Assembly: GCF_014207845.1 (NCBI RefSeq)
Contig: NZ_JACHLC010000003.1
Coordinates: forward strand, 391,715-455,714
Source: Chryseobacterium shigense
Lineage (GTDB): Bacteria > Bacteroidota > Bacteroidia > Flavobacteriales > Weeksellaceae
Direction: 5' to 3'
DNA length: 64,000 nt
In this document: positions 1 to 64,000 of the stretch, piece by piece
Position numbering within the stretch: the stretch's first letter is position 1
Layout of the letters: every line of letters begins with the position of its first letter
Program-made: the position numbers and the translations under genes
The notes under the pieces: model-generated
The model's input: the letters and a program-made list of their open reading frames with translations, nothing else
The model's database searches: none
What the model was told of the DNA's origin: nothing

Positions 1-422
1 ATGATATCACAAGTCTTTACTACGATGAAAACGGAAAAAGAACCATGGTAAAAATGAACCCCATCAAAGGAAGAGCGGATGATATGCTGATCGTAAGAGG
101 GGTAAATGTATATCCAAGTCAGATAGAAGAAGCATTTTCCCATGTAAAAGGAGTGGTTCCGAACTACTACCTTACACCAATTGAAAAGGAACAGATGTGC
201 GTTGCGCTGGATATTGATGTAGAAATTGATGATGAATTGGTGAAAGAACAGAAAATAGATGCCGGTACCGATGATTATGCTATTTTTGTCGGGCACTTTG
301 GAAAAAACATAGAAAACGAAATAAAAAAGAGGGTAGGAATTACCACAAAAGTGAAAATCCATGCCCAGGACAGCCTGCCAAAATGCGAAGGTGGAAAAAT
401 TAATAGAATACTTAAAAAATAA
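1..422 (+). CDS. paaK: phenylacetate-CoA ligase, C-terminal fragment
   Basis: The window begins inside this gene; the frame is open from base 3, so the ATG at 45 is internal. The visible part is the C-terminal lobe of an adenylate-forming enzyme: GRADDMLIVRGVNVYPSQIE, the hinge and signature of phenylacetate-CoA ligases, then a tail ending in the catalytic-lysine region (KCEGGKINRI). The enzyme activates phenylacetate with ATP and CoA, the first step of the pathway. Its stop overlaps the ATG of paaE by one base (TAATG), so the two are translationally coupled. Function is secure from the signature and the downstream genes; about two thirds of the protein lies outside the window. Confidence 0.93.
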   Translation, partial: DITSLYYDENGKRTMVKMNPIKGRADDMLIVRGVNVYPSQIEEAFSHVKGVVPNYYLTPIEKEQMCVALDIDVEIDDELVKEQKIDAGTDDYAIFVGHFGKNIENEIKKRVGITTKVKIHAQDSLPKCEGGKINRILKK

Positions 423-1507
423 TGAATTCATTTTATAAACTTAAAACGGTAAAGGTTCAGAAAGATACTCCTGATGCGGTAAACGTAGCAGTGGAAATTC
501 CTGAGGAGCTGAAAGATAAATTCAGGTTCAAACAGGGGCAGTATCTTAATTTCCGTATGATGATCAACGGGAATGAAGAAAGACGTTCTTATTCTATCTG
601 CAACGCTCCGAGCGAAAAAAGCAATACACTGGAAGTTCTCGTAAAGCTTTTGGAGGGCGGAAAAGTTTCAGGATATTTCAATGAACATCTTCATATGGAC
701 GAAGTGCTGGAAGTAATGCCCCCGATGGGTGGTTTCAATACCTCTTATCACCCCACCAATGTAAAAACCTATGTAGGTTTGGCGGCGGGAAGCGGTATCA
801 GCCCTGTTTTATCCAATATTAAAGAAAGCCTTTATCAGGAACCGAACTCTAATGCCTACCTTTTCTACAGCAACAGAAGCATGAATCATGTAATGAAAAG
901 AGCTGAGATCGATAAGTTGGTAGAGCACTTCAACGGCAGACTGAAAGTAATTTACCTGGTAAGCCGTGAAAAACATGAAGATCCGGTATTCGAAGGGAGA
1001 ATTTCTGCTGAAAAACTGGAGCAGCTATTTGAAAGATATACTGATATTGATGTAAAAGAAGCTACCTATTTCATCTGCGGACCTGCAGAAATGATTAAAG
1101 GGATTGCAGATTATTTAAAGAAAGATAAAAAAGTACCTGCCATTCAGGTTTTATTCGAATATTTTACAGCTCCTGACGAAGAGAATTCAGAAGAAATGAG
1201 CGATGAATTCAAAGCGATAGCAAATATCGAAAGTATGGTGACAGTAATCATTGATGATGATGAATATTCGTTTCACCTCAATTCCAAAAAAGAAAGTATC
1301 TTAGATAAAGCATTGAAAGACAATCTTCCTGTGCCTTTTGCATGCAAAGGAGGAGTGTGCTGTACGTGTAAAGCCGAAGTTCTGGAAGGAGAAGTTTTCA
1401 TGGAGAAAAATTTCGCGCTTACCGAAGAAGAAGTAGCCAGAGGTTACGTTCTTACCTGTCAATGTCACCCGACAACGAATGTGGTGATGCTTAATTATGA
1501 TGTTTAA
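422..1507 (+). CDS. paaE: phenylacetyl-CoA epoxidase reductase subunit PaaE
   Basis: 361 residues. An N-terminal ferredoxin-NADP-reductase-type module binds FAD (RSYS at residues 55-58) and NAD(P)H (GLAAGSGISP, then FICGPAEM). A C-terminal plant-type ferredoxin domain has the [2Fe-2S] ligands C308-x4-C313-x2-C316 and C346. It passes electrons from NADPH to the di-iron centre of PaaA. In many proteobacteria paaE is the last epoxidase gene, but here it precedes paaA. It starts on the last base of the paaK stop codon. Length and domain order match the family. Confidence 0.95.
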   Translation: MNSFYKLKTVKVQKDTPDAVNVAVEIPEELKDKFRFKQGQYLNFRMMINGNEERRSYSICNAPSEKSNTLEVLVKLLEGGKVSGYFNEHLHMDEVLEVMPPMGGFNTSYHPTNVKTYVGLAAGSGISPVLSNIKESLYQEPNSNAYLFYSNRSMNHVMKRAEIDKLVEHFNGRLKVIYLVSREKHEDPVFEGRISAEKLEQLFERYTDIDVKEATYFICGPAEMIKGIADYLKKDKKVPAIQVLFEYFTAPDEENSEEMSDEFKAIANIESMVTVIIDDDEYSFHLNSKKESILDKALKDNLPVPFACKGGVCCTCKAEVLEGEVFMEKNFALTEEEVARGYVLTCQCHPTTNVVMLNYDV

Positions 1508-1591
1508 TAGAATTTGAAAATTTGAAAATGTGTTAATTTGAAAATTAATTGATGCATTCTCAAATTCTCAAATTTTCAAATTCAAAGATTT
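1508..1591 (+). repeat. intergenic hairpin repeat, family A (TTTGAAAA type)
   Basis: Imperfect inverted repeat between paaE and paaA. The left arm is built of AATTTGAAAA units, the right arm of the complementary TTTTCAAATT and TCTCAAATT units, with a short loop near 1549-1555. Outer arms match well (GAATTTGAAAATTTGA against its complement). The same sequence type recurs at 5246-5674 and 9256-9350. It leaves almost no room for a separate paaA ribosome site. Confidence 0.75.
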
Positions 1592-2530
1592 ATGGACTTA
1601 GAAAAATTTGTTCAATACGTTCACGAAGAAAATAAGGTAGAGCCAAAAGATATCATGCCTGATGATTACAGGAAGCTTTTGGTACGCCAGATCTCACAGC
1701 ATGCCCATTCTGAAATTGTAGGAATGCTGCCGGAAGCCAACTGGATTTCCAGAGCACCTTCATTAAGAAGAAAAATGGCCCTTTTAGCGAAAGTTCAGGA
1801 TGAGGCCGGACATGGCTTATACCTATACGCTGCAACTGAAACCCTTGGAAATGGGACCATCAGAGCAGACAGGGATGCAACCTATGATGATATGCTTTCA
1901 GGAAAGGCAAAATACTCAAGTATCTTCAATTACCCTACTTTAAGCTGGGCAGATATAGGTGCTATCGGCTGGCTGGTAGATGGTGCGGCCATTATGAATC
2001 AGGTAATGCTGATGGGAAATTCTTACGGACCTTATTCAAGAGCGATGGTAAGAATCTGTAAAGAAGAATCATTCCACCAAAGACAGGGCTACGAAATCCT
2101 GATGGCACTTTGCCGTGGTACCAAACAGCAGAAAGAAATGGCTCAGGCTTCGTTAAACCGTTTCTGGTGGCCGGCTTTAATGATGTTCGGTCCAAATGAT
2201 GACAGCTCTCCAAACTCTAAAATTTCTATGAATTACAGGGTAAAACGTGAGAGTAATGACAGTCTTCGCCAGAGATTTATCGACGTTACCGTTTCCCAGG
2301 CTGAGTTCTTAGGATTAACAATTCCTGATAAAGACCTGAAATGGAATGAAGAAAGACAGCACTACGATTTCGGGGAACTTCCGTGGGATGAATTTATGAC
2401 AATTTTAAAAGGAAACGGACCCTGTAACAAGAAAAGATTACAGACAAAAGTAAAAGCACAGCAGGAAAACCTTTGGGTAAAAGAAGCTGCAGCAGCTTTT
2501 GCAGAAAAACAACAAAAAGAAGTAATATAA
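1592..2530 (+). CDS. paaA: 1,2-phenylacetyl-CoA epoxidase catalytic subunit PaaA
   Basis: 312 residues, ferritin-like di-iron fold. Likely iron ligands are visible: E41 ([10 protein letters not shown]), E71-x2-H74 (DEAGH) and E158/E159 with H162 (EESFH). With PaaB and PaaC it forms the multicomponent monooxygenase that epoxidises the aromatic ring of phenylacetyl-CoA with O2 and electrons from PaaE. Start is the ATG just after the family A hairpin. No key residue is missing. Confidence 0.96.
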
Positions 2531-2636
2531 TAATGTAACAATATACCAATGTAAAAATGTAACAATCAATTGTCATGCTGAGTTTGTCGAAGCATTTTAT
2601 TGGTAAACCGGTACATTGATACATTGTTAAATTAAT
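2531..2636 (+). repeat. intergenic hairpin repeat, family B (TGTAACAAT type)
   Basis: Between paaA and paaB. Left part has AATGTAACAATATACCAATG; right part has the complementary motifs ATTGGTAAAC, GGTACATTGATACATTGTTA. The loop contains an unrelated short repeat with the core CATGCTGAG...GTCGAAGCAT (2571-2595). Related copies are at 3766-3846, 4312-4410, 6806-6915 and 10832-10910. Confidence 0.75.
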
Positions 2637-2642
2637 TTGACT

Positions 2643-2924
2643 ATGGCAAATTTAGATATGTGGGAAGTGTTTATTCAGACTAAACCGGGATTATCCCACA
2701 AGCACGCCGGAACAGTTCAGGCACCAACAGCAGAAATGGCTCTGCAGAACGCAAGAGACGTTTATACCAGAAGAAAAGAAGGAACATGCGTATGGGTAGT
2801 TCCAAGTAAATATATTGTGACTTCGGAAGGAATGGATCAGGACGCATTTTTCGATCCTGCAGACGATAAATTATACCGTCACCCTACATTCTATGATATT
2901 CCTAATGATGTAAAGAATATGTAA
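2643..2924 (+). CDS. paaB: 1,2-phenylacetyl-CoA epoxidase subunit PaaB
   Basis: 93 residues from the ATG at 2643; a TTG two codons upstream is less likely because it sits in the repeat arm. The start MANLDMWEVFIQTKPGLSHK and the phrase HAGTVQAPTAEMALQNARD are typical of PaaB, a small structural subunit that bridges PaaA-PaaC heterodimers. Length is normal for the family. Confidence 0.94.
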   Translation: MANLDMWEVFIQTKPGLSHKHAGTVQAPTAEMALQNARDVYTRRKEGTCVWVVPSKYIVTSEGMDQDAFFDPADDKLYRHPTFYDIPNDVKNM

Positions 2925-2929
2925 TTAAA

Positions 2930-3010
2930 ATAAGATTAAGAGATGTGAGATATCAGATACCAGACATTATGCCTGATCTGAAATCTAATGTCTGAAATCT
3001 GAAATCTATT
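2930..3010 (+). repeat. intergenic hairpin repeat, family C (CAGATnnCAGACATTA type)
   Basis: Between paaB and paaC. CAGATACCAGACATTA on the left pairs with TAATGTCTGAAATCTG on the right (14 of 16), with further GAAATCT units outside. The sequence is unrelated to families A and B, so a third hairpin type is used at this junction. Confidence 0.65.
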
Positions 3011-3015
3011 AAACA

Positions 3016-3765
3016 ATGAATCCATTATATAATTATTTATTAAAATTTGCCGATGACAGTTTCATCATGGGGCAGAGATTATCCGAATGGTGTGGCGAAG
3101 GTCCCTATCTGGAGGAAGATATTGCATTGACAAACATTGCTTTGGATGAACTTGGACAGGCCAATAACTTCTACCAATATGCTTCAAGAGTTGCCGATAA
3201 CGGTAAAAACGAAGATGATCTGGCATTCCTGAGATATGAGCATGAATATGTAAACGCACATTGGGTAGAACTTCCCAATGAAGATTATGCGCAGACTATC
3301 CTTAAAGTATATGTTTTCTCTGTTTATCAGAAATTGATGTACGAAGCACTGTCAAATTCTGCAGATGAAGAACTTTCCGCAATTGCTCAGAAATCTTTAA
3401 AAGAAGTAAAATACCATTACACGCACACTTCTTCCTGGATGAAAATTTTTGCTCAGGGAACAGAAGAAAGCCGTGAACGTTTGGTAAAAGCCATTGAAAA
3501 TATCTGGGAATATACCAAAGGATTATTTGCGAAAGTAGAAGGAGAAGATGATTTAATTGCTCTAAACATTGCTTTAAATGTTGACGAACTGTATAAAGAA
3601 TTCGTAGCGATTACAGCAAAAGATTTTCAGGAATACGGATTGGCATTTCCGGAAAACCCATTCATGCAGCCAAAATCAAGAACAGGATATCATACGGAAT
3701 ATTTCGGGTACATTCTTTGCGAACTTCAGTATATGCAGCGAGCTTATCCGGGATGTACGTGGTAA
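3016..3765 (+). CDS. paaC: 1,2-phenylacetyl-CoA epoxidase subunit PaaC
   Basis: 249 residues, all-helical ferritin-like partner of PaaA that lacks a working metal site in known members. Recognisable stretches are FADDSFIMGQRLSEWCGEGP near residue 11, ALDELGQANNFYQYA, and the tail TGYHTEYFGYILCELQYMQR, which matches the HTE...LAEMQ-type ending of PaaC. Required for the stability and activity of the epoxidase. Confidence 0.94.
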   Translation: MNPLYNYLLKFADDSFIMGQRLSEWCGEGPYLEEDIALTNIALDELGQANNFYQYASRVADNGKNEDDLAFLRYEHEYVNAHWVELPNEDYAQTILKVYVFSVYQKLMYEALSNSADEELSAIAQKSLKEVKYHYTHTSSWMKIFAQGTEESRERLVKAIENIWEYTKGLFAKVEGEDDLIALNIALNVDELYKEFVAITAKDFQEYGLAFPENPFMQPKSRTGYHTEYFGYILCELQYMQRAYPGCTW

Positions 3766-3846
3766 TCAAAATGTAACAATGTAGCAGTTTAACAATGTAC
3801 CAATAATTGCTAGACTGTTAGATTGATAAATTGGTACATTTTTAAA
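3766..3846 (+). repeat. intergenic hairpin repeat, family B
   Basis: Between paaC and paaD. AATGTAACAATGTAGCAGTT and AACAATGTACCAAT on the left face ATTGATAAATTGGTACATT on the right. It runs right up to the paaD start codon, so the right arm overlaps the expected ribosome binding region. Confidence 0.7.
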
Positions 3847-4311
3847 ATGAATAATTTATTAAACATACTGTCCCAGGTTCCCGATCCGGAAATTCCAGTG
3901 ATCGACATTGTGGAATTAGGTATTGTAAGAGACGCAAAAGTTACGGGCGAAAATACCTGCGAAGTAACAATAACGCCTACATACTCTGCCTGTCCTGCCA
4001 TGTTCACCATTGAGGAAGACATTACGAAAATAATGAAGGAAAACGGCTGGGATGCAAAAGTAGTAACCAAAATGTTTCCTATCTGGACAACAGACTGGTT
4101 AACAGATCAAGCGAGAGAAAAACTCCGGGCTTACGGAATTACACCTCCCGAAAAAGGAGCAGACGAACACCACATCGGGAAACCGAAAAAATGCCCGAGA
4201 TGCGGTTCAATGAATTCAAAACAGATCAGCAGGTTCGGGTCTACACTGTGTAAGGCCTCTTATCAATGCCTGGATTGCCTGGAACCTTTTGATTATTTTA
4301 AATGCCACTAA
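3847..4311 (+). CDS. paaD: 1,2-phenylacetyl-CoA epoxidase maturation protein PaaD
   Basis: 154 residues from the ATG at 3847. An upstream in-frame start at 3823 would add eight residues encoded by the hairpin repeat and is rejected. The N-terminal half is a MIP18/DUF59 domain (VPDPEIPVIDIVELGIV, then the conserved cysteine in YSACPAM). The C-terminal half has a zinc-ribbon-like set of cysteines, CPRCGS followed by CLDCLEPF. PaaD is thought to help insert iron or mature the PaaABCE complex. Confidence 0.92.
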   Translation: MNNLLNILSQVPDPEIPVIDIVELGIVRDAKVTGENTCEVTITPTYSACPAMFTIEEDITKIMKENGWDAKVVTKMFPIWTTDWLTDQAREKLRAYGITPPEKGADEHHIGKPKKCPRCGSMNSKQISRFGSTLCKASYQCLDCLEPFDYFKCH

Positions 4312-4410
4312 ATTCATGTAACAATATAGCAATGCAACAGTTTACCAATTATGTTCAGTATCGCATTATAATTATTGCATTGTTAGACTGGTAAATTGTT
4401 ACATTATAAC
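4312..4410 (+). repeat. intergenic hairpin repeat, family B
   Basis: Between paaD and paaG. ATGTAACAATATAGCAATGC and ACAGTTTACCAATTAT on the left face ATTATTGCATTGTTAGAC and TGGTAAATTGTTACATTAT on the right. Several base pairs are shifted but both arms are clearly complementary overall. Confidence 0.72.
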
Positions 4411-4444
4411 TAAATTAGTGGATGCAATAATAAAATTAAAAACT

Positions 4445-5245
4445 ATGTATACACAACTCGACATTGAAACGCATTTTGACGGAAAACTGAAAATTGCTTA
4501 CCTCAATCAGCCTGAAACTATGAACGCGCTTACCAAGCCATCTTTATCAGATCTGAAAGATTTCATTAAAGAATGCAGCGAAGATCCTGCGGTAAGATGC
4601 GTGGCGATTTCAGGAAGAGGAAGAGCTTTCTGTTCCGGTCAGAATCTGGATGATGCTTTCGTACAGGGTAATGTACATCATGATAACGATATCATCAGAA
4701 AAATTGTGGTAGATTACTACAATCCTTTGGTAACGGAGATCACACGTTGTAAAAAACCTGTTGTGGCATTGGTAAACGGCCCTGCAGTAGGTGCTGGTGC
4801 AATGCTGGCATTAATCTGCGACTTTGTTTTAGCAGTAGATAAATCTTATTTTGCCCAGGCATTTTCAAATATCGGGCTGATTCCTGATACGGGAGGAACT
4901 TATTTCCTTCCAAAACTATTGGGAAGACAGTTAGCTAATTATTTAGCGTTTACAGGCAAAAGATTATCCGCTGAAGAATCTAAATCTTACGGTTTGGTAG
5001 CTGAGGTTTTCACTGAGGAAGAATTCGCTCCGAAATCTATGGAAATCCTTGAAAGAATGTCAAATATGCCGACTGCAGCCATTAAATTAACCAAAAAAGC
5101 CTTTGCCCAATCTTACAGCAATACATTAAAAGAGCAATTGGAACTGGAAGGCGATTTACAACAGGAAGCCGCACAGACAGAAGATTTTATAGAAGGTGTA
5201 AACGCCTTTTTACAGAAAAGAAAACCTGAATATAAAGGGAAATAA
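4445..5245 (+). CDS. paaG: 2-(1,2-epoxy-1,2-dihydrophenyl)acetyl-CoA isomerase PaaG
   Basis: 266 residues from the ATG at 4445; a GTG at 4418 would add nine non-conserved residues. Crotonase fold with the oxyanion-hole segments GRGRAFCSGQNL and VNGPAVGAGAMLAL. GLIPDTGG carries the aspartate used by PaaG-type isomerases instead of the paired glutamates of hydratases. It converts the ring epoxide to the seven-membered oxepin-CoA. This is the only crotonase inside the operon, so the separate hydratase PaaF is not obvious here; the crotonase at 17260 has a different signature. Confidence 0.88.
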   Translation: MYTQLDIETHFDGKLKIAYLNQPETMNALTKPSLSDLKDFIKECSEDPAVRCVAISGRGRAFCSGQNLDDAFVQGNVHHDNDIIRKIVVDYYNPLVTEITRCKKPVVALVNGPAVGAGAMLALICDFVLAVDKSYFAQAFSNIGLIPDTGGTYFLPKLLGRQLANYLAFTGKRLSAEESKSYGLVAEVFTEEEFAPKSMEILERMSNMPTAAIKLTKKAFAQSYSNTLKEQLELEGDLQQEAAQTEDFIEGVNAFLQKRKPEYKGK

Positions 5246-5674
5246 TCAATTTGAAAATGAATTAATTTGAGAATTTGAAAATGAGAAATGACAAAGAAAA
5301 TATTATTGTAAATAAGACTTTCGATTTTGCATTGAATATTATTGAATTTTCAGAAGAATTATATAAGGCTAACAAATTTTCTCTAGCCAATCAGATTTTT
5401 AAATCGGGAACATCAATTGGAGCTAATGTCAGAGAAGCTCAGAATGCAGAAAGCAAGGCCGACTTTATTCATAAATTAAAAATTGCTGCCAAAGAAGCTG
5501 ACGAAACAGAATATTGGATTTTGCTGTGTTTACAGTCTCCACATTTACAGTCTCCGAAAGAAAAGATGGTGTCAGATTTAAAAGAAATTCTATTAATTCT
5601 GTCTAAGATTATTTCAAGTGCAAAGCTTAAATAATTTTCAAATTAACTCATTTTCAAATTTTCAAATTAAAATT
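5246..5674 (+). repeat. family A hairpin split by a complete four-helix-bundle gene
   Basis: The left arm at 5248-5273 (AATTTGAAAATGAATTAATT and on) pairs with the right arm at 5635-5660 at 24 of 26 positions. Between the arms lies one complete ORF (5281-5634). Its start codon comes from a second AATTTGAAAATGAG unit directly after the left arm, and the right arm begins at the base after its stop codon. At 9256-9350 a similar hairpin has only a short loop at this place, so the ORF looks like cargo of the repeat. Confidence 0.8.
5281..5634 (+). CDS. four-helix bundle protein, bS23 / 23S-rRNA-intervening-sequence family
   Basis: 117 residues from the ATG at 5281. The signature SGTSIGANVREAQNAESKAD followed by FIHKLKIAAKEADETEYW identifies the IVP/bS23 four-helix-bundle family, first known from ORFs inside 23S rRNA intervening sequences and structurally related to Avd of diversity-generating retroelements. 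Biochemical function is unknown. It interrupts the paa operon between paaG and paaH and is framed by the arms of a family A hairpin. An exact 12-bp duplication (5529-5540 and 5544-5555) gives LQSPHLQSP in the loop before the last helix. It has no evident role in phenylacetate catabolism; I infer it travels with the repeat. Confidence 0.85.
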   Translation: MRNDKENIIVNKTFDFALNIIEFSEELYKANKFSLANQIFKSGTSIGANVREAQNAESKADFIHKLKIAAKEADETEYWILLCLQSPHLQSPKEKMVSDLKEILLILSKIISSAKLK

Positions 5675-6805
5675 ATGAACGTAGGAATTATCGGTGCTGG
5701 AACTATGGGAATAGGCATTGCACAAGTAGCCGCAACAAACGGATGCAAAGTCTGGGTTTACGATGCCAATCCAAAACAGGTAGAAACAGCCACTGTAGGT
5801 TTAGAAAAAACATTAACTAAATTAGTTGATAAACAGAAAATTTCGGCAGAAAAAATGTCTGAAATGTTAGCCAATATTTCTATCGCTACAGAATTGAAAG
5901 ACTTCAAAGATTGCGAACTGATTATTGAAGCCATCATCGAAAACAAAGACATAAAAACCAAAGTATTTACAGAATTGGAAACCCATGTTTCCGAAACCTG
6001 TATCATCAGTTCCAATACATCCTCCATTTCTATCACCTCTCTGGGTGCAGAACTAAAGAAACCCGAACGTTTCATCGGAATTCACTTTTTCAATCCGGCT
6101 CCGCTGATGCCTTTGGTTGAAATCATTCCATCACTGTTAACAGAAAAATCATTAGCTGAAAAAATGTATACCCTCATGAAAGAATGGGGTAAAATGCCTG
6201 TAATTGCTAAAGATATCCCGGGATTTATTGTCAACAGGATTGCCCGCCCTTACTATGGTGAAGGTTTGAGAATTGTTGAAGAAAATATCGCAACCCCCGA
6301 ACAGGTAGACGAAGCTATGAGGACCCTCGGAAATTTCAAAATGGGACCATTTGAACTCATGGATTTAATTGGAGTTGATGTAAATTTTGCAGTAACAACA
6401 ACCGTTTACAAAGACTATTTCTACGACCCGAAATACAAACCGTCTCTGCTTCAGCAAAGAATGTCCGAAGCCAGACTTCACGGCAGAAAAACCGGAAAAG
6501 GGTTCTATAATTACGCTGAAGGAGCAGAACAACCAGTTGCTCAGAAAGATGATGCTTTATATCAGCAGATCTTTTTGAGAATTATTTCAATGCTTATCAA
6601 TGAAGCAGTAGAAGCTAAAAGATTAGGCGTTGCCAACGATGAGGATATTGAACTGGCCATGCAGAAAGGAGTAAACTATCCGAAAGGATTATTAAGCTGG
6701 GGAAAAGAAATCGGCTATTCAAAAATCTCAGAAACCCTCCAAAACCTTTACGCAGAATATCAGGAAGAAAGATACAGACAGAGCCCTTTACTTCGTAAAA
6801 TGTAA
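5675..6805 (+). CDS. paaH: 3-hydroxyacyl-CoA dehydrogenase PaaH
   Basis: 376 residues from the ATG at 5675. The open frame reaches back to 5618, but those 19 codons are the right arm of the hairpin (NFQINSFSNFQIK) and are rejected. The N-terminal Rossmann motif is GAGTMGIGIAQVAA; the active-site region SNTSSISITSL...GIHFFNPAP holds the conserved catalytic histidine; a C-terminal helical dimerisation domain follows (GPFELMDLIGVDVNFAV, RKTGKGFYNY). It oxidises 3-hydroxyadipyl-CoA to 3-oxoadipyl-CoA with NAD. Confidence 0.93.
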   Translation: MNVGIIGAGTMGIGIAQVAATNGCKVWVYDANPKQVETATVGLEKTLTKLVDKQKISAEKMSEMLANISIATELKDFKDCELIIEAIIENKDIKTKVFTELETHVSETCIISSNTSSISITSLGAELKKPERFIGIHFFNPAPLMPLVEIIPSLLTEKSLAEKMYTLMKEWGKMPVIAKDIPGFIVNRIARPYYGEGLRIVEENIATPEQVDEAMRTLGNFKMGPFELMDLIGVDVNFAVTTTVYKDYFYDPKYKPSLLQQRMSEARLHGRKTGKGFYNYAEGAEQPVAQKDDALYQQIFLRIISMLINEAVEAKRLGVANDEDIELAMQKGVNYPKGLLSWGKEIGYSKISETLQNLYAEYQEERYRQSPLLRKM

Positions 6806-6915
6806 TAAAAAAATGTAACAATGTATCAGTCTAATAATGTAACAATCATCGATCTGAGCATAGGTTAAGAGCTATTTATTGGTAAACTGTTACATTGATA
6901 AATTGTTAAATTAAA
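6806..6915 (+). repeat. intergenic hairpin repeat, family B
   Basis: Between paaH and paaI. AATGTAACAATGTATCAGTC and AATGTAACAATC on the left face ATTGGTAAACTGTTACATTG and ATAAATTGTTAAATT on the right, around a roughly 40-base loop. Confidence 0.75.
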
Positions 6916-6918
6916 AAT

Positions 6919-7332
6919 ATGACGCCGAGACAAGTTGCAGATTATATGTTCAATCAGGATTATTTTTCCCAATGGATGAATATTAAAATGATTGAAGTCA
7001 GAGAAAATTATTGTTTAATAGAGATGCCCATCAAAAAAGAAATGTTGAATGGGCTTAAAACCGTTCACGGAGGAGTTACATTTGCCTTTGCAGATTCTGC
7101 ACTCGCATTTTCATCCAACAATTCAGGAGATGCAGCCGTTGCCCTGAACTGTATCATCAATTTTACCAAAGCCGGAAAAGAAGGTGATGTTTTCAGAGCA
7201 GAAAGCATTCTTGTTAATGATACCAGGAAAACTGCGGTTTACGACATAAAGATCACCAATCAAAATAATGAACTGATCGCAAAATTCGTCGGAACTGTTT
7301 ACAAAATAGGAAAAAAAGTAACAGAATTATAA
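6919..7332 (+). CDS. paaI: hydroxyphenylacetyl-CoA thioesterase PaaI
   Basis: 137 residues, hotdog fold. The conserved HGG followed by the catalytic aspartate (VHGGVTFAFADSALAFSSN) is the PaaI signature. It hydrolyses dead-end aryl-CoA thioesters and so frees CoA when the pathway stalls. Its stop overlaps the start of the next gene by one base (TAATG). Confidence 0.92.
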   Translation: MTPRQVADYMFNQDYFSQWMNIKMIEVRENYCLIEMPIKKEMLNGLKTVHGGVTFAFADSALAFSSNNSGDAAVALNCIINFTKAGKEGDVFRAESILVNDTRKTAVYDIKITNQNNELIAKFVGTVYKIGKKVTEL

Positions 7333-8045
7333 TGAGAAATCTTATAGATTTTGGGAAATATAATAGAAGGAGAATAATTTTATCCAACGCTCAAAAACTA
7401 TCTGTGACTAATAAAGTCGTGATAGGTTTAGGCTTTTTATTGTTTGCATTTTTGATAATAAATATAAATGGTAATCCTGTCCACAATTATGTGGCTCTCG
7501 GAATAATAGTGTTAATATTTTTAGCCCAGATAATACAACTATCAATAAATGATGTTAAGCAGCTGAAACTTATAGTACCGGATTATAAGGCTAATATGCT
7601 ATCAGTAGATTGGATGCATTATAAATTAATTCATGAATATAATCTTAAAATTGGGCAGAGTGATTTAGTTAATTTAGGTTTAGAAGATTTAAATTACAAT
7701 ATGTTGATTGTTGAAGCAAATAAGCCAATAAAACCAAGTTTCAATTATAATATTCCAATTATATTGATTAGTGTAATAAGTTTGATTTTAGCAAATTATT
7801 CACCTTTATTCCAGTTTATAAAGTTAGATGGGATAAATGATCAGGCAATATTATTAGCTCTAAAAAACATATGGAAAATACTGACTATTGTTATAATTAT
7901 GTTCTTATTTATTATTTTCAGTTCATTTTATTTTTCATACATATATTATGATTCTGCTAAAGGTAAATATGAACAATATTTACAAAAAAAAGAATTAATA
8001 AATTTTTTAATATTTCACAAAAATAACCCTGAATTAAATAATTAA
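7332..8045 (+). CDS. four-TM membrane protein of unknown function inside the paa operon
   Basis: 237 residues; I do not recognise a family. Hydrophobic segments lie near residues 26-46, 52-72, 141-162 and 184-208, with a hydrophilic stretch of about 65 residues between TM2 and TM3. Base composition is clearly more AT-rich than the flanking genes, with many ATA and TTA codons, which suggests later acquisition. It is coupled to paaI (TAATG) and ends one base before the paaJ ATG. Unlike most other junctions, no hairpin repeat separates it from its neighbours. Its role in the pathway, if any, is unknown. Confidence 0.8.
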   Translation: MRNLIDFGKYNRRRIILSNAQKLSVTNKVVIGLGFLLFAFLIININGNPVHNYVALGIIVLIFLAQIIQLSINDVKQLKLIVPDYKANMLSVDWMHYKLIHEYNLKIGQSDLVNLGLEDLNYNMLIVEANKPIKPSFNYNIPIILISVISLILANYSPLFQFIKLDGINDQAILLALKNIWKILTIVIIMFLFIIFSSFYFSYIYYDSAKGKYEQYLQKKELINFLIFHKNNPELNN

Positions 8046-8046
8046 A

Positions 8047-9255
8047 ATGACAAATAGTGTTTATATAATAGATTATATACGTACTCCTATTTCAAAATTG
8101 ACTGGGGGTCTTTCGGAAGTAAGAGCCGATGATTTGGCCGCAGTGGTTATCAAAGAAATTATAGCGAGAAACCCTGAGATACCTGCAGAAGAAATTGAAG
8201 ACGTTATTTTCGGATGTGCCAACCAGGCAGGAGAAGATAACCGTAATGTAGCTCGTATGGCCCTTCTCTTAGCTGGACTTCCTTATAAAATCGGAGGTGA
8301 GACCGTAAACAGGCTTTGTGCTTCAGGAATGTCTGCAGTAGCTAATGCTTTCCGTTCCATTGCTGCTGGAGAAGGAGAAATTTATATTGCAGGTGGAGTA
8401 GAGCATATGACACGTTCCCCTTATGTAATGTCTAAACCGGGTTCCGCTTTCGGAAGAGACAGCCAGATGTTTGATACCACTTTCGGATGGCGTTTTGTCA
8501 ATCCGAAAATGAAAGAACTGTACGGTGTTGACGGAATGGGAGAAACAGCAGAGAACCTTGCGGATATTCACAATATCAGCAGAGAAGATCAGGATAAATT
8601 TGCCCTTTGGTCTCAGCAGAAAGCTACAAAAGCTCAGGAAAGCGGAAGACTGGCCGAAGAAATTGTAAGCGTTGAAATTCCACAGAAAAAAGGCGAACCT
8701 AAAATTTTCGATACAGACGAATTCATTAAGCCGACATCCTCCATGGAAGGTCTTGCCAAACTTCGTCCTGCTTTCAGAAAAGAAGGAACTGTAACTGCCG
8801 GGAATGCTTCGGGAATGAATGATGGTGCAGCTGCCCTTATCCTTGCAAGCGAAGAAGCCGTGAAAAAATACGGTTTAAAACCAAAAGCTAAAATCTTAGG
8901 CTCTGCAGTAGCTGGCGTAGAGCCAAGAATTATGGGAATCGGACCGGTAGAAGCTACACAGAAACTATTGAAAAGATTAAACCTTTCCCTTGATGATATG
9001 GATGTCATTGAGCTGAACGAGGCATTTGCAGCACAGGCTTTAGCCGTAACCAGAAGTTTAGGATTAAAGGATGATGATTCAAGGGTGAATCCAAACGGAG
9101 GAGCGATTGCTATTGGTCATCCACTGGGAGTTTCCGGAGCAAGAATCATAGGTTCTGCTGCTATTGAATTGGAAAAGCAAAACAAGAAATACGCATTATG
9201 TACCCTTTGCATCGGTGTAGGACAAGGTTATGCAATGGTAATAGAAAAAGTATAA
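8047..9255 (+). CDS. paaJ: 3-oxoadipyl-CoA / 3-oxo-5,6-dehydrosuberyl-CoA thiolase PaaJ
   Basis: 402 residues, thiolase fold. The nucleophilic cysteine is C91 (NRLCASGMSAVANAFR), the second active-site pair is H358 (GGAIAIGHPLGVSGAR) and C388 (CIGVGQGYA), and NEAFAAQA is present. It cleaves the C8 and C6 3-oxo intermediates to release acetyl-CoA and finally succinyl-CoA. Length and all catalytic residues are normal. Confidence 0.94.
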   Translation: MTNSVYIIDYIRTPISKLTGGLSEVRADDLAAVVIKEIIARNPEIPAEEIEDVIFGCANQAGEDNRNVARMALLLAGLPYKIGGETVNRLCASGMSAVANAFRSIAAGEGEIYIAGGVEHMTRSPYVMSKPGSAFGRDSQMFDTTFGWRFVNPKMKELYGVDGMGETAENLADIHNISREDQDKFALWSQQKATKAQESGRLAEEIVSVEIPQKKGEPKIFDTDEFIKPTSSMEGLAKLRPAFRKEGTVTAGNASGMNDGAAALILASEEAVKKYGLKPKAKILGSAVAGVEPRIMGIGPVEATQKLLKRLNLSLDDMDVIELNEAFAAQALAVTRSLGLKDDDSRVNPNGGAIAIGHPLGVSGARIIGSAAIELEKQNKKYALCTLCIGVGQGYAMVIEKV

Positions 9256-9350
9256 ATCAATTTGAAAATGAGCCAATTTGAGAATTTGAAAATATTTTGC
9301 GATGTTTTTAATTTTCAAATTGGCACATTCTCAAATTTTCAAATTAAATA
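9256..9350 (+). repeat. intergenic hairpin repeat, family A
   Basis: Between paaJ and paaY. Left arm AATTTGAAAATGAGCCAATT, continuing TGAGAAT; right arm is the complement around ATTCTCAAATT and ATTTTCAAATTGGCACATT (24 of 27 matches in the core). The loop is a short stretch near 9294-9308. This is the empty counterpart of the element at 5246-5674. Confidence 0.78.
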
Positions 9351-9354
9351 TAAA

Positions 9355-9948
9355 ATGAACATCTACTCATATCATGGTATACGCCCCATTATAAAACCTT
9401 CTGCCTATATTCATCCGCAGGCGGTGATTATTGGGAATGTGGAAATCGGTGAAGAAGTATATATCGGGCCCAATGCCGTGATCCGTGGTGACTGGGGAAA
9501 AATCATCATTAAAGACGGAGCCAACGTCCAGGAAAACTGTACACTCCATGTTTTCCCGAATATTGAAACCATTCTTGAAGAATCTGCCCACATCGGGCAT
9601 GGTGCAATTATCCACTCAGGACATATCGGTAAAAACTGCCTTGTAGGCATGAATTCCGTAGTGATGGATAAGGCTGTGATCGGTGACGAATGTATCATCG
9701 GGGCTTTAGCTTTCGTTCCCGCTAATTTTAAATGCGAGCCGAGAAAACTTATCGTAGGAAGTCCTGCAAAAATTATCCGCGATGTTTCCGATGAGATGAT
9801 CCATTGGAAAACAGAAGGAACCAAACTGTACCAGCAGCTGGCAAGGGAAGGAAAAGAAGCGATCCTTCCATGCGAACCGTTCTCTGAATACGTGGAGCAG
9901 ATTCCTACCAAAACAGTTGATTACAGCATCTGGGCAGATTTGAAATAA
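9355..9948 (+). CDS. paaY: gamma-carbonic-anhydrase-like hexapeptide protein PaaY
   Basis: 197 residues from the ATG at 9355; the frame reaches back to 9262 but that part is translated repeat (FENLKIF, FSNFQIK). Left-handed beta-helix with hexapeptide repeats (VIIGNVEIGEEVYIGPNAVI) and histidines in LHVFPN, AHIGHGAIIHSG that fit the zinc site of this family. In proteobacteria PaaY is a thioesterase for inhibitory CoA adducts formed in phenylacetate breakdown. The annotation rests on the fold and on its place between paaJ and paaZ. Confidence 0.85.
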   Translation: MNIYSYHGIRPIIKPSAYIHPQAVIIGNVEIGEEVYIGPNAVIRGDWGKIIIKDGANVQENCTLHVFPNIETILEESAHIGHGAIIHSGHIGKNCLVGMNSVVMDKAVIGDECIIGALAFVPANFKCEPRKLIVGSPAKIIRDVSDEMIHWKTEGTKLYQQLAREGKEAILPCEPFSEYVEQIPTKTVDYSIWADLK

Positions 9949-9955
9949 ACTACTA

Positions 9956-9981
9956 GCCTTACAGGTCTCAGAGCCTGTGAG
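9956..9981 (+). repeat. short dyad between paaY and the esterase gene
   Basis: CTTACAGGT and CTCAGAG are followed by CCTGTGAG, giving an imperfect inverted repeat ACAGG/CCTGT with flanks. It differs from families A-C. The GTG inside it could be misread as the start of the next gene. Confidence 0.4.
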
Positions 9982-9991
9982 ATTTTATAAA

Positions 9992-10831
9992 ATGAAAACT
10001 AATATGATCAAAAGACTTCTCATTTTTTGCGGTATCCTGTTTACATTTCACTTTATGGTTTCGGCCCAGAATGAAAATGTAAAACCTTTGTCTATCGGAG
10101 AAATACGAACAGTAAAATCCCAAATATTAAACGAAGACAGAACCTTAAATATCTATCTTCCACAGAATTTTGATAAAAGCAAATCATACCCCGTTATCTA
10201 CCTTCTAGACGGTTCACTTAATGAAGATATCATCCATGTCTCAGGGCTGGTGCAGTTTTTCAACTTAATGTATGCAATGCCGGAAACCATTGTGGTAGGT
10301 ATTGCCAATATCGACAGAAAAAGGGATTTTACCTATCATACAGATCTGAAAGATTTACAGCAGGATTATCCTACAACAGGTCATTCCGATAAATTCATCA
10401 GATTTTTGGAAGAAGAGCTGCTGCCTTACATAGGAAGCCAATACAAAACAACAGATAAATATTTGTTCGGGCAGTCGCTGGGTGGACTTCTCGCCACAGA
10501 AATCCTTTTCAAAAAGCCGGAAATGTTCAACAATTATTTTATCATCAGTCCAAGCTTATGGTGGGATGATCAGAGCCTGCTGAAACAGGCACCGCAGTTA
10601 CTTTCCAAAAGCCCGGATACAAAGAAATTTATCTACGTGTCTGTAGGAAAAGATGAACATCCGGTAATGGTAAAAGACGCACAATCACTTTATAATGTTC
10701 TTAAAAAAGCCGGAAAGAAAAACTGGACGGTTGAATATAAAGTGATGGAAACAGACAATCATGCTACCATTCTTCACAGAAGCCTGTACGAAGGTTTAGT
10801 AAAAATGTTTCCTTATAAAGAGCCAAAATAA
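9992..10831 (+). CDS. secreted alpha/beta-hydrolase esterase (EstD/IroE-like family)
   Basis: 279 residues from the ATG at 9992; a GTG at 9977 lies in a repeat. An N-terminal signal peptide ends near FMVSAQ. Putative esterase fold (PF00756 type): TLNIYLPQNFDKSKSYPVIY, YLLDG, nucleophile serine in FGQSLGGLLA, and a C-terminal histidine in DNHATILH. It resembles siderophore- and formylglutathione-type esterases but the substrate cannot be read from sequence. It sits between paaY and paaZ and probably shares their transcript, so it may supply the pathway from extracytoplasmic esters; this is inference. Confidence 0.82.
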   Translation: MKTNMIKRLLIFCGILFTFHFMVSAQNENVKPLSIGEIRTVKSQILNEDRTLNIYLPQNFDKSKSYPVIYLLDGSLNEDIIHVSGLVQFFNLMYAMPETIVVGIANIDRKRDFTYHTDLKDLQQDYPTTGHSDKFIRFLEEELLPYIGSQYKTTDKYLFGQSLGGLLATEILFKKPEMFNNYFIISPSLWWDDQSLLKQAPQLLSKSPDTKKFIYVSVGKDEHPVMVKDAQSLYNVLKKAGKKNWTVEYKVMETDNHATILHRSLYEGLVKMFPYKEPK

Positions 10832-10910
10832 ATTTAAAATGCAACAATGTGAAAATGTATCATTATAACAATTGGTAAACTGTTAAATTGATACATTGTT
10901 AAATTCAAAT
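10832..10910 (+). repeat. intergenic hairpin repeat, family B
   Basis: Upstream of paaZ. AATGCAACAATGTGAAAATG and TATCATTATAACAATT on the left face AATTGGTAAACTGTTAAATT and GATACATTGTTAAATT on the right. Last member of the family inside the operon. Confidence 0.7.
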
Positions 10911-10915
10911 ACCAT

Positions 10916-13411
10916 ATGGAAAAACTAAAAAACTATATCTACGGAGAATGGATAGAAGGTACCGGAAACGGAACCCCTTTATACAATGCCGTTACAGGAG
11001 AGCAGGTAGCCGTTTCAGATACAGAAGGGCTTAATTTCGAACAGGCCCTTGACTATGGAAGAACAGTAGGCTACAAAAACCTTTCCTCCATGACATTCTA
11101 CGACAGAGGTGAAATGCTGAAAAAAGTGGCTCTTTACCTTTTGGAAAGAAAGAAAAAATATTACGAACTATCATATAAAACCGGAGCTACCCACGCAGAT
11201 TCATGGGTAGATATAGAAGGAGGTTTCGGGACCTTCTTTACCTATTCCGGACTGGCAAAAAGAATGCTTCCAAATACACCGTTCTGGGTAGACGGAGAAA
11301 CTCAGAAAATTTCGGCTAACGGAACCTTTCTGGGAACTCATATTCTGACACCAAGTGAAGGAGTTTCTATACAGATCAATGCTTATAACTTCCCGGTTTG
11401 GGGAATGTTGGAAAAATTATCAACATCATTATTGGCGGGCGTTCCTTCTATTGTAAAGCCTTCTCCTTTTGGCTCTTACCTTACGAACGCTGTTTTTCAG
11501 GATATGATTGAAAGCGGTATTCTTCCGGAGGGAGCCGTTCAGTTGGTTTGTGGTGATCCGGGAAATATTCTGGATTACGTTCAGGACGGAGATTCTGTAC
11601 TGTTCACCGGCTCTGCCAATACAGGAAGAAAGCTGAAATCAATGCCTTCCATTGCCGGAAATGCAGTGCGTTTCAATATGGAAGCAGATTCACTGAACTG
11701 TTCTATTCTCGGCCTGGATGCGAAACCCGGTACTCCGGAATTCGATCTGTTCATCAAAGAAGTACGTAACGAAATGACGACTAAAGCAGGTCAGAAATGT
11801 ACCGCTATCAGAAGAATCATTGTTCCTGAGCACCTTGTAGGAGATGTCCAGAATGCTCTATCTAAAGCTTTAGATCAAACCAAAATCGGAAACCCATTGA
11901 GCAGGGAAACCAGAATGGGGTCTCTTGTAGGAAAGCAGCAATATGATGAGGTCGTAAGAAAAGTAAATATCTTAAAAGCAGAAACAGAACTGGTGTACGA
12001 TGGAAAACACGAACTTGTGGATGCAGATTACGATAACGGTGCATTTATGAGCCCTAAATTATTCCTGAACGATAAACCTTTCGAAAAAAATATCTCTCAC
12101 GATGTAGAAGCTTTCGGACCGGTTTCTACCTTAATGCCCTACAAAGATGCGGAAGAAGCTGCAGCTCTGGCAAAAAAAGGAAAAGGAAGTCTGGTAGGAT
12201 CTATTGTTTCCCATGACGAAAACTTTATTGCGGAAACTTCATGGAAAATGGCTTCCCAGCACGGAAGAATTTTCGTACTGAACAGGGATAACGCCAAAGA
12301 AAGTACAGGTCACGGTTCACCGCTTCCTACACTGATGCACGGAGGTCCGGGAAGAGCCGGAGGAGGAGAGGAGATGGGCGGACTGAACGGTCTTCATTTC
12401 TTCCTTCAGAAAACAGCAATTCAGGGGTCACCGGATACTTTAACGGCAATTACTAAAATTTACCAGCAGGGTGCGGAAAAGAAATTCTCAGACAAACATC
12501 CTTTCCAGAAATATTTTGAAGAAGTTGAGGTAGGAGATTCACTGGAAACAGCAGGAAGAACCGTTACCGATGCAGACATCGTTAATTTCTCCAATGTTTC
12601 ATGGGATCATTTCTATGCCCATACTGATGCTACAAGTTTAACAGGAACTATTTTTGATAAAACGGTTGCTCACGGATATTTTATCCTTTCGGCAGCGGCA
12701 GGATTATTTGTTTCAGGGAAAAAAGGACCTGTTATTGCAAATTACGGACTGGAAAACTGTTCATTCTTTAAACCTGTATATGCAGGAGACACCATTACGG
12801 TTTATTTAACGGCAAAAGAGAAGATCAACAGAGGTGTAAAAGGAAGAAATATTCCTTCCGGTGTTGTAAAATGGCTGGTTGAAGTCGTGAATCAAAGAGA
12901 TGAGGTAGTTTGCGTGGCGACCATCTTAACCCTTGTGGCAAAACATTCGCCTTTTATTGATCTGAATGTGAAAAATGTTCAGAAAATACTGAATGGTTTA
13001 ACCGAAAATACCCAGTCAAGCTGGGGCAAAATGTCTCCTCAGCAAATGATCGAGCATCTGGAACATGGTGTTCTGGTAAGCCTTGGAGAACCGGAAGCAG
13101 ACAAATGTTTCACTCCGGAAGAGCAATTGGAAAAATGGCAGGATTCCCTTTATAACCACAGAAAAATGCCAAAAGATTTCCCCGCTCCTTTTCTTGCTGA
13201 AGATGAATCTTTATTAGAGTTAAAGCATAAAAATCTTGAAGCCGCCAAACAGTCTTTTGTTGATACTCTGAAAAGATATTCAGTTTATTACAAAGAAAAT
13301 CCGCAGGCAGAACATATGAATTTTGTATTCGGAAAACTGAATAAAGAAATGTGGGAGCTGATGCACAAAAAGCATTTTACCCATCATTTTGAACAGTTCG
13401 GATTAATTTAA
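10916..13411 (+). CDS. paaZ: oxepin-CoA hydrolase / 3-oxo-5,6-dehydrosuberyl-CoA semialdehyde dehydrogenase PaaZ, fused to a DUF1569 domain
   Basis: 831 residues, about 150 more than E. coli PaaZ. Residues 1-520 are an aldehyde dehydrogenase with N157 (INAYNFPVW), E256 (NMEAD) and C295 (GQKCTAIRR), the same numbers I recall for the catalytic pair of E. coli PaaZ. Residues about 525-676 are a MaoC-type hydratase with D564 and H569 (SWDHFYAH) that opens the oxepin ring. Residues 682-831 are an added DinB-like DUF1569 domain with histidines in EHLEHG and KKHFTHHF that could bind metal. No stop or frameshift separates the parts. It is the last gene of the operon and is followed by a terminator. 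Confidence 0.93.
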   Translation: MEKLKNYIYGEWIEGTGNGTPLYNAVTGEQVAVSDTEGLNFEQALDYGRTVGYKNLSSMTFYDRGEMLKKVALYLLERKKKYYELSYKTGATHADSWVDIEGGFGTFFTYSGLAKRMLPNTPFWVDGETQKISANGTFLGTHILTPSEGVSIQINAYNFPVWGMLEKLSTSLLAGVPSIVKPSPFGSYLTNAVFQDMIESGILPEGAVQLVCGDPGNILDYVQDGDSVLFTGSANTGRKLKSMPSIAGNAVRFNMEADSLNCSILGLDAKPGTPEFDLFIKEVRNEMTTKAGQKCTAIRRIIVPEHLVGDVQNALSKALDQTKIGNPLSRETRMGSLVGKQQYDEVVRKVNILKAETELVYDGKHELVDADYDNGAFMSPKLFLNDKPFEKNISHDVEAFGPVSTLMPYKDAEEAAALAKKGKGSLVGSIVSHDENFIAETSWKMASQHGRIFVLNRDNAKESTGHGSPLPTLMHGGPGRAGGGEEMGGLNGLHFFLQKTAIQGSPDTLTAITKIYQQGAEKKFSDKHPFQKYFEEVEVGDSLETAGRTVTDADIVNFSNVSWDHFYAHTDATSLTGTIFDKTVAHGYFILSAAAGLFVSGKKGPVIANYGLENCSFFKPVYAGDTITVYLTAKEKINRGVKGRNIPSGVVKWLVEVVNQRDEVVCVATILTLVAKHSPFIDLNVKNVQKILNGLTENTQSSWGKMSPQQMIEHLEHGVLVSLGEPEADKCFTPEEQLEKWQDSLYNHRKMPKDFPAPFLAEDESLLELKHKNLEAAKQSFVDTLKRYSVYYKENPQAEHMNFVFGKLNKEMWELMHKKHFTHHFEQFGLI

Positions 13412-13425
13412 TATTATAAAAATAT

Positions 13426-13466
13426 AAAAGTCATAAAAGGAAATTGATTAACTTTTATGACTTTTT
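13426..13466 (+). terminator. terminator of the paa operon
   Basis: AAAAGTCATAAAAG at 13426-13439 pairs perfectly with CTTTTATGACTTTT at 13452-13465 across a 12-base loop, ending in a T run. It lies 14 bases after the paaZ stop. Confidence 0.7.
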
Positions 13467-13486
13467 CATAATACACAAATTTATTA

Positions 13487-14293
13487 ATGAAAACCAATAT
13501 CTGTTATTACCTTGTTTTAGCTTTATTTCTTGTCTGCTGTGTTTCCAAAAAGAAAAATATGGCCAAGACAGAATATGAACCGCTTGCCGGAATTTCATAT
13601 CCAATGGAAGAAGATGAGAGGAAATATTGGGATTCTTTATGTAACGCGGAAGAAAAGAAGGCCGTTCAAGATATTAAAAACAACAATATTTTTTACACCC
13701 ATGTTTATGGCATGGTTGAAATGTACCGAAGTGATCATGAAATAGATTCTCTTTTGGCATTATATTCCATTAAACCTAGAGAAAGCCTTTATTACTGTAC
13801 AGTGCCCGTTTCAAAACAGAATTGTTACGGCAAAAGAATGCAGGAAGAAATTGTCAGAAGACATGGCGAAAACTTTATCGATTCTTTAAGAAAAGTAGCA
13901 GACATTTCTTATGTGAAAAAAAGGAAAAACGAAATTTTTAGTTTTGAAGAATGTGATATGAATTCACGCTATGCAAAATCAAACGATTACAGTGAAGCGC
14001 TTGACCTGGTAGAAAAAGACTTTTGGAAAACAACCGAATATCCGGACGAATTTGCTTTCAGAAAAGAAAAAGATTTATATTCGTCAATGGAAGCTAATTT
14101 CATACTTCAAAAAGACGGCAGTATTTCCGAACCTAAAGTAGAGATCAGATTTCAGAATGAAAATAACTATCAGTTTTCAGGATATTTTATAAAAAAACTT
14201 AAGGATTTTGTGAAAAATTCAAAATGGAAACCGGCTACCTCAGTAGGAATTCCTGTAAACAGTGAAATGAACGTATTAATATTTTTTAAATAA
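13487..14293 (+). CDS. lipoprotein with a TonB C-terminal-like tail
   Basis: 268 residues. The N-terminus is a lipoprotein signal with a double-cysteine lipobox (LALFLVCC at residues 11-18). The middle is charged and unrecognised. The last 60 residues (DGSISEPKVEI...SKWKPATSVGIPVN...) resemble the C-terminal domain of TonB, but there is no proline-rich spacer or TonB-type membrane anchor, so it is not a true TonB. Such tails are common on Bacteroidota envelope proteins. Function unknown; cytoplasmic-membrane or outer-membrane lipoprotein inferred. Confidence 0.75.
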   Translation: MKTNICYYLVLALFLVCCVSKKKNMAKTEYEPLAGISYPMEEDERKYWDSLCNAEEKKAVQDIKNNNIFYTHVYGMVEMYRSDHEIDSLLALYSIKPRESLYYCTVPVSKQNCYGKRMQEEIVRRHGENFIDSLRKVADISYVKKRKNEIFSFEECDMNSRYAKSNDYSEALDLVEKDFWKTTEYPDEFAFRKEKDLYSSMEANFILQKDGSISEPKVEIRFQNENNYQFSGYFIKKLKDFVKNSKWKPATSVGIPVNSEMNVLIFFK

Positions 14294-14298
14294 CCGAA

Positions 14299-14715
14299 AT
14301 GAAAAAAAAATTAAGCTTTATAATGCTGTGTCTTTCTGCAGTACTTTTTGCACAGCAAAACATCAGTGAAAAAAATCAGGTAGATAAGAAACTTGTAGGA
14401 ATCTGGAAAGGTGAAGAAGATGACCAGCAGATTGCCGGAATGCATAAAAGCTGGATCATGCATCGTTCAGATGACGGGAGATTCCTCCTGCTGTTTGTTG
14501 CTGTACAGGATGGCAAGACTACAACTTTTACAGAAAGAGGGCAATGGTGGGTTGAAAATGGTAAGTTTTATGAGCTTCATAAAGAAGACGGTAAAACTGA
14601 TGTTTATGACTATCAGGTTTTAGATAAAGATCATATCAAATTTAAAGCGGTTGAGATGTCTCTTGAGCAGAATAATGAAAATTATGAATTCATAGATACA
14701 AGAATGGAAGAATAA
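14299..14715 (+). CDS. secreted lipocalin-like small protein
   Basis: 138 residues with a signal peptide ending near VLFAQQ. The mature part starts LVGIWKGEEDD and runs through alternating strands (SDDGRFLLLF, RGQWWVENGKFYEL, YDYQVLDKDHIKFKA), the layout of lipocalin-like proteins whose first strand carries GxW. It starts five bases after the preceding stop and is probably cotranscribed with it. Ligand and role unknown. Confidence 0.7.
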   Translation: MKKKLSFIMLCLSAVLFAQQNISEKNQVDKKLVGIWKGEEDDQQIAGMHKSWIMHRSDDGRFLLLFVAVQDGKTTTFTERGQWWVENGKFYELHKEDGKTDVYDYQVLDKDHIKFKAVEMSLEQNNENYEFIDTRMEE

Positions 14716-14740
14716 TTCTGTTCAGGTATATTAATATAAT

Positions 14741-14780
14741 AATGTAGCAGTTTTATCATAAATTGCTGCATTGTTTTTTT
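14741..14780 (+). terminator. intrinsic terminator
   Basis: AATGTAGCAGTT (14741-14752) pairs with AATTGCTGCATT (14761-14772) with two G-U pairs, followed by seven T. The stem resembles a shortened family B repeat that may have been recruited as a terminator. Confidence 0.6.
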
Positions 14781-14791
14781 ATTACTTTCCA

Positions 14792-15490
14792 ATGAAAACA
14801 TTTGCTGATAAAGTTATAGAATTCAATATGAGCTTACAGTTCCCGGGAAATCTTCCCGATGGATTTGAAGTCATGAACCCGTATCTGGATAATCCGGAAA
14901 CCATAACAGTCATGCAGGAATTTTACCATCAATATTATAATGATCTGAACCGGAGGAAATTCATCATCGGGATCAATCCCAGCCGGCATGGAGCAGGAGT
15001 TACCGGAGTTCCCTTTACCGACACCAAAAGACTTGAATCGGTCTGCGGAATCAAAATGCAATCGGCCCATACCCATGAAGTTTCTTCAGTTTTTGTCTAT
15101 GATATGATTGCTGAATACGGCGGTGCGGAAGAATTCTATAAAGATATTTACATCAATTCACCTTTTCCGCTGGCTATTGTAAGAAAAACAAAAACAGGAT
15201 GGCTGAATGCAAATTATTATGATGACAATAAACTTTTCAAGGCAGTAAAAGATTTTATGATAGATTCCCTGAAGAAGCATATCAGCATGGGAGTGGACAC
15301 TTCCGAAGTTTTTATCCTCGGTAAAAAGAATGCCGAATTTATTTCAGCACTGAACAAAGAAGCCCGGTTATTTGAAACCATGACTGTTCTTGAACATCCA
15401 AGATATATCCAGCAATACAAGACAAAAGAAAAGCAACTTTATATAGACAAATATATTTTAGCACTGAAAAAACAAAAATCCCCTGAATAA
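14792..15490 (+). CDS. SMUG2-like uracil-DNA glycosylase superfamily protein (DUF4918)
   Basis: 232 residues from the ATG at 14792; a TTG at 14771 falls in the terminator T run. GINPSRHGAGVTGVPFTD is the first catalytic motif of SMUG-type uracil-DNA glycosylases, and EHPRYIQQY fits the second motif (HP plus DNA-intercalating loop). The DUF4918/SMUG2 family in Bacteroidota removes uracil and oxidised pyrimidines from DNA. Activity here is inferred; no nearby repair gene supports it. Confidence 0.75.
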   Translation: MKTFADKVIEFNMSLQFPGNLPDGFEVMNPYLDNPETITVMQEFYHQYYNDLNRRKFIIGINPSRHGAGVTGVPFTDTKRLESVCGIKMQSAHTHEVSSVFVYDMIAEYGGAEEFYKDIYINSPFPLAIVRKTKTGWLNANYYDDNKLFKAVKDFMIDSLKKHISMGVDTSEVFILGKKNAEFISALNKEARLFETMTVLEHPRYIQQYKTKEKQLYIDKYILALKKQKSPE

Positions 15491-15552
15491 TTCGGAGGAT
15501 TTCTCATTTATGCATTAGAATCTTTTCGCGGCACAAATCACTTATAAAAATT

Positions 15553-16377
15553 TTATTTTTTGATGATTTTGGAAGATCCTGATGATGTTTTAAGGATATA
15601 AACGCCATTCGGAAGTTCTGATAGATCTGCCTCATTGGTTCCTTTTTTCATTTCCAGGCCTTTCAGGAGCTTTCCGTCCTGACTGTAAAGTTCAGCCCGG
15701 GCATTATTATCTTCCGTTGTAATGGAAATAGGACCATTCGTAGGATTAGGATAAATACTCATTGCCTTTTTTGAAGAAACAGTTTCGTTTGTTGACAGTA
15801 CAATACCGGAATCTTTTACCCAGGTGAAAGCGTCCAGCCCTGCATATCTGTAATTTCCGCCTAATGTTATCTGCAGCTGATCAATGATGATATTTGAATA
15901 ATTCTGGCCATTCAGGTTCGTAAGATCAATCAGGGTATATCCGTTCGAGGATGCTGTAGATGTTGTAAATCCTGTAGTTTTCGTTTGTGTGAATTTAGTT
16001 ACGCCACTCAGCTTTCCTGTAACGGTTAAAGTTCCCGCTACCGCTAAATCCAGATTAAGAGCTGAAAGATAAATCCAGAATCTGTTTACTTTAAACAAAT
16101 TAGATGTGGTTTTGATACTGAAAGACGGAGGTGATGCCGTATCATTGGAATTATCAATATACCTGTTGTCATTGCCTGTTCCGTTCCAGCCTGTTCCCGG
16201 ATAATTTCCCTGGATGTCGAAAATCCCCACATGAGAAATGATATTAAAAATCACCCCGTTGTCTGTAAAACTGGCGCTTCCATGTGACTCCGTTTCAAAT
16301 TGCTCTGTACTGGTCTGCCCGAAAGAAAATAAAGATATGAACAGACTACAAATGGTTAAAAAAATAGTTCTTTTCAT
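15553..16377 (-). CDS. T9SS-sorted secreted protein
   Basis: 274 residues. Signal peptide ends at SLFSFGQ. The middle is a beta-sandwich-like region (FETESHGSASFTDNG, RYIDNSNDT, NRFWIYLSAL, YAGLDAFTWVKDSG) that may bind carbohydrate or calcium. The tail MSIYPNPTNGPISI...LPNGVYILKT...KIIKK is a type A T9SS sorting domain, so it should be exported to the cell surface. It lies 27 bases after the tail-collar gene and likely shares its promoter. Confidence 0.8.
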   Translation of the reverse strand: MKRTIFLTICSLFISLFSFGQTSTEQFETESHGSASFTDNGVIFNIISHVGIFDIQGNYPGTGWNGTGNDNRYIDNSNDTASPPSFSIKTTSNLFKVNRFWIYLSALNLDLAVAGTLTVTGKLSGVTKFTQTKTTGFTTSTASSNGYTLIDLTNLNGQNYSNIIIDQLQITLGGNYRYAGLDAFTWVKDSGIVLSTNETVSSKKAMSIYPNPTNGPISITTEDNNARAELYSQDGKLLKGLEMKKGTNEADLSELPNGVYILKTSSGSSKIIKK

Positions 16378-16404
16378 GATTTAGGTTTTAAAATAGGTTT
16401 GTTT

Positions 16405-16953
16405 TTAACTTCGCGGAGGATAAATTCCTTCAACGCAAATGATATAGTTTAGCCCTAAGTAAGGCGGCATATTATTCATCGGAAGATTTTGTCCGATGTA
16501 TGAGATAGATTTCGCATTAACAGCTGTATCCGGATCTGCCTGTACAAAACTTGGCACTGCATTAAAATCTCTTCCTACCTGTGTCCCGGTTATCGCAACG
16601 GAAGTGCTGGCTGAAGGCGTTGATACCGTTGCGTTCGCATTAGCAACTTTCAGTTGAAATCCCGCTCCGATACTAGGGATATTTTGTGCCAGGATTGTAT
16701 TTTGTGTGGTTCCTGCAACTACGCCCAGAGGATAATATTCATTGGCATTTACATTTCCGGCCCCTAATGCCATACGGCCTTTCAGATTAGGCAGTGCAAA
16801 AGTATCTATGCCGTTTCCTCCGTAAGTTGTTCCCAGGATGGAAAACAAAGCGCTGTTGTTTGAGATTCTTAACAGGCTTCCGTCACAAAACATCCAGCCT
16901 CTTGGTGCAAAATTTCCTGCAAATAGTTTTACAATTCCAATGTACTCGTCCAT
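16405..16953 (-). CDS. phage tail collar domain (microcystin-dependent-protein type)
   Basis: 182 residues. It begins with the hallmark GIVKLFAGNFAPRGWMFCDG, followed by SALFSILGTTYGGNGIDTFA and LPNLKGRMALGAG, which define the tail-collar fold. It ends NYIICVEGIYPPRS. Free-standing copies outside phages are frequent in Bacteroidota and their function is unsettled; some are thought to be surface or fimbrial proteins. No phage genes lie nearby. Its leader carries a motif shared with the giant adhesin at 34079 (see 16982-17013). Confidence 0.85.
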   Translation of the reverse strand: MDEYIGIVKLFAGNFAPRGWMFCDGSLLRISNNSALFSILGTTYGGNGIDTFALPNLKGRMALGAGNVNANEYYPLGVVAGTTQNTILAQNIPSIGAGFQLKVANANATVSTPSASTSVAITGTQVGRDFNAVPSFVQADPDTAVNAKSISYIGQNLPMNNMPPYLGLNYIICVEGIYPPRS

Positions 16954-17259
16954 GATAATAGTTTTTCAGTTATTAAATTTTCCTACTCTGTTTTAGGCTT
17001 TTCGGATTCCGCCGGTGCTTGTTAGTTTTTTGATAAGTCAAAGGAACAACATATAAAAAGGCAGTACTAGAGTAGAAAACACCAAATTGAAGACTCCGTA
17101 TTTATACGTAATGAATGTCTTTATTTCCTGATGGATAAAGCGTTTTTAATACAGTAAGTACGTTATTTTATATGTGTATATAATATGTAATTTGTGCCTG
17201 ATAATTTTCTCTGTAAGAGCGGTATTTAGTATTTTTGTAAGAATCCAATTAAAATAAAA
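16954..17259. other. 306-base intergenic region between divergent genes
   Basis: No ORF worth keeping. It holds the leader of the tail-collar operon (minus strand) and the upstream region of the crotonase gene (plus strand; TATTTTTG at 17234-17241 is a possible -7 element). The rest is unremarkable AT-rich DNA. Confidence 0.6.
16982..17013 (-). promoter_or_regulatory. conserved leader motif shared with the giant adhesin gene
   Basis: Read on the minus strand this is GGCGGAATCCGAAAAGCCT, a spacer and GAGTAGG, 28 bases before the tail-collar start. The same elements in the same order occur at 39602-39633 before the adhesin gene. GGC...GCC with inner GG...CC could fold as a small stem with an internal AAAA bulge. 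It is downstream of any likely promoter, so it probably acts in the mRNA. Confidence 0.5.
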
Positions 17260-18024
17260 ATGAACGAATTCGTAGCATCAGAAATTAAAAACAATATCGC
17301 CGAAATTACATTCGGAACACTAAAAAGCAACTCACTTCCCGGAGCTATCCTGGAAAAACTGGCTAAGACCATTCTGGATGAAGGAGCTAAAGAAGAGGTA
17401 AAAGCCATATTAGTAAAAAGTGAAGGAGAAAAGGCATTCTGTGCAGGAGCAAGCTTTGATGAACTTTTAGCTATTGAAGAGCTGGAAGCATCTACTCAGT
17501 TTTTCGGGGGATTTGCCAAAGTTCTTAATGCAATGAGAAACTGCGGAAAAATAGTGGTGGTGAGAGTTCAGGGAAAAACAACCGGCGGAGGTGTTGGAAT
17601 TGCCTGCGGTGCAGATTACTGTTTTGCTACTAAAGATTCAGCTTTGGCCCTTACAGAGATTAATTTAGGGATCGGGCCTTTCGTAATCGGGCCTTATGTA
17701 GAAAGAAAAATTGGGAAATCACAGTTTTCTGCAATGGCTATTGATGCAGATTTCAGATCGGCAGAATGGGCAGAACAGCATAATATTTACCATTCCGTAT
17801 CCGAAAATATTGGAGAAATGGATGCTAAGCTGGAAAAATTCATGCAGACATTAGCTTCCAGAAGCAGTGATGCACTGGCTCTGATTAAAAAAGTATCCTG
17901 GGAAGGAACAGAACATTTCAATGAACTGATGCCGGCAAGAATCCACATGAGTGCAAGCTTAATTCTTGAAGATTCTGCCAAGAAAAATATTGAATCTATT
18001 AAAGAAAGATTAAGAGTAAAATAA
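17260..18024 (+). CDS. enoyl-CoA hydratase/isomerase family protein
   Basis: 254 residues, crotonase fold: KAFCAGASFDELLA forms the first oxyanion segment, and GKTTGGGVGIACGADYCFAT...LTEINLGIGPFVIGPYV the active-site region. The first glutamate of classical hydratases is replaced (GGGVG), while the second is kept (LTEI). This pattern, with the ISPYV-like end, is what I associate with methylglutaconyl-CoA-hydratase-type relatives. It is about 4 kb from the paa operon and could also supply the missing PaaF step, but the sequence does not show this. It stands alone with its own terminator. Confidence 0.8.
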   Translation: MNEFVASEIKNNIAEITFGTLKSNSLPGAILEKLAKTILDEGAKEEVKAILVKSEGEKAFCAGASFDELLAIEELEASTQFFGGFAKVLNAMRNCGKIVVVRVQGKTTGGGVGIACGADYCFATKDSALALTEINLGIGPFVIGPYVERKIGKSQFSAMAIDADFRSAEWAEQHNIYHSVSENIGEMDAKLEKFMQTLASRSSDALALIKKVSWEGTEHFNELMPARIHMSASLILEDSAKKNIESIKERLRVK

Positions 18025-18046
18025 ATTATTTAGCCATAATAATACG

Positions 18047-18073
18047 GCCGCTGATAGTTTCAGCGGCTTTTTT
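18047..18073 (+). terminator. intrinsic terminator
   Basis: GCCGCTGA (18047-18054) pairs with TCAGCGGC (18060-18067) across a five-base loop and is followed by six T. Ends the crotonase transcript. Confidence 0.9.
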
Positions 18074-18115
18074 ATGGATTACATCAGAAAACCTGACTAA
18101 TTTTAAAAAAAATAA

Positions 18116-18157
18116 TTGGTGGATTAAAAATAAATTATAACTTTGTAATTCAAAGTT
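18116..18157 (+). promoter_or_regulatory. promoter overlapped by a palindromic operator
   Basis: TTG at 18116-18118, 19 bases, then TAACTTTG at 18138-18145: a full Bacteroidota promoter. AACTTTG-TAATT-CAAAGTT (18139-18157) is a perfect inverted repeat sitting on the -7 element, so a bound protein would block the promoter. A second copy lies at 19719-19737. The likely ligand is the winged-helix regulator encoded third in this operon. Confidence 0.7.
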
Positions 18158-18163
18158 CTTTTT

Positions 18164-18781
18164 ATGGATTCGAAAAACTATCACGAAGACTTATCCCATA
18201 TCCGTTCCATGATGGAGCGGTCTTCCAGATTTATTTCACTGAGTGGACTGTCCGGAGTATTTGCCGGATTGGCAGCACTAATTGGTGCCGGATATGTATA
18301 TTTTGTTTTCCAGAGGGAAGGAATCAACTACTTAGATGGAGACAGGAACTTTTTCGGCCCGGCATTGGTCAAAGAACTGGTGCTTACTGGAACTGTGATT
18401 TTACTGACTGCTTTACTCAGCGGATATATTTTTACAGCCAATAAAAGTAAAAAGAAAGGACAAAAGATCTGGGATGCCACAACCAGACGTTTGCTTCTAA
18501 CCTTTGCCGTTCCTTTGGTAACGGGAGGAATTTTCTGCCTTGCGCTTCTTTTTCATCACCTGTTTGTATGGATTGCACCGGCTACACTGATTTTTTATGG
18601 AATTGCTCTCGTTAGCGCAGAACGATATACTTTGACGGACATTAAATACCTTGGATATTGCCAGATCATTCTGGGACTGATTTCACTGTTCTTCTTGGGA
18701 TGGGGCCTGTTATTCTGGACCATTGGTTTTGGAGTTCTGCATATTGTATATGGATTGATTATGCATAAAAAATATAAGTAA
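18164..18781 (+). CDS. multi-pass membrane protein of a regulator-linked operon
   Basis: 205 residues with about six hydrophobic segments (near residues 26-48, 72-90, 110-128, 130-148, 163-178, 180-196). The hydrophilic N-terminus DSKNYHEDLSHIRSMMERSS is typical of a Bacteroidota family that I recall next to small winged-helix regulators. No enzymatic motif. It starts seven bases after the operator palindrome, so that operator lies within its promoter and short leader. Confidence 0.75.
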   Translation: MDSKNYHEDLSHIRSMMERSSRFISLSGLSGVFAGLAALIGAGYVYFVFQREGINYLDGDRNFFGPALVKELVLTGTVILLTALLSGYIFTANKSKKKGQKIWDATTRRLLLTFAVPLVTGGIFCLALLFHHLFVWIAPATLIFYGIALVSAERYTLTDIKYLGYCQIILGLISLFFLGWGLLFWTIGFGVLHIVYGLIMHKKYK

Positions 18782-19399
18782 ATGAATAAAACCCTCAAAT
18801 ACTTTCTTATTGCTCTTTGTGCAGTCGGTGGATTATTTTTGATCGGTTTTATTATAATGGTTTTAATGATTGGTTTCGCATTTGGAAGTTTTGACAAGGG
18901 CTATTCGGTTTCTGAGTTAAAAGAGGAATATTACTCTAAAGAAGTTGAAATTAAAGAACTGGTAAATTATTATAACACAATTAAACCCAAAAATTGTTCT
19001 GTAGATATAGAATTTAAAAATGATAAGATCCTTGAGAGATTAACAGTAATTTCTAAAGATTCATCAAATGAAATAATTTATCAGGAATGGGATATAAACT
19101 CCAATGTTTTACAGACAGAAAAACTTAAAAATTTAGTAGGATGGAGTGAGCGCGAAATTACGGGTTTAAAAAGTAAACTGGATCAGGCAAACTGCATTTC
19201 TATAGAAGAAGGAGAGCCTTTGAAAATTGGTTTCAAGAGAAGCGGGATGGGAATGTTTTCTTTTAATATTTTCCAGGAAGCGAGAACTAACCGGGATGAA
19301 TATAATAATAACTGCGAATATATCCTAGTAAATAAATATTTAGCTCTTCAATATGGAGGAGGAGCAATTGGACCTCAGTGTTTTCCAGATAAGAATTAA
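18782..19399 (+). CDS. membrane-anchored protein of unknown function
   Basis: 205 residues. One strong N-terminal membrane segment (residues 7-35) is followed by a hydrophilic domain with three cysteines (KNCSVDI, ANCIS, NNCEYIL) and a fourth near the C-terminus (PQCFPDKN). Family not recognised. It begins immediately after the stop of the preceding gene (no gap), which indicates translational coupling, and precedes the regulator by six bases. Confidence 0.75.
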   Translation: MNKTLKYFLIALCAVGGLFLIGFIIMVLMIGFAFGSFDKGYSVSELKEEYYSKEVEIKELVNYYNTIKPKNCSVDIEFKNDKILERLTVISKDSSNEIIYQEWDINSNVLQTEKLKNLVGWSEREITGLKSKLDQANCISIEEGEPLKIGFKRSGMGMFSFNIFQEARTNRDEYNNNCEYILVNKYLALQYGGGAIGPQCFPDKN

Positions 19400-19405
19400 A
19401 AAATT

Positions 19406-19696
19406 ATGATTAAAATAAATCAACTCAACAAAGAATTCGAAAGCCGCGTAAGATTGGGCATTATGTCCGTTCTTATGGTCAACGACTGGGTTGATTTTTC
19501 TGAAATGAAAAACCTTTTAGACATTACAGACGGTAATCTCGCAAGTCATAGCAATGCTCTGGAAAAAGCAGGATATATTGAAGTGAAAAAAGAATTTGTA
19601 GGGAAAAAGCCCAAAACTTCATACCGTGTAACACAGAATGGCAGAACAGCCTTTAATGAGCATCTGGATGCACTTGAAAAATTATTGGGGCGATAG
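19406..19696 (+). CDS. winged-helix transcriptional regulator (MarR/ArsR-like, HTH_34 type)
   Basis: 96 residues: FESRVRLGIMSVLMVNDWVD, the recognition region FSEMKNLLDITDGNLASHSN and the wing KKPKTSYRVTQNGRTAF. This is the small one-domain family in which residues Asp-Gly-Asn-Leu lead into the recognition helix. It closes a three-gene operon. The same palindrome lies on the promoter of its own operon and upstream of the next one, so autoregulation plus control of the downstream genes is the simplest reading. Confidence 0.88.
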   Translation: MIKINQLNKEFESRVRLGIMSVLMVNDWVDFSEMKNLLDITDGNLASHSNALEKAGYIEVKKEFVGKKPKTSYRVTQNGRTAFNEHLDALEKLLGR

Positions 19697-19717
19697 ATCC
19701 TATATTTTTTTGAAAAT

Positions 19718-19737
19718 TAACTTTGAGATACAAAGTA
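19718..19737 (+). promoter_or_regulatory. second copy of the palindromic operator with a -7 element
   Basis: TAACTTTG at 19718-19725 again serves as a possible -7 element, and AACTTTG-AGATA-CAAAGTA (19719-19737) repeats the operator at 18139-18157 with a different spacer and one end mismatch. I do not see a well-placed -33 element. It controls the gene at 19763 and probably those behind it. Confidence 0.6.
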
Positions 19738-19762
19738 CTTTATAAAATAAAAATTAAATAAA

Positions 19763-20053
19763 ATGATGACAACAAGACAAAAAACATTCACAATTTATGC
19801 TCTTCCACCGGTTTTACTGTGTATTCCGCTGGTGGGAAATCTAATATCTAAAGAAGTCAACTGGTCAGCTTCGGATTTTCTGATTGCCGGAGCATTACTT
19901 TTTACAACAGCATTTCTGATCAACCTGGTCAGAAGCAAAATCAAAAAACAAGGCCAGAGAATCCTGATCTGCGCTTTCATTCTGATAGTTGTTGCATTGA
20001 TCTGGATTGAATTGGCAGTAGGGATTTTCGGAAGTCCGTTTGCCGGAAGTTAA
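19763..20053 (+). CDS. small three-TM membrane protein
   Basis: 96 residues; ATG ATG start, either possible. Hydrophobic segments lie near residues 12-28, 36-54 and 66-90. Family not recognised. It is the first gene after the second operator, so it should respond to the winged-helix regulator. Confidence 0.7.
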   Translation: MMTTRQKTFTIYALPPVLLCIPLVGNLISKEVNWSASDFLIAGALLFTTAFLINLVRSKIKKQGQRILICAFILIVVALIWIELAVGIFGSPFAGS

Positions 20054-20071
20054 ACGGATCTTATTTAACGT

Positions 20072-20911
20072 ATGACAAGAAAAGAATTCATTAAAAGATT
20101 GATGCAGATTTCAGTAATTGGAGCTTTCCCTGCATTATATTCCTGGCAGGTAGAACCTTTCTGGGTAGAATTTGTCCGGAGAAAACTACCGGTTAAAAAC
20201 CTGCCGGAAGCTTTGGAAGGGAAGATACTCATGCAGATATCGGATCTACATGTTGGTGACCGTTTCGACTGGAATTTCCTGATTGATTCCTTTCAAAAAG
20301 CCCAAAAGCTCCATCCTGATTTTGTAGTGTATACCGGAGATTTTGTGAATCACGGTACCGAAGAAGAACAGGAAGACCTGAAAAAAGTAATGGAACATGC
20401 GGTTCACGGAAAGCTGGGAACTTTCGGAATTCTTGGAAATCACGACTATGGAAAAAACTGGGATGACACGGAATGCTCTGAAAATGTTTCAGATATTCTC
20501 GAAAGCTTCGGAATCAGTATGCTTAAAAACAACAGTGAAGAAAGTTACGGACTCAATTTCATAGGATTCGAAGATCTGTGGTCTCCTAATTTTTACCCGA
20601 TGGAAGTCATGAAAAATTATGACCCTTCAAAAGCCAATATCATACTCTGCCATAATCCGGATGCCTGCGACAGGGATATATGGAATGGCTATCAGGGATG
20701 GATTCTGAGTGGGCACACTCACGGAGGACAGTGCAGGATTCCGGGAATCATCACACCCATACTTCCCGTTGAAAATAAAAAATATGTGTCCGGGGAAATA
20801 GATCTTCAGGATGGAAGGATGCTGTACATCAACCGCGCCATAGGGCATTCCTTCCAGATAAGATTTATGGTACGCCCGGAAATTACCCTTTTTACTTTAA
20901 CTCAAGCTTAA
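20072..20911 (+). CDS. metallophosphoesterase (YaeI/YkuE-like)
   Basis: 279 residues. The calcineurin-like motifs are complete: ISDLHVGD, YTGDFVNHG, LGNHDYG, CHNP and SGHTHGGQ, giving a two-metal site. The N-terminus has a Tat-like start (TRKEFIKRLM) and a hydrophobic stretch that should anchor or export it. Close relatives act on lipid-linked phosphates such as UDP-diacylglucosamine or on phosphodiesters; the exact substrate cannot be read here. It lies in a run of small envelope genes. Confidence 0.85.
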   Translation: MTRKEFIKRLMQISVIGAFPALYSWQVEPFWVEFVRRKLPVKNLPEALEGKILMQISDLHVGDRFDWNFLIDSFQKAQKLHPDFVVYTGDFVNHGTEEEQEDLKKVMEHAVHGKLGTFGILGNHDYGKNWDDTECSENVSDILESFGISMLKNNSEESYGLNFIGFEDLWSPNFYPMEVMKNYDPSKANIILCHNPDACDRDIWNGYQGWILSGHTHGGQCRIPGIITPILPVENKKYVSGEIDLQDGRMLYINRAIGHSFQIRFMVRPEITLFTLTQA

Positions 20912-20921
20912 TATTATACCT

Positions 20922-21215
20922 ATGAAAAATGATGAAATTATACATACCGGAAAATGTACTTTCTGGCTCTTCTTTATCCTCGGGAATATCTGTCTTTTCG
21001 GCTATTTAATAACAGGAAACGGCAGCTTTGCAGGTGGAGGTTTTATGCTTTTAATTTTCGGAACCATTATCAACCTGCTTCTTGTGATTGGATTGTTAAT
21101 TTACGGAATTGCCAGCAGATCTAAACTTAATGCATGCCTTAAAGCAATAGGTTTGCTCACAATCAATATTCCCATAGCATACGTCTATGCCGTAATAGGA
21201 CTTAGCCTTAATTAA
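20922..21215 (+). CDS. small three-TM membrane protein
   Basis: 97 residues, hydrophobic segments near residues 13-31, 35-60 and 72-95. It starts ten bases after the phosphoesterase stop. A similar small membrane protein at 21723 also contains a long LL-rich helix and an IP..YVYA/ILYLL ending, so the two may be distant paralogues. Function unknown. Confidence 0.7.
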   Translation: MKNDEIIHTGKCTFWLFFILGNICLFGYLITGNGSFAGGGFMLLIFGTIINLLLVIGLLIYGIASRSKLNACLKAIGLLTINIPIAYVYAVIGLSLN

Positions 21216-21227
21216 AAATAATACATT

Positions 21228-21713
21228 ATGAAAAAAATACGTGTTCAGTTTCTGCTTTTTGTGTACAATAAAACTCAAAAGCTTTACAGAAAATACTTTA
21301 AAAAGAAAAAAAGACAATGGCAGTTCAATGAAGAGCAGCTGCTGAAATTCCAGGAAGATTCACTGGGAAGAAAGCTGGGAGAATTCTACAAAAAACATGG
21401 ATTTTCAATGATCCCCAAAATGGAAAACCATGATGTGCACCACCTGATCACAGGATGCGGAACCCAGTTCGAAGACGAGGTAGCCATGCAATACCTTCTT
21501 CTCGGAAACGGCAAACTGAATGCCCACCTCCTTGCCGCAGTTGTACTGGGAACTCTTATCCTTCCGGAATATCTGAAACTGTACATGAAAGCATACCGAA
21601 AAGGACAAAGTATGAAACCCTTCTATCACTGGGACTTTGAAAGCCTGCTGTGGCAGAACTTCGATCACCTGAAAGATTATATCCAGCAGAAGGAACCAAC
21701 AGTATTGTTTTAA
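21228..21713 (+). CDS. Coq4-like protein
   Basis: 161 residues. H68-D69-x2-H72-x11-E84 reproduces the HDxxHx11E zinc motif of Coq4, and GTLILPEYLKLYMKAYRKGQ matches the helical region after it. Coq4 acts in ubiquinone synthesis, where recent work gives it an oxidative decarboxylase role. Bacteroidota normally make menaquinone, so this member must do something else or act on a related lipid. It sits between two small membrane proteins and behind a phosphoesterase, pointing to a membrane-lipid task; that is inference. Confidence 0.75.
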   Translation: MKKIRVQFLLFVYNKTQKLYRKYFKKKKRQWQFNEEQLLKFQEDSLGRKLGEFYKKHGFSMIPKMENHDVHHLITGCGTQFEDEVAMQYLLLGNGKLNAHLLAAVVLGTLILPEYLKLYMKAYRKGQSMKPFYHWDFESLLWQNFDHLKDYIQQKEPTVLF

Positions 21714-21722
21714 TCAGCCAGT

Positions 21723-22037
21723 ATGAAAAAAATAAAATTCAGTAAGCTCGGCAGGGACGTTTTCCTCTCTTCGTTTTTATTGGGAACACTGCTGTTGCTT
21801 GTCTTTCTGATCACGAAAGCATATTATCTGTTAGTGATAGGATTTTATTTTGTAGTCACTACAGCCATAGTCAATATGCTTGTCTTACTGCATGAGCTTA
21901 TAGAGTTTCTGAATGATATTCCAAATAAAAAAGCTTCCGGAAACTCTGTACTGCTTCTTCTGATGAATATTCCCGTGACTATACTTTATCTATTGATCAT
22001 TTTTAATTTCGGTTTATCAATGTTTCATTCGCAATAA
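21723..22037 (+). CDS. small membrane protein
   Basis: 104 residues. Three or four hydrophobic segments (residues 16-34, 36-54, 76-98) around a short hydrophilic loop (NDIPNKKASGN). It starts ten bases after the Coq4-like gene. No family recognised. Confidence 0.7.
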   Translation: MKKIKFSKLGRDVFLSSFLLGTLLLLVFLITKAYYLLVIGFYFVVTTAIVNMLVLLHELIEFLNDIPNKKASGNSVLLLLMNIPVTILYLLIIFNFGLSMFHSQ

Positions 22038-22119
22038 CATATCTGATAGCCAATCTTTAAATCATTCAATTCTTTAATTTTTAAATTATTGAATTTCCCA
22101 ATCTTCAAATTTTAAAACT
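22038..22119 (+). repeat. AT-rich inverted-repeat spacer
   Basis: Repeated ATTCAATTCTTTAA / TTTAAATTATTGAATT and AATCTTCAAATTTT elements form an imperfect hairpin, similar in style to the paa family A repeats but of different sequence. It separates the Coq4-like cluster from the next gene. Confidence 0.45.
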
Positions 22120-23493
22120 ATGAAAACACATCATTATATATTCCTTACAGCCGCCTTGTTTGTCATTCTGTTCTATGACCAGGAAATCGGTTTGAATCTC
22201 GGTATTCTCGGTATTGTTTACGCGGTGCTCACCTGGTTTAAAACTTCGGAAAGTAACAAAACCCGCACTTTTCTGATACTCTTTGTTACAAGTATTCTGT
22301 CAAGTATTGTTTTTGCATGGTTCAGAGACTTTCCCTCCCTGCTGGCGGTTGTAAGTTCCCTGCTGCTGCTGGGGTACCGTTCACGGAACAGAAAGCTGAA
22401 AATACTGTTCCTGATTCCCGTATTTATCATCAACAGCTTTACCTCAATTTTCAGATTCTTCAGCTTTGATGAATGGCTCCCGAAAAAGAATATTTCCGGT
22501 GTATGGCAGAAAACTTTAGCCTTTATTGTTATTCCGCTGTTGTTTATCTCTATATTTTTCGGGATCTATTCGGCAGGGAGCGATCATTTTGCAGCTGTTT
22601 TCAGAGATTACGAACTGGATATTAACGTATGGCATGTGCTGGGACTCTCCGTTCTTGGGTTTTTCATTGCTTTCAACTATTGGAATTATGCGGTGGAAAG
22701 ATTCATCTATAAAAAGAACCAACTGCTGGATGATGATTTTCAGGAAAACAATACAATCCAGAAGGCAACCTATTCCTTCCTTGATCTGGATGCGGAGAGA
22801 ACCAGCGGTGTGATCTCTTTCTTCTGCCTGAATATTTTACTCGTATTTTTTATCATTACTTACAACTACGAGCAGTTTTATGAAGTGTCAAAAACCCCGG
22901 TTCAGCTTTCGGAAGAAACGCATGAAAGGGTCAATGCCGTAATTATGTCTATTGTTATGGCTGTACTCGTTATTATGTTCTATTTTAAATCCGGGTTCAA
23001 TTTTGATCCTAAAGCTAAAATGATGAAACTTCTTGCAAAGATCTGGATCATTCTGAATGCCATTCTCGTCTTTTCCGCAGCGTTGAAAAACTATGAATAT
23101 ATAATCAGCTACGGATATACATATAAAAGGCTGGGAGTTTTTGCTTTTCTTCTTTTGTCCGTCATTGGGCTGGCCCTTACTTTCATTAAAATTCAGAAGA
23201 AAAAGAGAAATGCATTCCTGTTCAATACCATGGCCTGGTATTTTTATGGAACAATTTTGGCTTGTAGTTATGTAAACTGGGGCGGAATTATTACTTCCCA
23301 GAATATGAAACGTAAAGATTTTGTGGTAAACTATCACCTGGAACAGATCAGGTTCAGTGAAAGAAAACTGCTGAAGTATGCAGAAGAAAAAAACGATCTG
23401 CAGCTTAAAAAGAAAGTGCTGGAAAAAGTTGATATAGAAAAAAACAAGCCTTTCCTTTCGAAGATTCTTTACTTTGAAACACTAAAAGATTAA
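22120..23493 (+). CDS. DUF4153-like polytopic membrane protein
   Basis: 457 residues with roughly ten to twelve membrane segments over residues 5-400 and a charged C-terminal tail (RFSERKLLKYAEEKNDLQLK). The stretch FFSFDEWLPKK followed by LAFIVIPLLFISIFFGIYSA and FIAFNYW resembles the DUF4153/DUF4173 membrane family, found near small regulators in many bacteria. Role unknown. Next gene starts five bases after its stop. Confidence 0.7.
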   Translation: MKTHHYIFLTAALFVILFYDQEIGLNLGILGIVYAVLTWFKTSESNKTRTFLILFVTSILSSIVFAWFRDFPSLLAVVSSLLLLGYRSRNRKLKILFLIPVFIINSFTSIFRFFSFDEWLPKKNISGVWQKTLAFIVIPLLFISIFFGIYSAGSDHFAAVFRDYELDINVWHVLGLSVLGFFIAFNYWNYAVERFIYKKNQLLDDDFQENNTIQKATYSFLDLDAERTSGVISFFCLNILLVFFIITYNYEQFYEVSKTPVQLSEETHERVNAVIMSIVMAVLVIMFYFKSGFNFDPKAKMMKLLAKIWIILNAILVFSAALKNYEYIISYGYTYKRLGVFAFLLLSVIGLALTFIKIQKKKRNAFLFNTMAWYFYGTILACSYVNWGGIITSQNMKRKDFVVNYHLEQIRFSERKLLKYAEEKNDLQLKKKVLEKVDIEKNKPFLSKILYFETLKD

Positions 23494-23498
23494 TTGTT

Positions 23499-24038
23499 AT
23501 GAAAAAATCCTTACTGTTAATTCCATTGATTATTATTTCATGTAAAAAAGAACCGAACATAACAGAAACTCCCGGAAGAGATTCAGTAATGGTTACAGAA
23601 ATGCCGGATTCTGCGGCTAAAGCAGATTCAGTATCGCTTAGAAAAAGAGATTCAATTATTAACAATGCTCCCGTCACTAAAGAAGTACTGCGCAAAGGCG
23701 TGATGAGAAGTGAGAAAGATGGTCAGATTATCAGAACAGCAGATGCATCACAGCTTCCTTTCACATTGGGTGAAGAATTTACAAAAGACGGGCAGGAACT
23801 GATTTTAAAACTGACGAATTACAACAAACCTGAAATTAAAGCCAGGATTTCTACCAATGAAAAGGATTTTAATATCAGATTCAACCAGATCAGGCTTCCA
23901 AACGGAGAGTATGACGGACCTTTCAGCAGGGAAATTTCCTATGATATTAAAGAGTCAGGAGAAGTGTGGCTGATTATCGGAAAGAGCAATATGGCTTCCG
24001 GTAATACGAAAGGGGGTTTTAATGTAAGTGTGGAATAA
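23499..24038 (+). CDS. lipoprotein of unknown function
   Basis: 179 residues. Lipobox LIIISC with the cysteine at residue 15, then a low-complexity charged linker and a globular domain with strands (LPFTLGEEFTKDGQELILKL, KARISTNEKDFNIRFNQIRL, YDIKESGEVWLIIGKSNMA). No family recognised. Coupled to the DUF4153-like gene. Confidence 0.7.
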   Translation: MKKSLLLIPLIIISCKKEPNITETPGRDSVMVTEMPDSAAKADSVSLRKRDSIINNAPVTKEVLRKGVMRSEKDGQIIRTADASQLPFTLGEEFTKDGQELILKLTNYNKPEIKARISTNEKDFNIRFNQIRLPNGEYDGPFSREISYDIKESGEVWLIIGKSNMASGNTKGGFNVSVE

Positions 24039-24090
24039 AATTCACCATTTTGGTATAATTTCTGCAAACTCAATCCTAAAGTTTAAAGTT

Positions 24091-24603
24091 ATGAGAAATA
24101 TATTTTTAATGACAGCGGCCGTTTCTGTATTGGCAGTAAGTTGCGGAACTGTGCAATCGCTCGTTCAGAATACATTCCCTTATACAGCCAATGTTTTGGT
24201 TTCTACGGGAGTACCTTCGGATAAAGAGGTTTCATCTACTTCTACAGCCACAAATGTACAGACATGGTTTGGTGGAAATAACAATGCGAAGATTAAGGAT
24301 GTAAGGATTTCCGATGCCAAAATTTCTGTTGTTTCTCCTTCAGGCGGAAACCTAAGTGCCCTTAAATCTGTAAAAGTGTATGTTTCTTCCAGCGGAACAG
24401 GTGAAAAACTTGTAGCATCACGATCCGGTATAACAACCGATTCCTCCAGTTTGAATCTTGATATAAACGACACCGGATATCTGGATGAGGTTGTGAAAAG
24501 TACAGGACTTACGGTAAGAACAGTATATGAGCTGAAAAATCAGACAAGTTCAGATATGACGCTTAAAATAGCGCTTAATTTCAACAGCGTTCCTGCAAAT
24601 TAG
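24091..24603 (+). CDS. lipoprotein, beta-rich
   Basis: 170 residues from the ATG at 24091; the frame is open back to 24028, but that start overlaps the previous gene and lacks a signal sequence. Signal peptide with lipobox VLAVSC (cysteine at residue 18). The rest is Ser/Thr/Val-rich and beta-like, with FPYTANVLVSTGVPSDKEVS and a central KIKDVRISDAKISVVSPSG. Probably outer-membrane attached. Followed by a strong terminator. Confidence 0.75.
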   Translation: MRNIFLMTAAVSVLAVSCGTVQSLVQNTFPYTANVLVSTGVPSDKEVSSTSTATNVQTWFGGNNNAKIKDVRISDAKISVVSPSGGNLSALKSVKVYVSSSGTGEKLVASRSGITTDSSSLNLDINDTGYLDEVVKSTGLTVRTVYELKNQTSSDMTLKIALNFNSVPAN

Positions 24604-24625
24604 TTTTTGAATAAATAGAAATAAA

Positions 24626-24659
24626 ATAGGCCGGCCTGGAAAGGCCGGCCTATTGTTTT
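24626..24659. terminator. bidirectional terminator
   Basis: ATAGGCCGGCCT and AGGCCGGCCTAT form a 12-bp GC-rich stem with a GGAA loop. An A run on the left and T run on the right let it end both the + strand lipoprotein gene and the minus-strand ACT gene. Confidence 0.9.
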
Positions 24660-24666
24660 AATATGA

Positions 24667-25062
24667 TTATTGCTCTGATAATTTTGTCAACACTTCCATA
24701 GCTTTTTCACGGTCTTTTTTATTCACGAAAATATGGTCATGATAATAAGCTGCCACTACATTACAGCTGATCCTATTCTCTGAAAGGGCTTTTGCAAAAG
24801 CAGCCGTTAATCCCACAGCTTCCAGAGAAGAATGTACAGTTAATGTTATCCAGGACATTATCACAGAATATGCCAGATGTAATCCGTCCGCAATTTCTTT
24901 TTTGAGGATGACTGTAAATCCTTCCTCTTCCCTGAAAAACATTTCAGTCCGGTTCAAATCAACATTTCCAATATCCTTGACCGTACAAAAAACATAATCG
25001 CCTGTGTTATGTTTGGGTTTCATAGTTTTTAAAAGCTGTTGTAAATCCTTTTCTCCGCTCAT
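24667..25062 (-). CDS. ACT domain protein (DUF2241/COG3602 type)
   Basis: 131 residues. TGDYVFCTVKDIG at the start and WITLTVHSSLEAVGLTAAFA, NVVAAYYHDHIFV at the end are the hallmarks of the COG3602 family, two tandem ACT-like folds that probably bind an amino acid or other small ligand. No catalytic residues. Monocistronic, oriented against the neighbouring lipoprotein genes. Confidence 0.85.
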   Translation of the reverse strand: MSGEKDLQQLLKTMKPKHNTGDYVFCTVKDIGNVDLNRTEMFFREEEGFTVILKKEIADGLHLAYSVIMSWITLTVHSSLEAVGLTAAFAKALSENRISCNVVAAYYHDHIFVNKKDREKAMEVLTKLSEQ

Positions 25063-25116
25063 TTTTCAATAATTAAAGAGACAATATACATTATTTCTGT
25101 GGTTTTATTATTTGAG

Positions 25117-26769
25117 TTATAATTTGGTAAACTTTTCAATGACTCTTCGTTGTCCTTCAATAATGTTGATAAGATACTGCCCGGTCAGAAGATCAGAGAT
25201 GTCAATTTTTTCACCCGCAGAAACTGAACCTTTTTTGATTGTCCTTCCCTGCATATTGATCATTTCAAAATCCATTTTTTTACCTTCATTGCTGTGAATA
25301 GTAATGTAGCCGGTAGCAGGATTAGGATAGATTTTGATTTCTAAAGGAAGCGCGACCTCTGCTTTTTTTGTTGTAAGTAAAGAGTTGCTTTCCAGTTGCA
25401 GTATTGCATTTTTTACATTAGGAAAAGGACCTATTTTCTGTCCGGCAACAGTTCCGCCCTGAGGAATTCCGGTAGATATCAGCAGGTTTTTCATAGCTGC
25501 AGGACTTAAATACTGGCCTGTGGTCTGACGGTAAAAAGACTGGATCAGAATAGCTGCGGACGCCACAACAGGAGTCGCAGAACTTGTTCCGCTAAAATAA
25601 TTGTAGGTTCTGTTGTTGTCGTTATCATATTTTTGATAGGATCCATATCCGGCAGCCAGAACATTGCTTCCCCAACCCTGTACATCCACTCTGTTTCCAT
25701 AGGTACTGAAGCTCAGTTTAGAGTGCGTGGTATTGGGAGAGCCTGCACCAACGATAATTGCTCCACTGTTTCCTCTTGCCATGTAAGAAGCATAAAAAGG
25801 ATCATCCAGGTTCTGATTCCCGTTTCCGGCTGCTGCAATAATGATAATTCCGGAATCAGTAGCGGCTTTTGTCAGGTCCCAGATTACACTGTCATATTCA
25901 GCAGGGCAGTACTGACCGTCTTTTCCGCCTGTCTGCATTTCATATAAAATAATATCACCGGCCTGCGATGCATTGATGGATCTGCTTACTGCGGCCGCTC
26001 TGTTGTAACCAACGGTAGTCCATTCCATATATCCTTTGATTTCAGAAGCACTGTAAGCAGCTCCGGAAAGCCCGATATTATCCTTCACAGAACCTAAAAT
26101 ACTTACTACAGCAGTTCCGTGGTCCCGGTAATTATTTCCCGACAACCCTGAATTGGGAGAATATCCCGTTTCCAGCTGGATAGAATTTTGATTGGATAGC
26201 ATTTCATGAGTCTTGTAAAAGCCATATTCTACATCACGTACACGGATGTTCTGACCTGTAATGCCTCTGGACCAAGCATATTTTGCATTGATCCCGGGAT
26301 TATCATTTAGGTAAGTCTGCAGGCTTTCCAGATCGGGAGTTGCTACGAATGCCTTAACGGATGGCGGTTCGATAGGGGTGCTGCTCATTACAGAAACATA
26401 TTCCACTTCCGGGAACCTCTCGAGGATACGGGCTGTTTTTTCTGCATCTTCATTGTTTAGCAGGGGAAAATTTACTCTGAAAATTCGTTTCAGTTTTTCA
26501 ACGGATTCACCTGAGTTGCCATTCGCTTTGCTGTTTTTGATCATTTCTTCCAGTTTTCTGTCATCAAAACCGAGATCATTAACAAAAGAAATTTCATTTA
26601 CTTTAACAAATTCCGCTAATGCCGGATTTTTAGTGAGTGCAGCTTTTTCAGAAGCAATCTCTTTTGCAAAGCATACATAAATGTTAGAATTTGAACGGTC
26701 ATTCTTCTGCCCGAAAGAAAGCAGGAAAATGAAGACACATAATGTGAAAAGTCTAAATTTTGTTCTCAT
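25117..26769 (-). CDS. secreted S8 (subtilisin) peptidase with T9SS sorting domain
   Basis: 550 residues. A signal peptide (LCVFIFLLSFGQ) and a propeptide-like region of about 140 residues precede the catalytic domain. The triad is visible as Asp in RVRDVEYGF, His in YRDHGTAVVSILG and Ser in FSGTSSATPVVASAA; the oxyanion Asn is in AAAGNGNQN. The C-terminus EIKIYPNPATGYITI...LLTGQYLINI is a type A T9SS sorting tail, so it is exported to the surface or medium. The aspartate context DVEYG departs from the usual DTG but fits a subgroup of Bacteroidota subtilases. Confidence 0.9.
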   Translation of the reverse strand: MRTKFRLFTLCVFIFLLSFGQKNDRSNSNIYVCFAKEIASEKAALTKNPALAEFVKVNEISFVNDLGFDDRKLEEMIKNSKANGNSGESVEKLKRIFRVNFPLLNNEDAEKTARILERFPEVEYVSVMSSTPIEPPSVKAFVATPDLESLQTYLNDNPGINAKYAWSRGITGQNIRVRDVEYGFYKTHEMLSNQNSIQLETGYSPNSGLSGNNYRDHGTAVVSILGSVKDNIGLSGAAYSASEIKGYMEWTTVGYNRAAAVSRSINASQAGDIILYEMQTGGKDGQYCPAEYDSVIWDLTKAATDSGIIIIAAAGNGNQNLDDPFYASYMARGNSGAIIVGAGSPNTTHSKLSFSTYGNRVDVQGWGSNVLAAGYGSYQKYDNDNNRTYNYFSGTSSATPVVASAAILIQSFYRQTTGQYLSPAAMKNLLISTGIPQGGTVAGQKIGPFPNVKNAILQLESNSLLTTKKAEVALPLEIKIYPNPATGYITIHSNEGKKMDFEMINMQGRTIKKGSVSAGEKIDISDLLTGQYLINIIEGQRRVIEKFTKL

Positions 26770-26795
26770 AATATTAATATTAAATGGTTGTAAAC

Positions 26796-26803
26796 CAAAT
26801 ATA
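26796..26803 (-). promoter_or_regulatory. -7 element of the S8 peptidase promoter
   Basis: TATATTTG on the minus strand, 27 bases before the start codon; no clear TTG at -33. Just upstream, TCACA-TTTT-TGTGA (26826-26839) is a short dyad centred about 44 bases before the expected transcription start and could bind an activator. Confidence 0.5.
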
Positions 26804-26894
26804 TAATTTTAACGAGAAATATTAATCACATTTTTGTGAAATTTAAGAAATGATTCAATTATTTAATTTTTTAGCCAATGCATCGTAACGTTTT

Positions 26895-27344
26895 TCAGCT
26901 TTTTGTGATTGAATCCATCACAATTGTTACAGGACCATCATTGATCAGGGAGACTTTCATATCTGCGCCAAAAATTCCGCTTTCTGTTTTTAATCCTGAT
27001 TTAGCCAGCTCTTCTTTAAAATATTCGAAAAGAGGAATGGCTTTGTCCGGTTTTGCCGCTTTGATGAAAGAGGGGCGGTTGCCTTTTTTATAATCTGCAA
27101 TGAGGGTAAACTGACTGATACATAAAATTTCTCCCGCAATATCTGTTACGGAAAGATTAAGTTTATCATCTTCATCACCGAATATTCTCAGATTTAAGAT
27201 TTTCTGAACAAGCCAGTCTGCATCAGATTTTTCGTCATTTTCATCAATTCCTGTCAACAGCATTAGCCCTTTTCCGATTTCCCCTACAATTTTTCCGTCT
27301 ACTTTTACATAGGCTTCGGAAACTCTTTGTATAACAATCTTCAT
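26895..27344 (-). CDS. dtd: D-aminoacyl-tRNA deacylase
   Basis: 149 residues, the usual length. Signatures: MKIVIQRVSEAYVKVDGKIV at the start, LCISQFTLIAD (the SQFTL motif) and the C-terminal NDGPVTIVMDS (the GPVT-type motif), which together hold the cross-subunit active site. It hydrolyses D-amino acids and glycine from mischarged tRNA. Its start codon directly abuts the stop of the upstream Rieske-like gene. Confidence 0.95.
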   Translation of the reverse strand: MKIVIQRVSEAYVKVDGKIVGEIGKGLMLLTGIDENDEKSDADWLVQKILNLRIFGDEDDKLNLSVTDIAGEILCISQFTLIADYKKGNRPSFIKAAKPDKAIPLFEYFKEELAKSGLKTESGIFGADMKVSLINDGPVTIVMDSITKS

Positions 27345-27800
27345 TTAGAAATAAATGTTTAAGGTTTTACTGGCAGCATCATAATTGTACGGATATGTTT
27401 TAGGAGGAAGGGAAGTGGCCGCTCCTGATTCCGGCTGTCCCGTTCTCAAAATCCAGCGGGTATTGTCTTTAGGACACAGAATACTGATATTATCCTTTAC
27501 CTCAAGGGTCGTATTGGTATCAGGACAAAGATGGGGAGCATTTCTGTCATATGCTTTAAATGTATCTCCGGCACGGACTATAATCAGGCCTCTTGTTCCG
27601 GACTGCTGTTCATTTACATAAATCCAGCCTCCGTCATAGTTAAGATTATTATAGGCAGGCAGATTCAGGTTTAAAGTTACGTTGATAGGGTTGTTGGGGA
27701 AACAGTTTACAGTATCTTCCCTGCTTCCGCATGAGTTTATGGTTAAATTACTGAAAATCAGTAGTGTTAAAATAGATAGGATTGAAAAAGTTTTTTTCAT
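27345..27800 (-). CDS. Rieske-fold-like lipoprotein with incomplete cluster ligands
   Basis: 151 residues. Lipobox NSCGS with the cysteine at residue 24. The second half reads YDRNAPHLCPDTNT...ISILCPKDNTRWILRTGQP, which follows the layout of the two cluster-binding loops of Rieske proteins, but CxH is replaced by HLCP and CxxH by CPKD, so a normal [2Fe-2S] Rieske centre cannot form. It may be a structural relative that lost the cluster. Upstream of and abutting dtd, with which it is surely cotranscribed. Confidence 0.7.
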   Translation of the reverse strand: MKKTFSILSILTLLIFSNLTINSCGSREDTVNCFPNNPINVTLNLNLPAYNNLNYDGGWIYVNEQQSGTRGLIIVRAGDTFKAYDRNAPHLCPDTNTTLEVKDNISILCPKDNTRWILRTGQPESGAATSLPPKTYPYNYDAASKTLNIYF

Positions 27801-27817
27801 TTCAATTTAAATTTTTA

Positions 27818-27825
27818 TATATTTG
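27818..27825 (+). promoter_or_regulatory. -7 element of the greA promoter
   Basis: TATATTTG, 85 bases before the greA start. No good TTG at -33. The leader contains a short hairpin TCCG...CGGA followed within a few bases by seven T (around 27861-27887), which could attenuate transcription. Confidence 0.5.
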
Positions 27826-27910
27826 TAAAAGTTAAACGATTATAACACGCAAAACATTGTCCGGCAAATGTCGGATTATTTTTTTATACCAAAACTAAAT
27901 TTAGAAAATT

Positions 27911-28381
27911 ATGGCAAGCTATGTAACAAAGGCGGGGCAAGAAAAAATGAAAGCTGAGCTGGAACAGTTGGAAACTGTAGAAAGACCAAAAATCACCCAG
28001 CAGATTGCAGAAGCGAGAGATAAAGGAGATTTATCTGAAAATGCTGAATATGATGCTGCTAAAGAAGCTCAGGGTATGCTTGAAATGAGAATTTCCAAGC
28101 TTAAAGATGTTATTGCAAATTCCAAGATCATAGATGAAAGTCAGTTAGATACTTCAAAGGTTTCAATCCTTACTACGGTAAAACTTAAAAACAATGCTAC
28201 TAATCAGGAGCAGGTGTTTACATTAGTGCCGGATAATGAAAGCGACCTTAAAACAGGTAAGATTTCCGTGAATACACCAATCGCAAAAGGATTACTGGGA
28301 AAAGTAATTGGCGAAACGGCAGATATTACATTGCCAAACGGGAACAAACTGTCTTTCGAGGTATTAGACATCACTCTATAG
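27911..28381 (+). CDS. greA: transcription elongation factor GreA
   Basis: 156 residues. N-terminal coiled coil with the acidic tip (QIAEARDKGDLSENAEYDAAKE), where D and E residues enter the RNA polymerase secondary channel, and a C-terminal FKBP-like domain (ADITLPNGNKLSFEVLDI). It rescues backtracked polymerase by stimulating transcript cleavage. Length is standard. Confidence 0.96.
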   Translation: MASYVTKAGQEKMKAELEQLETVERPKITQQIAEARDKGDLSENAEYDAAKEAQGMLEMRISKLKDVIANSKIIDESQLDTSKVSILTTVKLKNNATNQEQVFTLVPDNESDLKTGKISVNTPIAKGLLGKVIGETADITLPNGNKLSFEVLDITL

Positions 28382-28440
28382 TTTTCGGAATAATGTCCGG
28401 AATTAAATTATTCTAACATCTAATATTTAACTTCTAAAAA

Positions 28441-28830
28441 ATGAGCAGTATATTCACGAAGATTATTAACGGTGAAATCCCCTCATATAAAATTGCTGAG
28501 GACGAGAATTTTATAGCATTTCTTGATGCTATGCCTTTGGTAAAAGGACATACACTGGTAATTCCTAAAAAAGAAGTTGATCTGATCTTTGATCTGGAAA
28601 GCGAAGAATATAAAAATCTTTGGGGATTTGCCCAGAAGGTTGCCAAAAAGGTTAAAAATGCAGTACCCTGTATAAGAGTGGGGGTAGCTGTAGTAGGACT
28701 TGAAGTTCCTCATGCACACATCCATCTTATTCCTTTAAACAAGATGGAAGATATGAACTTCAGAAATGAAAGACTGAAATTAACAGACGAAGAATATAAA
28801 GAGATCCAAAACTCAATTATTAATTCTTAA
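28441..28830 (+). CDS. HIT family (HINT-like) nucleotide hydrolase
   Basis: 129 residues. SSIFTKIINGEIPSYKIAED at the start and PHAHIHLIPL (the histidine triad HxHxH) near residue 92. Members hydrolyse nucleoside phosphoramidates or adenylates. It lies 59 bases after greA, a pairing common in Bacteroidota, and ends in a terminator. Confidence 0.93.
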   Translation: MSSIFTKIINGEIPSYKIAEDENFIAFLDAMPLVKGHTLVIPKKEVDLIFDLESEEYKNLWGFAQKVAKKVKNAVPCIRVGVAVVGLEVPHAHIHLIPLNKMEDMNFRNERLKLTDEEYKEIQNSIINS

Positions 28831-28839
28831 AAAGTACAC

Positions 28840-28868
28840 AATCGTAAAAAAGAAATTTTTTACGATTT
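28840..28868 (+). terminator. intrinsic terminator
   Basis: AATCGTAAAAAA (28840-28851) pairs with TTTTTTACGATT (28856-28867) around a four-base loop; the right arm itself supplies most of the T run. It separates the HIT gene from clpX. Confidence 0.75.
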
Positions 28869-28890
28869 TCTTTAACATATATTATATAGT

Positions 28891-30078
28891 ATGAATTCAA
28901 ACCAATGTTCTTTCTGCGGCAGAAAAAGAAATGAAGTACAGATGCTTATTTCCGGGCAAAGTGGCTTTATCTGCGAGAATTGTATTGAACAGGCGCATGT
29001 TATCGTAAAAGACAGCGTTTCTAAAACAGGGGCTTCTCCTGCAGCCAATATAGACGAGCTTAAGAAACCTAAAGAGATCAAAGAATTTCTTAACCAATAT
29101 GTAATTGGACAGGATCAGGCAAAAAAACAGCTTTCAATTGCAGTATACAATCATTATAAAAGACTGCTTCATGCTCAGGACGAAAACAGGGAGGTGGAAC
29201 TGGAAAAATCAAATATCATTATGATAGGCGAAACCGGTACCGGAAAAACCCTTCTGGCAAAAACCATCGCAAGAGAGCTTAATGTTCCGTTCTGTATTGT
29301 AGATGCTACTATTCTTACGGAAGCAGGTTATGTGGGGGAAGATGTGGAAAGTATCCTTTCAAGGCTTCTTATGGTTGCCGAATATGATGTGGAAAAAGCA
29401 GAAAGAGGAATTGTATTTATTGATGAGATTGATAAAATTGCAAGAAAATCTGATAATCCAAGCATTACAAGAGATGTTTCCGGAGAAGGTGTGCAGCAGG
29501 GACTATTGAAACTTCTGGAAGGAAGCATCGTAAATGTGCCGCCTCAGGGAGGCAGAAAACACCCGGATCAGAAATATATTCAGGTAAATACCCAAAATAT
29601 TCTGTTTATTGCAGGAGGTGCTTTTGACGGGATCAAAGAGATTATTGAAAGAAGAATGAATAAGCAGGCCATTGGATTCAGTTCGGAAAAAATAAACAAA
29701 ACTGATGAAGATGAATACGTACTGACCCACATCAATGCCATTGATCTTCGTTCTTTCGGATTGATTCCTGAGCTTTTAGGAAGATTCCCGATCATTACTT
29801 ACTTGGATAAACTTACCAAAGAAACGATGGTAAGAATCATGAAAGAGCCTAAGAATTCCATCATCAATCAGTTTGTGGAGCTTTTCAAGATGGATGGCAC
29901 GAATTTGGTTTTCACAGACGGTGCTATTGAAAAGATTGTAGAAGAAACCATCGAAAAAGGATTAGGGGCCAGAGGCTTGAGGGGAACAACGGAAAAAGTA
30001 CTGGAAGACTATATGTTTTCAATAGGTGAAGAGAAAGAAATCGTATTAACGGAGGATAATATTTTTGTTAATAAATAA
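28891..30078 (+). CDS. clpX: ATP-dependent Clp protease ATP-binding subunit ClpX
   Basis: 395 residues. N-terminal zinc finger CSFCGRKR...CENCIEQAH (four cysteines). AAA+ core: Walker A GETGTGKTLLAKTIAREL, pore loop GYVGEDVE, Walker B IVFIDEIDKIARKSD, arginine-rich sensor region GLGARGLRG near the C-terminus. It unfolds tagged proteins for ClpP, which is not in this window. Complete and slightly shorter than the E. coli protein at the C-terminal end. Confidence 0.97.
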   Translation: MNSNQCSFCGRKRNEVQMLISGQSGFICENCIEQAHVIVKDSVSKTGASPAANIDELKKPKEIKEFLNQYVIGQDQAKKQLSIAVYNHYKRLLHAQDENREVELEKSNIIMIGETGTGKTLLAKTIARELNVPFCIVDATILTEAGYVGEDVESILSRLLMVAEYDVEKAERGIVFIDEIDKIARKSDNPSITRDVSGEGVQQGLLKLLEGSIVNVPPQGGRKHPDQKYIQVNTQNILFIAGGAFDGIKEIIERRMNKQAIGFSSEKINKTDEDEYVLTHINAIDLRSFGLIPELLGRFPIITYLDKLTKETMVRIMKEPKNSIINQFVELFKMDGTNLVFTDGAIEKIVEETIEKGLGARGLRGTTEKVLEDYMFSIGEEKEIVLTEDNIFVNK

Positions 30079-30107
30079 AATATTTTTTTTTCTTTAAAAA
30101 AAAGTCT

Positions 30108-30115
30108 TACCTTTG
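30108..30115 (+). promoter_or_regulatory. -7 element of the T9SS-protein operon promoter
   Basis: TACCTTTG with GCGGG after it, 39 bases before the next start. The upstream region is A/T tracts (T8 and A8 blocks) without a clear TTG. Downstream of the clpX stop by 29 bases. Confidence 0.6.
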
Positions 30116-30154
30116 CGGGTGAAGATTGTATTAACACACAAATAATTATATACA

Positions 30155-32095
30155 ATGAGAAAAAGTTTATTTGCTATAGGTCTTTTAGCAATTAGTTACT
30201 CTGTTCAGGCGCAGATACTATGTCATGTTGACACTAATGCTAATATGTATGTGAGCGAAGGCACCCTCGTCTACAGTGGTGGAGGTGTACAGACAAGAGA
30301 TAATGGTATCCTTGACGTTCACGGTAATGTAATGATCGCAGGTGTTACCGGAGATGTTATTAAAACAATTTCTGGAGCGGGAGCGGGTAGTCCTAAAACT
30401 AATGGTGGAAACATCATTTTAAGGCTTAATACTCCTGGAAATACTGACGACGCATCTACTTACGGGCAGTTATATGTTAATGGTTTAAGTCAAACCGACA
30501 TTACTGGAATCGTAAGTAAAGAATTCAGAACCAAGAAACATGGTACTGGAAATTACTATCAACAAGTTGGTATGCCTTTCTTTGGTAAAGCCTTAAGTAC
30601 ATTATCCACTGAATTGGGTAAAACATTCGGAACGGTAAGAAGAAGCAGGAATGAAATCTTAACCATGAACAACTTGGCAGCTGTAGCTGATTTTACAGAT
30701 TTAAGTGTTCCTACAAGTGATCCTTCCGGGTATTTTATGCTTGGGTCTAGTAATGACAATTTAGACGTAAGTAGTGCTATGCATACTATTAATGGCCGCC
30801 CTTATGCTACATTGGCAGCTCCTGTAACTCTTCAAAATGGAGGGAATGTTAACTTTGGGACCAATGGTAATGCTACTAACGGGTATAATGAAAGATATAA
30901 CACTTATCTTCAGGATCAGTTCGAAAGTTCAGCCTCTCTTTGGTTGAATTCTTATGGTAAAAATATTTACCAGTTTGGAAATCCTTTCTTAACGAATATC
31001 GACTTATCGAGAATAGGATATCCAGAACCGGTGTCCGGAGGAGTTAGTGATGGTAATAATATTAGTAACATTTGGGGTGTAAGGTATGATCCGGGAACTG
31101 TAGTTGTAGGCTCGCAAGGGAATGCTTACAGTACTGGGGCACTGATTACTACTTATGATGCAACGACAAAAATTCCTGTTGGTGATGTAAGTGTAATGAT
31201 TAAACCAATGCAGACTTTTGTATTGAAATTAAGATCAAATGTACCTCAAACATTGGATTTTAATACTCTTAGAAGATTCAAAAGTGTCTCAAGAGCAGAA
31301 ACTGTTGGTTACGATGTTAATGCTGCAAGGAATGGTGCAAAAGTTACTGAAGGCACAATAAAACAGCTTGGAGTAATTGGTTTAGATGCCAGCGGAAAAG
31401 AGATTGCAAGAACATATTATGTAGTATCACCGAGTGCTGTTACTGGTCACCAGACTTCTGTAGCAACTACAGTTCAGGCAACGGCAGGAAGTAACATTAT
31501 CGGTACATTTGAAGAAGCTTTGAATGGTGGTTATGATACAAACTACACAGGTCAATATTGGTTATATATTAATGAAGCCAATGAAAATAACTTTAAAGGT
31601 AAGAACGTTAAACTGGTAAATTACGATACCGGTAAAGTAAAATCATATAAATTTGAAATCAGAGAAAACGGAGAGCTGGTTCCAGCAGGAACTCATTTGT
31701 TATCCGCAGGTGTAGGTTTCTACTATAAAGCATCAAATGGTACTTTGCAGCCGGCAACACAAGACGGAATTGCACCTAACGCTGTTGCTTCTTATGATTT
31801 ATATTATGGCGAACCAAGCAATGTAGTACTGGGAACAAAAGATACAACAGCACCTTCAAGAACGTTGGTGGTGTACAATCCAGCGGTTAGTAACTATATT
31901 GTTAGATTTGATCCAAACTGGAAAAAGGCAGATATTGAAGTTTATGATATGAGCGGTAAACTGGTTATTTCTAAAAAGGCAGTTGATGCATCTAGGGATT
32001 TTGTAATAGAGCTTGATGGAGCTGTAAAAAATTCTTATGTTGTAAAAATTGTTTCTGATAAAGGAGAAACCGTTAACACTAAAATCTTAAAATAA
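30155..32095 (+). CDS. T9SS-sorted surface protein paired with a small Gly/Pro-rich protein
   Basis: 646 residues. Signal peptide ends at YSVQAQ. The mature part begins ILCHVDTNANMYVSEGTLVY and is beta-rich throughout, with no enzymatic motif that I recognise. Residues about 565-646 (TLVVYNPAVSNYIVRF...IEVYDMSGKLVIS...KILK) are a T9SS sorting domain. I recall this protein as conserved next to the small gene that follows it in related genomes. Likely an abundant surface protein; function unknown. Confidence 0.8.
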   Translation: MRKSLFAIGLLAISYSVQAQILCHVDTNANMYVSEGTLVYSGGGVQTRDNGILDVHGNVMIAGVTGDVIKTISGAGAGSPKTNGGNIILRLNTPGNTDDASTYGQLYVNGLSQTDITGIVSKEFRTKKHGTGNYYQQVGMPFFGKALSTLSTELGKTFGTVRRSRNEILTMNNLAAVADFTDLSVPTSDPSGYFMLGSSNDNLDVSSAMHTINGRPYATLAAPVTLQNGGNVNFGTNGNATNGYNERYNTYLQDQFESSASLWLNSYGKNIYQFGNPFLTNIDLSRIGYPEPVSGGVSDGNNISNIWGVRYDPGTVVVGSQGNAYSTGALITTYDATTKIPVGDVSVMIKPMQTFVLKLRSNVPQTLDFNTLRRFKSVSRAETVGYDVNAARNGAKVTEGTIKQLGVIGLDASGKEIARTYYVVSPSAVTGHQTSVATTVQATAGSNIIGTFEEALNGGYDTNYTGQYWLYINEANENNFKGKNVKLVNYDTGKVKSYKFEIRENGELVPAGTHLLSAGVGFYYKASNGTLQPATQDGIAPNAVASYDLYYGEPSNVVLGTKDTTAPSRTLVVYNPAVSNYIVRFDPNWKKADIEVYDMSGKLVISKKAVDASRDFVIELDGAVKNSYVVKIVSDKGETVNTKILK

Positions 32096-32100
32096 ATATT

Positions 32101-32322
32101 ATGAAAACTATTAATAAACTAGTACTTGCTCTTTTCTTTTTCGGAACACTTCTAGTCAAAGCAGATGATGAAATACCACCAGTACCAGGAGGAGGAAACA
32201 CCGGCGTTGTAGGACCTGGAGGACCTGCATCACCTATTGATATGTATGTTTATCTGCTATCGATTGTTGCAATTGCATTTATTATGTACTATACAAAAAA
32301 ATTGAAGAGCCAAAAAGCCTAA
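32101..32322 (+). CDS. small Gly/Pro-rich protein with N-terminal signal and C-terminal membrane helix
   Basis: 73 residues. Signal peptide (LVLALFFFGTLLVKA), then a flexible DDEIPPVPGGGNTGVVGPGG stretch, the short motif ASPIDMYVYLLSIVAIAFIM starting a transmembrane helix, and a basic tail YYTKKLKSQKA. The layout (signal, Gly/Pro spacer, PID motif, helix, basic tail) resembles small sorting-tail proteins; such proteins are sometimes labelled signal peptidase in databases without support. Five bases after the T9SS gene and before its terminator, so one operon. Confidence 0.8.
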   Translation: MKTINKLVLALFFFGTLLVKADDEIPPVPGGGNTGVVGPGGPASPIDMYVYLLSIVAIAFIMYYTKKLKSQKA

Positions 32323-32342
32323 AATTTTATTAAAATACCATT

Positions 32343-32373
32343 AAACTCTCTGATTAATCAGAGAGTTTTTTTA
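32343..32373 (+). terminator. intrinsic terminator
   Basis: AAACTCTCTGATT and AATCAGAGAGTTT form a perfect dyad (hairpin loop of a few bases) followed by T runs. It closes the two-gene T9SS operon, but the next gene starts only about ten bases later. Confidence 0.85.
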
Positions 32374-32383
32374 TTTTTACTCT

Positions 32384-33676
32384 ATGAAAAAGATATATAT
32401 ATTATCTGCAGTATTATCTGCATTTTCTCTGCAGGCTCAGTTTACAGTTACAATTCAGGCTCCGGCAGAATTTAAAGACCAGGACGCTATTCTATATACA
32501 TTAAACGGTTCAAAAGATATAATCGTTACCAAAGAACAAAGCAAGAATAATACATGGACCTTCAAATATCCAAACCATTATATGGGGATGATGAAGGTAT
32601 ATTTTCCTGCTTCAAATAATGCGGTAAGTTTTGTTTCGGAGAATAAAAATGTTAGCATTAAGATGGATGTTCAGAATAATAAGGTTAAAGATGTTATCTA
32701 TCTTGATGAAGTTAACGATCTCATGAGTAAGCAGCAGGAAGGTTCTCAGAAGAAAGAACTTATCCTTCCCGCACTCGCACAGATCAAAGAATATTATAAG
32801 GACAATACAGACTTCGGTAAAGCCCTTAAAACTGAAATAGAAAGACTGGCCGGAACGAGTAACACTATTGATGCGGCCCAGCATCCGTTTATTTCTTATT
32901 ATAATACCAATTACAATAAGTTTTTGTCTAATTCAACCGATCAGACTAAAAAGACTACCCCGGATGACATTGTTAACTTCCTGGATAAATCCAATGATAT
33001 GCTTGAGTCTTCTTCACTTTTAAGACCGGTGTTGGTCTCATATCTTAACTCAGGAGGGAATACCAATGTTACTGGTTCTGTAGACACCCTTTTAGAGCGC
33101 TTAAAGGTTGAAACTCCAAGGGGGCAGACCGTTTTATCAGAGCTTATTGATATCTTTGATGCCTATGACATGGAAGAGTACAAAACCAAGTATCTTACAC
33201 TTGCAAAGAATCTTAAATGTACCATCACTGACAGGCTTGCATCCACTTTAAAATCCAATGCCAATGTTGAAATGGGAGCACTATTCCCTAACGTTAAATT
33301 CCAGTCTCCGGTAAATACATCTGCAAAATCACTGCACGATGTAAAGGCTGATAAAAAGATCATTGTTTTCTGGTCGTCCACATGCTCACATTGCGAAAGT
33401 GAACTGCCTCAGCTTTTAGCGAAGTATAATGATTTAAAGGCAAAAAATATACAGATTGTAGGTTTATCTTTAGATACGGACAAAACTTCCTACACACAAA
33501 AGATAGCTGCTTTTCCCTGGATCAATGACTCCGAATTAAGAGGATGGAACAGCAGTTATGTAGATACCTATAATGTTCATGCAACACCTACGTATTTTAT
33601 TTTAGATGCTAACAATAAGATAATCAATAAACCAGACCACGTGGGCAATGTTTTGGAATATTTTAAGTTGAAATAA
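32384..33676 (+). CDS. TlpA-like thioredoxin-fold protein
   Basis: 430 residues. Signal peptide ends at SLQAQF. An N-terminal region of about 300 residues has a DUF4369-like beta start and a long helical part. The C-terminal thioredoxin domain has the redox pair CSHC (FWSSTCSHCESELPQLLAKY) and the cis-proline loop HATPTYFILD. It probably reduces or isomerises periplasmic disulfides. Its start lies right behind a terminator, so it needs either readthrough or a promoter hidden in the terminator region. Confidence 0.85.
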   Translation: MKKIYILSAVLSAFSLQAQFTVTIQAPAEFKDQDAILYTLNGSKDIIVTKEQSKNNTWTFKYPNHYMGMMKVYFPASNNAVSFVSENKNVSIKMDVQNNKVKDVIYLDEVNDLMSKQQEGSQKKELILPALAQIKEYYKDNTDFGKALKTEIERLAGTSNTIDAAQHPFISYYNTNYNKFLSNSTDQTKKTTPDDIVNFLDKSNDMLESSSLLRPVLVSYLNSGGNTNVTGSVDTLLERLKVETPRGQTVLSELIDIFDAYDMEEYKTKYLTLAKNLKCTITDRLASTLKSNANVEMGALFPNVKFQSPVNTSAKSLHDVKADKKIIVFWSSTCSHCESELPQLLAKYNDLKAKNIQIVGLSLDTDKTSYTQKIAAFPWINDSELRGWNSSYVDTYNVHATPTYFILDANNKIINKPDHVGNVLEYFKLK

Positions 33677-33678
33677 TT

Positions 33679-33708
33679 TTGGTAGTAAGCAAATATTTTC
33701 TATATTTG
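33679..33708 (+). promoter_or_regulatory. tRNA promoter
   Basis: TTG at 33679-33681, 19 bases, then TATATTTG at 33701-33708, an exact consensus match; the tRNA begins 13 bases later. Confidence 0.8.
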
Positions 33709-33720
33709 CACCACCAAAAC

Positions 33721-33794
33721 GGCGAGGTAGCTCAGTTGGTTAGAGCGCAGGATTCATAACCCTGAGGTCACGGGTTCAATTCCCGTCTTCGCTA
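33721..33794 (+). tRNA. tRNA with CAT anticodon (elongator Met, possibly Ile2)
   Basis: 74 bases. GGCGAGG...CTTCGCT acceptor stem, GTAGCTCAGTTGGTTAGAG D arm, anticodon loop TTCATAA, T arm CGGGTTCAATTCCCG. The 3' CCA is not encoded. The paired G1 excludes initiator tRNA. CAT may be read as Met or, if the C is lysidinylated, as Ile; I favour Met. Confidence 0.92.
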
Positions 33795-33820
33795 CAAATA
33801 AAGGCTGTAATCAGCAATTT

Positions 33821-33847
33821 AACTCTCTTGAAAAAGAGAGTTTTTTT
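33821..33847 (+). terminator. terminator of the tRNA gene
   Basis: AACTCTCTT (33821-33829) pairs with AAGAGAGTT (33834-33842) around a GAAA loop, followed by T7 in total. Confidence 0.88.
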
Positions 33848-34035
33848 GTGCCTTGATTTTTGATATAACACAGGTCTTTTTTGAATTTAAAATATATTCC
33901 TTGGCTCAAATGTATTAAGATTCGTAAGGGCTTAATATTGTAAGTAAGATATCATCCTCTTAAGCTTAAATGCGACTGATTTTTAATGTTGAGTAATTCG
34001 TCATTAATTTTATATATAAGGAATAGTACATCTTA

Positions 34036-34068
34036 TAAAAAAGGCTGCTAACATTTGTTAGCAGCCTT
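34036..34068 (-). terminator. terminator of the giant adhesin gene
   Basis: AAGGCTGCTAAC and GTTAGCAGCCTT form a 12-bp stem with a four-base loop, with an A run on the left that reads as a T run on the minus strand. It lies ten bases beyond the adhesin stop codon. Confidence 0.88.
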
Positions 34069-34078
34069 AGGGTAGGTA

Positions 34079-37000
34079 TTATTTTTTAATAATCTTCACA
34101 ACTTGCTCAGAATTATTTATTCTAATAATATATGCGCCTGATGATAAGTTGGAGAGATTTGTTTTATTATTTTCAAATTTACCTTCTTTCACAAGCTGAC
34201 CAGACAAGTTATATATCTGATAATAATAATCTTGGCTGTCTTTAGCATCTATATTAATAATATCGGTTACAGGATTTGGGAAAACATTAAGCTTTTTCTG
34301 CTCAATTTTTTTCTTAATTTCTTTTTCCGTAAATACATTGCCGGCTTTGCTTATTGCATCTGACTGTACAGGAATTGTAACATCATCAGGGGTAAATCCT
34401 TCTTCTTTTCCATTTCTGGACAGAATCTTAACACATCGGCAAGGAGCTCCGAAATACTGACTGTTATCACTATCCGATAAAAATACATTATTATTAGCAG
34501 TACTAAAAGTCATAGAAACGGGCCTTCCCTGATAAGAAGTGCGCAATGCAGCAGTCCATCTTTTTCCATTACCAAATTCTACTTTAGTTGGTATAGATGG
34601 GTCCGAAGAGAATATTATACTGCGGTTTCCTCTTATACCGGTTGTTCCATAGTTACCAACTTTATATGCCGGGTTCTGGAAAGCGTATCCTAAAATGGTA
34701 TTTCCATTTTTAATAGGGGTGCCTAAATAATCATTTACTGCATTTTTTCCTGCAACAAAAACATTCTTTTTGTACCATAGAGATCCGCCTAAACCAGTCT
34801 CCGAATCATTAGTGGAATCGGCATCCGGTATTCTCCAGCCTTCCGGACAAGGGTCAAATGGTGATTTGCTGGTTCCTTTACCCCAGCGCTCAGGGAATTG
34901 ACTAGCCTGATTAATTAACCAGTCTGTTCCCATTGTTCTAACCCCATTATAAGTATTTAAAGCACTAGGAATCATAAATACCAAAGGATTTTTAACAGAG
35001 TATCCTAAAACTTTAGCAATTTTATCAGCAGTTTTATCGATTCCTAAAACATTAGCGCTATTGGCATATGTATTATATGGAATAATATAATTACTTTCTG
35101 CATTTTCAAAAGTGTCAGCTGTAAGCTCACTATAAGTAATACTTCCATCTGCGTTGGCTCTTCCCAGGAAAACACTTGTTTTGTTGTTGTTTACATTTTC
35201 GTGGAACACAGGGAAAGGATCTTTTCTGCCCCATTGGTAATGTAAGCCTGCCGAATTTTGAATTTGCGACAACTCAGCTGCTGTAGGAGCACCTTGAGTT
35301 TGTAAAGACGAAGGTAACACCTGCAGCGCTCCTAAATCTCTATCCATAAACTGGGCTTGCTTCACTGCATTACTGGATAATCCCTTAACGTAATTTACAA
35401 AGTTGGGAGCAGCAGGATCACCTATATCAGTTGTATATAAATAAGAGCCCACTTCCGTATCGGTTATCCAAATATGCCAGCTCCAGTAAACTGGATTATC
35501 TATACTGCCATTATGAAGCGTTACTATAGCATTACCGCTTTGGTTTGGATTAATAAGAACCTTAATCTTGGAATCTGAAATAGCCGCTAATGATGTAGGA
35601 GAAGAATTAAGCACTGAAATGTTTTTAATCAGTTGTGTATTATTACTCCAATGTACATTAGCTTTTAAGTTGTTATAACTTACAGGATTCAGAATTTCCA
35701 GGTTATTCATATACTGATTTTGCATAGCAATTGCCTTTGAAACAGGAATTTCTATGGTAAATTCAGCCGTGTTTTTTACTTTTTGATAAGAGTTTGGCTG
35801 ACTTATATATTCTTTTCCATAGTTCTTTTGATCTGTAAAGAATTCTGTAGGGAAATTATAATCATTATCCTTATATAAAGGATCTTTTATACATCGGCAC
35901 CCGGCAGCGTCTGTAGTATGCATCGGGAACATAGGATCATAGGAGTACCTACCAATAACATTAGGCAAACCTGGGTCTGGTTTATCATTACTTGAATTGG
36001 GTTCATTTTCCGGAATAATCAACAACCCTTTTGCGGTATTAGAAGTACTACCTGAATTAGAGCCCCCAAAGACTGTTCTCGCCATAGTAGCAGTCCATAA
36101 TCTTGTTTGGTGCATATCTCCATAGGAGTCTTCATTAAGCATTCTCCATAAAATTTTTCCGGTTCCTGGAAATAGGCCTAGATTATCTCCGCTAAAATTA
36201 GTCATATCAACCCCTATATTGGAATATACTTTAATGTTTTTCAATTGACTAGGGTAAGTAGGGTATCTACTGTAATCCGGTTTTATGAAACCATAAAAAG
36301 GGCTTGCTCCAATTTGCAAAGTAGCGTTATAACTACTTGCTGAGTTGCTGGTATAAAATTGGTTAGCTATTTCATTATATTTTGGCCCAAAAGGAGATCT
36401 GTTTAAGGGCATATCATAATTTGTAAAAGCCGAAAGCATAGAAGGGATTCTCCAGCCATTTGGACAAGGATCGTACTTTTCTTTGTTTCTATAAACATTT
36501 TTAACCGTCATTGTGGTTTCGGTTGAATTGTTTATATTTCCCTGTGCATTATCCGACCAAAAATTTACTCTTGCATTATTAGATGGGTTTACACTTGTCC
36601 CATTAATATAACCAAACCAATTATATCTGGAAGATGAGACGCCATCATAATGAAGTGCATCTGAATATATCAAACTCAATGGGTTTTTTATAGAAAGCGG
36701 TAAATTATATGTTATATACGCTTGTGCTTTGGGCACGGTTATCGCTATGTCGGTAAGTATTTTATAGTTAGCCCCATTTTCCAGGCTAGCCTTTACATCT
36801 CTTACTTTTCCTATTGAACCTGAAACTTCATAGTAAATATTCCCTCTGGTAATAAGTGGAGGAAAAGGGTCTTTTCTTCCCCATTGGTAAAGTAAACCTC
36901 CGTTTTTGTCATATTGATCTGTCCCTGTAATAGAAGCTCCTAAAGCTCCCAGGTTTCTGTCCATCCAGCCCCAATCTGAATCAGGGATTCTTTCTTGGGT

Positions 37001-39580
37001 ACCATTTTTGAGCAGTCTTGCTTCATCACCATAACTTCTGTATTTTGAACCATTCGTAGGGTCATCGGTTACCCAAACGTGCCAGGACCACTGAATTTCT
37101 CCATTTACTTTAAATGCAATTACTGCGTTCCCTTCAAACGATTTCTTAATAGGAACTTTAATTTTTGCATTTTCAGCTTCTCCTGTCATTTCAAGTGAAT
37201 AATTTTCTCCTGATTTAATTAAACCCGGGGTATCTTCCCATAACACATCAGCAGTTATCGTACCTTGAGGTAATGAAGTACTGTTTAAATATGTCACATT
37301 ATCCTGCCACATCTTATATGCTTTTTTCACTGGAATATAAAGCCCGTCTGCCTCATTTCCATTATCATCTTTTCCTGTAAAGATGTAAGAATTAGGAGCC
37401 AGTTTCCAATCTTTAGCAGCTATAACCGTAATTGTTCCCTGCAAATTTTCAGGGCCACATCCTCCTGTAACGGTAACAGTGTAATTGTAAGTTCCGGCTG
37501 TTGCAGCTGTTCCGCTGATAGTAACCGCTGTTCCGTTTACTGTAGCTGTAACACCAGCTGGAAGCCCCGTTACGGAAGCTCCTGTAGCTCCGTTAAAAGT
37601 ATATACTATCGGAGTGATAGCATTGTTTACCTCTACTGTCTGTGTGCTATTACCTGATGTTAATACCAAATTAGCAGGAGAGTTCACGGTTACTGTCATA
37701 GTGTTTGTAGAAGCACACTGTCCGGCATCTGGTGTAAAAGTATAAGTAGTAGTAGCCTGGTTGTTAATTGCAGGAGACCACGTTCCGGTAATACCTTCAT
37801 CAGATGTTGCAGGCAAAGTAAATGAACTTCCTGAACATACTGGTGCTACTTGTGTAAAAGCTGGTGTAATAGAGGAAGTACAGCCTGCATTCCCTACACA
37901 AGCCTCCTGAACAGGTTGTAAATAAGCATGTACAGATGCATTAGCAGGGCTGCCTGCTTCAATAATTACATCTGAATTAAGCTGAAAGGTAGTTGCTATT
38001 TTATAGCATAAAACACCATTATGGATCTCAGTATTTAAATTAGAAAAATTCTGACTTGCCCAAAACACTCCGGCAGGGGTATAATATTTAATAGTGACAT
38101 TACTTCCATTCCATTGATTTTTTGGAATGAAAATGGTGTAATTGTTATTGTTCCTGTTAAAACATATTCCTTTAGCTTTATCAACGCATTGTGCCTGCTT
38201 CGTATAATCATTCCAGTCGCTTTGCGGAAGTGGCGCCAGCGTATTGGATACTGCTGCATTTTTAGGGCTGTTTACTTCATAAGTCAAAGTCTGACCGGTA
38301 AAATCCTGCGATGTTCCTGCTTTTATGTAATAATACTCCTGACCATTTTTTGTAATCTTAGTCAAATTATTAACATTGTAATTATATCCGTTCCAAAATA
38401 CACCATTTGAAAGATAAATTCTGAAGTTCACTGTAGTGTCTCCATTCCATTGATTTACAGGAATCAGGGCTTCTGCAAAACCATTGTGCAGACGGTTGAA
38501 GCAAACATTGGCTTTATCAACACACTGTTTTTGTTTCGTATAATCATTCCAGTCGCTTTGCGGAACTGCCGCCAACGTATTTGATACTGCTGCATTTTTA
38601 GGACTGCTCACTTCATAAGTCAAAGTCTGACCGATAAAATCCTGTGATGTCCCTTCTTTTATATAATAATACTCCTGACCGTTTTTTGTAACCTTAATCA
38701 GGTTATTAACATTGTAATTATATACGTTCCAAAGTCCGCCATCAGCAAGATAAATTTTGAAGCTTACCGTAGTGTCTCCATTCCATTGATTTACTGGAAT
38801 CAGGGCTTCTGCAAAACCATTATGCAGACGGTTGAAGCAAACATTGGCTTTATCAATGCATTGCACTTGCTTTGTATAATTATTCCAGTCGCTTTGCGGA
38901 ACTGCCGCCAACGTATTTGATACGGCTGCATTTTTAGGACTGCTCACCTCATAAGTCAAAGTCTGGTTGCTGTAATCCTGTGATGTTCCTACTTTTATGT
39001 AATAATACTCCTGGCCGTTTTTTGTAACCTTATTCAGGTTGTTAACATTGTAATTATACCCGTTAAAAAGTCCACCATTGGCAAGATAAATTTTGACATT
39101 CACCGTAGTGTCTCCACTCCATTGATCTACAGGAATTAAGGCTTCTGCAAAACCATTATGCAGACGGTTGAAACAAACATTGGCTTTATCAACACATTGT
39201 TCCTGCTTCGTATAATCATTCCAGTCGCTTTGTGGAATGGGCGCTAAGGTACCGGAAACTGCCGCATCCGAAGGACTGCTTACCTCATAAACTAAAGTCT
39301 GGTTGCTGTAATCCTGTGTTGTTCCTACTTTTAGGTGATAATATTCCTGGCCGTTTTTGGTAACCTTAGTCAAATTATTAACATTGTAATTATACCCGTT
39401 AAAAAGTCCACCGGTTGTAAAATAAATCTTGAAGGAAACTGTTGAGCCGTTCCACTGATTTACGGGAATCAGGGCTTCTGCAAAACTATTGTGCAGTCGA
39501 TTAAAACAGACATTGCTGTTTTGGGCTAAAGATGTCAGCCAAAATAAGATTAAAAAAAAGAATGATAATTTTTTTTTCAT
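34079..39580 (-). CDS. giant T9SS-exported repeat protein with two FISUMP domains
   Basis: 1833 residues. Signal peptide ends at LTSLAQ. Four near-identical units follow at residues 23-133, 134-245, 246-357 and 358-469, each with CFNRLHNGFAEALIPVNQWN, NGYNYNVNNLTKVTKNGQEY and a C-terminal QSDWNDYTKQ..C; a diverged fifth unit reaches about residue 570. An Ig-like/SprB-type stretch comes next, then two FISUMP domains, each with a LGAL start, YQWGRKDPFP and DPCPxGWRIP. The tail LNVFPNPVTDIINI...VVKIIKK is a T9SS sorting domain. Probably a surface adhesin whose repeat number can change. Preceded by an AraC-type gene in the same orientation. Confidence 0.85.
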   Translation of the reverse strand: MKKKLSFFFLILFWLTSLAQNSNVCFNRLHNSFAEALIPVNQWNGSTVSFKIYFTTGGLFNGYNYNVNNLTKVTKNGQEYYHLKVGTTQDYSNQTLVYEVSSPSDAAVSGTLAPIPQSDWNDYTKQEQCVDKANVCFNRLHNGFAEALIPVDQWSGDTTVNVKIYLANGGLFNGYNYNVNNLNKVTKNGQEYYYIKVGTSQDYSNQTLTYEVSSPKNAAVSNTLAAVPQSDWNNYTKQVQCIDKANVCFNRLHNGFAEALIPVNQWNGDTTVSFKIYLADGGLWNVYNYNVNNLIKVTKNGQEYYYIKEGTSQDFIGQTLTYEVSSPKNAAVSNTLAAVPQSDWNDYTKQKQCVDKANVCFNRLHNGFAEALIPVNQWNGDTTVNFRIYLSNGVFWNGYNYNVNNLTKITKNGQEYYYIKAGTSQDFTGQTLTYEVNSPKNAAVSNTLAPLPQSDWNDYTKQAQCVDKAKGICFNRNNNNYTIFIPKNQWNGSNVTIKYYTPAGVFWASQNFSNLNTEIHNGVLCYKIATTFQLNSDVIIEAGSPANASVHAYLQPVQEACVGNAGCTSSITPAFTQVAPVCSGSSFTLPATSDEGITGTWSPAINNQATTTYTFTPDAGQCASTNTMTVTVNSPANLVLTSGNSTQTVEVNNAITPIVYTFNGATGASVTGLPAGVTATVNGTAVTISGTAATAGTYNYTVTVTGGCGPENLQGTITVIAAKDWKLAPNSYIFTGKDDNGNEADGLYIPVKKAYKMWQDNVTYLNSTSLPQGTITADVLWEDTPGLIKSGENYSLEMTGEAENAKIKVPIKKSFEGNAVIAFKVNGEIQWSWHVWVTDDPTNGSKYRSYGDEARLLKNGTQERIPDSDWGWMDRNLGALGASITGTDQYDKNGGLLYQWGRKDPFPPLITRGNIYYEVSGSIGKVRDVKASLENGANYKILTDIAITVPKAQAYITYNLPLSIKNPLSLIYSDALHYDGVSSSRYNWFGYINGTSVNPSNNARVNFWSDNAQGNINNSTETTMTVKNVYRNKEKYDPCPNGWRIPSMLSAFTNYDMPLNRSPFGPKYNEIANQFYTSNSASSYNATLQIGASPFYGFIKPDYSRYPTYPSQLKNIKVYSNIGVDMTNFSGDNLGLFPGTGKILWRMLNEDSYGDMHQTRLWTATMARTVFGGSNSGSTSNTAKGLLIIPENEPNSSNDKPDPGLPNVIGRYSYDPMFPMHTTDAAGCRCIKDPLYKDNDYNFPTEFFTDQKNYGKEYISQPNSYQKVKNTAEFTIEIPVSKAIAMQNQYMNNLEILNPVSYNNLKANVHWSNNTQLIKNISVLNSSPTSLAAISDSKIKVLINPNQSGNAIVTLHNGSIDNPVYWSWHIWITDTEVGSYLYTTDIGDPAAPNFVNYVKGLSSNAVKQAQFMDRDLGALQVLPSSLQTQGAPTAAELSQIQNSAGLHYQWGRKDPFPVFHENVNNNKTSVFLGRANADGSITYSELTADTFENAESNYIIPYNTYANSANVLGIDKTADKIAKVLGYSVKNPLVFMIPSALNTYNGVRTMGTDWLINQASQFPERWGKGTSKSPFDPCPEGWRIPDADSTNDSETGLGGSLWYKKNVFVAGKNAVNDYLGTPIKNGNTILGYAFQNPAYKVGNYGTTGIRGNRSIIFSSDPSIPTKVEFGNGKRWTAALRTSYQGRPVSMTFSTANNNVFLSDSDNSQYFGAPCRCVKILSRNGKEEGFTPDDVTIPVQSDAISKAGNVFTEKEIKKKIEQKKLNVFPNPVTDIINIDAKDSQDYYYQIYNLSGQLVKEGKFENNKTNLSNLSSGAYIIRINNSEQVVKIIKK
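38174..39514 (-). repeat. tandem 333/336-bp coding repeats in the adhesin gene
   Basis: Four consecutive copies: one of 333 bp and three of 336 bp. The anchor GAATCAGGGCTTCTGCAAAA occurs at 38461, 38797, 39133 (with TTAAG) and 39466. Copies two to four are closer to each other than to the first, as expected from unequal exchange. Lengths are multiples of three, so gain or loss of a copy keeps the frame. Confidence 0.92.
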
Positions 39581-39601
39581 ACTTGAAGATTTTTAATAAT
39601 T

Positions 39602-39651
39602 CCTACTCATTGAAGGCTTTTCGGAAAACCGCCTTTTAAGGCGCGAAAATA
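39602..39651 (-). promoter_or_regulatory. leader motif and probable promoter of the adhesin gene
   Basis: On the minus strand: a weak -7 element TATTTTCG (39644-39651), then a GCCTT/AAGGC stem, then GGCGGTTTTCCGAAAAGCCT and GAGTAGG, which match the leader at 16982-17013. GAGTAGG ends 21 bases before the start codon. No TTG is at -33 (TTTC instead), which suggests a promoter needing an activator. Confidence 0.5.
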
Positions 39652-39682
39652 CTTTAAGTTACTTCCAGCACGAAATTTGAGT

Positions 39683-39706
39683 TGTGTGAATTTATAAATT
39701 CACACA
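39683..39706. promoter_or_regulatory. perfect 24-bp palindrome upstream of the adhesin promoter
   Basis: TGTGTGAATTTA joined to TAAATTCACACA is a perfect dyad with no loop. It lacks a T run on either side, so it is not a terminator. Its centre is about 58 bases before the expected adhesin transcription start, a usual activator position. Confidence 0.55.
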
Positions 39707-39731
39707 GCTTAGAAAAATCAGGCAAAAAAAA

Positions 39732-40571
39732 TCAGCCCTTTATGAATTCCGAATAGCTAATTCCCATATGTTGCTTGAATACTTTAGAAAATGCAGAAGA
39801 GCTTTTGTACCCAATATGTTCTGAGATCGCCTGTACTGTATATTTAGTGTATTTAGAATCTTTTTTTAGAAGTTCCAGCAAATATTCTATTCTTTTTTCC
39901 TGGAGATACTGGTTAAATCCCTTTTTTAAAAAGTTATTGAAAAAAGAAGAAAGATATGTGGTATTCGTATCTAATTTTTTTGCCAAATATGAAAGTTTGA
40001 AATCCGGATCCAGAAATTCTTTATTTTTCTCAATTTCTAAAAACTTTCCTAACATTTGTTGAAAGGCAGTTTCGCCAAAAATTTTATTTATCTCAAAATC
40101 ATCTTTACTGCCTGTATTTCTTTTATTTTCATCAGCTTGATTTTGGTTTAGAATAATTTGCTCTTTTAGCTGCAAAATGACATCTTCATAATATTTTTGT
40201 TTTATATTAATCCTGCGTTTATATTGTTGCAGACTCATATATAGAGTAACGGCTAAAATGCTGCATATAAAAAAAAGGCAAAAAATCAAAATTATGTTTA
40301 CACTGATGGTATGAAAAAAAAAGTTATCTGCTTTCTGAAAATTAGTGGCATTTTTTTCTCTATTTATGTCTTTAATTTTATACTCCTTTATTAATAGATT
40401 GGCATATACAAAATTAAATTTTTTATTGCGAGGACTTTTCTTAGTTGTTATTCCGAACATCCTAAAATCTATTAATGTATCATTAGAATTTTTTATGTCT
40501 AATGAAAAGCAAGAGATGATGAAATGGAGTAGGAGTAGTTTTTTTTGAATAAAAGAGGGAATAGCGATCAT
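39732..40571 (-). CDS. AraC-type regulator with membrane segment and shortened sensor part
   Basis: 279 residues. The C-terminal 100 residues are an AraC-type DNA-binding domain (KLSYLAKKLDTNTTYLSSFF, then YTVQAISEHIGYKSSSAFSK). Upstream is one membrane helix (residues about 92-115) and a coiled segment. Relatives in this group usually carry a signal peptide and a long TPR sensor before the membrane helix; here only a signal-like start and about 65 poorly conserved residues remain. It may have lost its sensing part by an in-frame deletion or be constitutive. It directly precedes the adhesin gene in the same direction, with 151 bases between. Confidence 0.82.
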   Translation of the reverse strand: MIAIPSFIQKKLLLLHFIISCFSLDIKNSNDTLIDFRMFGITTKKSPRNKKFNFVYANLLIKEYKIKDINREKNATNFQKADNFFFHTISVNIILIFCLFFICSILAVTLYMSLQQYKRRINIKQKYYEDVILQLKEQIILNQNQADENKRNTGSKDDFEINKIFGETAFQQMLGKFLEIEKNKEFLDPDFKLSYLAKKLDTNTTYLSSFFNNFLKKGFNQYLQEKRIEYLLELLKKDSKYTKYTVQAISEHIGYKSSSAFSKVFKQHMGISYSEFIKG

Positions 40572-40623
40572 ATCTGTAGTTCAGATGCAAACTTAATTAC
40601 TACGTGGGTAATTAATCATTACG

Positions 40624-40660
40624 AATGAGAATATGATTATAGTAAATGAGAATTTGATTT
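40624..40660 (-). promoter_or_regulatory. two direct repeats 21 bp apart, probable AraC-type binding sites
   Basis: AATGAGAATATGATTA at 40624-40639 and AATGAGAATTTGATTT at 40645-40660 match at 14 of 16 positions and are exactly two helical turns apart, the geometry of AraC-family half-sites. They lie 53-89 bases upstream of the AraC-type start codon. Confidence 0.55.
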
Positions 40661-40737
40661 ATCCTGTACTTGATATAATTTTTTATTATTAATCAGAAGT
40701 TATCAGATATAAGTTTTAATCTTTTGTTCATCAAAAA

Positions 40738-40763
40738 AACCGCAGTTTAAAGTAACTACGGTT
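40738..40763 (-). terminator. terminator of the peptide-export operon
   Basis: AACCGCAGTT and AACTACGGTT pair with one internal mismatch around a TAAAGT loop; an A run on the left gives the T run on the minus strand. It lies just behind the stop of the fusion-protein gene. Confidence 0.7.
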
Positions 40764-40787
40764 CTATTTTATCTGTAATAAAGCAAA

Positions 40788-42086
40788 TTAACTTTGGTAG
40801 CCCAATAATTTTCTGATCTGATAGAAAAATCTTTCAATTAATCTTAAATCCTGAGTTACGATTTCCGCATTTCCTCTAAGCTCTTTATCAAACTTAAGAT
40901 TTTTGTTATAACTTGTTTTTAATCCTTTTGGAAGAATTACATCTACGTAGTAATTTCCTTTATCGTCAGGGGTAAGAGAAATATTCTGGACTTTTCCTTC
41001 TACAATGCCATATTCCTGAAAACGGTAATTGTCAAGTTTAATGAGTACTTTCTGGCCTGTAGCGACCTTTCCGGAGTTAACAGTGGGAACCGACATTCTT
41101 CCTACCAGTTTTTCTTTGTTGTTAGGAAGGATAGATAAAATAGGTTCTGCCACTTTTACAAATTGGTTTTCCCCAAAAAACTGTTGAAAACTTGCCATTC
41201 CGTCTGTAGAAGAAATCACAAGATAATTCTGCTCCCATTGTTTTAAGGATTTACGCAGCTGTTCAAAAAGCTGTAAAGTCTGTGAAGAGTAGGTGATCTT
41301 GTCCTTTTCCGTATTGATGGCTGCGCCACTTTTTGTTTTATTTACATTGGAAATTCCTTCTTCAATCTGGGAAATAGAGATATTGAGATTTTCAAGGTTC
41401 TGCTGAGCCTGAAGATATTTTATTTTTTCATTTTCAAGTTCCACAGATGCAATTACTCCCTGATTGTAAAGTTCCTGTGATCTCTGGTAGCTTTTCTTTG
41501 ATAATTCATACTTAGCCAGCTCCAGATTTTTCTGTTGTTTTAATGTTGCGATTCTTCCCCTGTATTCTACGATACTCTGATTAGCGGCAAGATTTTCCGG
41601 CGCATAAGGCTGAAGCCTTGTGAAGAGTTCTTCATCCTGGAAAGCTTTTGCAAAACTGTTGTAATCACCCTGCAGTTCTCCAAGCTTGAATCTTGATGTC
41701 TGTGCAATCGGGAAAGAGCCCAATTGGTTGGGAGCAATAGAATCCATAAGTTTTCTCAGCTCCAGAACATCTTTATAGTTTGCTGTGGACTGCATAACCA
41801 TTAATACATCATCCTTCTTTACTTCCTGATGATCTTTAATAAAAATCTTTTCAATCTTTGAGCTTGTTCTAGCCTCTATTTTTTCAGGCGGATTTTGTGA
41901 GGTTACGATAACGGGCGCTGCAACAAATTCCGGATATTTGATGATATAGCTCATCACAAGGATAAGCAAAAGTATAATTAATATGATGCTGTTTCCCCAG
42001 CGTATCATCCAATGAGGAGGCTGGGTAAGAATGTCCTGGACACTCTCTGAGCGGAGTTCAATATTGTCTAAAATGTCTTCTTTCAT
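40788..42086 (-). CDS. HlyD-type membrane fusion protein of a peptide exporter
   Basis: 432 residues. One N-terminal membrane helix (residues 31-50), then a lipoyl-like half (KIEARTSSKIEKIFIKDHQE), a long coiled-coil hairpin (residues about 160-250) and a second beta half (GKVATGQKVLIKLDNYRFQE). It should link the ABC transporter to an outer-membrane channel, which is not encoded here. Starts 41 bases after the ABC gene. Confidence 0.88.
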   Translation of the reverse strand: MKEDILDNIELRSESVQDILTQPPHWMIRWGNSIILIILLLILVMSYIIKYPEFVAAPVIVTSQNPPEKIEARTSSKIEKIFIKDHQEVKKDDVLMVMQSTANYKDVLELRKLMDSIAPNQLGSFPIAQTSRFKLGELQGDYNSFAKAFQDEELFTRLQPYAPENLAANQSIVEYRGRIATLKQQKNLELAKYELSKKSYQRSQELYNQGVIASVELENEKIKYLQAQQNLENLNISISQIEEGISNVNKTKSGAAINTEKDKITYSSQTLQLFEQLRKSLKQWEQNYLVISSTDGMASFQQFFGENQFVKVAEPILSILPNNKEKLVGRMSVPTVNSGKVATGQKVLIKLDNYRFQEYGIVEGKVQNISLTPDDKGNYYVDVILPKGLKTSYNKNLKFDKELRGNAEIVTQDLRLIERFFYQIRKLLGYQS

Positions 42087-42127
42087 TTTCTGAGATAAAA
42101 TTTCCCTTATTTCCGGGAAGGATATTA

Positions 42128-44320
42128 TTAATTTCCTAATTCCAGCTGATTCTTCACCAGTCTGTAGTATTCTCCCTTCAAAGCAACCAGTTCAGCATGG
42201 TTACCTTCTTCTACTACTTTACCTTTGTCTAAAACTATGATCTTATCGGCATGTTTTACCGTTGACAATCTGTGAGCAATGACAATAGCTGTTTTTCCCT
42301 TAAAGAACTGCTCCAGATTCTCCATAATCACTTTTTCATTATTGGCATCCAATGCAGAAGTGGCTTCATCAAAAAAGATGAACTCCGGCGATTTGTAAAC
42401 GGCTCTGGCAATGAAAAGCCTTTGCTTTTGTCCACCGCTGACCCCTATACCTTCGTTTCCAATTTTTGTATTATAGCTCAGTGGAAGGCTTTCAATGAAA
42501 TCCTTGATATTTGCAATTTCTACGGCACGCCTCAATTTCTGTTTATCAACATAGTCTTCGCCTACCGCAATATTATTGGCAATAGTATCATTGAAAATAT
42601 ATCCTTCCTGCATTACTACCCCGCAATGATCCCTCCAGAATCTCGGTGAAATATTTTTCAGTTGGGTGTTGCCAAGTTTGATTTCTCCGGCAGTAGGTTC
42701 GTAGAATTTCATCAGAAGTTTTAAAAGAGTTGTTTTTCCACTTCCGCTCGCCCCCACAATAGCTGTGGTTTTCTGATAAGGAATGCTGAGACTGAGATCT
42801 TCGAATACCGGAACATCAGACCCTATGTAACGGAATGACATATTATTTACATCAATGTCCTTTTGAGGAATCTCAGTTGCATACTGTTCATTTTTGTCTT
42901 CTTCATCATCTTTGTCGTGAATTTCACCTAATCTTTCCAGTGAAATTTTAGCATCCTGGGTTTGCTTGATAAAATCAATAAGCTGTAGCAAAGGGCTGTT
43001 CAGCTGTCCGATGATATACTGCACGGAAAGCATCATCCCCAGAGTAAGGTTTCCACTTAAAACCAGTTTGGCAGAAAGAAAACTTACCAGAATATCTTTC
43101 ATCTGATTGATAAAATTTCCACCTACAGACTGCCATTGTTCAAGGGAAAGAGATTTGATCCTGAGCTTGAATAATTTTACCTGAAGGAATTCCCAATCCC
43201 AACGCTTCTGTTTTTCCGCGTTATGCATCTTGATCTCCTGCATACCATTGATAAGCTCAATTACTTTACTCTGTTCCTGGGAAACCTGTGAGAATCTTTT
43301 GTAATCCAGTTCTTTTCTTTTATTGAGGAAAAAGCTGATCCATCCAACATATAAGGCTGCTCCTACAAGATAAACGATAAATAGCCTGTAATCATAAAAT
43401 AACAGAACAATGCTGAAAATAATAAGATTGACAAGCGAAAACAGGGTATTTAAAGAGGAGCTCGTTAAAAGCTGTTCAATTCTGTGATGGTCATTGATCC
43501 TCTGCATGATATCCCCGGTCATTCTTGTATCAAAAAAGCTTATAGGAAGCTTCATCAGTTTGATAAAGAAATCTGAAATAATCGAAATGTTAATTCTTGC
43601 AGAAAGATGGAGAAGAATCCAGCTTCGGATCACTTCAATACCCATTCTTCCAAGAAATAACATGATCTGGGCAAGAAGAACAACATAAATGAAGTTAAGA
43701 TCCTGGTTCTGTATCCCAACATCTACAATACTCTGGGTAAGGAACGGGAAAATCAGAGAAAGTAAACTTCCAGCCAAAAGACCTACGGCAAGTTGTATAA
43801 CAAGCGTTTTATATTTAAATAAATACTTGGAAAGAAAAGAGAAACTGGCCTTACTTTCTGCTGTGTCAAATTCCGTCTGAAAAAATGTGGGTGTAGTTTC
43901 AAGGATGAGAGCGATTCCTTCTTCCGTATTCTCGTTGGCATTTTCCCCGATCCATGATTTGATAAATTCTTCACGGGTATAGGTAATCAGTCCGTAACTT
44001 GGATCTGAAATATATACTTTATTATTTTTATCAATTTTGTAAACAACAACGAAATGGTTCTTGTTCCAGTGTACAATACAGGGAAACGGTACTTCTTCTG
44101 CAAGCGTATTAAAATCGATCTGGACTCCAAGGGAGCGGAATCCCAGGTTTTCTGATGCATCACTCAGTCCTAAAAGGCTGCTTCCCTCACGGGTGGTTTC
44201 AGAAAGTGCACGGATCTGCTGCAAAGAAATACTTCTGCCATAATATTTACTCACTATTCTGAGGCAGGTTGGTCCGCAGTCTTTGCCATCAGGCTGTTTA
44301 TAAAAGGGGAATTTTTTCAA
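42128..44320 (-). CDS. C39-peptidase ABC transporter (peptide/bacteriocin exporter)
   Basis: 730 residues. An N-terminal C39 peptidase has C15 (QPDGKDCGPTCL), His in VHWNKNHFVVVY and Asp in ISDPSYG, so it can remove double-glycine-type leaders. A six-helix membrane domain follows, then an ATPase with Walker A GASGSGKTTLLK, signature GVSGGQKQRL, Walker B FIFFDEATSALD and His switch AHRLSTV. All catalytic residues are intact. It exports and processes a precursor peptide; a decayed precursor lies directly upstream and an intact one at 54850. Confidence 0.92.
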   Translation of the reverse strand: MKKFPFYKQPDGKDCGPTCLRIVSKYYGRSISLQQIRALSETTREGSSLLGLSDASENLGFRSLGVQIDFNTLAEEVPFPCIVHWNKNHFVVVYKIDKNNKVYISDPSYGLITYTREEFIKSWIGENANENTEEGIALILETTPTFFQTEFDTAESKASFSFLSKYLFKYKTLVIQLAVGLLAGSLLSLIFPFLTQSIVDVGIQNQDLNFIYVVLLAQIMLFLGRMGIEVIRSWILLHLSARINISIISDFFIKLMKLPISFFDTRMTGDIMQRINDHHRIEQLLTSSSLNTLFSLVNLIIFSIVLLFYDYRLFIVYLVGAALYVGWISFFLNKRKELDYKRFSQVSQEQSKVIELINGMQEIKMHNAEKQKRWDWEFLQVKLFKLRIKSLSLEQWQSVGGNFINQMKDILVSFLSAKLVLSGNLTLGMMLSVQYIIGQLNSPLLQLIDFIKQTQDAKISLERLGEIHDKDDEEDKNEQYATEIPQKDIDVNNMSFRYIGSDVPVFEDLSLSIPYQKTTAIVGASGSGKTTLLKLLMKFYEPTAGEIKLGNTQLKNISPRFWRDHCGVVMQEGYIFNDTIANNIAVGEDYVDKQKLRRAVEIANIKDFIESLPLSYNTKIGNEGIGVSGGQKQRLFIARAVYKSPEFIFFDEATSALDANNEKVIMENLEQFFKGKTAIVIAHRLSTVKHADKIIVLDKGKVVEEGNHAELVALKGEYYRLVKNQLELGN

Positions 44321-44400
44321 AATTTATACTCATTATAAAATGTCGTCATATCGCGACAACATTTTTGCTTTATTCATTGTTATACTTAACTGATCATGGG

Positions 44401-44462
44401 TTAATAATACTGTTGGTTGCCTCCGCATTTTATCATCAGGACATCTTCTTTAAATTTTTCAT
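44401..44462 (-). pseudogene. remnant of a double-glycine-type precursor peptide gene
   Basis: On the minus strand, ATG at 44462 opens MKNLKKMS and then TGA. MKNLKKMS matches the leader start MKNIKKLS of the intact peptide at 54850 at six of eight positions. A shifted frame right after the stop reads IKCGGNQQYY and ends in TAA at 44401. It lies exactly where a precursor is expected, between the VKOR gene and the C39 transporter, so it looks like a precursor that lost most of its body. Confidence 0.5.
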
Positions 44463-44559
44463 ATGGTTATTGAATTGTCAGTTTTCAGGGTTTTTAAATT
44501 TGTTGGAAACTGCTTTTATTTTTTCCTAAGATAATGAATTTTTAAATTTGGAGGATTTC

Positions 44560-46068
44560 CTACTGAAGGTCCTCATCCTCCATTAATTCATCAACAAAGA
44601 ACCAGATATCTTCACGATCATACTTATCCGGGAACTGATAACCGTTAAGAATGAAAATAGGAGTGAAATTTAATCCTGAGTTGCTGTTGTCTTTTGTGAT
44701 TTCAACAAACGTAGTCAGGTCTTCCGTTTCAGACGATCCGGATAAAGAAAAGATCTTGTTTTCATCTTTTGTTTCAAACCATTCTTCAACAGCTTTTAAA
44801 AATTCTTTTTGGGATCCATTGTTATAAATGTTCTTAAAAGACGAAAGTAATTTAGTGTATCTTTCATCAGCCCTTTCCGGAGAATAATTGAAACGGATTT
44901 GTACGGAAATATCTTCAGGGTATTTTTCAAGAAGCCCTTCCATGATTTTATGGCCATCTTTACAAAAACCACAGTAAGGGTTCGATATAATTGAAAGACG
45001 AAGTTTGGAGTTCTTGCTTCCCAGTACAAAAGTTTCTGTGTCCTGGAATTCTATTTTCTCATTTTCTAAAAGCTGACTTTTAAAAAGTTCATAATTTCTT
45101 TTAAATCTGAGGTTTTTAGCATTTGATTTTTGAAGGCTTTCTTTCTGGGAAAGAATATTGCTGAAATATAAAACCGCAGAAAAGGCAAGGATCCACAGAA
45201 CGGCTGTTAATAATAATATGCCTATGCTGAATGGTGCGTTCTGGAAGAAAATAATGCTAAGCGCTAACTGTCCTGCAAGAATTGAAATGATCAGAAGGCA
45301 AACTCTGCAGAAAGTTTTTTCCACAAAAGCCTGGATATATAGAGAATAACCAATTGCCAGTAGTGAAACGAATGTAAATCCTTTTACAATATAAGCTGTT
45401 GCCGGAAGGAAAAGTCCCAGTACAGCCAGGCCTGTAAAATAGATCAGGGAAAAATCTGAAAATTTTAAACCTAAAATACTTGTTTTATCCTGCTTTATGA
45501 TCTTATCACATGAGTTGGCAGTCTGCTTGGCGGAAGTATCTCCGCAAATACTTCCAATTACCGTAGAAGTATTTCCGAATTTTTGATTAAAAATCTCCAG
45601 GGATATGTAAACTCCTGCAAGGGAAAGAACATTAAAAATAGCTTCGGATAGGGTTTGTGTGAAAAAAGAATATCCCAAAATAATTGCAAAAACAGCATAC
45701 AGAAGAGGTTTGAAATTAAAAACCGTTTTATTTTCCGCATTTTCAGTTTTTTCAAAAAGCAGTACAAAATTTGTTGATTTATTATGAAGTTCTTCCTTAT
45801 TAAGCGTTTTAGCCTTTTCGGAATAAACCGAATAATTGGCCCCCGATTTCTTTACAAGGGAAAAGGAATTATCTACGATTGCGATAAACTCTTCCGGCAG
45901 CTCGTCCCAGTATTCCTTGTCAAGTTCATAAGCATCATTTTTTACGCCCATAAAGTTCAGTGTATCACTAAAAGCCAATGCAGATGGGTAGTTTGGATGA
46001 GAATTGAATTGAAAAGAAAATTCCTGTTTATCGAGTTTTAGATAGTTGATTAGTTTATCGAAAATCAT
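44560..46068 (-). CDS. VKOR-thioredoxin fusion with degenerate C39-like N-terminus
   Basis: 502 residues. Residues 1-110 follow the C39 fold (FNSHPNYPSALAFSDTLNFM) without the catalytic cysteine. Residues about 120-305 are a vitamin-K-epoxide-reductase domain with loop cysteines C175 and C187 and active pair C254-x2-C257. The C-terminal part is a DsbA-like thioredoxin domain with C366-x2-C369 (NPYCGFCKDG). The fusion can generate disulfides in exported proteins and couple the electrons to quinone. Next to a C39 exporter it is well placed to oxidise a cysteine-rich exported peptide. Confidence 0.88.
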   Translation of the reverse strand: MIFDKLINYLKLDKQEFSFQFNSHPNYPSALAFSDTLNFMGVKNDAYELDKEYWDELPEEFIAIVDNSFSLVKKSGANYSVYSEKAKTLNKEELHNKSTNFVLLFEKTENAENKTVFNFKPLLYAVFAIILGYSFFTQTLSEAIFNVLSLAGVYISLEIFNQKFGNTSTVIGSICGDTSAKQTANSCDKIIKQDKTSILGLKFSDFSLIYFTGLAVLGLFLPATAYIVKGFTFVSLLAIGYSLYIQAFVEKTFCRVCLLIISILAGQLALSIIFFQNAPFSIGILLLTAVLWILAFSAVLYFSNILSQKESLQKSNAKNLRFKRNYELFKSQLLENEKIEFQDTETFVLGSKNSKLRLSIISNPYCGFCKDGHKIMEGLLEKYPEDISVQIRFNYSPERADERYTKLLSSFKNIYNNGSQKEFLKAVEEWFETKDENKIFSLSGSSETEDLTTFVEITKDNSNSGLNFTPIFILNGYQFPDKYDREDIWFFVDELMEDEDLQ

Positions 46069-46685
46069 AGTAATATTTTTAACTAAAATACGCAGATGTT
46101 TTAAAAAAACAAGTTTTTTTCTTTTGATAGTGATATACCGTTGTTAAATGCTTGATTTTGTGTAAATATTCTTGTATTTTTAATCTTATTTTAGCATAAA
46201 TTCAATCTGTCTTTTGATGTTATAACAGATGAAATCCTGATACAGAGGGAAAATATTAAAATCTTAGAACAAAATATTTTTAATTTGAAGAGGTAAAGGA
46301 AATAACGGTTTGATTATTCTCTGGAATAAATTTCGTGAATTGGTAATTTTTATTGAATGAATTTAAAAATAAGAAAATTATCCTGATAATATGGGAAGAA
46401 ATTTTTTCTCTGGGCTACTGTTTTTACAGCTTATAATGGTTTTATTTCCTTATTTTGAAAATAACTCTAATTTTTTCTATTTATGAAAATAAATAAAAAC
46501 CTCAATGTTTTATTATTAAACATTTGTTTAATTTTATGCTTTTTTGATAGGCTAATATGAGTTTAAATATCGATTGGTCACCGAATTATATTTTTTATTA
46601 AAATTCTAATTTTCAGTATTGAACTCAAAAAAACTTAAAAAATCATAAAATTTTCTTAAAGTTTAAAAAAAGAATAGAAATGTTT
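46069..46685. other. 617-base AT-rich region without a supported gene
   Basis: It follows the start of the VKOR gene. Two tiny + strand ORFs (46391-46486, 31 codons, MGRNFFSGLL; 46483-46560, 25 codons, MKINKNLNVL) are hydrophobic but have no leader-type sequence and no good ribosome site; I do not call them. The VKOR promoter should be at the left end. Confidence 0.5.
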
Positions 46686-46714
46686 TTGTATTTATAAAAT
46701 ATGTTGTACTTTTA
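46686..46714 (+). promoter_or_regulatory. promoter of a small RNA candidate
   Basis: TTG at 46686-46688, 18 bases, then TACTTTTA at 46707-46714 (one mismatch to TAnnTTTG). It points right, between two minus-strand genes. Confidence 0.5.
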
Positions 46715-46719
46715 CATCG

Positions 46720-46808
46720 CCTTGAATGAGGGAACAAGTCAAGGTAATAAATTTTTTTTCATCATTTGTGTTTTTAGAATCGTATCGCCTGATACGATTC
46801 TTTTTTTT
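46720..46808 (+). ncRNA. candidate small non-coding RNA of about 90 bases
   Basis: A promoter-like sequence is followed by a stem CCTTGA/TCAAGG (46720-46725 with 46739-46744) enclosing ATGAGGGAACAAG, an AT-rich linker and a strong + strand terminator. CTTG at 46721-46724 can also pair with CAAG at 46735-46738, so two folds compete. No reading frame of use fits inside, and both flanking genes are on the minus strand, so the + strand terminator has no other gene to serve. No known RNA family recognised. Confidence 0.5.
46776..46808 (+). terminator. intrinsic terminator on the + strand
   Basis: AGAATCGTATC (46776-46786) pairs perfectly with GATACGATTCT (46791-46801) around GCCT and is followed by eight T. 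On the minus strand it has no T run. Confidence 0.88.
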
Positions 46809-46813
46809 GTTGG

Positions 46814-47899
46814 CTACTTTTCATAGTTTAAAAGAAGGTCGATAAAATAAGAATAAGTGACCGAACCTTCCTGCTGGTTGCTCTTTAAAAAAAGATTGTT
46901 GGTAAACCCAAAGAAATCGTCCAGCCAGCCCTGATGTCTGAATATAAAACTTCTTTCATACATTCTGTCTCTTTTCATGGCTGGGGAATATTGGTTAAGG
47001 ACTGTTTTTACGAATTCAGGGTCCTCTTCAATAATAAACCTTAAAAGGCTTTTTAACGTAAAATATTCAGTGCTGTATCTCAGATCCGGGTTTGCAGAAT
47101 TAACTCCGATCAGATAGCCTACAAAATTAGCTTCCTGCTCTCTAGCAAATCCCAGTTGGTGGGAGCTTTCATGCGCTGAGGTAAACGGAATGAACGTATG
47201 GGGAAGCTCTGCATTATATTGGGCTTCTGCGGTAAAAGGGTTATAATAGCCCAGTATTCCTGTAAAATTCATTACATTTTTAAAGAGACTGGGTTTAAAT
47301 GAATTAATCTGAGGGGTATTTTTATTCGAGATGTATTCCGGAAGCCGTGCCTGCTGGCGTACAATTTCTGTCTGGATAGAAGTGAGGTCAGTTATAATAA
47401 ATACTCCGTTCCTGTCTTCACGTACATTTTGCCTGGTGATTTTGCATTTTTCCAGATACCGCAGCGCTAATGTTTTTGCTTTGCTTATTTCCGGTTCTTT
47501 CTGGCTGGAAAGTTTCTTTATAACAGGTGTCTGGAAATACAGCATCCCCCAAAAGACCTGGTAGATAAAGTAGAAGATATTAATAGCGGCAAGAAGCTTT
47601 AAAAGAGCCTTGTTTCTGCTTTTCTTTTTAAAACACAGAATAATCTGGTATAGAAGAAAAATTCCCAGAAGAATGTAGATGAGATCTCCGAAAGAAAAAG
47701 GGATCCAGCTGAAAAGTAGCTGGTGGATCTTTTTCTGGGACTCAAAAAAGAGTTCGAAGAAACGGATTGCTGTTCCGGACTTCGAGAAGCCATAGAACAA
47801 AAGAAATTGGGCAAGTAATACACCTGCCCAAAATCTCTTTTTATATGTTATTTTTATTATACTAGTGACCACTGCCTTTAGAGATTTTATCCAGATCAA
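46814..47899 (-). CDS. DUF3810 family membrane-anchored putative zinc protease
   Basis: 361 residues as read from the ATG at 47899, which overlaps the upstream gene by 38 bases; a GTG at 47872 would cut the overlap to 11 bases and is also plausible. Three N-terminal hydrophobic segments precede a domain with HESSHQLGFAREQEANFVGY, a HExxH-type zinc motif plus a downstream glutamate. DUF3810 is widespread in Bacteroidota and its substrate is unknown. Confidence 0.82.
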   Translation of the reverse strand: MIWIKSLKAVVTSIIKITYKKRFWAGVLLAQFLLFYGFSKSGTAIRFFELFFESQKKIHQLLFSWIPFSFGDLIYILLGIFLLYQIILCFKKKSRNKALLKLLAAINIFYFIYQVFWGMLYFQTPVIKKLSSQKEPEISKAKTLALRYLEKCKITRQNVREDRNGVFIITDLTSIQTEIVRQQARLPEYISNKNTPQINSFKPSLFKNVMNFTGILGYYNPFTAEAQYNAELPHTFIPFTSAHESSHQLGFAREQEANFVGYLIGVNSANPDLRYSTEYFTLKSLLRFIIEEDPEFVKTVLNQYSPAMKRDRMYERSFIFRHQGWLDDFFGFTNNLFLKSNQQEGSVTYSYFIDLLLNYEK

Positions 47900-49307
47900 T
47901 GCCCTGAGATTTTAGGATCCCGGTTACACGGACTGCATAGAATGCAAGATAGGCAAAACAGATAACACCTACGATATAGCTGAAATGAATATTTGTTTTA
48001 TCTGCAATATATCCCTGCGTAAAGCTCACAATTCCACCACCCATAATCATCATAATCAGGTAGCCTGAACCCTGGTTGGTGTGTTTGCCAAGACCATTGA
48101 TCGCAAGAGCGAAAATACAAGGCCATAGGGTAGAGCAGAATAATCCTACACTTGTAAAGGCGTATACGGATACCATTCCTGTTGTGAACATTCCGATCAG
48201 TAAAGCGGTAATACCAGCTAAAGAGAAGATCAGAAGCATTCTGGCAGGATTTCCTTGACTCATAATGTCGCAAATGATCATTACGATAATAACAGCACCA
48301 TAAACATAGAATGGAGAGAGATCATGCTTTGCAATGGCATTCACTAATAAGAATACTCCGAATGCAAGATAAGGGGCAAGGAATCTTAAGATCTTTTTGA
48401 ATCCGGCACTCAGATCAAATGCTTCTACAGCACCAGTCCAACGGCCGATCATCAATGAAGCCCAGTATAATGAGATATAAGGCGCTACATCTTTGGTTTC
48501 AAAGCCTAAGCTTTTTTCCATATATGCAGGAAGATTACTTGCTGTAGAAACTTCTACTCCTACATACACAAAGATAGCAATCATACCCATTACCAATTGC
48601 GGGTACTGGAAAGCAGAAGTCTTGTGGTCCCCCGGAATTACATCGTCTGTATCCTTTGTATTGGTAGGAGTTATTGCAGGAAGAGAGGAAAACTTAAGCA
48701 TGATAGCAACTAAAACAAATGCAGCTCCAAGCATAAGATAAGGAATTTTTACACTCTCAATACTTGCTTCCGTATTGGCTGTAGATGCGGAACCGAAAAT
48801 AGCAAATGATACCAGAAGCGGTCCGATGGTTGTTCCAAGGTTATTGATTCCTCCTGCCATCGTCAGTCTCTGAGATCCTGTTTCAGTAGGTCCCACCTCA
48901 ATGGCCAGTGGATTGGCAACAATCTGCTGTAATGAGAAACCTAGCCCTACAATGAACAGACCGGAGATCATTAACGGAAACGATGCCATATTAGCTGCCG
49001 GATAGAACAGTAAAGTTCCTGCTGCAGAAATAAGAAGACCTAAAATTAAGCCGTTTTTGTAGCCTATTTTATTGATCAGATCCTGTTTCAGACTTTTTGA
49101 GACGGCCATATAAATTAAAGAACCCACCGTATAAGCTACGTAGAAACAAATCTGTACGAGCATACTTTCGGTTTGGGATAAATTAAAGGCTTTTTGGAAA
49201 ACTGGTATTAGAATGTCATTACTTGCAGCAACAAATCCCCAGAAAAAAAACACAGTAACCAGTGGGATAAACTGTCCCCAATTGGTTTGTTTAGAATAAT
49301 TTGACAT
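47862..49307 (-). CDS. sugar MFS transporter (FHS family, FucP/GluP-like)
   Basis: 481 residues from the ATG at 49307; an ATG eight codons upstream gives a charged extra start and is less likely. Twelve membrane segments. FWGFVAASNDILIPVFQKAF is the signature of the FHS proton/sugar symporters (FucP), and GGINNLGTTIGPLL with NPLAIEVGPTETGSQR follow the same family. Substrate probably glucose, galactose, fucose or GlcNAc; the nearby GlcNAc-kinase-like gene fits amino sugar use. Confidence 0.88.
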   Translation of the reverse strand: MSNYSKQTNWGQFIPLVTVFFFWGFVAASNDILIPVFQKAFNLSQTESMLVQICFYVAYTVGSLIYMAVSKSLKQDLINKIGYKNGLILGLLISAAGTLLFYPAANMASFPLMISGLFIVGLGFSLQQIVANPLAIEVGPTETGSQRLTMAGGINNLGTTIGPLLVSFAIFGSASTANTEASIESVKIPYLMLGAAFVLVAIMLKFSSLPAITPTNTKDTDDVIPGDHKTSAFQYPQLVMGMIAIFVYVGVEVSTASNLPAYMEKSLGFETKDVAPYISLYWASLMIGRWTGAVEAFDLSAGFKKILRFLAPYLAFGVFLLVNAIAKHDLSPFYVYGAVIIVMIICDIMSQGNPARMLLIFSLAGITALLIGMFTTGMVSVYAFTSVGLFCSTLWPCIFALAINGLGKHTNQGSGYLIMMIMGGGIVSFTQGYIADKTNIHFSYIVGVICFAYLAFYAVRVTGILKSQGIDLDKISKGSGH

Positions 49308-49346
49308 GTTTGTTAAAAATTTCGCAAACAAATATAACTATTTCTT

Positions 49347-50075
49347 TTAAATAGAACGTTCCAGCAATGTTTTTTTTATCTCTTTATAAGCTTCTGTTTT
49401 CAGATCTCTCGGAGAATCTGATGGTTCCATGATTCCGTTGAAATATACTTTTACCCTTCCAGGATAGCCTTTTGTGTTATCGAAAGGGAAGATTTCCTTT
49501 AACCCGATAAAAGTATACACTGCAATCGGAGAGTTGTGTTTGGAGGCTAAAGTGAATGCTCCGTCTTTAAATTCATCAAGGATAATGGAGGTGTCATCCG
49601 GAACACCGCCTTCAGGAAATATGGCGATGCTGTTGCCTTCTTCCATTTTTTCAGCACATCTTCTGTAGACATCTGCACGGCTTCTTGCGCTGCTTCTGTC
49701 TACCATTACACATATTCTTTTATATATAGTACCGAAGATCGGGATCTTTACCAGTTCTTTTTTACCTACAAAACATATGGGATGGTTCGGCATCAGGATA
49801 CAGGTAAGCATGATATCCATGATGGAAGTATGGTTCGAGATGAAAACGTATGGTTTGCTTTTGTCTTTTTTCTGATCGGAAAGATTAATAAGATCATATC
49901 TCAGACCCATACCATAGAACATTCCGAAACACCAGATACGTATAAATCTGTAAGCATATTTATAATGCTTTTTGCTGAAAGATAAAATATAAACAGGGAT
50001 TCCCAGTGTTACTGTTAAAACAAATGCAAGCAGCAGCAGCCAAAATCTCCAGAGATAATTTAAAATTTTTGTCAC
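49347..50075 (-). CDS. lysophospholipid acyltransferase (PlsC family)
   Basis: 242 residues. N-terminal membrane helix, then the acyltransferase block SNHTSIMDIML (NHx4D catalytic motif) and FPEGGVPDD (the EG motif that binds glycerol-3-phosphate), followed by PIAVYTFIGLKEIFPF. It acylates lysophosphatidic acid to phosphatidic acid at the inner membrane. All motifs present. Confidence 0.92.
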   Translation of the reverse strand: MTKILNYLWRFWLLLLAFVLTVTLGIPVYILSFSKKHYKYAYRFIRIWCFGMFYGMGLRYDLINLSDQKKDKSKPYVFISNHTSIMDIMLTCILMPNHPICFVGKKELVKIPIFGTIYKRICVMVDRSSARSRADVYRRCAEKMEEGNSIAIFPEGGVPDDTSIILDEFKDGAFTLASKHNSPIAVYTFIGLKEIFPFDNTKGYPGRVKVYFNGIMEPSDSPRDLKTEAYKEIKKTLLERSI

Positions 50076-50078
50076 CGC

Positions 50079-50537
50079 CTAACCGTTAAAAATTACTTTC
50101 TTTTTTACTGAATAATTGAGAATGGAAACCAGCAGGATTGCCGAAATCTTACTGATCATTTCCGGGCTTAAGGTATAAAAAATCAAATTGATATTGTCCT
50201 TAAATATAAAGCTGTAAAAAATCTGGAAAAAACCTAAGCTTAATAAAGTTGAAACAAAAGAAACAACCATAAAGTAAGCAAACTCTTTTCTTTTGGAATG
50301 CTTTCCTCTTTCAAAAACAAACCAGATACTCAGGAAATAATTACTGATGATCCCGCAGCAGGTAGAGAAAATATTACTTAAAGGATAATGAATGCCGTGA
50401 AAATTGGTTTCCCTGGCAAAGAAATGAGGAAGGTAGGTGCTGAATGCTTTGAAGCTTCCAATTTCTACAACAGCACTAAGCCCTCCGGCTATAATGAAGA
50501 ACAAAACCTGTTTCTGGCGTATTAGTAATTCTCTCAT
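50079..50537 (-). CDS. GtrA family membrane protein
   Basis: 152 residues with four membrane segments (near residues 12-30, 55-76, 87-107, 128-147). FFIIAGGLSAVVEIGSFKAF and ISNYFLSIWFVF match GtrA-like proteins, which help flip lipid-linked sugars or act in cell-wall glycan decoration. Three bases separate its stop from the PlsC start, so the two share a transcript. Confidence 0.85.
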   Translation of the reverse strand: MRELLIRQKQVLFFIIAGGLSAVVEIGSFKAFSTYLPHFFARETNFHGIHYPLSNIFSTCCGIISNYFLSIWFVFERGKHSKRKEFAYFMVVSFVSTLLSLGFFQIFYSFIFKDNINLIFYTLSPEMISKISAILLVSILNYSVKKKVIFNG

Positions 50538-51029
50538 TCAATATATATGATGTGCAAATTTATAACTATATGTTAATAATGTAAGAATAAAAGATTATTT
50601 TAAAGTAAAAAATTGATTTAATGTATTGGCTTTTAATGTGATATATGGTTGTTTTTGAAGCTGAAAGACGCATGTTGAAAGAAATAATACACAATGCTCC
50701 CATTGGATTTGGCTGTTAATCGTGAATGAGAAATTCCTTTCGTAACATTTCAAAAATTGTAAAAACAATAACAACATTGATGGCTAAAGGGATCTGTAAG
50801 TTTTAATCAGATTATATTGTGATAAGTATATGTTAAACAATGAAAAAAGTTGTTAAATTATTTTTTTGAACGAAAATAATTTCTAAATTTAATACTCAGA
50901 ATGATGTAATTTAAACCTGATAATAAATTCATTTTCAACTTCTTGTGTTGATGGTTTTTTCTATCTTGTAATGTGCGCTATAACGCATACTACCTTAATT
51001 TTTACGACCCAAATTATAATAATATTTGT
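50538..51029. other. 492-base intergenic region between divergent genes
   Basis: A minus-strand -7 element TAAATTTG (50555-50562) probably drives gtrA-plsC. A small dyad TGCG-CTATAA-CGCA lies near 50973-50988. A 60-codon minus-strand frame at 50595-50777 has no ribosome site or domain and is not called. Nothing else seen. Confidence 0.5.
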
Positions 51030-51293
51030 ATGAAAAGTCAAAACAAATACAGAAAATTCCAGCTTCAGCAAAAAAATATTGAAGCTCTTGAGAGAGAGAA
51101 TTCCCGCTTCAAAAGAGTATATTCAGAATATGAAAATATGGCAGATGAATTGTGGAATCTTGAAAACTCCACAGGTGAGCCCGTGCCTGATGATTTTATT
51201 AATGCCATCATGCTTCAGAGTTCTTATCTGGAAGATGAAATTGAAGACTGGCTGCTCAAATTCAACAATCAGAAAACTGATATAAAACATTAG
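51030..51293 (+). CDS. small coiled-coil protein
   Basis: 87 residues from the ATG at 51030; upstream in-frame codons to 50973 are intergenic. Helical and highly charged: KYRKFQLQQKNIEALEREN, then SEYENMADELWNLENS, then an acidic tail (SSYLEDEIEDWLLKF). Similar in style to SlyX/YdcH-like small coiled coils. Function unknown. Confidence 0.7.
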   Translation: MKSQNKYRKFQLQQKNIEALERENSRFKRVYSEYENMADELWNLENSTGEPVPDDFINAIMLQSSYLEDEIEDWLLKFNNQKTDIKH

Positions 51294-51368
51294 AAGCTTC
51301 CAGTCTGTTTTTAAACGCTATTTGAAGATAAATTCATAATTTAGCACCCTTAAACTAAAATGTAAAAT

Positions 51369-52220
51369 ATGGTTGCTATTGTTGATAGTGGGTCTACCAA
51401 GTCAGATTGGGTAATACTGGATGATTTCAAAAAAGTGTTTTTAAAAACGGAAACCATCGGCTTTAATCCCAATTTTATCAACCGGGAACTCATTGTCCCT
51501 GAAATAGAAAAGAACAGCAGCCTTATACTGGTTAAAAATTCCATAACGAAGATTTTCTTCTATGGCTCAGGGTGCGGTGTGAAAAAAAACTGCGAAACTA
51601 TTGAGGAAGAACTCAAAAAGATTTTTACAAAAGCTGAAATTACAGTGAAAGAAGATCTTATGGCTGCAGCTTATGCCGCATACAACGGAAAGCCTGCTGT
51701 GGTATGTATTTTAGGTACAGGTTCCAATTCCTGCTATTTCGATGGTGAAAAGCTTAAGATAGAATTACCTTCCCTGGGTTTTCTTATGGGAGATGAAGGA
51801 AGCGGAAGTGCTATCGGGAAACAGCTTGTACGCAGATATTTTATGAAAAAGCTGCCTGGAGATCTTCATGCAGAATTCGAGCAGACTTACGGACTGAAAA
51901 TAGAGGAGGCTTTGAAAAACATGTATCACAGTCCGAGACCTAATGCCTGGCTGGCAGATTTCAACAAATTTGTAATGGAAAGAAAGGATCATCCTTACTT
52001 TAAAAATATGGTATTTGAAGAAATGAAAAACTTCTTTGAATACCAGGTGATTCCCTATGAAGAATCAAAAGAAGCCGAGATCAATTTCATCGGCTCTATC
52101 GCTTATTATTACGAAAATGTTCTCCGCTCTGTTGCGGCAGAACTTCATTTAAATGTGGGCCATGTTGTTCAGAAGCCCATCGAGAGTTTAGTAAACTACC
52201 ATATTAAGTATATACTTTAA
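51369..52220 (+). CDS. N-acetylglucosamine-kinase-like BadF/BadG ATPase family protein
   Basis: 283 residues. ASKHA fold: phosphate-1 loop VDSGSTKSDW at the N-terminus, phosphate-2 CILGTGSNSCYFDG and the adenosine region LGFLMGDEGSGSAIGKQLVR. Such proteins in Bacteroidota phosphorylate GlcNAc or glucosamine from peptidoglycan or chitin. It lies 16 bases before the malic enzyme gene. Sugar specificity not readable. Confidence 0.87.
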   Translation: MVAIVDSGSTKSDWVILDDFKKVFLKTETIGFNPNFINRELIVPEIEKNSSLILVKNSITKIFFYGSGCGVKKNCETIEEELKKIFTKAEITVKEDLMAAAYAAYNGKPAVVCILGTGSNSCYFDGEKLKIELPSLGFLMGDEGSGSAIGKQLVRRYFMKKLPGDLHAEFEQTYGLKIEEALKNMYHSPRPNAWLADFNKFVMERKDHPYFKNMVFEEMKNFFEYQVIPYEESKEAEINFIGSIAYYYENVLRSVAAELHLNVGHVVQKPIESLVNYHIKYIL

Positions 52221-52236
52221 TAAAAAACAAAATTTT

Positions 52237-54525
52237 ATGTCAAGTAAAACCCACCGCGACGAAAAGAACTTTAATCAGGCCGCGTTAGATTATCATAAAG
52301 CCGAACCTAAAGGAAAGATCGAAGTTATTCCTTCAAAACCACACTCGTCACAAAGAGATCTGTCATTGGCGTACTCACCGGGGGTAGCAGTTCCTTGTAT
52401 GGAGATCCATGATAAACCTGAAACGGTGTACGATTATACGGGAAAAGGTAACCTGGTAGCCGTAATTTCAAATGGAACGGCTGTGCTGGGACTTGGAGAT
52501 ATCGGAGCGGAAGCTTCAAAACCGGTAATGGAAGGAAAAGGTCTTTTGTTTAAGATCTTTGCAGATATCAACGTTTTTGATATTGAAATCAATGAAAAAG
52601 ATCCGGACAAATTTATTCAGATTGTAAAAGGTATTGCACCTACATTCGGTGGGATCAACCTTGAAGATATTAAAGCTCCTGAAGCATTCTATATTGAGCA
52701 GAAACTTAAAGAAGAGCTTGATATTCCTTTAATGCATGATGACCAGCACGGGACAGCAATTATTTCTGCTGCTGCTTTAATCAATGCTTTACAGATTGCC
52801 AATAAAAACATCGGAGAAGTAAAAATGGTGGTGAACGGAGCCGGAGCGGCTGCCATTGCCTGTACCAACTTATACATTTCTTTAGGCCTGAAAAGAGAAA
52901 ATGTCCTGATGTGTGACAGTAAAGGAGTGATCAACCATAAAAGAGAAAACCTTACCCCTGAAAAACTGGATTTTATTGCCAATACAGATATTGAAACACT
53001 GGAAGATGCAGTGAAAGGTTCAGATGTTTTCATCGGATTGTCCAAAGGAAACGTAATGACTCCGGAAATGCTTTCCACCATGAAAGAGAATCCTATTGTT
53101 TTCGCATTGGCCAACCCTGACCCTGAAATCGCATACGATCTTGCCCTTGAAACCCGTAAAGATGTGATCATGGCAACCGGAAGAAGTGATTATCCTAACC
53201 AGGTGAACAACGTGCTGGGATTCCCTTACATTTTCCGTGGCGCGTTGGATGTTCAGGCAAAAGGAATTAATGAAGAAATGAAGCTGGCAGCCGTACATGC
53301 TATTGCAGATCTTGCGAAAGAGCCTGTACCGGAAGCGGTAATCCTTGCTTATAATGTTCAGAATTTACAGTTCGGAAGAGAATATTTCATTCCGAAACCA
53401 TTTGATAACAGGCTTATCACCAAAGTATCCAGTGCCGTGGCAAAAGCAGCTATTGAAAGCGGTATTGCAGGAAAAAGCATTGAGGATTTCGAAGAATACG
53501 AAAACCAGCTGCTCGACAGAATGGGACGAGACGAAAAGCTCGTAAGAATGATGCAGAGCCGTGCAAGATCCAATCCGAAAAGAATTACCTTAGGAAATGC
53601 CGAAGAATATAATGTATTGAAGGCAGCGCAAATCCTTTACGAAGAAGGCATTGCATTCCCAAGTCTTTTGGGAGACAAGAAATACATCAAAGAACAGATG
53701 GAACGCTACAGCATCAATCTGGATGTTCCGATTATTGATCCAAGCGACGACGATCAGAAAGAAAACAGGAAAAAATACAGGGAAACCCTTTGGAAACTTC
53801 GCCAGAGAAAAGGAATGAACGAGTACAAAGCAAAAAGATATGTACGCCAGAGAGATTATTTCGGGCCATTAATGCTGAGACATGGTGATACAGACGGACT
53901 TATCGTAGGTTTTTCTAAAAACTATACTTCAGTGCTTCGTCCCGTTTTAGAAGTGATTGAAAAAGATAAAGGAGTAGATAAAGTAGCGGCCATGATGATG
54001 ATTCTTTCAGAAAAGAAACCTATTTTCTTCGCTGATACATCCATCAATCAGAATCCTACCGCAGAAGACCTTGTGAATATTGCTAAAATGGCAGAAATCA
54101 CAGTGAAATCTTTTGCCATAGAGCCTAGAATTGCCATGCTTGGTTTTGAAAACTTTGCTGCCATTTCCGATACTTCCAAAAAAGTAGCGAAAGCGGTAAG
54201 CATTCTTCACGAAAAATATCCTAAAATGGTGGTTGATGGTGAAATTCAGCCGGATTTTGCAATGAATGCCGATCATTTAAGTGATTATCCATTCTCAAAA
54301 CTGGAAACAACTCCTGCCAATACCTTCATTTTCCCGAATCTTGAAAGTGCCAACCTTTCCTACAAGATCATCAGAGGAATGAAAGTGGCGCAGGTGATCG
54401 GGCCAATCCTGATGGGATTAAAACAGCCTGTGCATGTATTGCAGATGCGTTCCAGTGTAGATGAAATTGTAAACCTGGCAACGGTTGCAGTACTTGATGC
54501 CCAGAGAAGAGAAAATAAAAAATAA
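52237..54525 (+). CDS. maeB: NADP-dependent malic enzyme, two-domain type
   Basis: 762 residues. N-terminal malic domain with [15 protein letters not shown] and [21 protein letters not shown], Rossmann NAD(P) domain with [19 protein letters not shown]. The C-terminal 330 residues form a phosphotransacetylase-like domain ([30 protein letters not shown]) that is regulatory, not catalytic, in known members. It decarboxylates malate to pyruvate and NADPH. Length and order match MaeB. Confidence 0.95.
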
Positions 54526-54546
54526 TAAAAGATTTATTTCTTTAAT

Positions 54547-54587
54547 AAAAGCAGTACACAGATTTAGTGTACTGCTTTTTTATTTTT
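54547..54587 (+). terminator. intrinsic terminator after maeB
   Basis: AAGCAGTACAC (54549-54559) and GTGTACTGCTT (54567-54577) pair perfectly around AGATTTA, followed by T5 and a second T run. It isolates the small peptide gene downstream. Confidence 0.9.
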
Positions 54588-54791
54588 GATGTGCTGTAGT
54601 ATCCGGAATTGATGAATTTCTCTTTGATTCCTGATAAAAAAGCAATTTGAAAATCAGTAAAAAATAGATGATATTATTATAAAGTAATATAAGCTTTGTT
54701 TAAAAAGGTAAGTTTAAACATTGTTGTAATTATTTATTATTGAATAAATAATTATAGTATTTGGTTTTTTTAAATAAATTTCAGTAAAAAT

Positions 54792-54821
54792 TTGTTGATT
54801 TTGTAAAAAATAATATATTTA
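54792..54821 (+). promoter_or_regulatory. promoter of the cysteine-rich peptide gene
   Basis: TTG at 54792-54794, 19 bases, then TATATTTA at 54814-54821 (last base off consensus). The remaining upstream DNA back to 54588 is very AT-rich with no other signal. Confidence 0.55.
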
Positions 54822-54849
54822 CATGGATTTTAAAAAATAAATAATTATC

Positions 54850-55047
54850 ATGAAAAACATTAAGAAACTTTCAAGAGAAAATTTGAAGCAGATAAGTGGA
54901 GCAGGAGTTAGAGATCAGCCTATTCAATCTCCGGACGGAACACTATATTGTCTTCCATCCCAAGGGCAGCTGTGTTTAGTAGGCTGTACACCAACTTGTG
55001 TAAATGGACCGTGTTATCTTCAGGCGTGCTTTGATGTAAATCCTTAG
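54850..55047 (+). CDS. double-glycine-type leader peptide with six-cysteine core
   Basis: 65 residues. The leader MKNIKKLSRENLKQISGA has the hydrophobic spacing of C39-processed leaders, with L7, S8, L12 and I15 at -12, -11, -7 and -4 if cleavage follows G17-A18. The predicted 47-residue core has cysteines at 34, 42, 46, 50, 55 and 60, enough for three disulfides, and is rich in Gly, Pro and Gln. The gene is alone, with its own promoter and terminator. The C39 exporter and VKOR-thioredoxin fusion at 42128-46068 are the natural partners, about 9 kb away. It could be a bacteriocin or a signal; no homologue is recognised. Confidence 0.8.
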   Translation: MKNIKKLSRENLKQISGAGVRDQPIQSPDGTLYCLPSQGQLCLVGCTPTCVNGPCYLQACFDVNP

Positions 55048-55081
55048 AATTTATCAAGTTCAATCATTCATTGAATCATAG

Positions 55082-55107
55082 AACCTGTCCGTTTGGACGG
55101 GTTTTTT
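55082..55107 (+). terminator. intrinsic terminator after the peptide gene
   Basis: AACCTGTCC pairs with GGACGGGTT (one U-G pair) around GTTT, followed by T4. Confidence 0.85.
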
Positions 55108-55197
55108 GTATTTATATAAATTCATTGAATTGACAGTCAAAAATTAAGTTAAAAACCATTCGTGTGTTAAATGAAAATATTAATTAGTTTAAATTGC

Positions 55198-55205
55198 TAT
55201 ATTTG
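55198..55205 (+). promoter_or_regulatory. -7 element of the ruvA-sprA promoter
   Basis: TATATTTG, 19 bases before the ruvA start, giving a very short leader. No good TTG at -33. Confidence 0.6.
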
Positions 55206-55224
55206 GGAGTTTTAAAAATTAATA

Positions 55225-55809
55225 ATGATATTTTCCTTAAAAGGCAGCGTTCAAGAACTTACGCCCACCTACGCAGTAATTGATGTACAAGGAGTTGGTT
55301 ACTATGTAGGTATCAGTTTGATGACCTCCCAGGCCCTGGCACTGAATAAGCCGACATTTTTATTTACCCAGCAAATTATACGGGAAGACGCCCATCTTCT
55401 CTTTGGATTTAACACTCGTTCAGAAAAAGAAATGTTCAATTTGTTAATAAGCGTTAACGGAGTAGGAGCTGTTTCTGCCCTTATATTACTTTCCACTTTA
55501 AGCCTTGAAGAGATAGCTTCGGCTATCCTCTCCAGAAACAGTGCACTCATTCAAAAAGCCAAAGGAATTGGGGCTAAAACTGCAGAGAGAATCATCGTTG
55601 ATTTGAAAGATAAAGTCCAAAAATTCAGCGTTGCAGAAGAAAATATTTCTTCTTTTGTGGATAATAAAGTCAAGGAAGAATCGTTATCTGCATTAGAAGT
55701 TTTAGGGATTCCAAAACGAATGAGCGAGAAAATAGCAGACAGAATGATGAAGCAGAATCCGGAGATCTCCGTAGAAGAATTGGTAAAACAAATTTTAAAA
55801 AACATTTAA
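55225..55809 (+). CDS. ruvA: Holliday junction branch migration protein RuvA
   Basis: 194 residues. N-terminal OB fold (VIDVQGVGYYVGIS, REDAHLLFGFNTRSEKEMF), central helix-hairpin-helix pair (SVNGVGAVSALILLS and KGIGAKTAERIIVDLKDK) and a C-terminal domain that contacts RuvB. It binds four-way junctions. The gene is followed within seven bases by sprA, an arrangement I recall from other Flavobacteriia. Confidence 0.95.
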   Translation: MIFSLKGSVQELTPTYAVIDVQGVGYYVGISLMTSQALALNKPTFLFTQQIIREDAHLLFGFNTRSEKEMFNLLISVNGVGAVSALILLSTLSLEEIASAILSRNSALIQKAKGIGAKTAERIIVDLKDKVQKFSVAEENISSFVDNKVKEESLSALEVLGIPKRMSEKIADRMMKQNPEISVEELVKQILKNI

Positions 55810-55815
55810 CATTTG

Positions 55816-58800
55816 GTGGCGAATAATAAGCATCTGAAAATATTTTTGTTCCTGTCGTTCCTGTGCATGTCAGTAAGTTCCTTTGCACAGGTGCGTGATA
55901 CTGCGATCATAAAGAAAGACTATCAACTGGCCGATCCTACAAGGTATGAAGCCTTTTACGACATAAAAACCGGAATGTATTACGTATACCCTAAAATTGG
56001 GAATACATTTACAGGTCCGCCTACAGCAATGTCACCCGAAGAGTATAAAGAATTTATGCTCGCAACACAGTCAAAAGCGTACTACAAAGAAAAATCCGAT
56101 AAATACAGTCTCCTTTACAGAAGAGATAGAACAGATGCCCGTAAAAAAGGGCTTATTCCGTCTTTAATGATCAACAACAGGCTGTTTGAAACCATTTTTG
56201 GGAGTAATAAAATAGAGATCATTCCTTCAGGATATGCTTCTTTAGACTTTGCCGGGCTGTATCAGAAGATAGATAACCCTCTGATTCTGCCACAGAACAG
56301 AACCAGTTTTACCTTTGATATAGACCAGAGAATACAGCTGGGATTATTAGGTAAAGTAGGAGAAAACCTCCAGTTGAAAGCCAATTACGATACCCAGAGT
56401 GGTTTTGCATTCGAAAACAGAATGAACCTCGTGTGGCAGGCAAAAGGAAACTGGAAAGACCTTCAGTCCAAAGGCCTTGGCGATGTAGACAAGCCTAATG
56501 CAGGAGGCGAAGATAAAATCATTAAAAGAGTAGAATTCGGTAATGTGAATATGCCGCTTTCTACCAGTCTTATCCGTGGTTCACAGTCGTTATTCGGTGT
56601 AAAAACAGAATTCCAGCTGGGAAAAACTTACGGAACAGTAGTTCTTTCCCAACAGCAGGGTGAAGCCCGTAATATTGTAGTACAGGGCGGAGGTGTTATG
56701 AATAACTTTAAAGTTAACGCCATTGACTATGAAGACAACCAACACTTCTTCCTGGGACACTATTTCCTGGACCGTTATGACAATGCATTGACTAATTATC
56801 CTCAGATCAACTCCACAGTTAACGTTACCAGATTGGAAGTCTGGGTGCTTGATCAGGGGAACAGTAACCTTGCTTACCAGAAAAGCATTATTGGTATCAG
56901 GGATTTGGGAGAAGGAGCTTCAGGACTGCCGGACAACTCCCAGAACGGGTTGTATCAGTCCGTTAATGCAGCTGTAGGAGTAAGAGAAGCCGGTAAAAAT
57001 TACGCAACAACCTTTCAGGGGCAGATGTTTCCGGGAAGCACACAGCCGTATGATAACGGAGAACAGTTTATTTTCAATACCAAAGCAAGAAGGCTGAATG
57101 CTAATGAATATACATTGCAGCCTCAATTAGGATATATTTCATTGAACCAGAAGCTGAACGAAAATCAGCTTCTAGCCGTTTCATACTCCTTTACCGATGG
57201 TACCAACAAAGTCTATAAAGTAGGGGAATTCTCCGAAGAAAGTCCCGTATTGGTAACCAAAGTTCTTAGAGTAAACAATAAAGTAAACACAGAATCTCCG
57301 ATGTGGGACCTGATGATGAAAAACATCTATTCCCTGGATGCAGGACAGGTAGCACAGGATAACTTTATTCTTAATGTTTTCTACAGAGACCCGAAAACCG
57401 GAGGTAAAGTAAACTACCTTCCGGGTACACCTGTTCAGAATCAAAATTTATTAAAATTACTTAACTGGGACCGTCTTAATATGAACGGTGATATCCAGGC
57501 CAGCAGCGGGGTATTGGGAGACGGTATTTTTGACTTTGTTAACGGGATCACCATCAGGCCGGAAACCGGAAGAATTATCTTTACCAAAGTACAGCCTTTC
57601 GGAAGCTTTATGCAGAGCCAGGTGGGGAACGATCCTCAGATTGTTTTCACAGATCTCTACAAACAGCAGAAGCAGGTGGCATCTTCAAGTAACCTTGCCC
57701 AAAGATATACCATAGAAGGGCGATATAAAGGAACACAGGGACAGGGGATTTCCCTTGGAGCTGTAAACGTGCCGCAGGGATCTGTAAAAGTTACTGCAAA
57801 CGGTGTTCAGCTTACGGAAGGTGTAGACTATACCGTAGATTATATGCTCGGAACGGTAACAATTATCAATGAAAATGTTAAACAGTCCGGACAGGCTATC
57901 AATATCTCATTAGAAAACCAGCTTACCTTTAATACCCAAAGGAAAAGATTCTTAGGTTTAAATTTAGAAAGAAGGTTCAATGAGAACTTCATATTAGGAG
58001 GAACAGTTGTTAATTATTCCGAATCTCCGCTTACCCAAAAGGTAAACTATGGGCAGGAGGCTGTTAACAATACAATGGCCGGAATCAATATGATGTATAA
58101 TAATCAGGTTCCTTTCCTGACAAGGCTTACAGACAAGATTCCATTTGTAAATACTGAAGCTCCATCCAATCTGAACTTCAAAATGGAAGCGGCATACCTT
58201 CTTCCGGGATTGAATAAAGGAACGAATGACCAGTCTTATGTAGATGATTTCGAACAGACAACCTCTAAAATATCCTTAAAAGAACCTGCGGCCTGGAGTC
58301 TGGCCTCAAGACCAGAGAAAAACCTTGCGCCTCCATTTAACGGGGCTCCGGGTGATGATGCTCTTACAAGCGGTTATGGGAGAGGGCTTTTATCATGGTA
58401 TAATATTGACCCTAGATTCTGGGGAGTAGGAGGTAGAGCGCCTGCGGGAATTACACCACAGTCTGTTTCCAACCACGCGTCCAGAAGAGTTCAGACTTCC
58501 GAAATTTATAATAACAGAGATTTTGTTGCAGGTGAGCAGACCTTCACCAATACTTTGGATATATCCTACTATCCTCAGGAAAAAGGACCATACAACGTTA
58601 ATCCTGGTTCTGAAACAGCTGCTTCCAGATGGGCGGGTATCATGAGACCTGTAAGTGTTTCCAATTTTGTAAATTCAAATATAGAATACGTTGAATTCTG
58701 GATGATGGACCCTTATGCGGATGGAAATGTTTTAGGAAATAATGCCAGACTTTTACTTCAGTTAGGAAACGTTTCCGAAGACATCCTGAAAGATGGGAAA

Positions 58801-61800
58801 ATGCAATATGAAAATGGTCTTCCTACTCCGGGAGCGCCATCCACTACCACTACTTCCAATTGGGGAGTACAGCCTAAACAGCCACCAATCCTTTATGCGT
58901 TTTCAAGTGAAGGAGACGACAGAAGAGCTCAGGACTTAGGATACGACGGTTTAAACTCAGATCAGGAATCCATGAGGTTCGGAAATACATTTGTGAACCC
59001 GGTTACCAATCTGGTTGACCCTGCTGTGGATGATTTCGTATTCTTTATGTCGGATAAATTTACAGGCGGTCAGGCGGCATCTCTTGTTCAGAGATATAAA
59101 TATTTCAGAAATCCGGAAGGCAACTCACAGGCGAATTCACTAGAGGTGGCTTCACAAACTCCGGATGCGGAAGATATCAACAAAGATTATAACCTTGACC
59201 AAACAGAAAGCTACAACGAATATGTTGTGAAATTAGATAAGCCTAGCCTTGGATTAGGACAGAACAATATCGTAGATGTAAAAACTGTAAAGGCTACATT
59301 CCAGAACGGGCAGACTTCCGATGTAAAATGGTACTTATTCAGAATTCCTGTTTCCAAATATGCTGAAACTGATGCAGAAGGAGAAAAAAGTGCATCCGTA
59401 TTGAATAACGTAAGATTTGCGAGATTAATGCTTGCAGGTTTTGAGCAGACTTCCACTTTAAGATTCGGTACAATGGATTTGGTAAGATCAGACTGGAGAA
59501 GATATCCGAATAAGATTGCCAGTCCAACTGTAAACTCTACTGATGAAGGAATGGCTTCTGCTGATGTAAATATGAACAATAACTTTGAAGTAGGGAGTGT
59601 AAATATTGAGGAAAATGCATTGAACCAGCCTCCGTACGTATTGCCTCCGGGAATTGACAGACAGGTATTAAGCGGAAATGCAGGAGCACAGAGACAGAAT
59701 GAAGCTTCATTGTACATGAGAGTAGATAACCTTGCAGGAGAAGCAAGAGGAGTTTTCAAAAATACAACCCTGGATATGAGAAGATATAAAAAGCTTAAGC
59801 TTTTTGTACATGACCAGGCTCCAAACAGCAGAGACGTAGGTATTGATAAAGAAGCTAAATTCTTCATCCGTTTCGGAAGCGATGCTACAGATAACTATTA
59901 CGAATACGAATCTGAGATGATGCTTACCCAAAGTACAGCAACAACACCATTGGAAATATGGCCTGTTGAAAACAATGTTGATTTTGATATCCAGGACTTT
60001 GTAGATGCCAAGATCCGAAGAGATAAAAGCTCATCTAATGTTACCAACAGAACAATGGATAACGTTTTTGGTGATAATTCCAAAAGAATTTATATCAAAG
60101 GACGTCCAAGCTTAGGAAATGTTACGACCATTATGATCGGGGTAAGAAATACAAGCCGAAGCGAATCTATAACCAGGATTCTTTGGGTAAATGAGATCCG
60201 CCTTTCCGAAATTGAAAATGACGGAGGTTATGCAGGTAACGCAAGTTTGAACTTCAACCTCGGAGATTTTGCTACCGTGAACACAAATGCGTCTTATACT
60301 TCCGTAGGTTTCGGTAATATAGATTCAAAGCCGGCAGAAAGAAATCAGTCTACACAGTCTGCATTCAGTATTAATACTGCTGTAAACGTAGATAAATTCC
60401 TTCCTGAAAAAAGCGGGATGAAAATTCCTTTAAACTATTCCTATTCACAAACCATCGAGGATCCGAAATACAACCCTCTTGACACCGATGTGGAATTCAG
60501 CAAGGCAGCTAACAAGGAACAGCTTAAAAAAGTAGCGAGAACTTACACACAGCAAAGAAGTATTGGTGTTGTGAATATGCATAAGGAAAGAGTAAATCCA
60601 AATAAAAAACCTAAATTCTATGATATTGAGAACGTTTCTGTAACAGCCGTTTATAACGATGATTATTACAGGGATATTTACACATCCAAAAACTACAGAC
60701 AGTATCTGAGAGGGTACGTAGATTATAACTACACCTTCAAGCCGTGGGTAATTAAGCCATTCAACAAAATGATCAGTGATACGGCAAAATCCACGAAGTA
60801 TCTGAGATGGATCAAAGAATTCAACTTCAATCCGGTTCCTACAAGATTATCTTTCAGAACGGAAGTAGACAGGAACTATAATGAACTTGAGTTCAGAAAC
60901 GTAGAAGCAATCTTAAGTGGAAATACCGGCGACAGTTTTGCCGCCATTAAAAACAGAAACTTCTACTTCGGGTGGCAGTATGGTTTAGGATTTAAATTCA
61001 CCAAATCATTAAACCTGGAGATCAATTCCGCAACCAGAACCTTAAATGATAATGTAGATGTAAACGGAATGGATGATAAATCCATTTTTGGAAATGTATT
61101 CAGAGCGGGTAGACCGGTATTGTACAACCACAGGGTACAGCTTAATTACCAGCTGCCGTTCCAGTATCTTCCTTATTTGGATTTCATTCAGGCAGAAGTC
61201 GGATACGGGCTTACCTACAATTGGAATGCAAGATCCACGGCACTTCTTTCAAGCCCTGAAGGAAGCTTAGGTTCAGTAGGTCAGAATACAAACGTAATTC
61301 AGGCTACAGCTACTGCGGATATTCCTAAATTCTTCGGTCAGTTTAAATACTTCAAGAATATTTCGGCAAAACTGCAGAAACGTAAGCAGGAAATAGATTC
61401 ATTAAATAATGTATATACCCAGCAATGGGAGAAAAAGAGATACAGGTATAAGAATTATAAATTCAAAAATAAACTGACTCTTCTTCAAAGTGCAGCCTTC
61501 GCATTGACATCGTTCAAGCAGTTGGATATTAATTACTCTGAAAATAACGGAACAGTACTTCCGGGTCTGCTTTCAGCACCAAACATGTACGGTTATGGTC
61601 AGACACTGGGAGGCCCAACTATAGGATTCCTTTTAGGATCACAGGCTGATATCAGAAGAACCGTACTTGAAAACGGCTGGGTAAGCGATTCGCCTTACAT
61701 GACTGATCCTTATGTGAAAATGTTAACAAGAGAGTTAAGGGCCAATTTACAGATCGCTCCTATGAATGATTTAAGAATTGACCTCAGTGCGTTGCATAAC

Positions 61801-62841
61801 TATAACAGGAACTTCTCACAATCCGGATTTAATAACCGGAATAACCTTGCAACATTGAATCATGATTATACATTTGCAAATGATCTGGTAACCTATTCCA
61901 ATTCTGTTGTACTTCTTAAAACATCGTTTAAAGAGACCCAGGCCGTTTACCAGGCCATCAGGGAAAATGCAATGGTACTTTCACAGCAGCTGGGTATGGG
62001 CGAAGTACTGAACAGTGACGGCTTTGCAGATCACTACAGTATTGCCAATGCTTATGTATTGATTCCGGCATTCAGAGCTGCTGTTGAAGGAAAATCTGTT
62101 AAACAGATGGGGAATGCTAAAAAAGCGGGACTTCCTATTCCAAACTGGAAAATTATTTATTCAGGATTAAGAAACATTCCTATTATCAACGGACAGTTCG
62201 CTAAGTTTGATATCAATCATGCCTATACTGCAACTTATACGGCAACAGGTATTCAGTCAAGCATTGATTATTTTAACAGAATTTCAGGAGGAAATGCATT
62301 CGATGTTAATAATGACTACATCAATCCGTTTACATTCTCGCAGGTGGGTTATGTAGAATCATTCTCTCCGCTTATCGGAATAGATGTTACCATGAGAAAC
62401 AATATGCAGTTCGGGATCCAGTATAACAAAAACAGAATGCTGTTGTTAGGATTGGTAAACCATACTCTTACTGAAGATTCAAATACAGAATATGTAGTAA
62501 GACTGGGATATATCGTTAAGAACTTCAGACTTGGTATGGCCAATACAAGAGGATCAAGAGGAAAAGGCAGTGACCTGAACATCAGGGGAGATATTTCATT
62601 GAGAGACAGTAAAACATCCATCATGAATATCCTGTTGAACGATTCACAGATCACAGGAGGACAGAAACTGATGAATATAAAACTTTCGGCAGACTATAAC
62701 GTCTCTGAAAATCTCAACCTGAGAGTATTCTATGAACAGATGACCTCCAAGTATAAAATATCGACAGCGTTCCCGCTGTCTACCATTAGAGCAGGTCTGT
62801 CTGCAACGTTCACCTTTGGTGACTCAGGCGGCGGTTTCTAA
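55816..62841 (+). CDS. sprA: T9SS outer-membrane translocon protein SprA (Sov)
   Basis: 2341 residues from the GTG at 55816; a TTG one codon earlier is also possible. Signal peptide ends at MSVSSFAQ. The rest is almost entirely beta-strand, as expected for the giant 36-strand barrel that forms the T9SS channel. Recognisable stretches are GNVNMPLSTSLIRGSQSLFG, YVDDFEQTTSKISL and the C-terminal LRVFYEQMTSKYKISTAFPL. It explains how the T9SS-tailed proteins of this window are exported. No frame break. Confidence 0.95.
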   Translation: MANNKHLKIFLFLSFLCMSVSSFAQVRDTAIIKKDYQLADPTRYEAFYDIKTGMYYVYPKIGNTFTGPPTAMSPEEYKEFMLATQSKAYYKEKSDKYSLLYRRDRTDARKKGLIPSLMINNRLFETIFGSNKIEIIPSGYASLDFAGLYQKIDNPLILPQNRTSFTFDIDQRIQLGLLGKVGENLQLKANYDTQSGFAFENRMNLVWQAKGNWKDLQSKGLGDVDKPNAGGEDKIIKRVEFGNVNMPLSTSLIRGSQSLFGVKTEFQLGKTYGTVVLSQQQGEARNIVVQGGGVMNNFKVNAIDYEDNQHFFLGHYFLDRYDNALTNYPQINSTVNVTRLEVWVLDQGNSNLAYQKSIIGIRDLGEGASGLPDNSQNGLYQSVNAAVGVREAGKNYATTFQGQMFPGSTQPYDNGEQFIFNTKARRLNANEYTLQPQLGYISLNQKLNENQLLAVSYSFTDGTNKVYKVGEFSEESPVLVTKVLRVNNKVNTESPMWDLMMKNIYSLDAGQVAQDNFILNVFYRDPKTGGKVNYLPGTPVQNQNLLKLLNWDRLNMNGDIQASSGVLGDGIFDFVNGITIRPETGRIIFTKVQPFGSFMQSQVGNDPQIVFTDLYKQQKQVASSSNLAQRYTIEGRYKGTQGQGISLGAVNVPQGSVKVTANGVQLTEGVDYTVDYMLGTVTIINENVKQSGQAINISLENQLTFNTQRKRFLGLNLERRFNENFILGGTVVNYSESPLTQKVNYGQEAVNNTMAGINMMYNNQVPFLTRLTDKIPFVNTEAPSNLNFKMEAAYLLPGLNKGTNDQSYVDDFEQTTSKISLKEPAAWSLASRPEKNLAPPFNGAPGDDALTSGYGRGLLSWYNIDPRFWGVGGRAPAGITPQSVSNHASRRVQTSEIYNNRDFVAGEQTFTNTLDISYYPQEKGPYNVNPGSETAASRWAGIMRPVSVSNFVNSNIEYVEFWMMDPYADGNVLGNNARLLLQLGNVSEDILKDGKMQYENGLPTPGAPSTTTTSNWGVQPKQPPILYAFSSEGDDRRAQDLGYDGLNSDQESMRFGNTFVNPVTNLVDPAVDDFVFFMSDKFTGGQAASLVQRYKYFRNPEGNSQANSLEVASQTPDAEDINKDYNLDQTESYNEYVVKLDKPSLGLGQNNIVDVKTVKATFQNGQTSDVKWYLFRIPVSKYAETDAEGEKSASVLNNVRFARLMLAGFEQTSTLRFGTMDLVRSDWRRYPNKIASPTVNSTDEGMASADVNMNNNFEVGSVNIEENALNQPPYVLPPGIDRQVLSGNAGAQRQNEASLYMRVDNLAGEARGVFKNTTLDMRRYKKLKLFVHDQAPNSRDVGIDKEAKFFIRFGSDATDNYYEYESEMMLTQSTATTPLEIWPVENNVDFDIQDFVDAKIRRDKSSSNVTNRTMDNVFGDNSKRIYIKGRPSLGNVTTIMIGVRNTSRSESITRILWVNEIRLSEIENDGGYAGNASLNFNLGDFATVNTNASYTSVGFGNIDSKPAERNQSTQSAFSINTAVNVDKFLPEKSGMKIPLNYSYSQTIEDPKYNPLDTDVEFSKAANKEQLKKVARTYTQQRSIGVVNMHKERVNPNKKPKFYDIENVSVTAVYNDDYYRDIYTSKNYRQYLRGYVDYNYTFKPWVIKPFNKMISDTAKSTKYLRWIKEFNFNPVPTRLSFRTEVDRNYNELEFRNVEAILSGNTGDSFAAIKNRNFYFGWQYGLGFKFTKSLNLEINSATRTLNDNVDVNGMDDKSIFGNVFRAGRPVLYNHRVQLNYQLPFQYLPYLDFIQAEVGYGLTYNWNARSTALLSSPEGSLGSVGQNTNVIQATATADIPKFFGQFKYFKNISAKLQKRKQEIDSLNNVYTQQWEKKRYRYKNYKFKNKLTLLQSAAFALTSFKQLDINYSENNGTVLPGLLSAPNMYGYGQTLGGPTIGFLLGSQADIRRTVLENGWVSDSPYMTDPYVKMLTRELRANLQIAPMNDLRIDLSALHNYNRNFSQSGFNNRNNLATLNHDYTFANDLVTYSNSVVLLKTSFKETQAVYQAIRENAMVLSQQLGMGEVLNSDGFADHYSIANAYVLIPAFRAAVEGKSVKQMGNAKKAGLPIPNWKIIYSGLRNIPIINGQFAKFDINHAYTATYTATGIQSSIDYFNRISGGNAFDVNNDYINPFTFSQVGYVESFSPLIGIDVTMRNNMQFGIQYNKNRMLLLGLVNHTLTEDSNTEYVVRLGYIVKNFRLGMANTRGSRGKGSDLNIRGDISLRDSKTSIMNILLNDSQITGGQKLMNIKLSADYNVSENLNLRVFYEQMTSKYKISTAFPLSTIRAGLSATFTFGDSGGGF

Positions 62842-62860
62842 ATAAAATAAAATGAACCTG

Positions 62861-62891
62861 AAATGTCCTTCAATTTTGAAGGACATTTTTT
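62861..62891 (+). terminator. intrinsic terminator after sprA
   Basis: AAATGTCCTTCA and TGAAGGACATTT pair perfectly around ATTT, followed by T6. Confidence 0.88.
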
Positions 62892-62902
62892 ATATCCGAT
62901 AT

Positions 62903-62932
62903 TTGAACCTACTGTTATTTTGAATACATTTG
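62903..62932 (+). promoter_or_regulatory. gcvH promoter
   Basis: TTG at 62903-62905, 19 bases, then TACATTTG at 62925-62932, a full consensus match, 18 bases before the gcvH start. Confidence 0.78.
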
Positions 62933-62950
62933 TACAAAATAAAAATTAAA

Positions 62951-63328
62951 ATGAATACACCATCAGAATTAAAGTACACGAAAGATCACGAATGGATCAA
63001 GATTGAAGGCAATGTGGCTACAATCGGTATTACAGATTTCGCACAGGGAGAGCTTGGCGATATCGTATATGTAGATGTGGATACTGTAGATGATGATCTT
63101 GAAGGAGGAGCTGTTTTCGGAAGTGTAGAAGCAGTGAAGACTGTTTCAGATTTATTCCTGCCTATAGCTGGAAAAGTTATTGAATTTAATTCAGAATTGG
63201 AAGATCAGCCCGAACTGTTAAATACAGATCCTTATGGAAACGGATGGATCATTAAATTAGAAATTGCTGATGGTGCAGATCATTCAGAACTGCTTACTGC
63301 AGAAGAATATCAGGCTGTCATTGGATAA
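62951..63328 (+). CDS. gcvH: glycine cleavage system H protein
   Basis: 125 residues from the ATG at 62951; seven upstream codons in frame overlap the promoter. Lipoyl domain with the modified lysine in FGSVEAVKTVSDLFLP, preceded by KYTKDHEWIKIEG and FAQGELGDIVYVD. It shuttles the aminomethyl group between the P, T and L proteins. Confidence 0.96.
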   Translation: MNTPSELKYTKDHEWIKIEGNVATIGITDFAQGELGDIVYVDVDTVDDDLEGGAVFGSVEAVKTVSDLFLPIAGKVIEFNSELEDQPELLNTDPYGNGWIIKLEIADGADHSELLTAEEYQAVIG

Positions 63329-63680
63329 GGTTTCAAAAATATTCAGTAAGATTTTGCCCATTTATTGGGCATTTCTTACGTATATGCTCCTCAAGCCGGG
63401 TGAAGAAAACCATGAGTATTGGTTTATGTTCAGCGGGATTGATAAAGTGTTACATGTGAGCATATTTGCAATGTTAGGTTTCTCTTTCATTGCCACTTTC
63501 CCTAGAATCAAATTTTTATACTTCTTTCAGATCATACTTATATATGCCTTCCTTACTGAAATTCTTCAGGAAGAAATGGGATTGGGCAGATCCATGGAAT
63601 CTCTGGATATTGTAGCAGATACAATAGGATGTCTGATCGGATACTTTGTATATAGAGCATTGGTCAAAAGATTTTTCTAA
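63321..63680 (+). CDS. VanZ-like family membrane protein
   Basis: 119 residues if the TTG at 63321 is used; the frame is open further back but that part overlaps gcvH out of frame. Four hydrophobic segments; LPIYWAFLTYMLLKPGEENH and FSGIDKVLHVSIFAMLGFSF are typical of VanZ-like proteins, with ESLDIVADTIGCLIGYFVY at the end. It overlaps the gcvH stop by eight bases, so translation is coupled. Function unknown. Confidence 0.82.
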   Translation: MDKVSKIFSKILPIYWAFLTYMLLKPGEENHEYWFMFSGIDKVLHVSIFAMLGFSFIATFPRIKFLYFFQIILIYAFLTEILQEEMGLGRSMESLDIVADTIGCLIGYFVYRALVKRFF

Positions 63681-63826
63681 ACCTAAACTCTTTTGTAGAT
63701 TCAGCTACATCCGCAATAAATAATAAATATTGTAATAGAATTTAAACATTGTTTAAATTTTTTCTTCTGCTTACCAGTTCTTTACAGTCAAATATTACGC
63801 AAACATGAAATTTATGTTAAATAAAT

Positions 63827-63858
63827 TTGTTTTGTGTAGGGTAAAGGGCCTATCTTTG
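63827..63858 (+). promoter_or_regulatory. promoter 1 facing an unseen gene
   Basis: TTG at 63827-63829, 21 bases, then TATCTTTG at 63851-63858. No ORF follows in the last 140 bases, only a purine-rich leader. Confidence 0.6.
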
Positions 63859-63963
63859 CCCCACTGAAAAACGAAAGGAATCAGTAAGCGCAGGAGTTGG
63901 ATTGAATATTTAGGAAAAGGGGTTAGGGTTAAAAAAAAACTTTAAATTTTCTTTGATAAATAT

Positions 63964-63994
63964 TTGGTCATTAATAAATAAATAATTACTTTTG
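63964..63994 (+). promoter_or_regulatory. promoter 2 facing an unseen gene
   Basis: TTG at 63964-63966, 20 bases, then TACTTTTG at 63987-63994, followed by CAACCG at the window edge. With promoter 1 it forms a tandem pair 136 bases apart, as often seen before stable-RNA operons. Confidence 0.6.
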
Positions 63995-64000
63995 CAACCG

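Follow-up and report, generated by a model that had tools for sequence, protein, structure and literature searches.

Among the systems described so far, the closest to the locus considered here are the intervening sequences (IVS) of 23S rRNA genes. In the account of these elements in PMC4990558, an S23p/IVP ORF lies in a loop bounded by inverted repeats, with a 28-bp stem in Coxiella; their origin is called unclear, transposition and mobile-element hypotheses are named, and over 25 years have passed without an accepted origin or mode of spread (PMC4990558). The protein family concerned, PF05635, is described in another source as resembling Avd of diversity-generating retroelements (DGRs), and a reference title there presents one structure of the fold as five four-helix bundles (PMC10053308). 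A separate body of work deals with heptamer repeats, GGGAATC and GGGGA(C/T)T in Xanthomonas and Nostoc and TAACTGA in Beggiatoaceae, whose arrays are largely intergenic, located immediately ahead of start codons or in the gaps separating aligned ORFs; four units are preferred, and inverted pairs number 70 and 75 in two xanthomonads. The explanations put forward are G-quadruplexes or translation control, and in the main texts of both papers the terms 'S23' and 'helix bundle' are absent and no cognate gene is given (PMC4692102, PMC4679880).

The window, that is, the whole stretch of 64,000 nucleotides of Chryseobacterium shigense DNA that was analysed, contains an IVP ORF bounded by inverted repeats inside a transcribed unit, much like a 23S rRNA IVS. 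Unlike an IVS, it lies in the spacer of a protein-coding operon and not in an rRNA gene, and IVP elements here have clade-specific arrays of 7 or 8 nt together with dispersed copies that lack the ORF. The element occupies the whole spacer from the enoyl-CoA hydratase gene to the 3-hydroxyacyl-CoA dehydrogenase gene (Table 1); Pfam gives these enzyme families, and we take the genes to be paaG and paaH, as did an earlier reading of the sequence alone. The same sequence-only reading had placed the ORF in the bS23/IVP family, which holds: PF05635 (23S_rRNA_IVP) is the sole Pfam match of the gene, at E 4.1e-23 and 82.1 bits in a profile search with a cut-off of 33.8. Its nearest named relative is from Chryseobacterium oranimense (94%), and by sequence it matches 2RLD, a single entry with five chains, which together with 2GSC, the structure of the Xanthomonas gene product XCC0516, represents the solved members of the fold family found by sequence match. 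The arms, first counted as 24 matches in 26, pair at 26 of 28 positions (93%; 5248-5275 with 5633-5660), and their cross-gene arm score of 46 was reached in none of 5000 dinucleotide shuffles of both flanks, where the maximum was 37. The ATG at 5281 does lie inside a repeat unit beside the left arm, AAAATGAG, and the stop codon does abut the right arm, which begins two bases before the codon's end. The element was also rightly described as having no transposase of its own: PF05635 is its single ORF, and no transposase was found in the full-length copy, which distinguishes it from IS/MITE systems. Further, unlike in DGRs, no reverse transcriptase (RT) lies beside this Avd-like gene among the seven window genes scanned with Pfam. 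Being outside rRNA, without a transposase and without an adjacent RT, the IVP gene with its arms is therefore rated as outside the known kinds, and the open-licence literature searched yielded no paper describing arms or dispersed repeats of IVP genes other than those in rRNA.

Table 1. Features of the window (position 1 is its first letter)
Positions	Strand	Feature	Basis or remark
1508..1591	.	Family A hairpin, empty, operon spacer	
2531..2636	.	Family B hairpin, empty	Loop holds another palindrome
2925..3015	.	Empty hairpin, 7-nt family (AGATATC AGATACC AGACATT)	
3766..3822	.	Family B arrays, operon spacer	
4312..4417	.	Family B hairpin, empty	
4445..5245	+	Enoyl-CoA hydratase gene, paaG-like, upstream operon neighbour of the element	Pfam
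5248..5285	+	5' arm, family A, degenerate 8-nt units AATTTGAA AATGAATT AATTTGAG AATTTGAA AATGAG	Holds IVP start codon
5281..5634	+	IVP gene, PF05635, 117 aa, A clade	Pfam profile; 2RLD sequence match, E 4e-24
5633..5668	+	3' arm, family A units as inverted array	Arm pairing
5675..6805	+	3-hydroxyacyl-CoA dehydrogenase gene, paaH-like, downstream operon neighbour	Pfam
6806..6918	.	Family B hairpin, empty	Several relatives with family A there
9256..9350	.	Family A hairpin, empty (no IVP ORF)	Arms 9259-9293 and 9311-9345, 80% complementary, 17 nt between
10832..10915	.	Family B hairpin, empty	

The window also holds hairpins without a gene, among them the short-loop copy at 9256-9350 that had been pointed out and is indeed present. 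The spacer of the 7-nt-family hairpin carries other families in G027, G028, G044 and G055, and the spacer matching 4312..4417 is only 33 nt long and free of a hairpin in G055 and G028, a comparison from which the hairpin's ends could not be read. Within the family B hairpin at 2531-2636, the loop (about 2567-2600) contains a second palindrome of the GTCATGCTGAG...CGAAGCAT type, which looks like another dispersed palindrome; similar sequences are present in hairpin loops of several relatives. Elsewhere in the paa cluster, a 237-aa ORF without a Pfam match lies at 7332-8045, an interval that can carry a B-clade IVP instead in relatives.

Other IVP genes show that such framing is not confined to this locus. 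By eye, all seven PF05635 genes of the window's own genome have an inverted array on either side, and the array sequence differs from gene to gene; the arm score is at least 24, the threshold at which arms were called, in six of them, and 18, within the shuffle range, in L004, which has an internal stop. Their neighbours, from Pfam on the translated ends and with some of the gene names presumed, include groES-groEL, carA-carB, purC and an acyl-CoA dehydrogenase gene. The family is present in 59 of 60 genus genomes, and a non-random sample of 116 genus loci with many orthologues (the seven above, 29 of the best profile hits and 80 hand-picked) gives a median arm score of 29, with at least 24 in 91 loci, below threshold in 25 and at least 30 in 55. 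Scores of at least 24 and at least 30 were reached by 8.1% and 2.5% of 2878 mismatched flank pairs, and by three and one of 55 window genes; IVP ORFs in this sample are framed by inverted repeats more often than the window genes compared, and the usual lack of such repeats, which would have spoken against the sequence-only reading, was not what was found. In 80 of the 116 loci the observed score was reached by at most one of 100 shuffles, and cross-gene pairing exceeded any hairpin within one 60-nt flank in 91/91 armed genus loci and in 50/50 armed A-clade loci elsewhere. The arms consist of units repeated in tandem: nine groups have a 7-nt period (self-match 0.61-0.73; shuffled 0.26-0.41), and families A and B have an 8-nt period (0.57-0.67; shuffled 0.32-0.34). 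Like the reported heptamers with their preferred four units, six of 12 groups have medians of 3.9-4.3 units per arm, the other six having 1.9-3.4 (3.3 overall); unlike the GGGAATC and GGGGA(C/T)T heptamers, the arm families in the window's genus are AT-rich.

Since the 116 genus loci occupy only 23 places, relocation of IVP genes is rare and they mostly stay put. When named genomes were searched with the window protein and the best 80 of 537 loci were kept, 24 lay at paaG-paaH and the other 56 at different sites, in Mucilaginibacter, Salegentibacter, Flavobacterium and other genera. Arms are present in 50 of these 56, in 14 places (six fall below the threshold), and in 44 of the 56 they resemble the window arms at a score of at least 30, a level attained in 3% of 1400 pairings with other IVPs of the genus, 0% of 1568 phylum-IVP pairings and 1% of 500 shuffles. 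B-clade IVPs with B arms (by eye) are found in two operon spacers, thioesterase-thiolase (nine loci and one decayed copy) and carA-carB (six loci), with further B-clade loci at the former (four, L192-L195) and the latter (one, L203), and the carA-carB spacer of the own genome holds an IVP of a non-B clade with different arms. L151, a T-clade relative (68-71% identity) at a second place, has kept T-like arms. Judged from the sequences compared, arm sequence follows IVP clade and not place. The proposal that one hairpin family, A, forms the IVP unit is hence right as to the unit and too narrow as to the single family, there being one arm family per clade.

Two side observations concern these loci. 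Behind carA in L259-L264, an arm of the B element seems, by eye, to encode the last CarA residues and the stop, and comparison with the CarA end of the own genome suggests that the insertion has rewritten the end of carA. In G022, about 1.6 kb separates two IVP genes of different clades (L151 and L168, C2:2304550 and 2306166), the first having T-like arms and the second arms of the AAAGAATA type.

A long hairpin, formed by an inverted pair at the spacer ends (arm score at least 23), is present in all 59 readable paaG-paaH spacers of the 60 genomes (G056 is unreadable), in a survey without shuffle control in which families were set by patterns and, for G047, by our own reading. Family A with an IVP accounts for 17 spacers (internal stops in G019 and G035), family A with a gutted ORF for one, and families B, M and T for 20, 13 and 8; each of the four families arms an IVP clade elsewhere. 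The comparison of this junction among relatives, suggested by the sequence-only reading, gives an IVP ORF in 17 of 59 spacers, always with family A, and a hairpin in all of them, of four families. Hairpins without an ORF measure about 75-130 nt. In G045, both A arms are kept around the gutted ORF (183 nt in total), which, together with arms accompanying their clade elsewhere, supports the earlier view that hairpin and IVP behave as one unit, of which the short hairpins in that family seem to be an empty or decayed form. The decayed T-clade IVP genes of G018, G040 and G003 likewise still have T arms, and that of G035 has worn ones (by eye). On the paaH tree about 25 changes of spacer family are counted, against a mean of 31.2 and a minimum of 25 with shuffled labels, and other paa-operon spacers also switch family between close species. 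Homologous recombination could explain part of these changes; the element at paaG-paaH is mostly inherited, with losses and replacements, and no clean occupied/empty pair or target-site duplication was established in the spacers compared.

The dispersed copies of three families, A, T and B, track their cognate IVP clade only. Counted as pattern hits, which are overlapping windows of arrays and not hairpins, and with the element's own two arms subtracted, the medians are 17.5 in 16 genomes with the A clade vs 7 in 41 without, 93 in 12 with the T clade vs 7.5 in 44 without, and 66 in 19 with the B clade vs 27.5 in 40 without. Genomes with a decayed cognate IVP (three A, four T, one B) were kept apart from these two-group tests, and genes with one internal stop (A: G035; T: G057; B: G043, G051) and the B clade of G056, cut by a contig end, were counted as IVP-bearing. 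Across the 60 genomes, the AUC of family against cognate clade is 0.82 (A), 0.95 (T) and 0.86 (B), with off-diagonals of 0.24-0.66. PGLS on the paaH tree gives p 2.6e-6 (A), 8.7e-7 (T) and 5.0e-6 (B) for the cognate pairs, and none of the off-diagonals is significantly positive, the nearest being B repeats with the T clade (p 0.058). The association between A and B is negative (p about 0.001), as competition between the two for a common set of spacers would predict. Of the 22 genomes richest in T hits, however, eight lack both a T-clade IVP and any listed remnant, among them G048, G001 and G059 with 110, 99 and 73 pattern hits.

The elements share a setting, and their reach extends beyond the genus. 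With the neighbour taken as the longest ORF within 1.1 kb, the IVP gene is co-directional with both neighbours in 112/116 genus loci, 26/28 phylum loci and 76/78 loci with both flanks readable in the scan with the window protein (best 80 of 537), compared with 132/222 gene triples drawn from the window plus ten further 20-kb segments of its own genome. Annotated plasmid loci are co-directional in 10/14 and not in 4/14, so that co-direction is a tendency. PF05635 is matched in 232 of 296 sampled phylum genomes (220 above the cut-off) and in 115 of 139 genera; at the 28 phylum loci, which are best hits, the arm score is at least 24 in 16 and below in 12, against 5.4% of 756 mismatched pairs. Moreover, 22 plasmid records have a match, most of them cyanobacterial, and arms are present in 14 of the 16 plasmid loci fetched (12/14 cyanobacterial, one Azospirillum and one Gemmatirosa, the last GC-rich), compared with 12.9% of 240 mismatched flank pairs. 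The distance from upstream arm to start codon exceeds 110 nt in L399, L401 and L413. Arms were not called at the Nostoc HK-01 and Pseudanabaena loci, and in Pseudanabaena the 7-nt arrays flanking the gene share one orientation. Four Riemerella records, the second Calothrix brevissima record and one Fischerella record were left out. The T-clade IVP had no match in a phage collection. On cyanobacterial plasmids, some IVP genes are situated within cas operons, at cas6-cas4 (L401, L402) and cas10-cmr3 (L403), a position that could simply account for the co-occurrence of IVP and cas genes mentioned in the literature (PMC3936711).

Overall, we favour, at a probability of roughly 0.6, a reading in which the IVP gene and its arms would form a mobile unit, the empty hairpins would be its cognate non-autonomous copies and the IVP would be the specificity factor. 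It builds on the observed arms, their matching to clades, the link of copy number to the cognate IVP, relocation together with arms, spacer replacement and decay; the movement itself is deduced from comparative sequence data. The ORF and its two arms would be one element, a small four-helix-bundle protein being encoded in the loop of a pair of inverted arrays, whose units measure 7 or 8 nt and whose number of units per arm has family medians from 1.9 to 4.3. Such an element would settle, mostly in sense, in spacers of co-directional operon genes, and from its position and orientation the IVP could be read from the operon's own transcript. The copies without an ORF share these spacers, where one family takes the place of another, and for the three families counted they are commonest where the cognate IVP is present. 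The IVP may recognise its cognate array as nucleic acid and may supply the specificity for copying or inserting hairpins, with strand breakage probably coming from a partner protein or from host replication and repair; a ring of four-helix bundles facing the tandem array is our guess at the mode of reading. To our knowledge, no catalytic function is known for IVP, and this counts against the mobile-unit reading, as do the T-rich genomes that lack a T-clade IVP, the rarity of relocation, the loci below the arm threshold, the plasmid loci that are not co-directional, the direction of the arm mismatches described below and the failure to establish a target-site duplication or clean empty site. 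The pairing of IVP and arms would be analogous in logic to REPIN/RAYT, where dispersed palindromes go with a cognate gene that has the same repeats on its flanks; in contrast to that system, the protein is of the unrelated PF05635 family and not an HUH (Y1) transposase, the arms are arrays of 7 or 8 nt, and a transposase is not known.

Alternatively, the IVP could be a resident regulator that binds cognate hairpins in operon mRNAs, its own included, and acts on stability or translation, the dispersed hairpins being its regulon. The place of the hairpins in operon spacers next to start codons would suit such a role, as would family counts that follow the cognate IVP and IVP genes that are mostly inherited in place. 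Yet a regulon whose family changes about 25 times among 59 genomes at paaG-paaH, and which varies in other spacers too, would have to turn over fast, and the arms relocate with the gene. Moreover, the 91 armed genus loci have 62 G-U vs 93 A-C mismatches (p 0.016), opposite to the direction expected for selection on a sense-RNA stem; the 41 empty paaG-paaH hairpins have 57 vs 46, and covariation among 31 paaG-paaH orthologues is weak (5/28 pairs changed on both sides). As there is no sense-strand G-U excess, selection on an RNA stem was rejected and is not claimed here, and the result leans to recognition as DNA. The regulator is the best of the alternatives, and we hold it to be unlikely.

In size and setting the hairpins are similar to REPINs. 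They might accordingly be moved by a conventional transposase (HUH/RAYT, DDE) or by an RT encoded elsewhere, with the IVP as passenger or accessory, a role for which the likeness of PF05635 to Avd, described as an essential partner in DGR retrohoming, could be cited (PMC10053308). Against such an enzyme stand copy numbers that are specific to the IVP clade, and, as to an RT acting in trans, the sole PF00078 match of the own genome, L067 1222-2814 (C1), on another contig than the window, is closest to the defence RT Drt8 (PADLOC, E 1.5e-157). We regard this explanation as improbable.

A slightly poorer account would have the spacer hairpins as older host features into whose existing loops IVP genes were inserted. 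It draws on the hairpins present in 59/59 readable paaG-paaH spacers, with an IVP or not, and on the further palindrome inside some hairpin loops. Random insertion into loops would, however, leave arms that follow the site, and the arms follow the IVP clade across genera and places (44/56, vs 0-3% in the controls), for which reason it was rejected. Finally, that composition and slippage produced chance inverted repeats and short arrays in AT-rich spacers is scarcely credible, for although slippage can lengthen arrays and the flanks are indeed AT-rich, the window arm score was reached in 0/5000 shuffles, mismatched flanks scored in 8.1% and only 3/55 window genes are armed, the Gemmatirosa arms are GC-rich, and each family has one sharp period, 7 or 8.

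Returning to the mobile unit of IVP and arms, its link to the rRNA IVS remains an analogy, and the element may represent a broader class of which the rRNA IVS are special cases. In its widest form, which we put forward tentatively and at somewhat less than even odds, IVPs would be an unrecognised mobile class of several phyla, in which a ring-forming four-helix-bundle protein reads tandem arrays with units of 7 or 8 nt and causes cognate hairpins to spread among operon spacers; the heptamers of Nostoc, Xanthomonas and Beggiatoaceae would then be copies without an ORF, the rRNA IVS copies that landed in rRNA, and the IVP-cas link ordinary spacer insertion. The pairing of a protein with its cognate repeat makes the origin of the IVS and the heptamer repeats testable together. 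It also suggests that the family annotated as 'S23 ribosomal protein' or 'four helix bundle protein' belongs, at least largely, to mobile elements, and that such elements, from a family matched in 232/296 sampled phylum genomes, may keep rewriting operon spacers.
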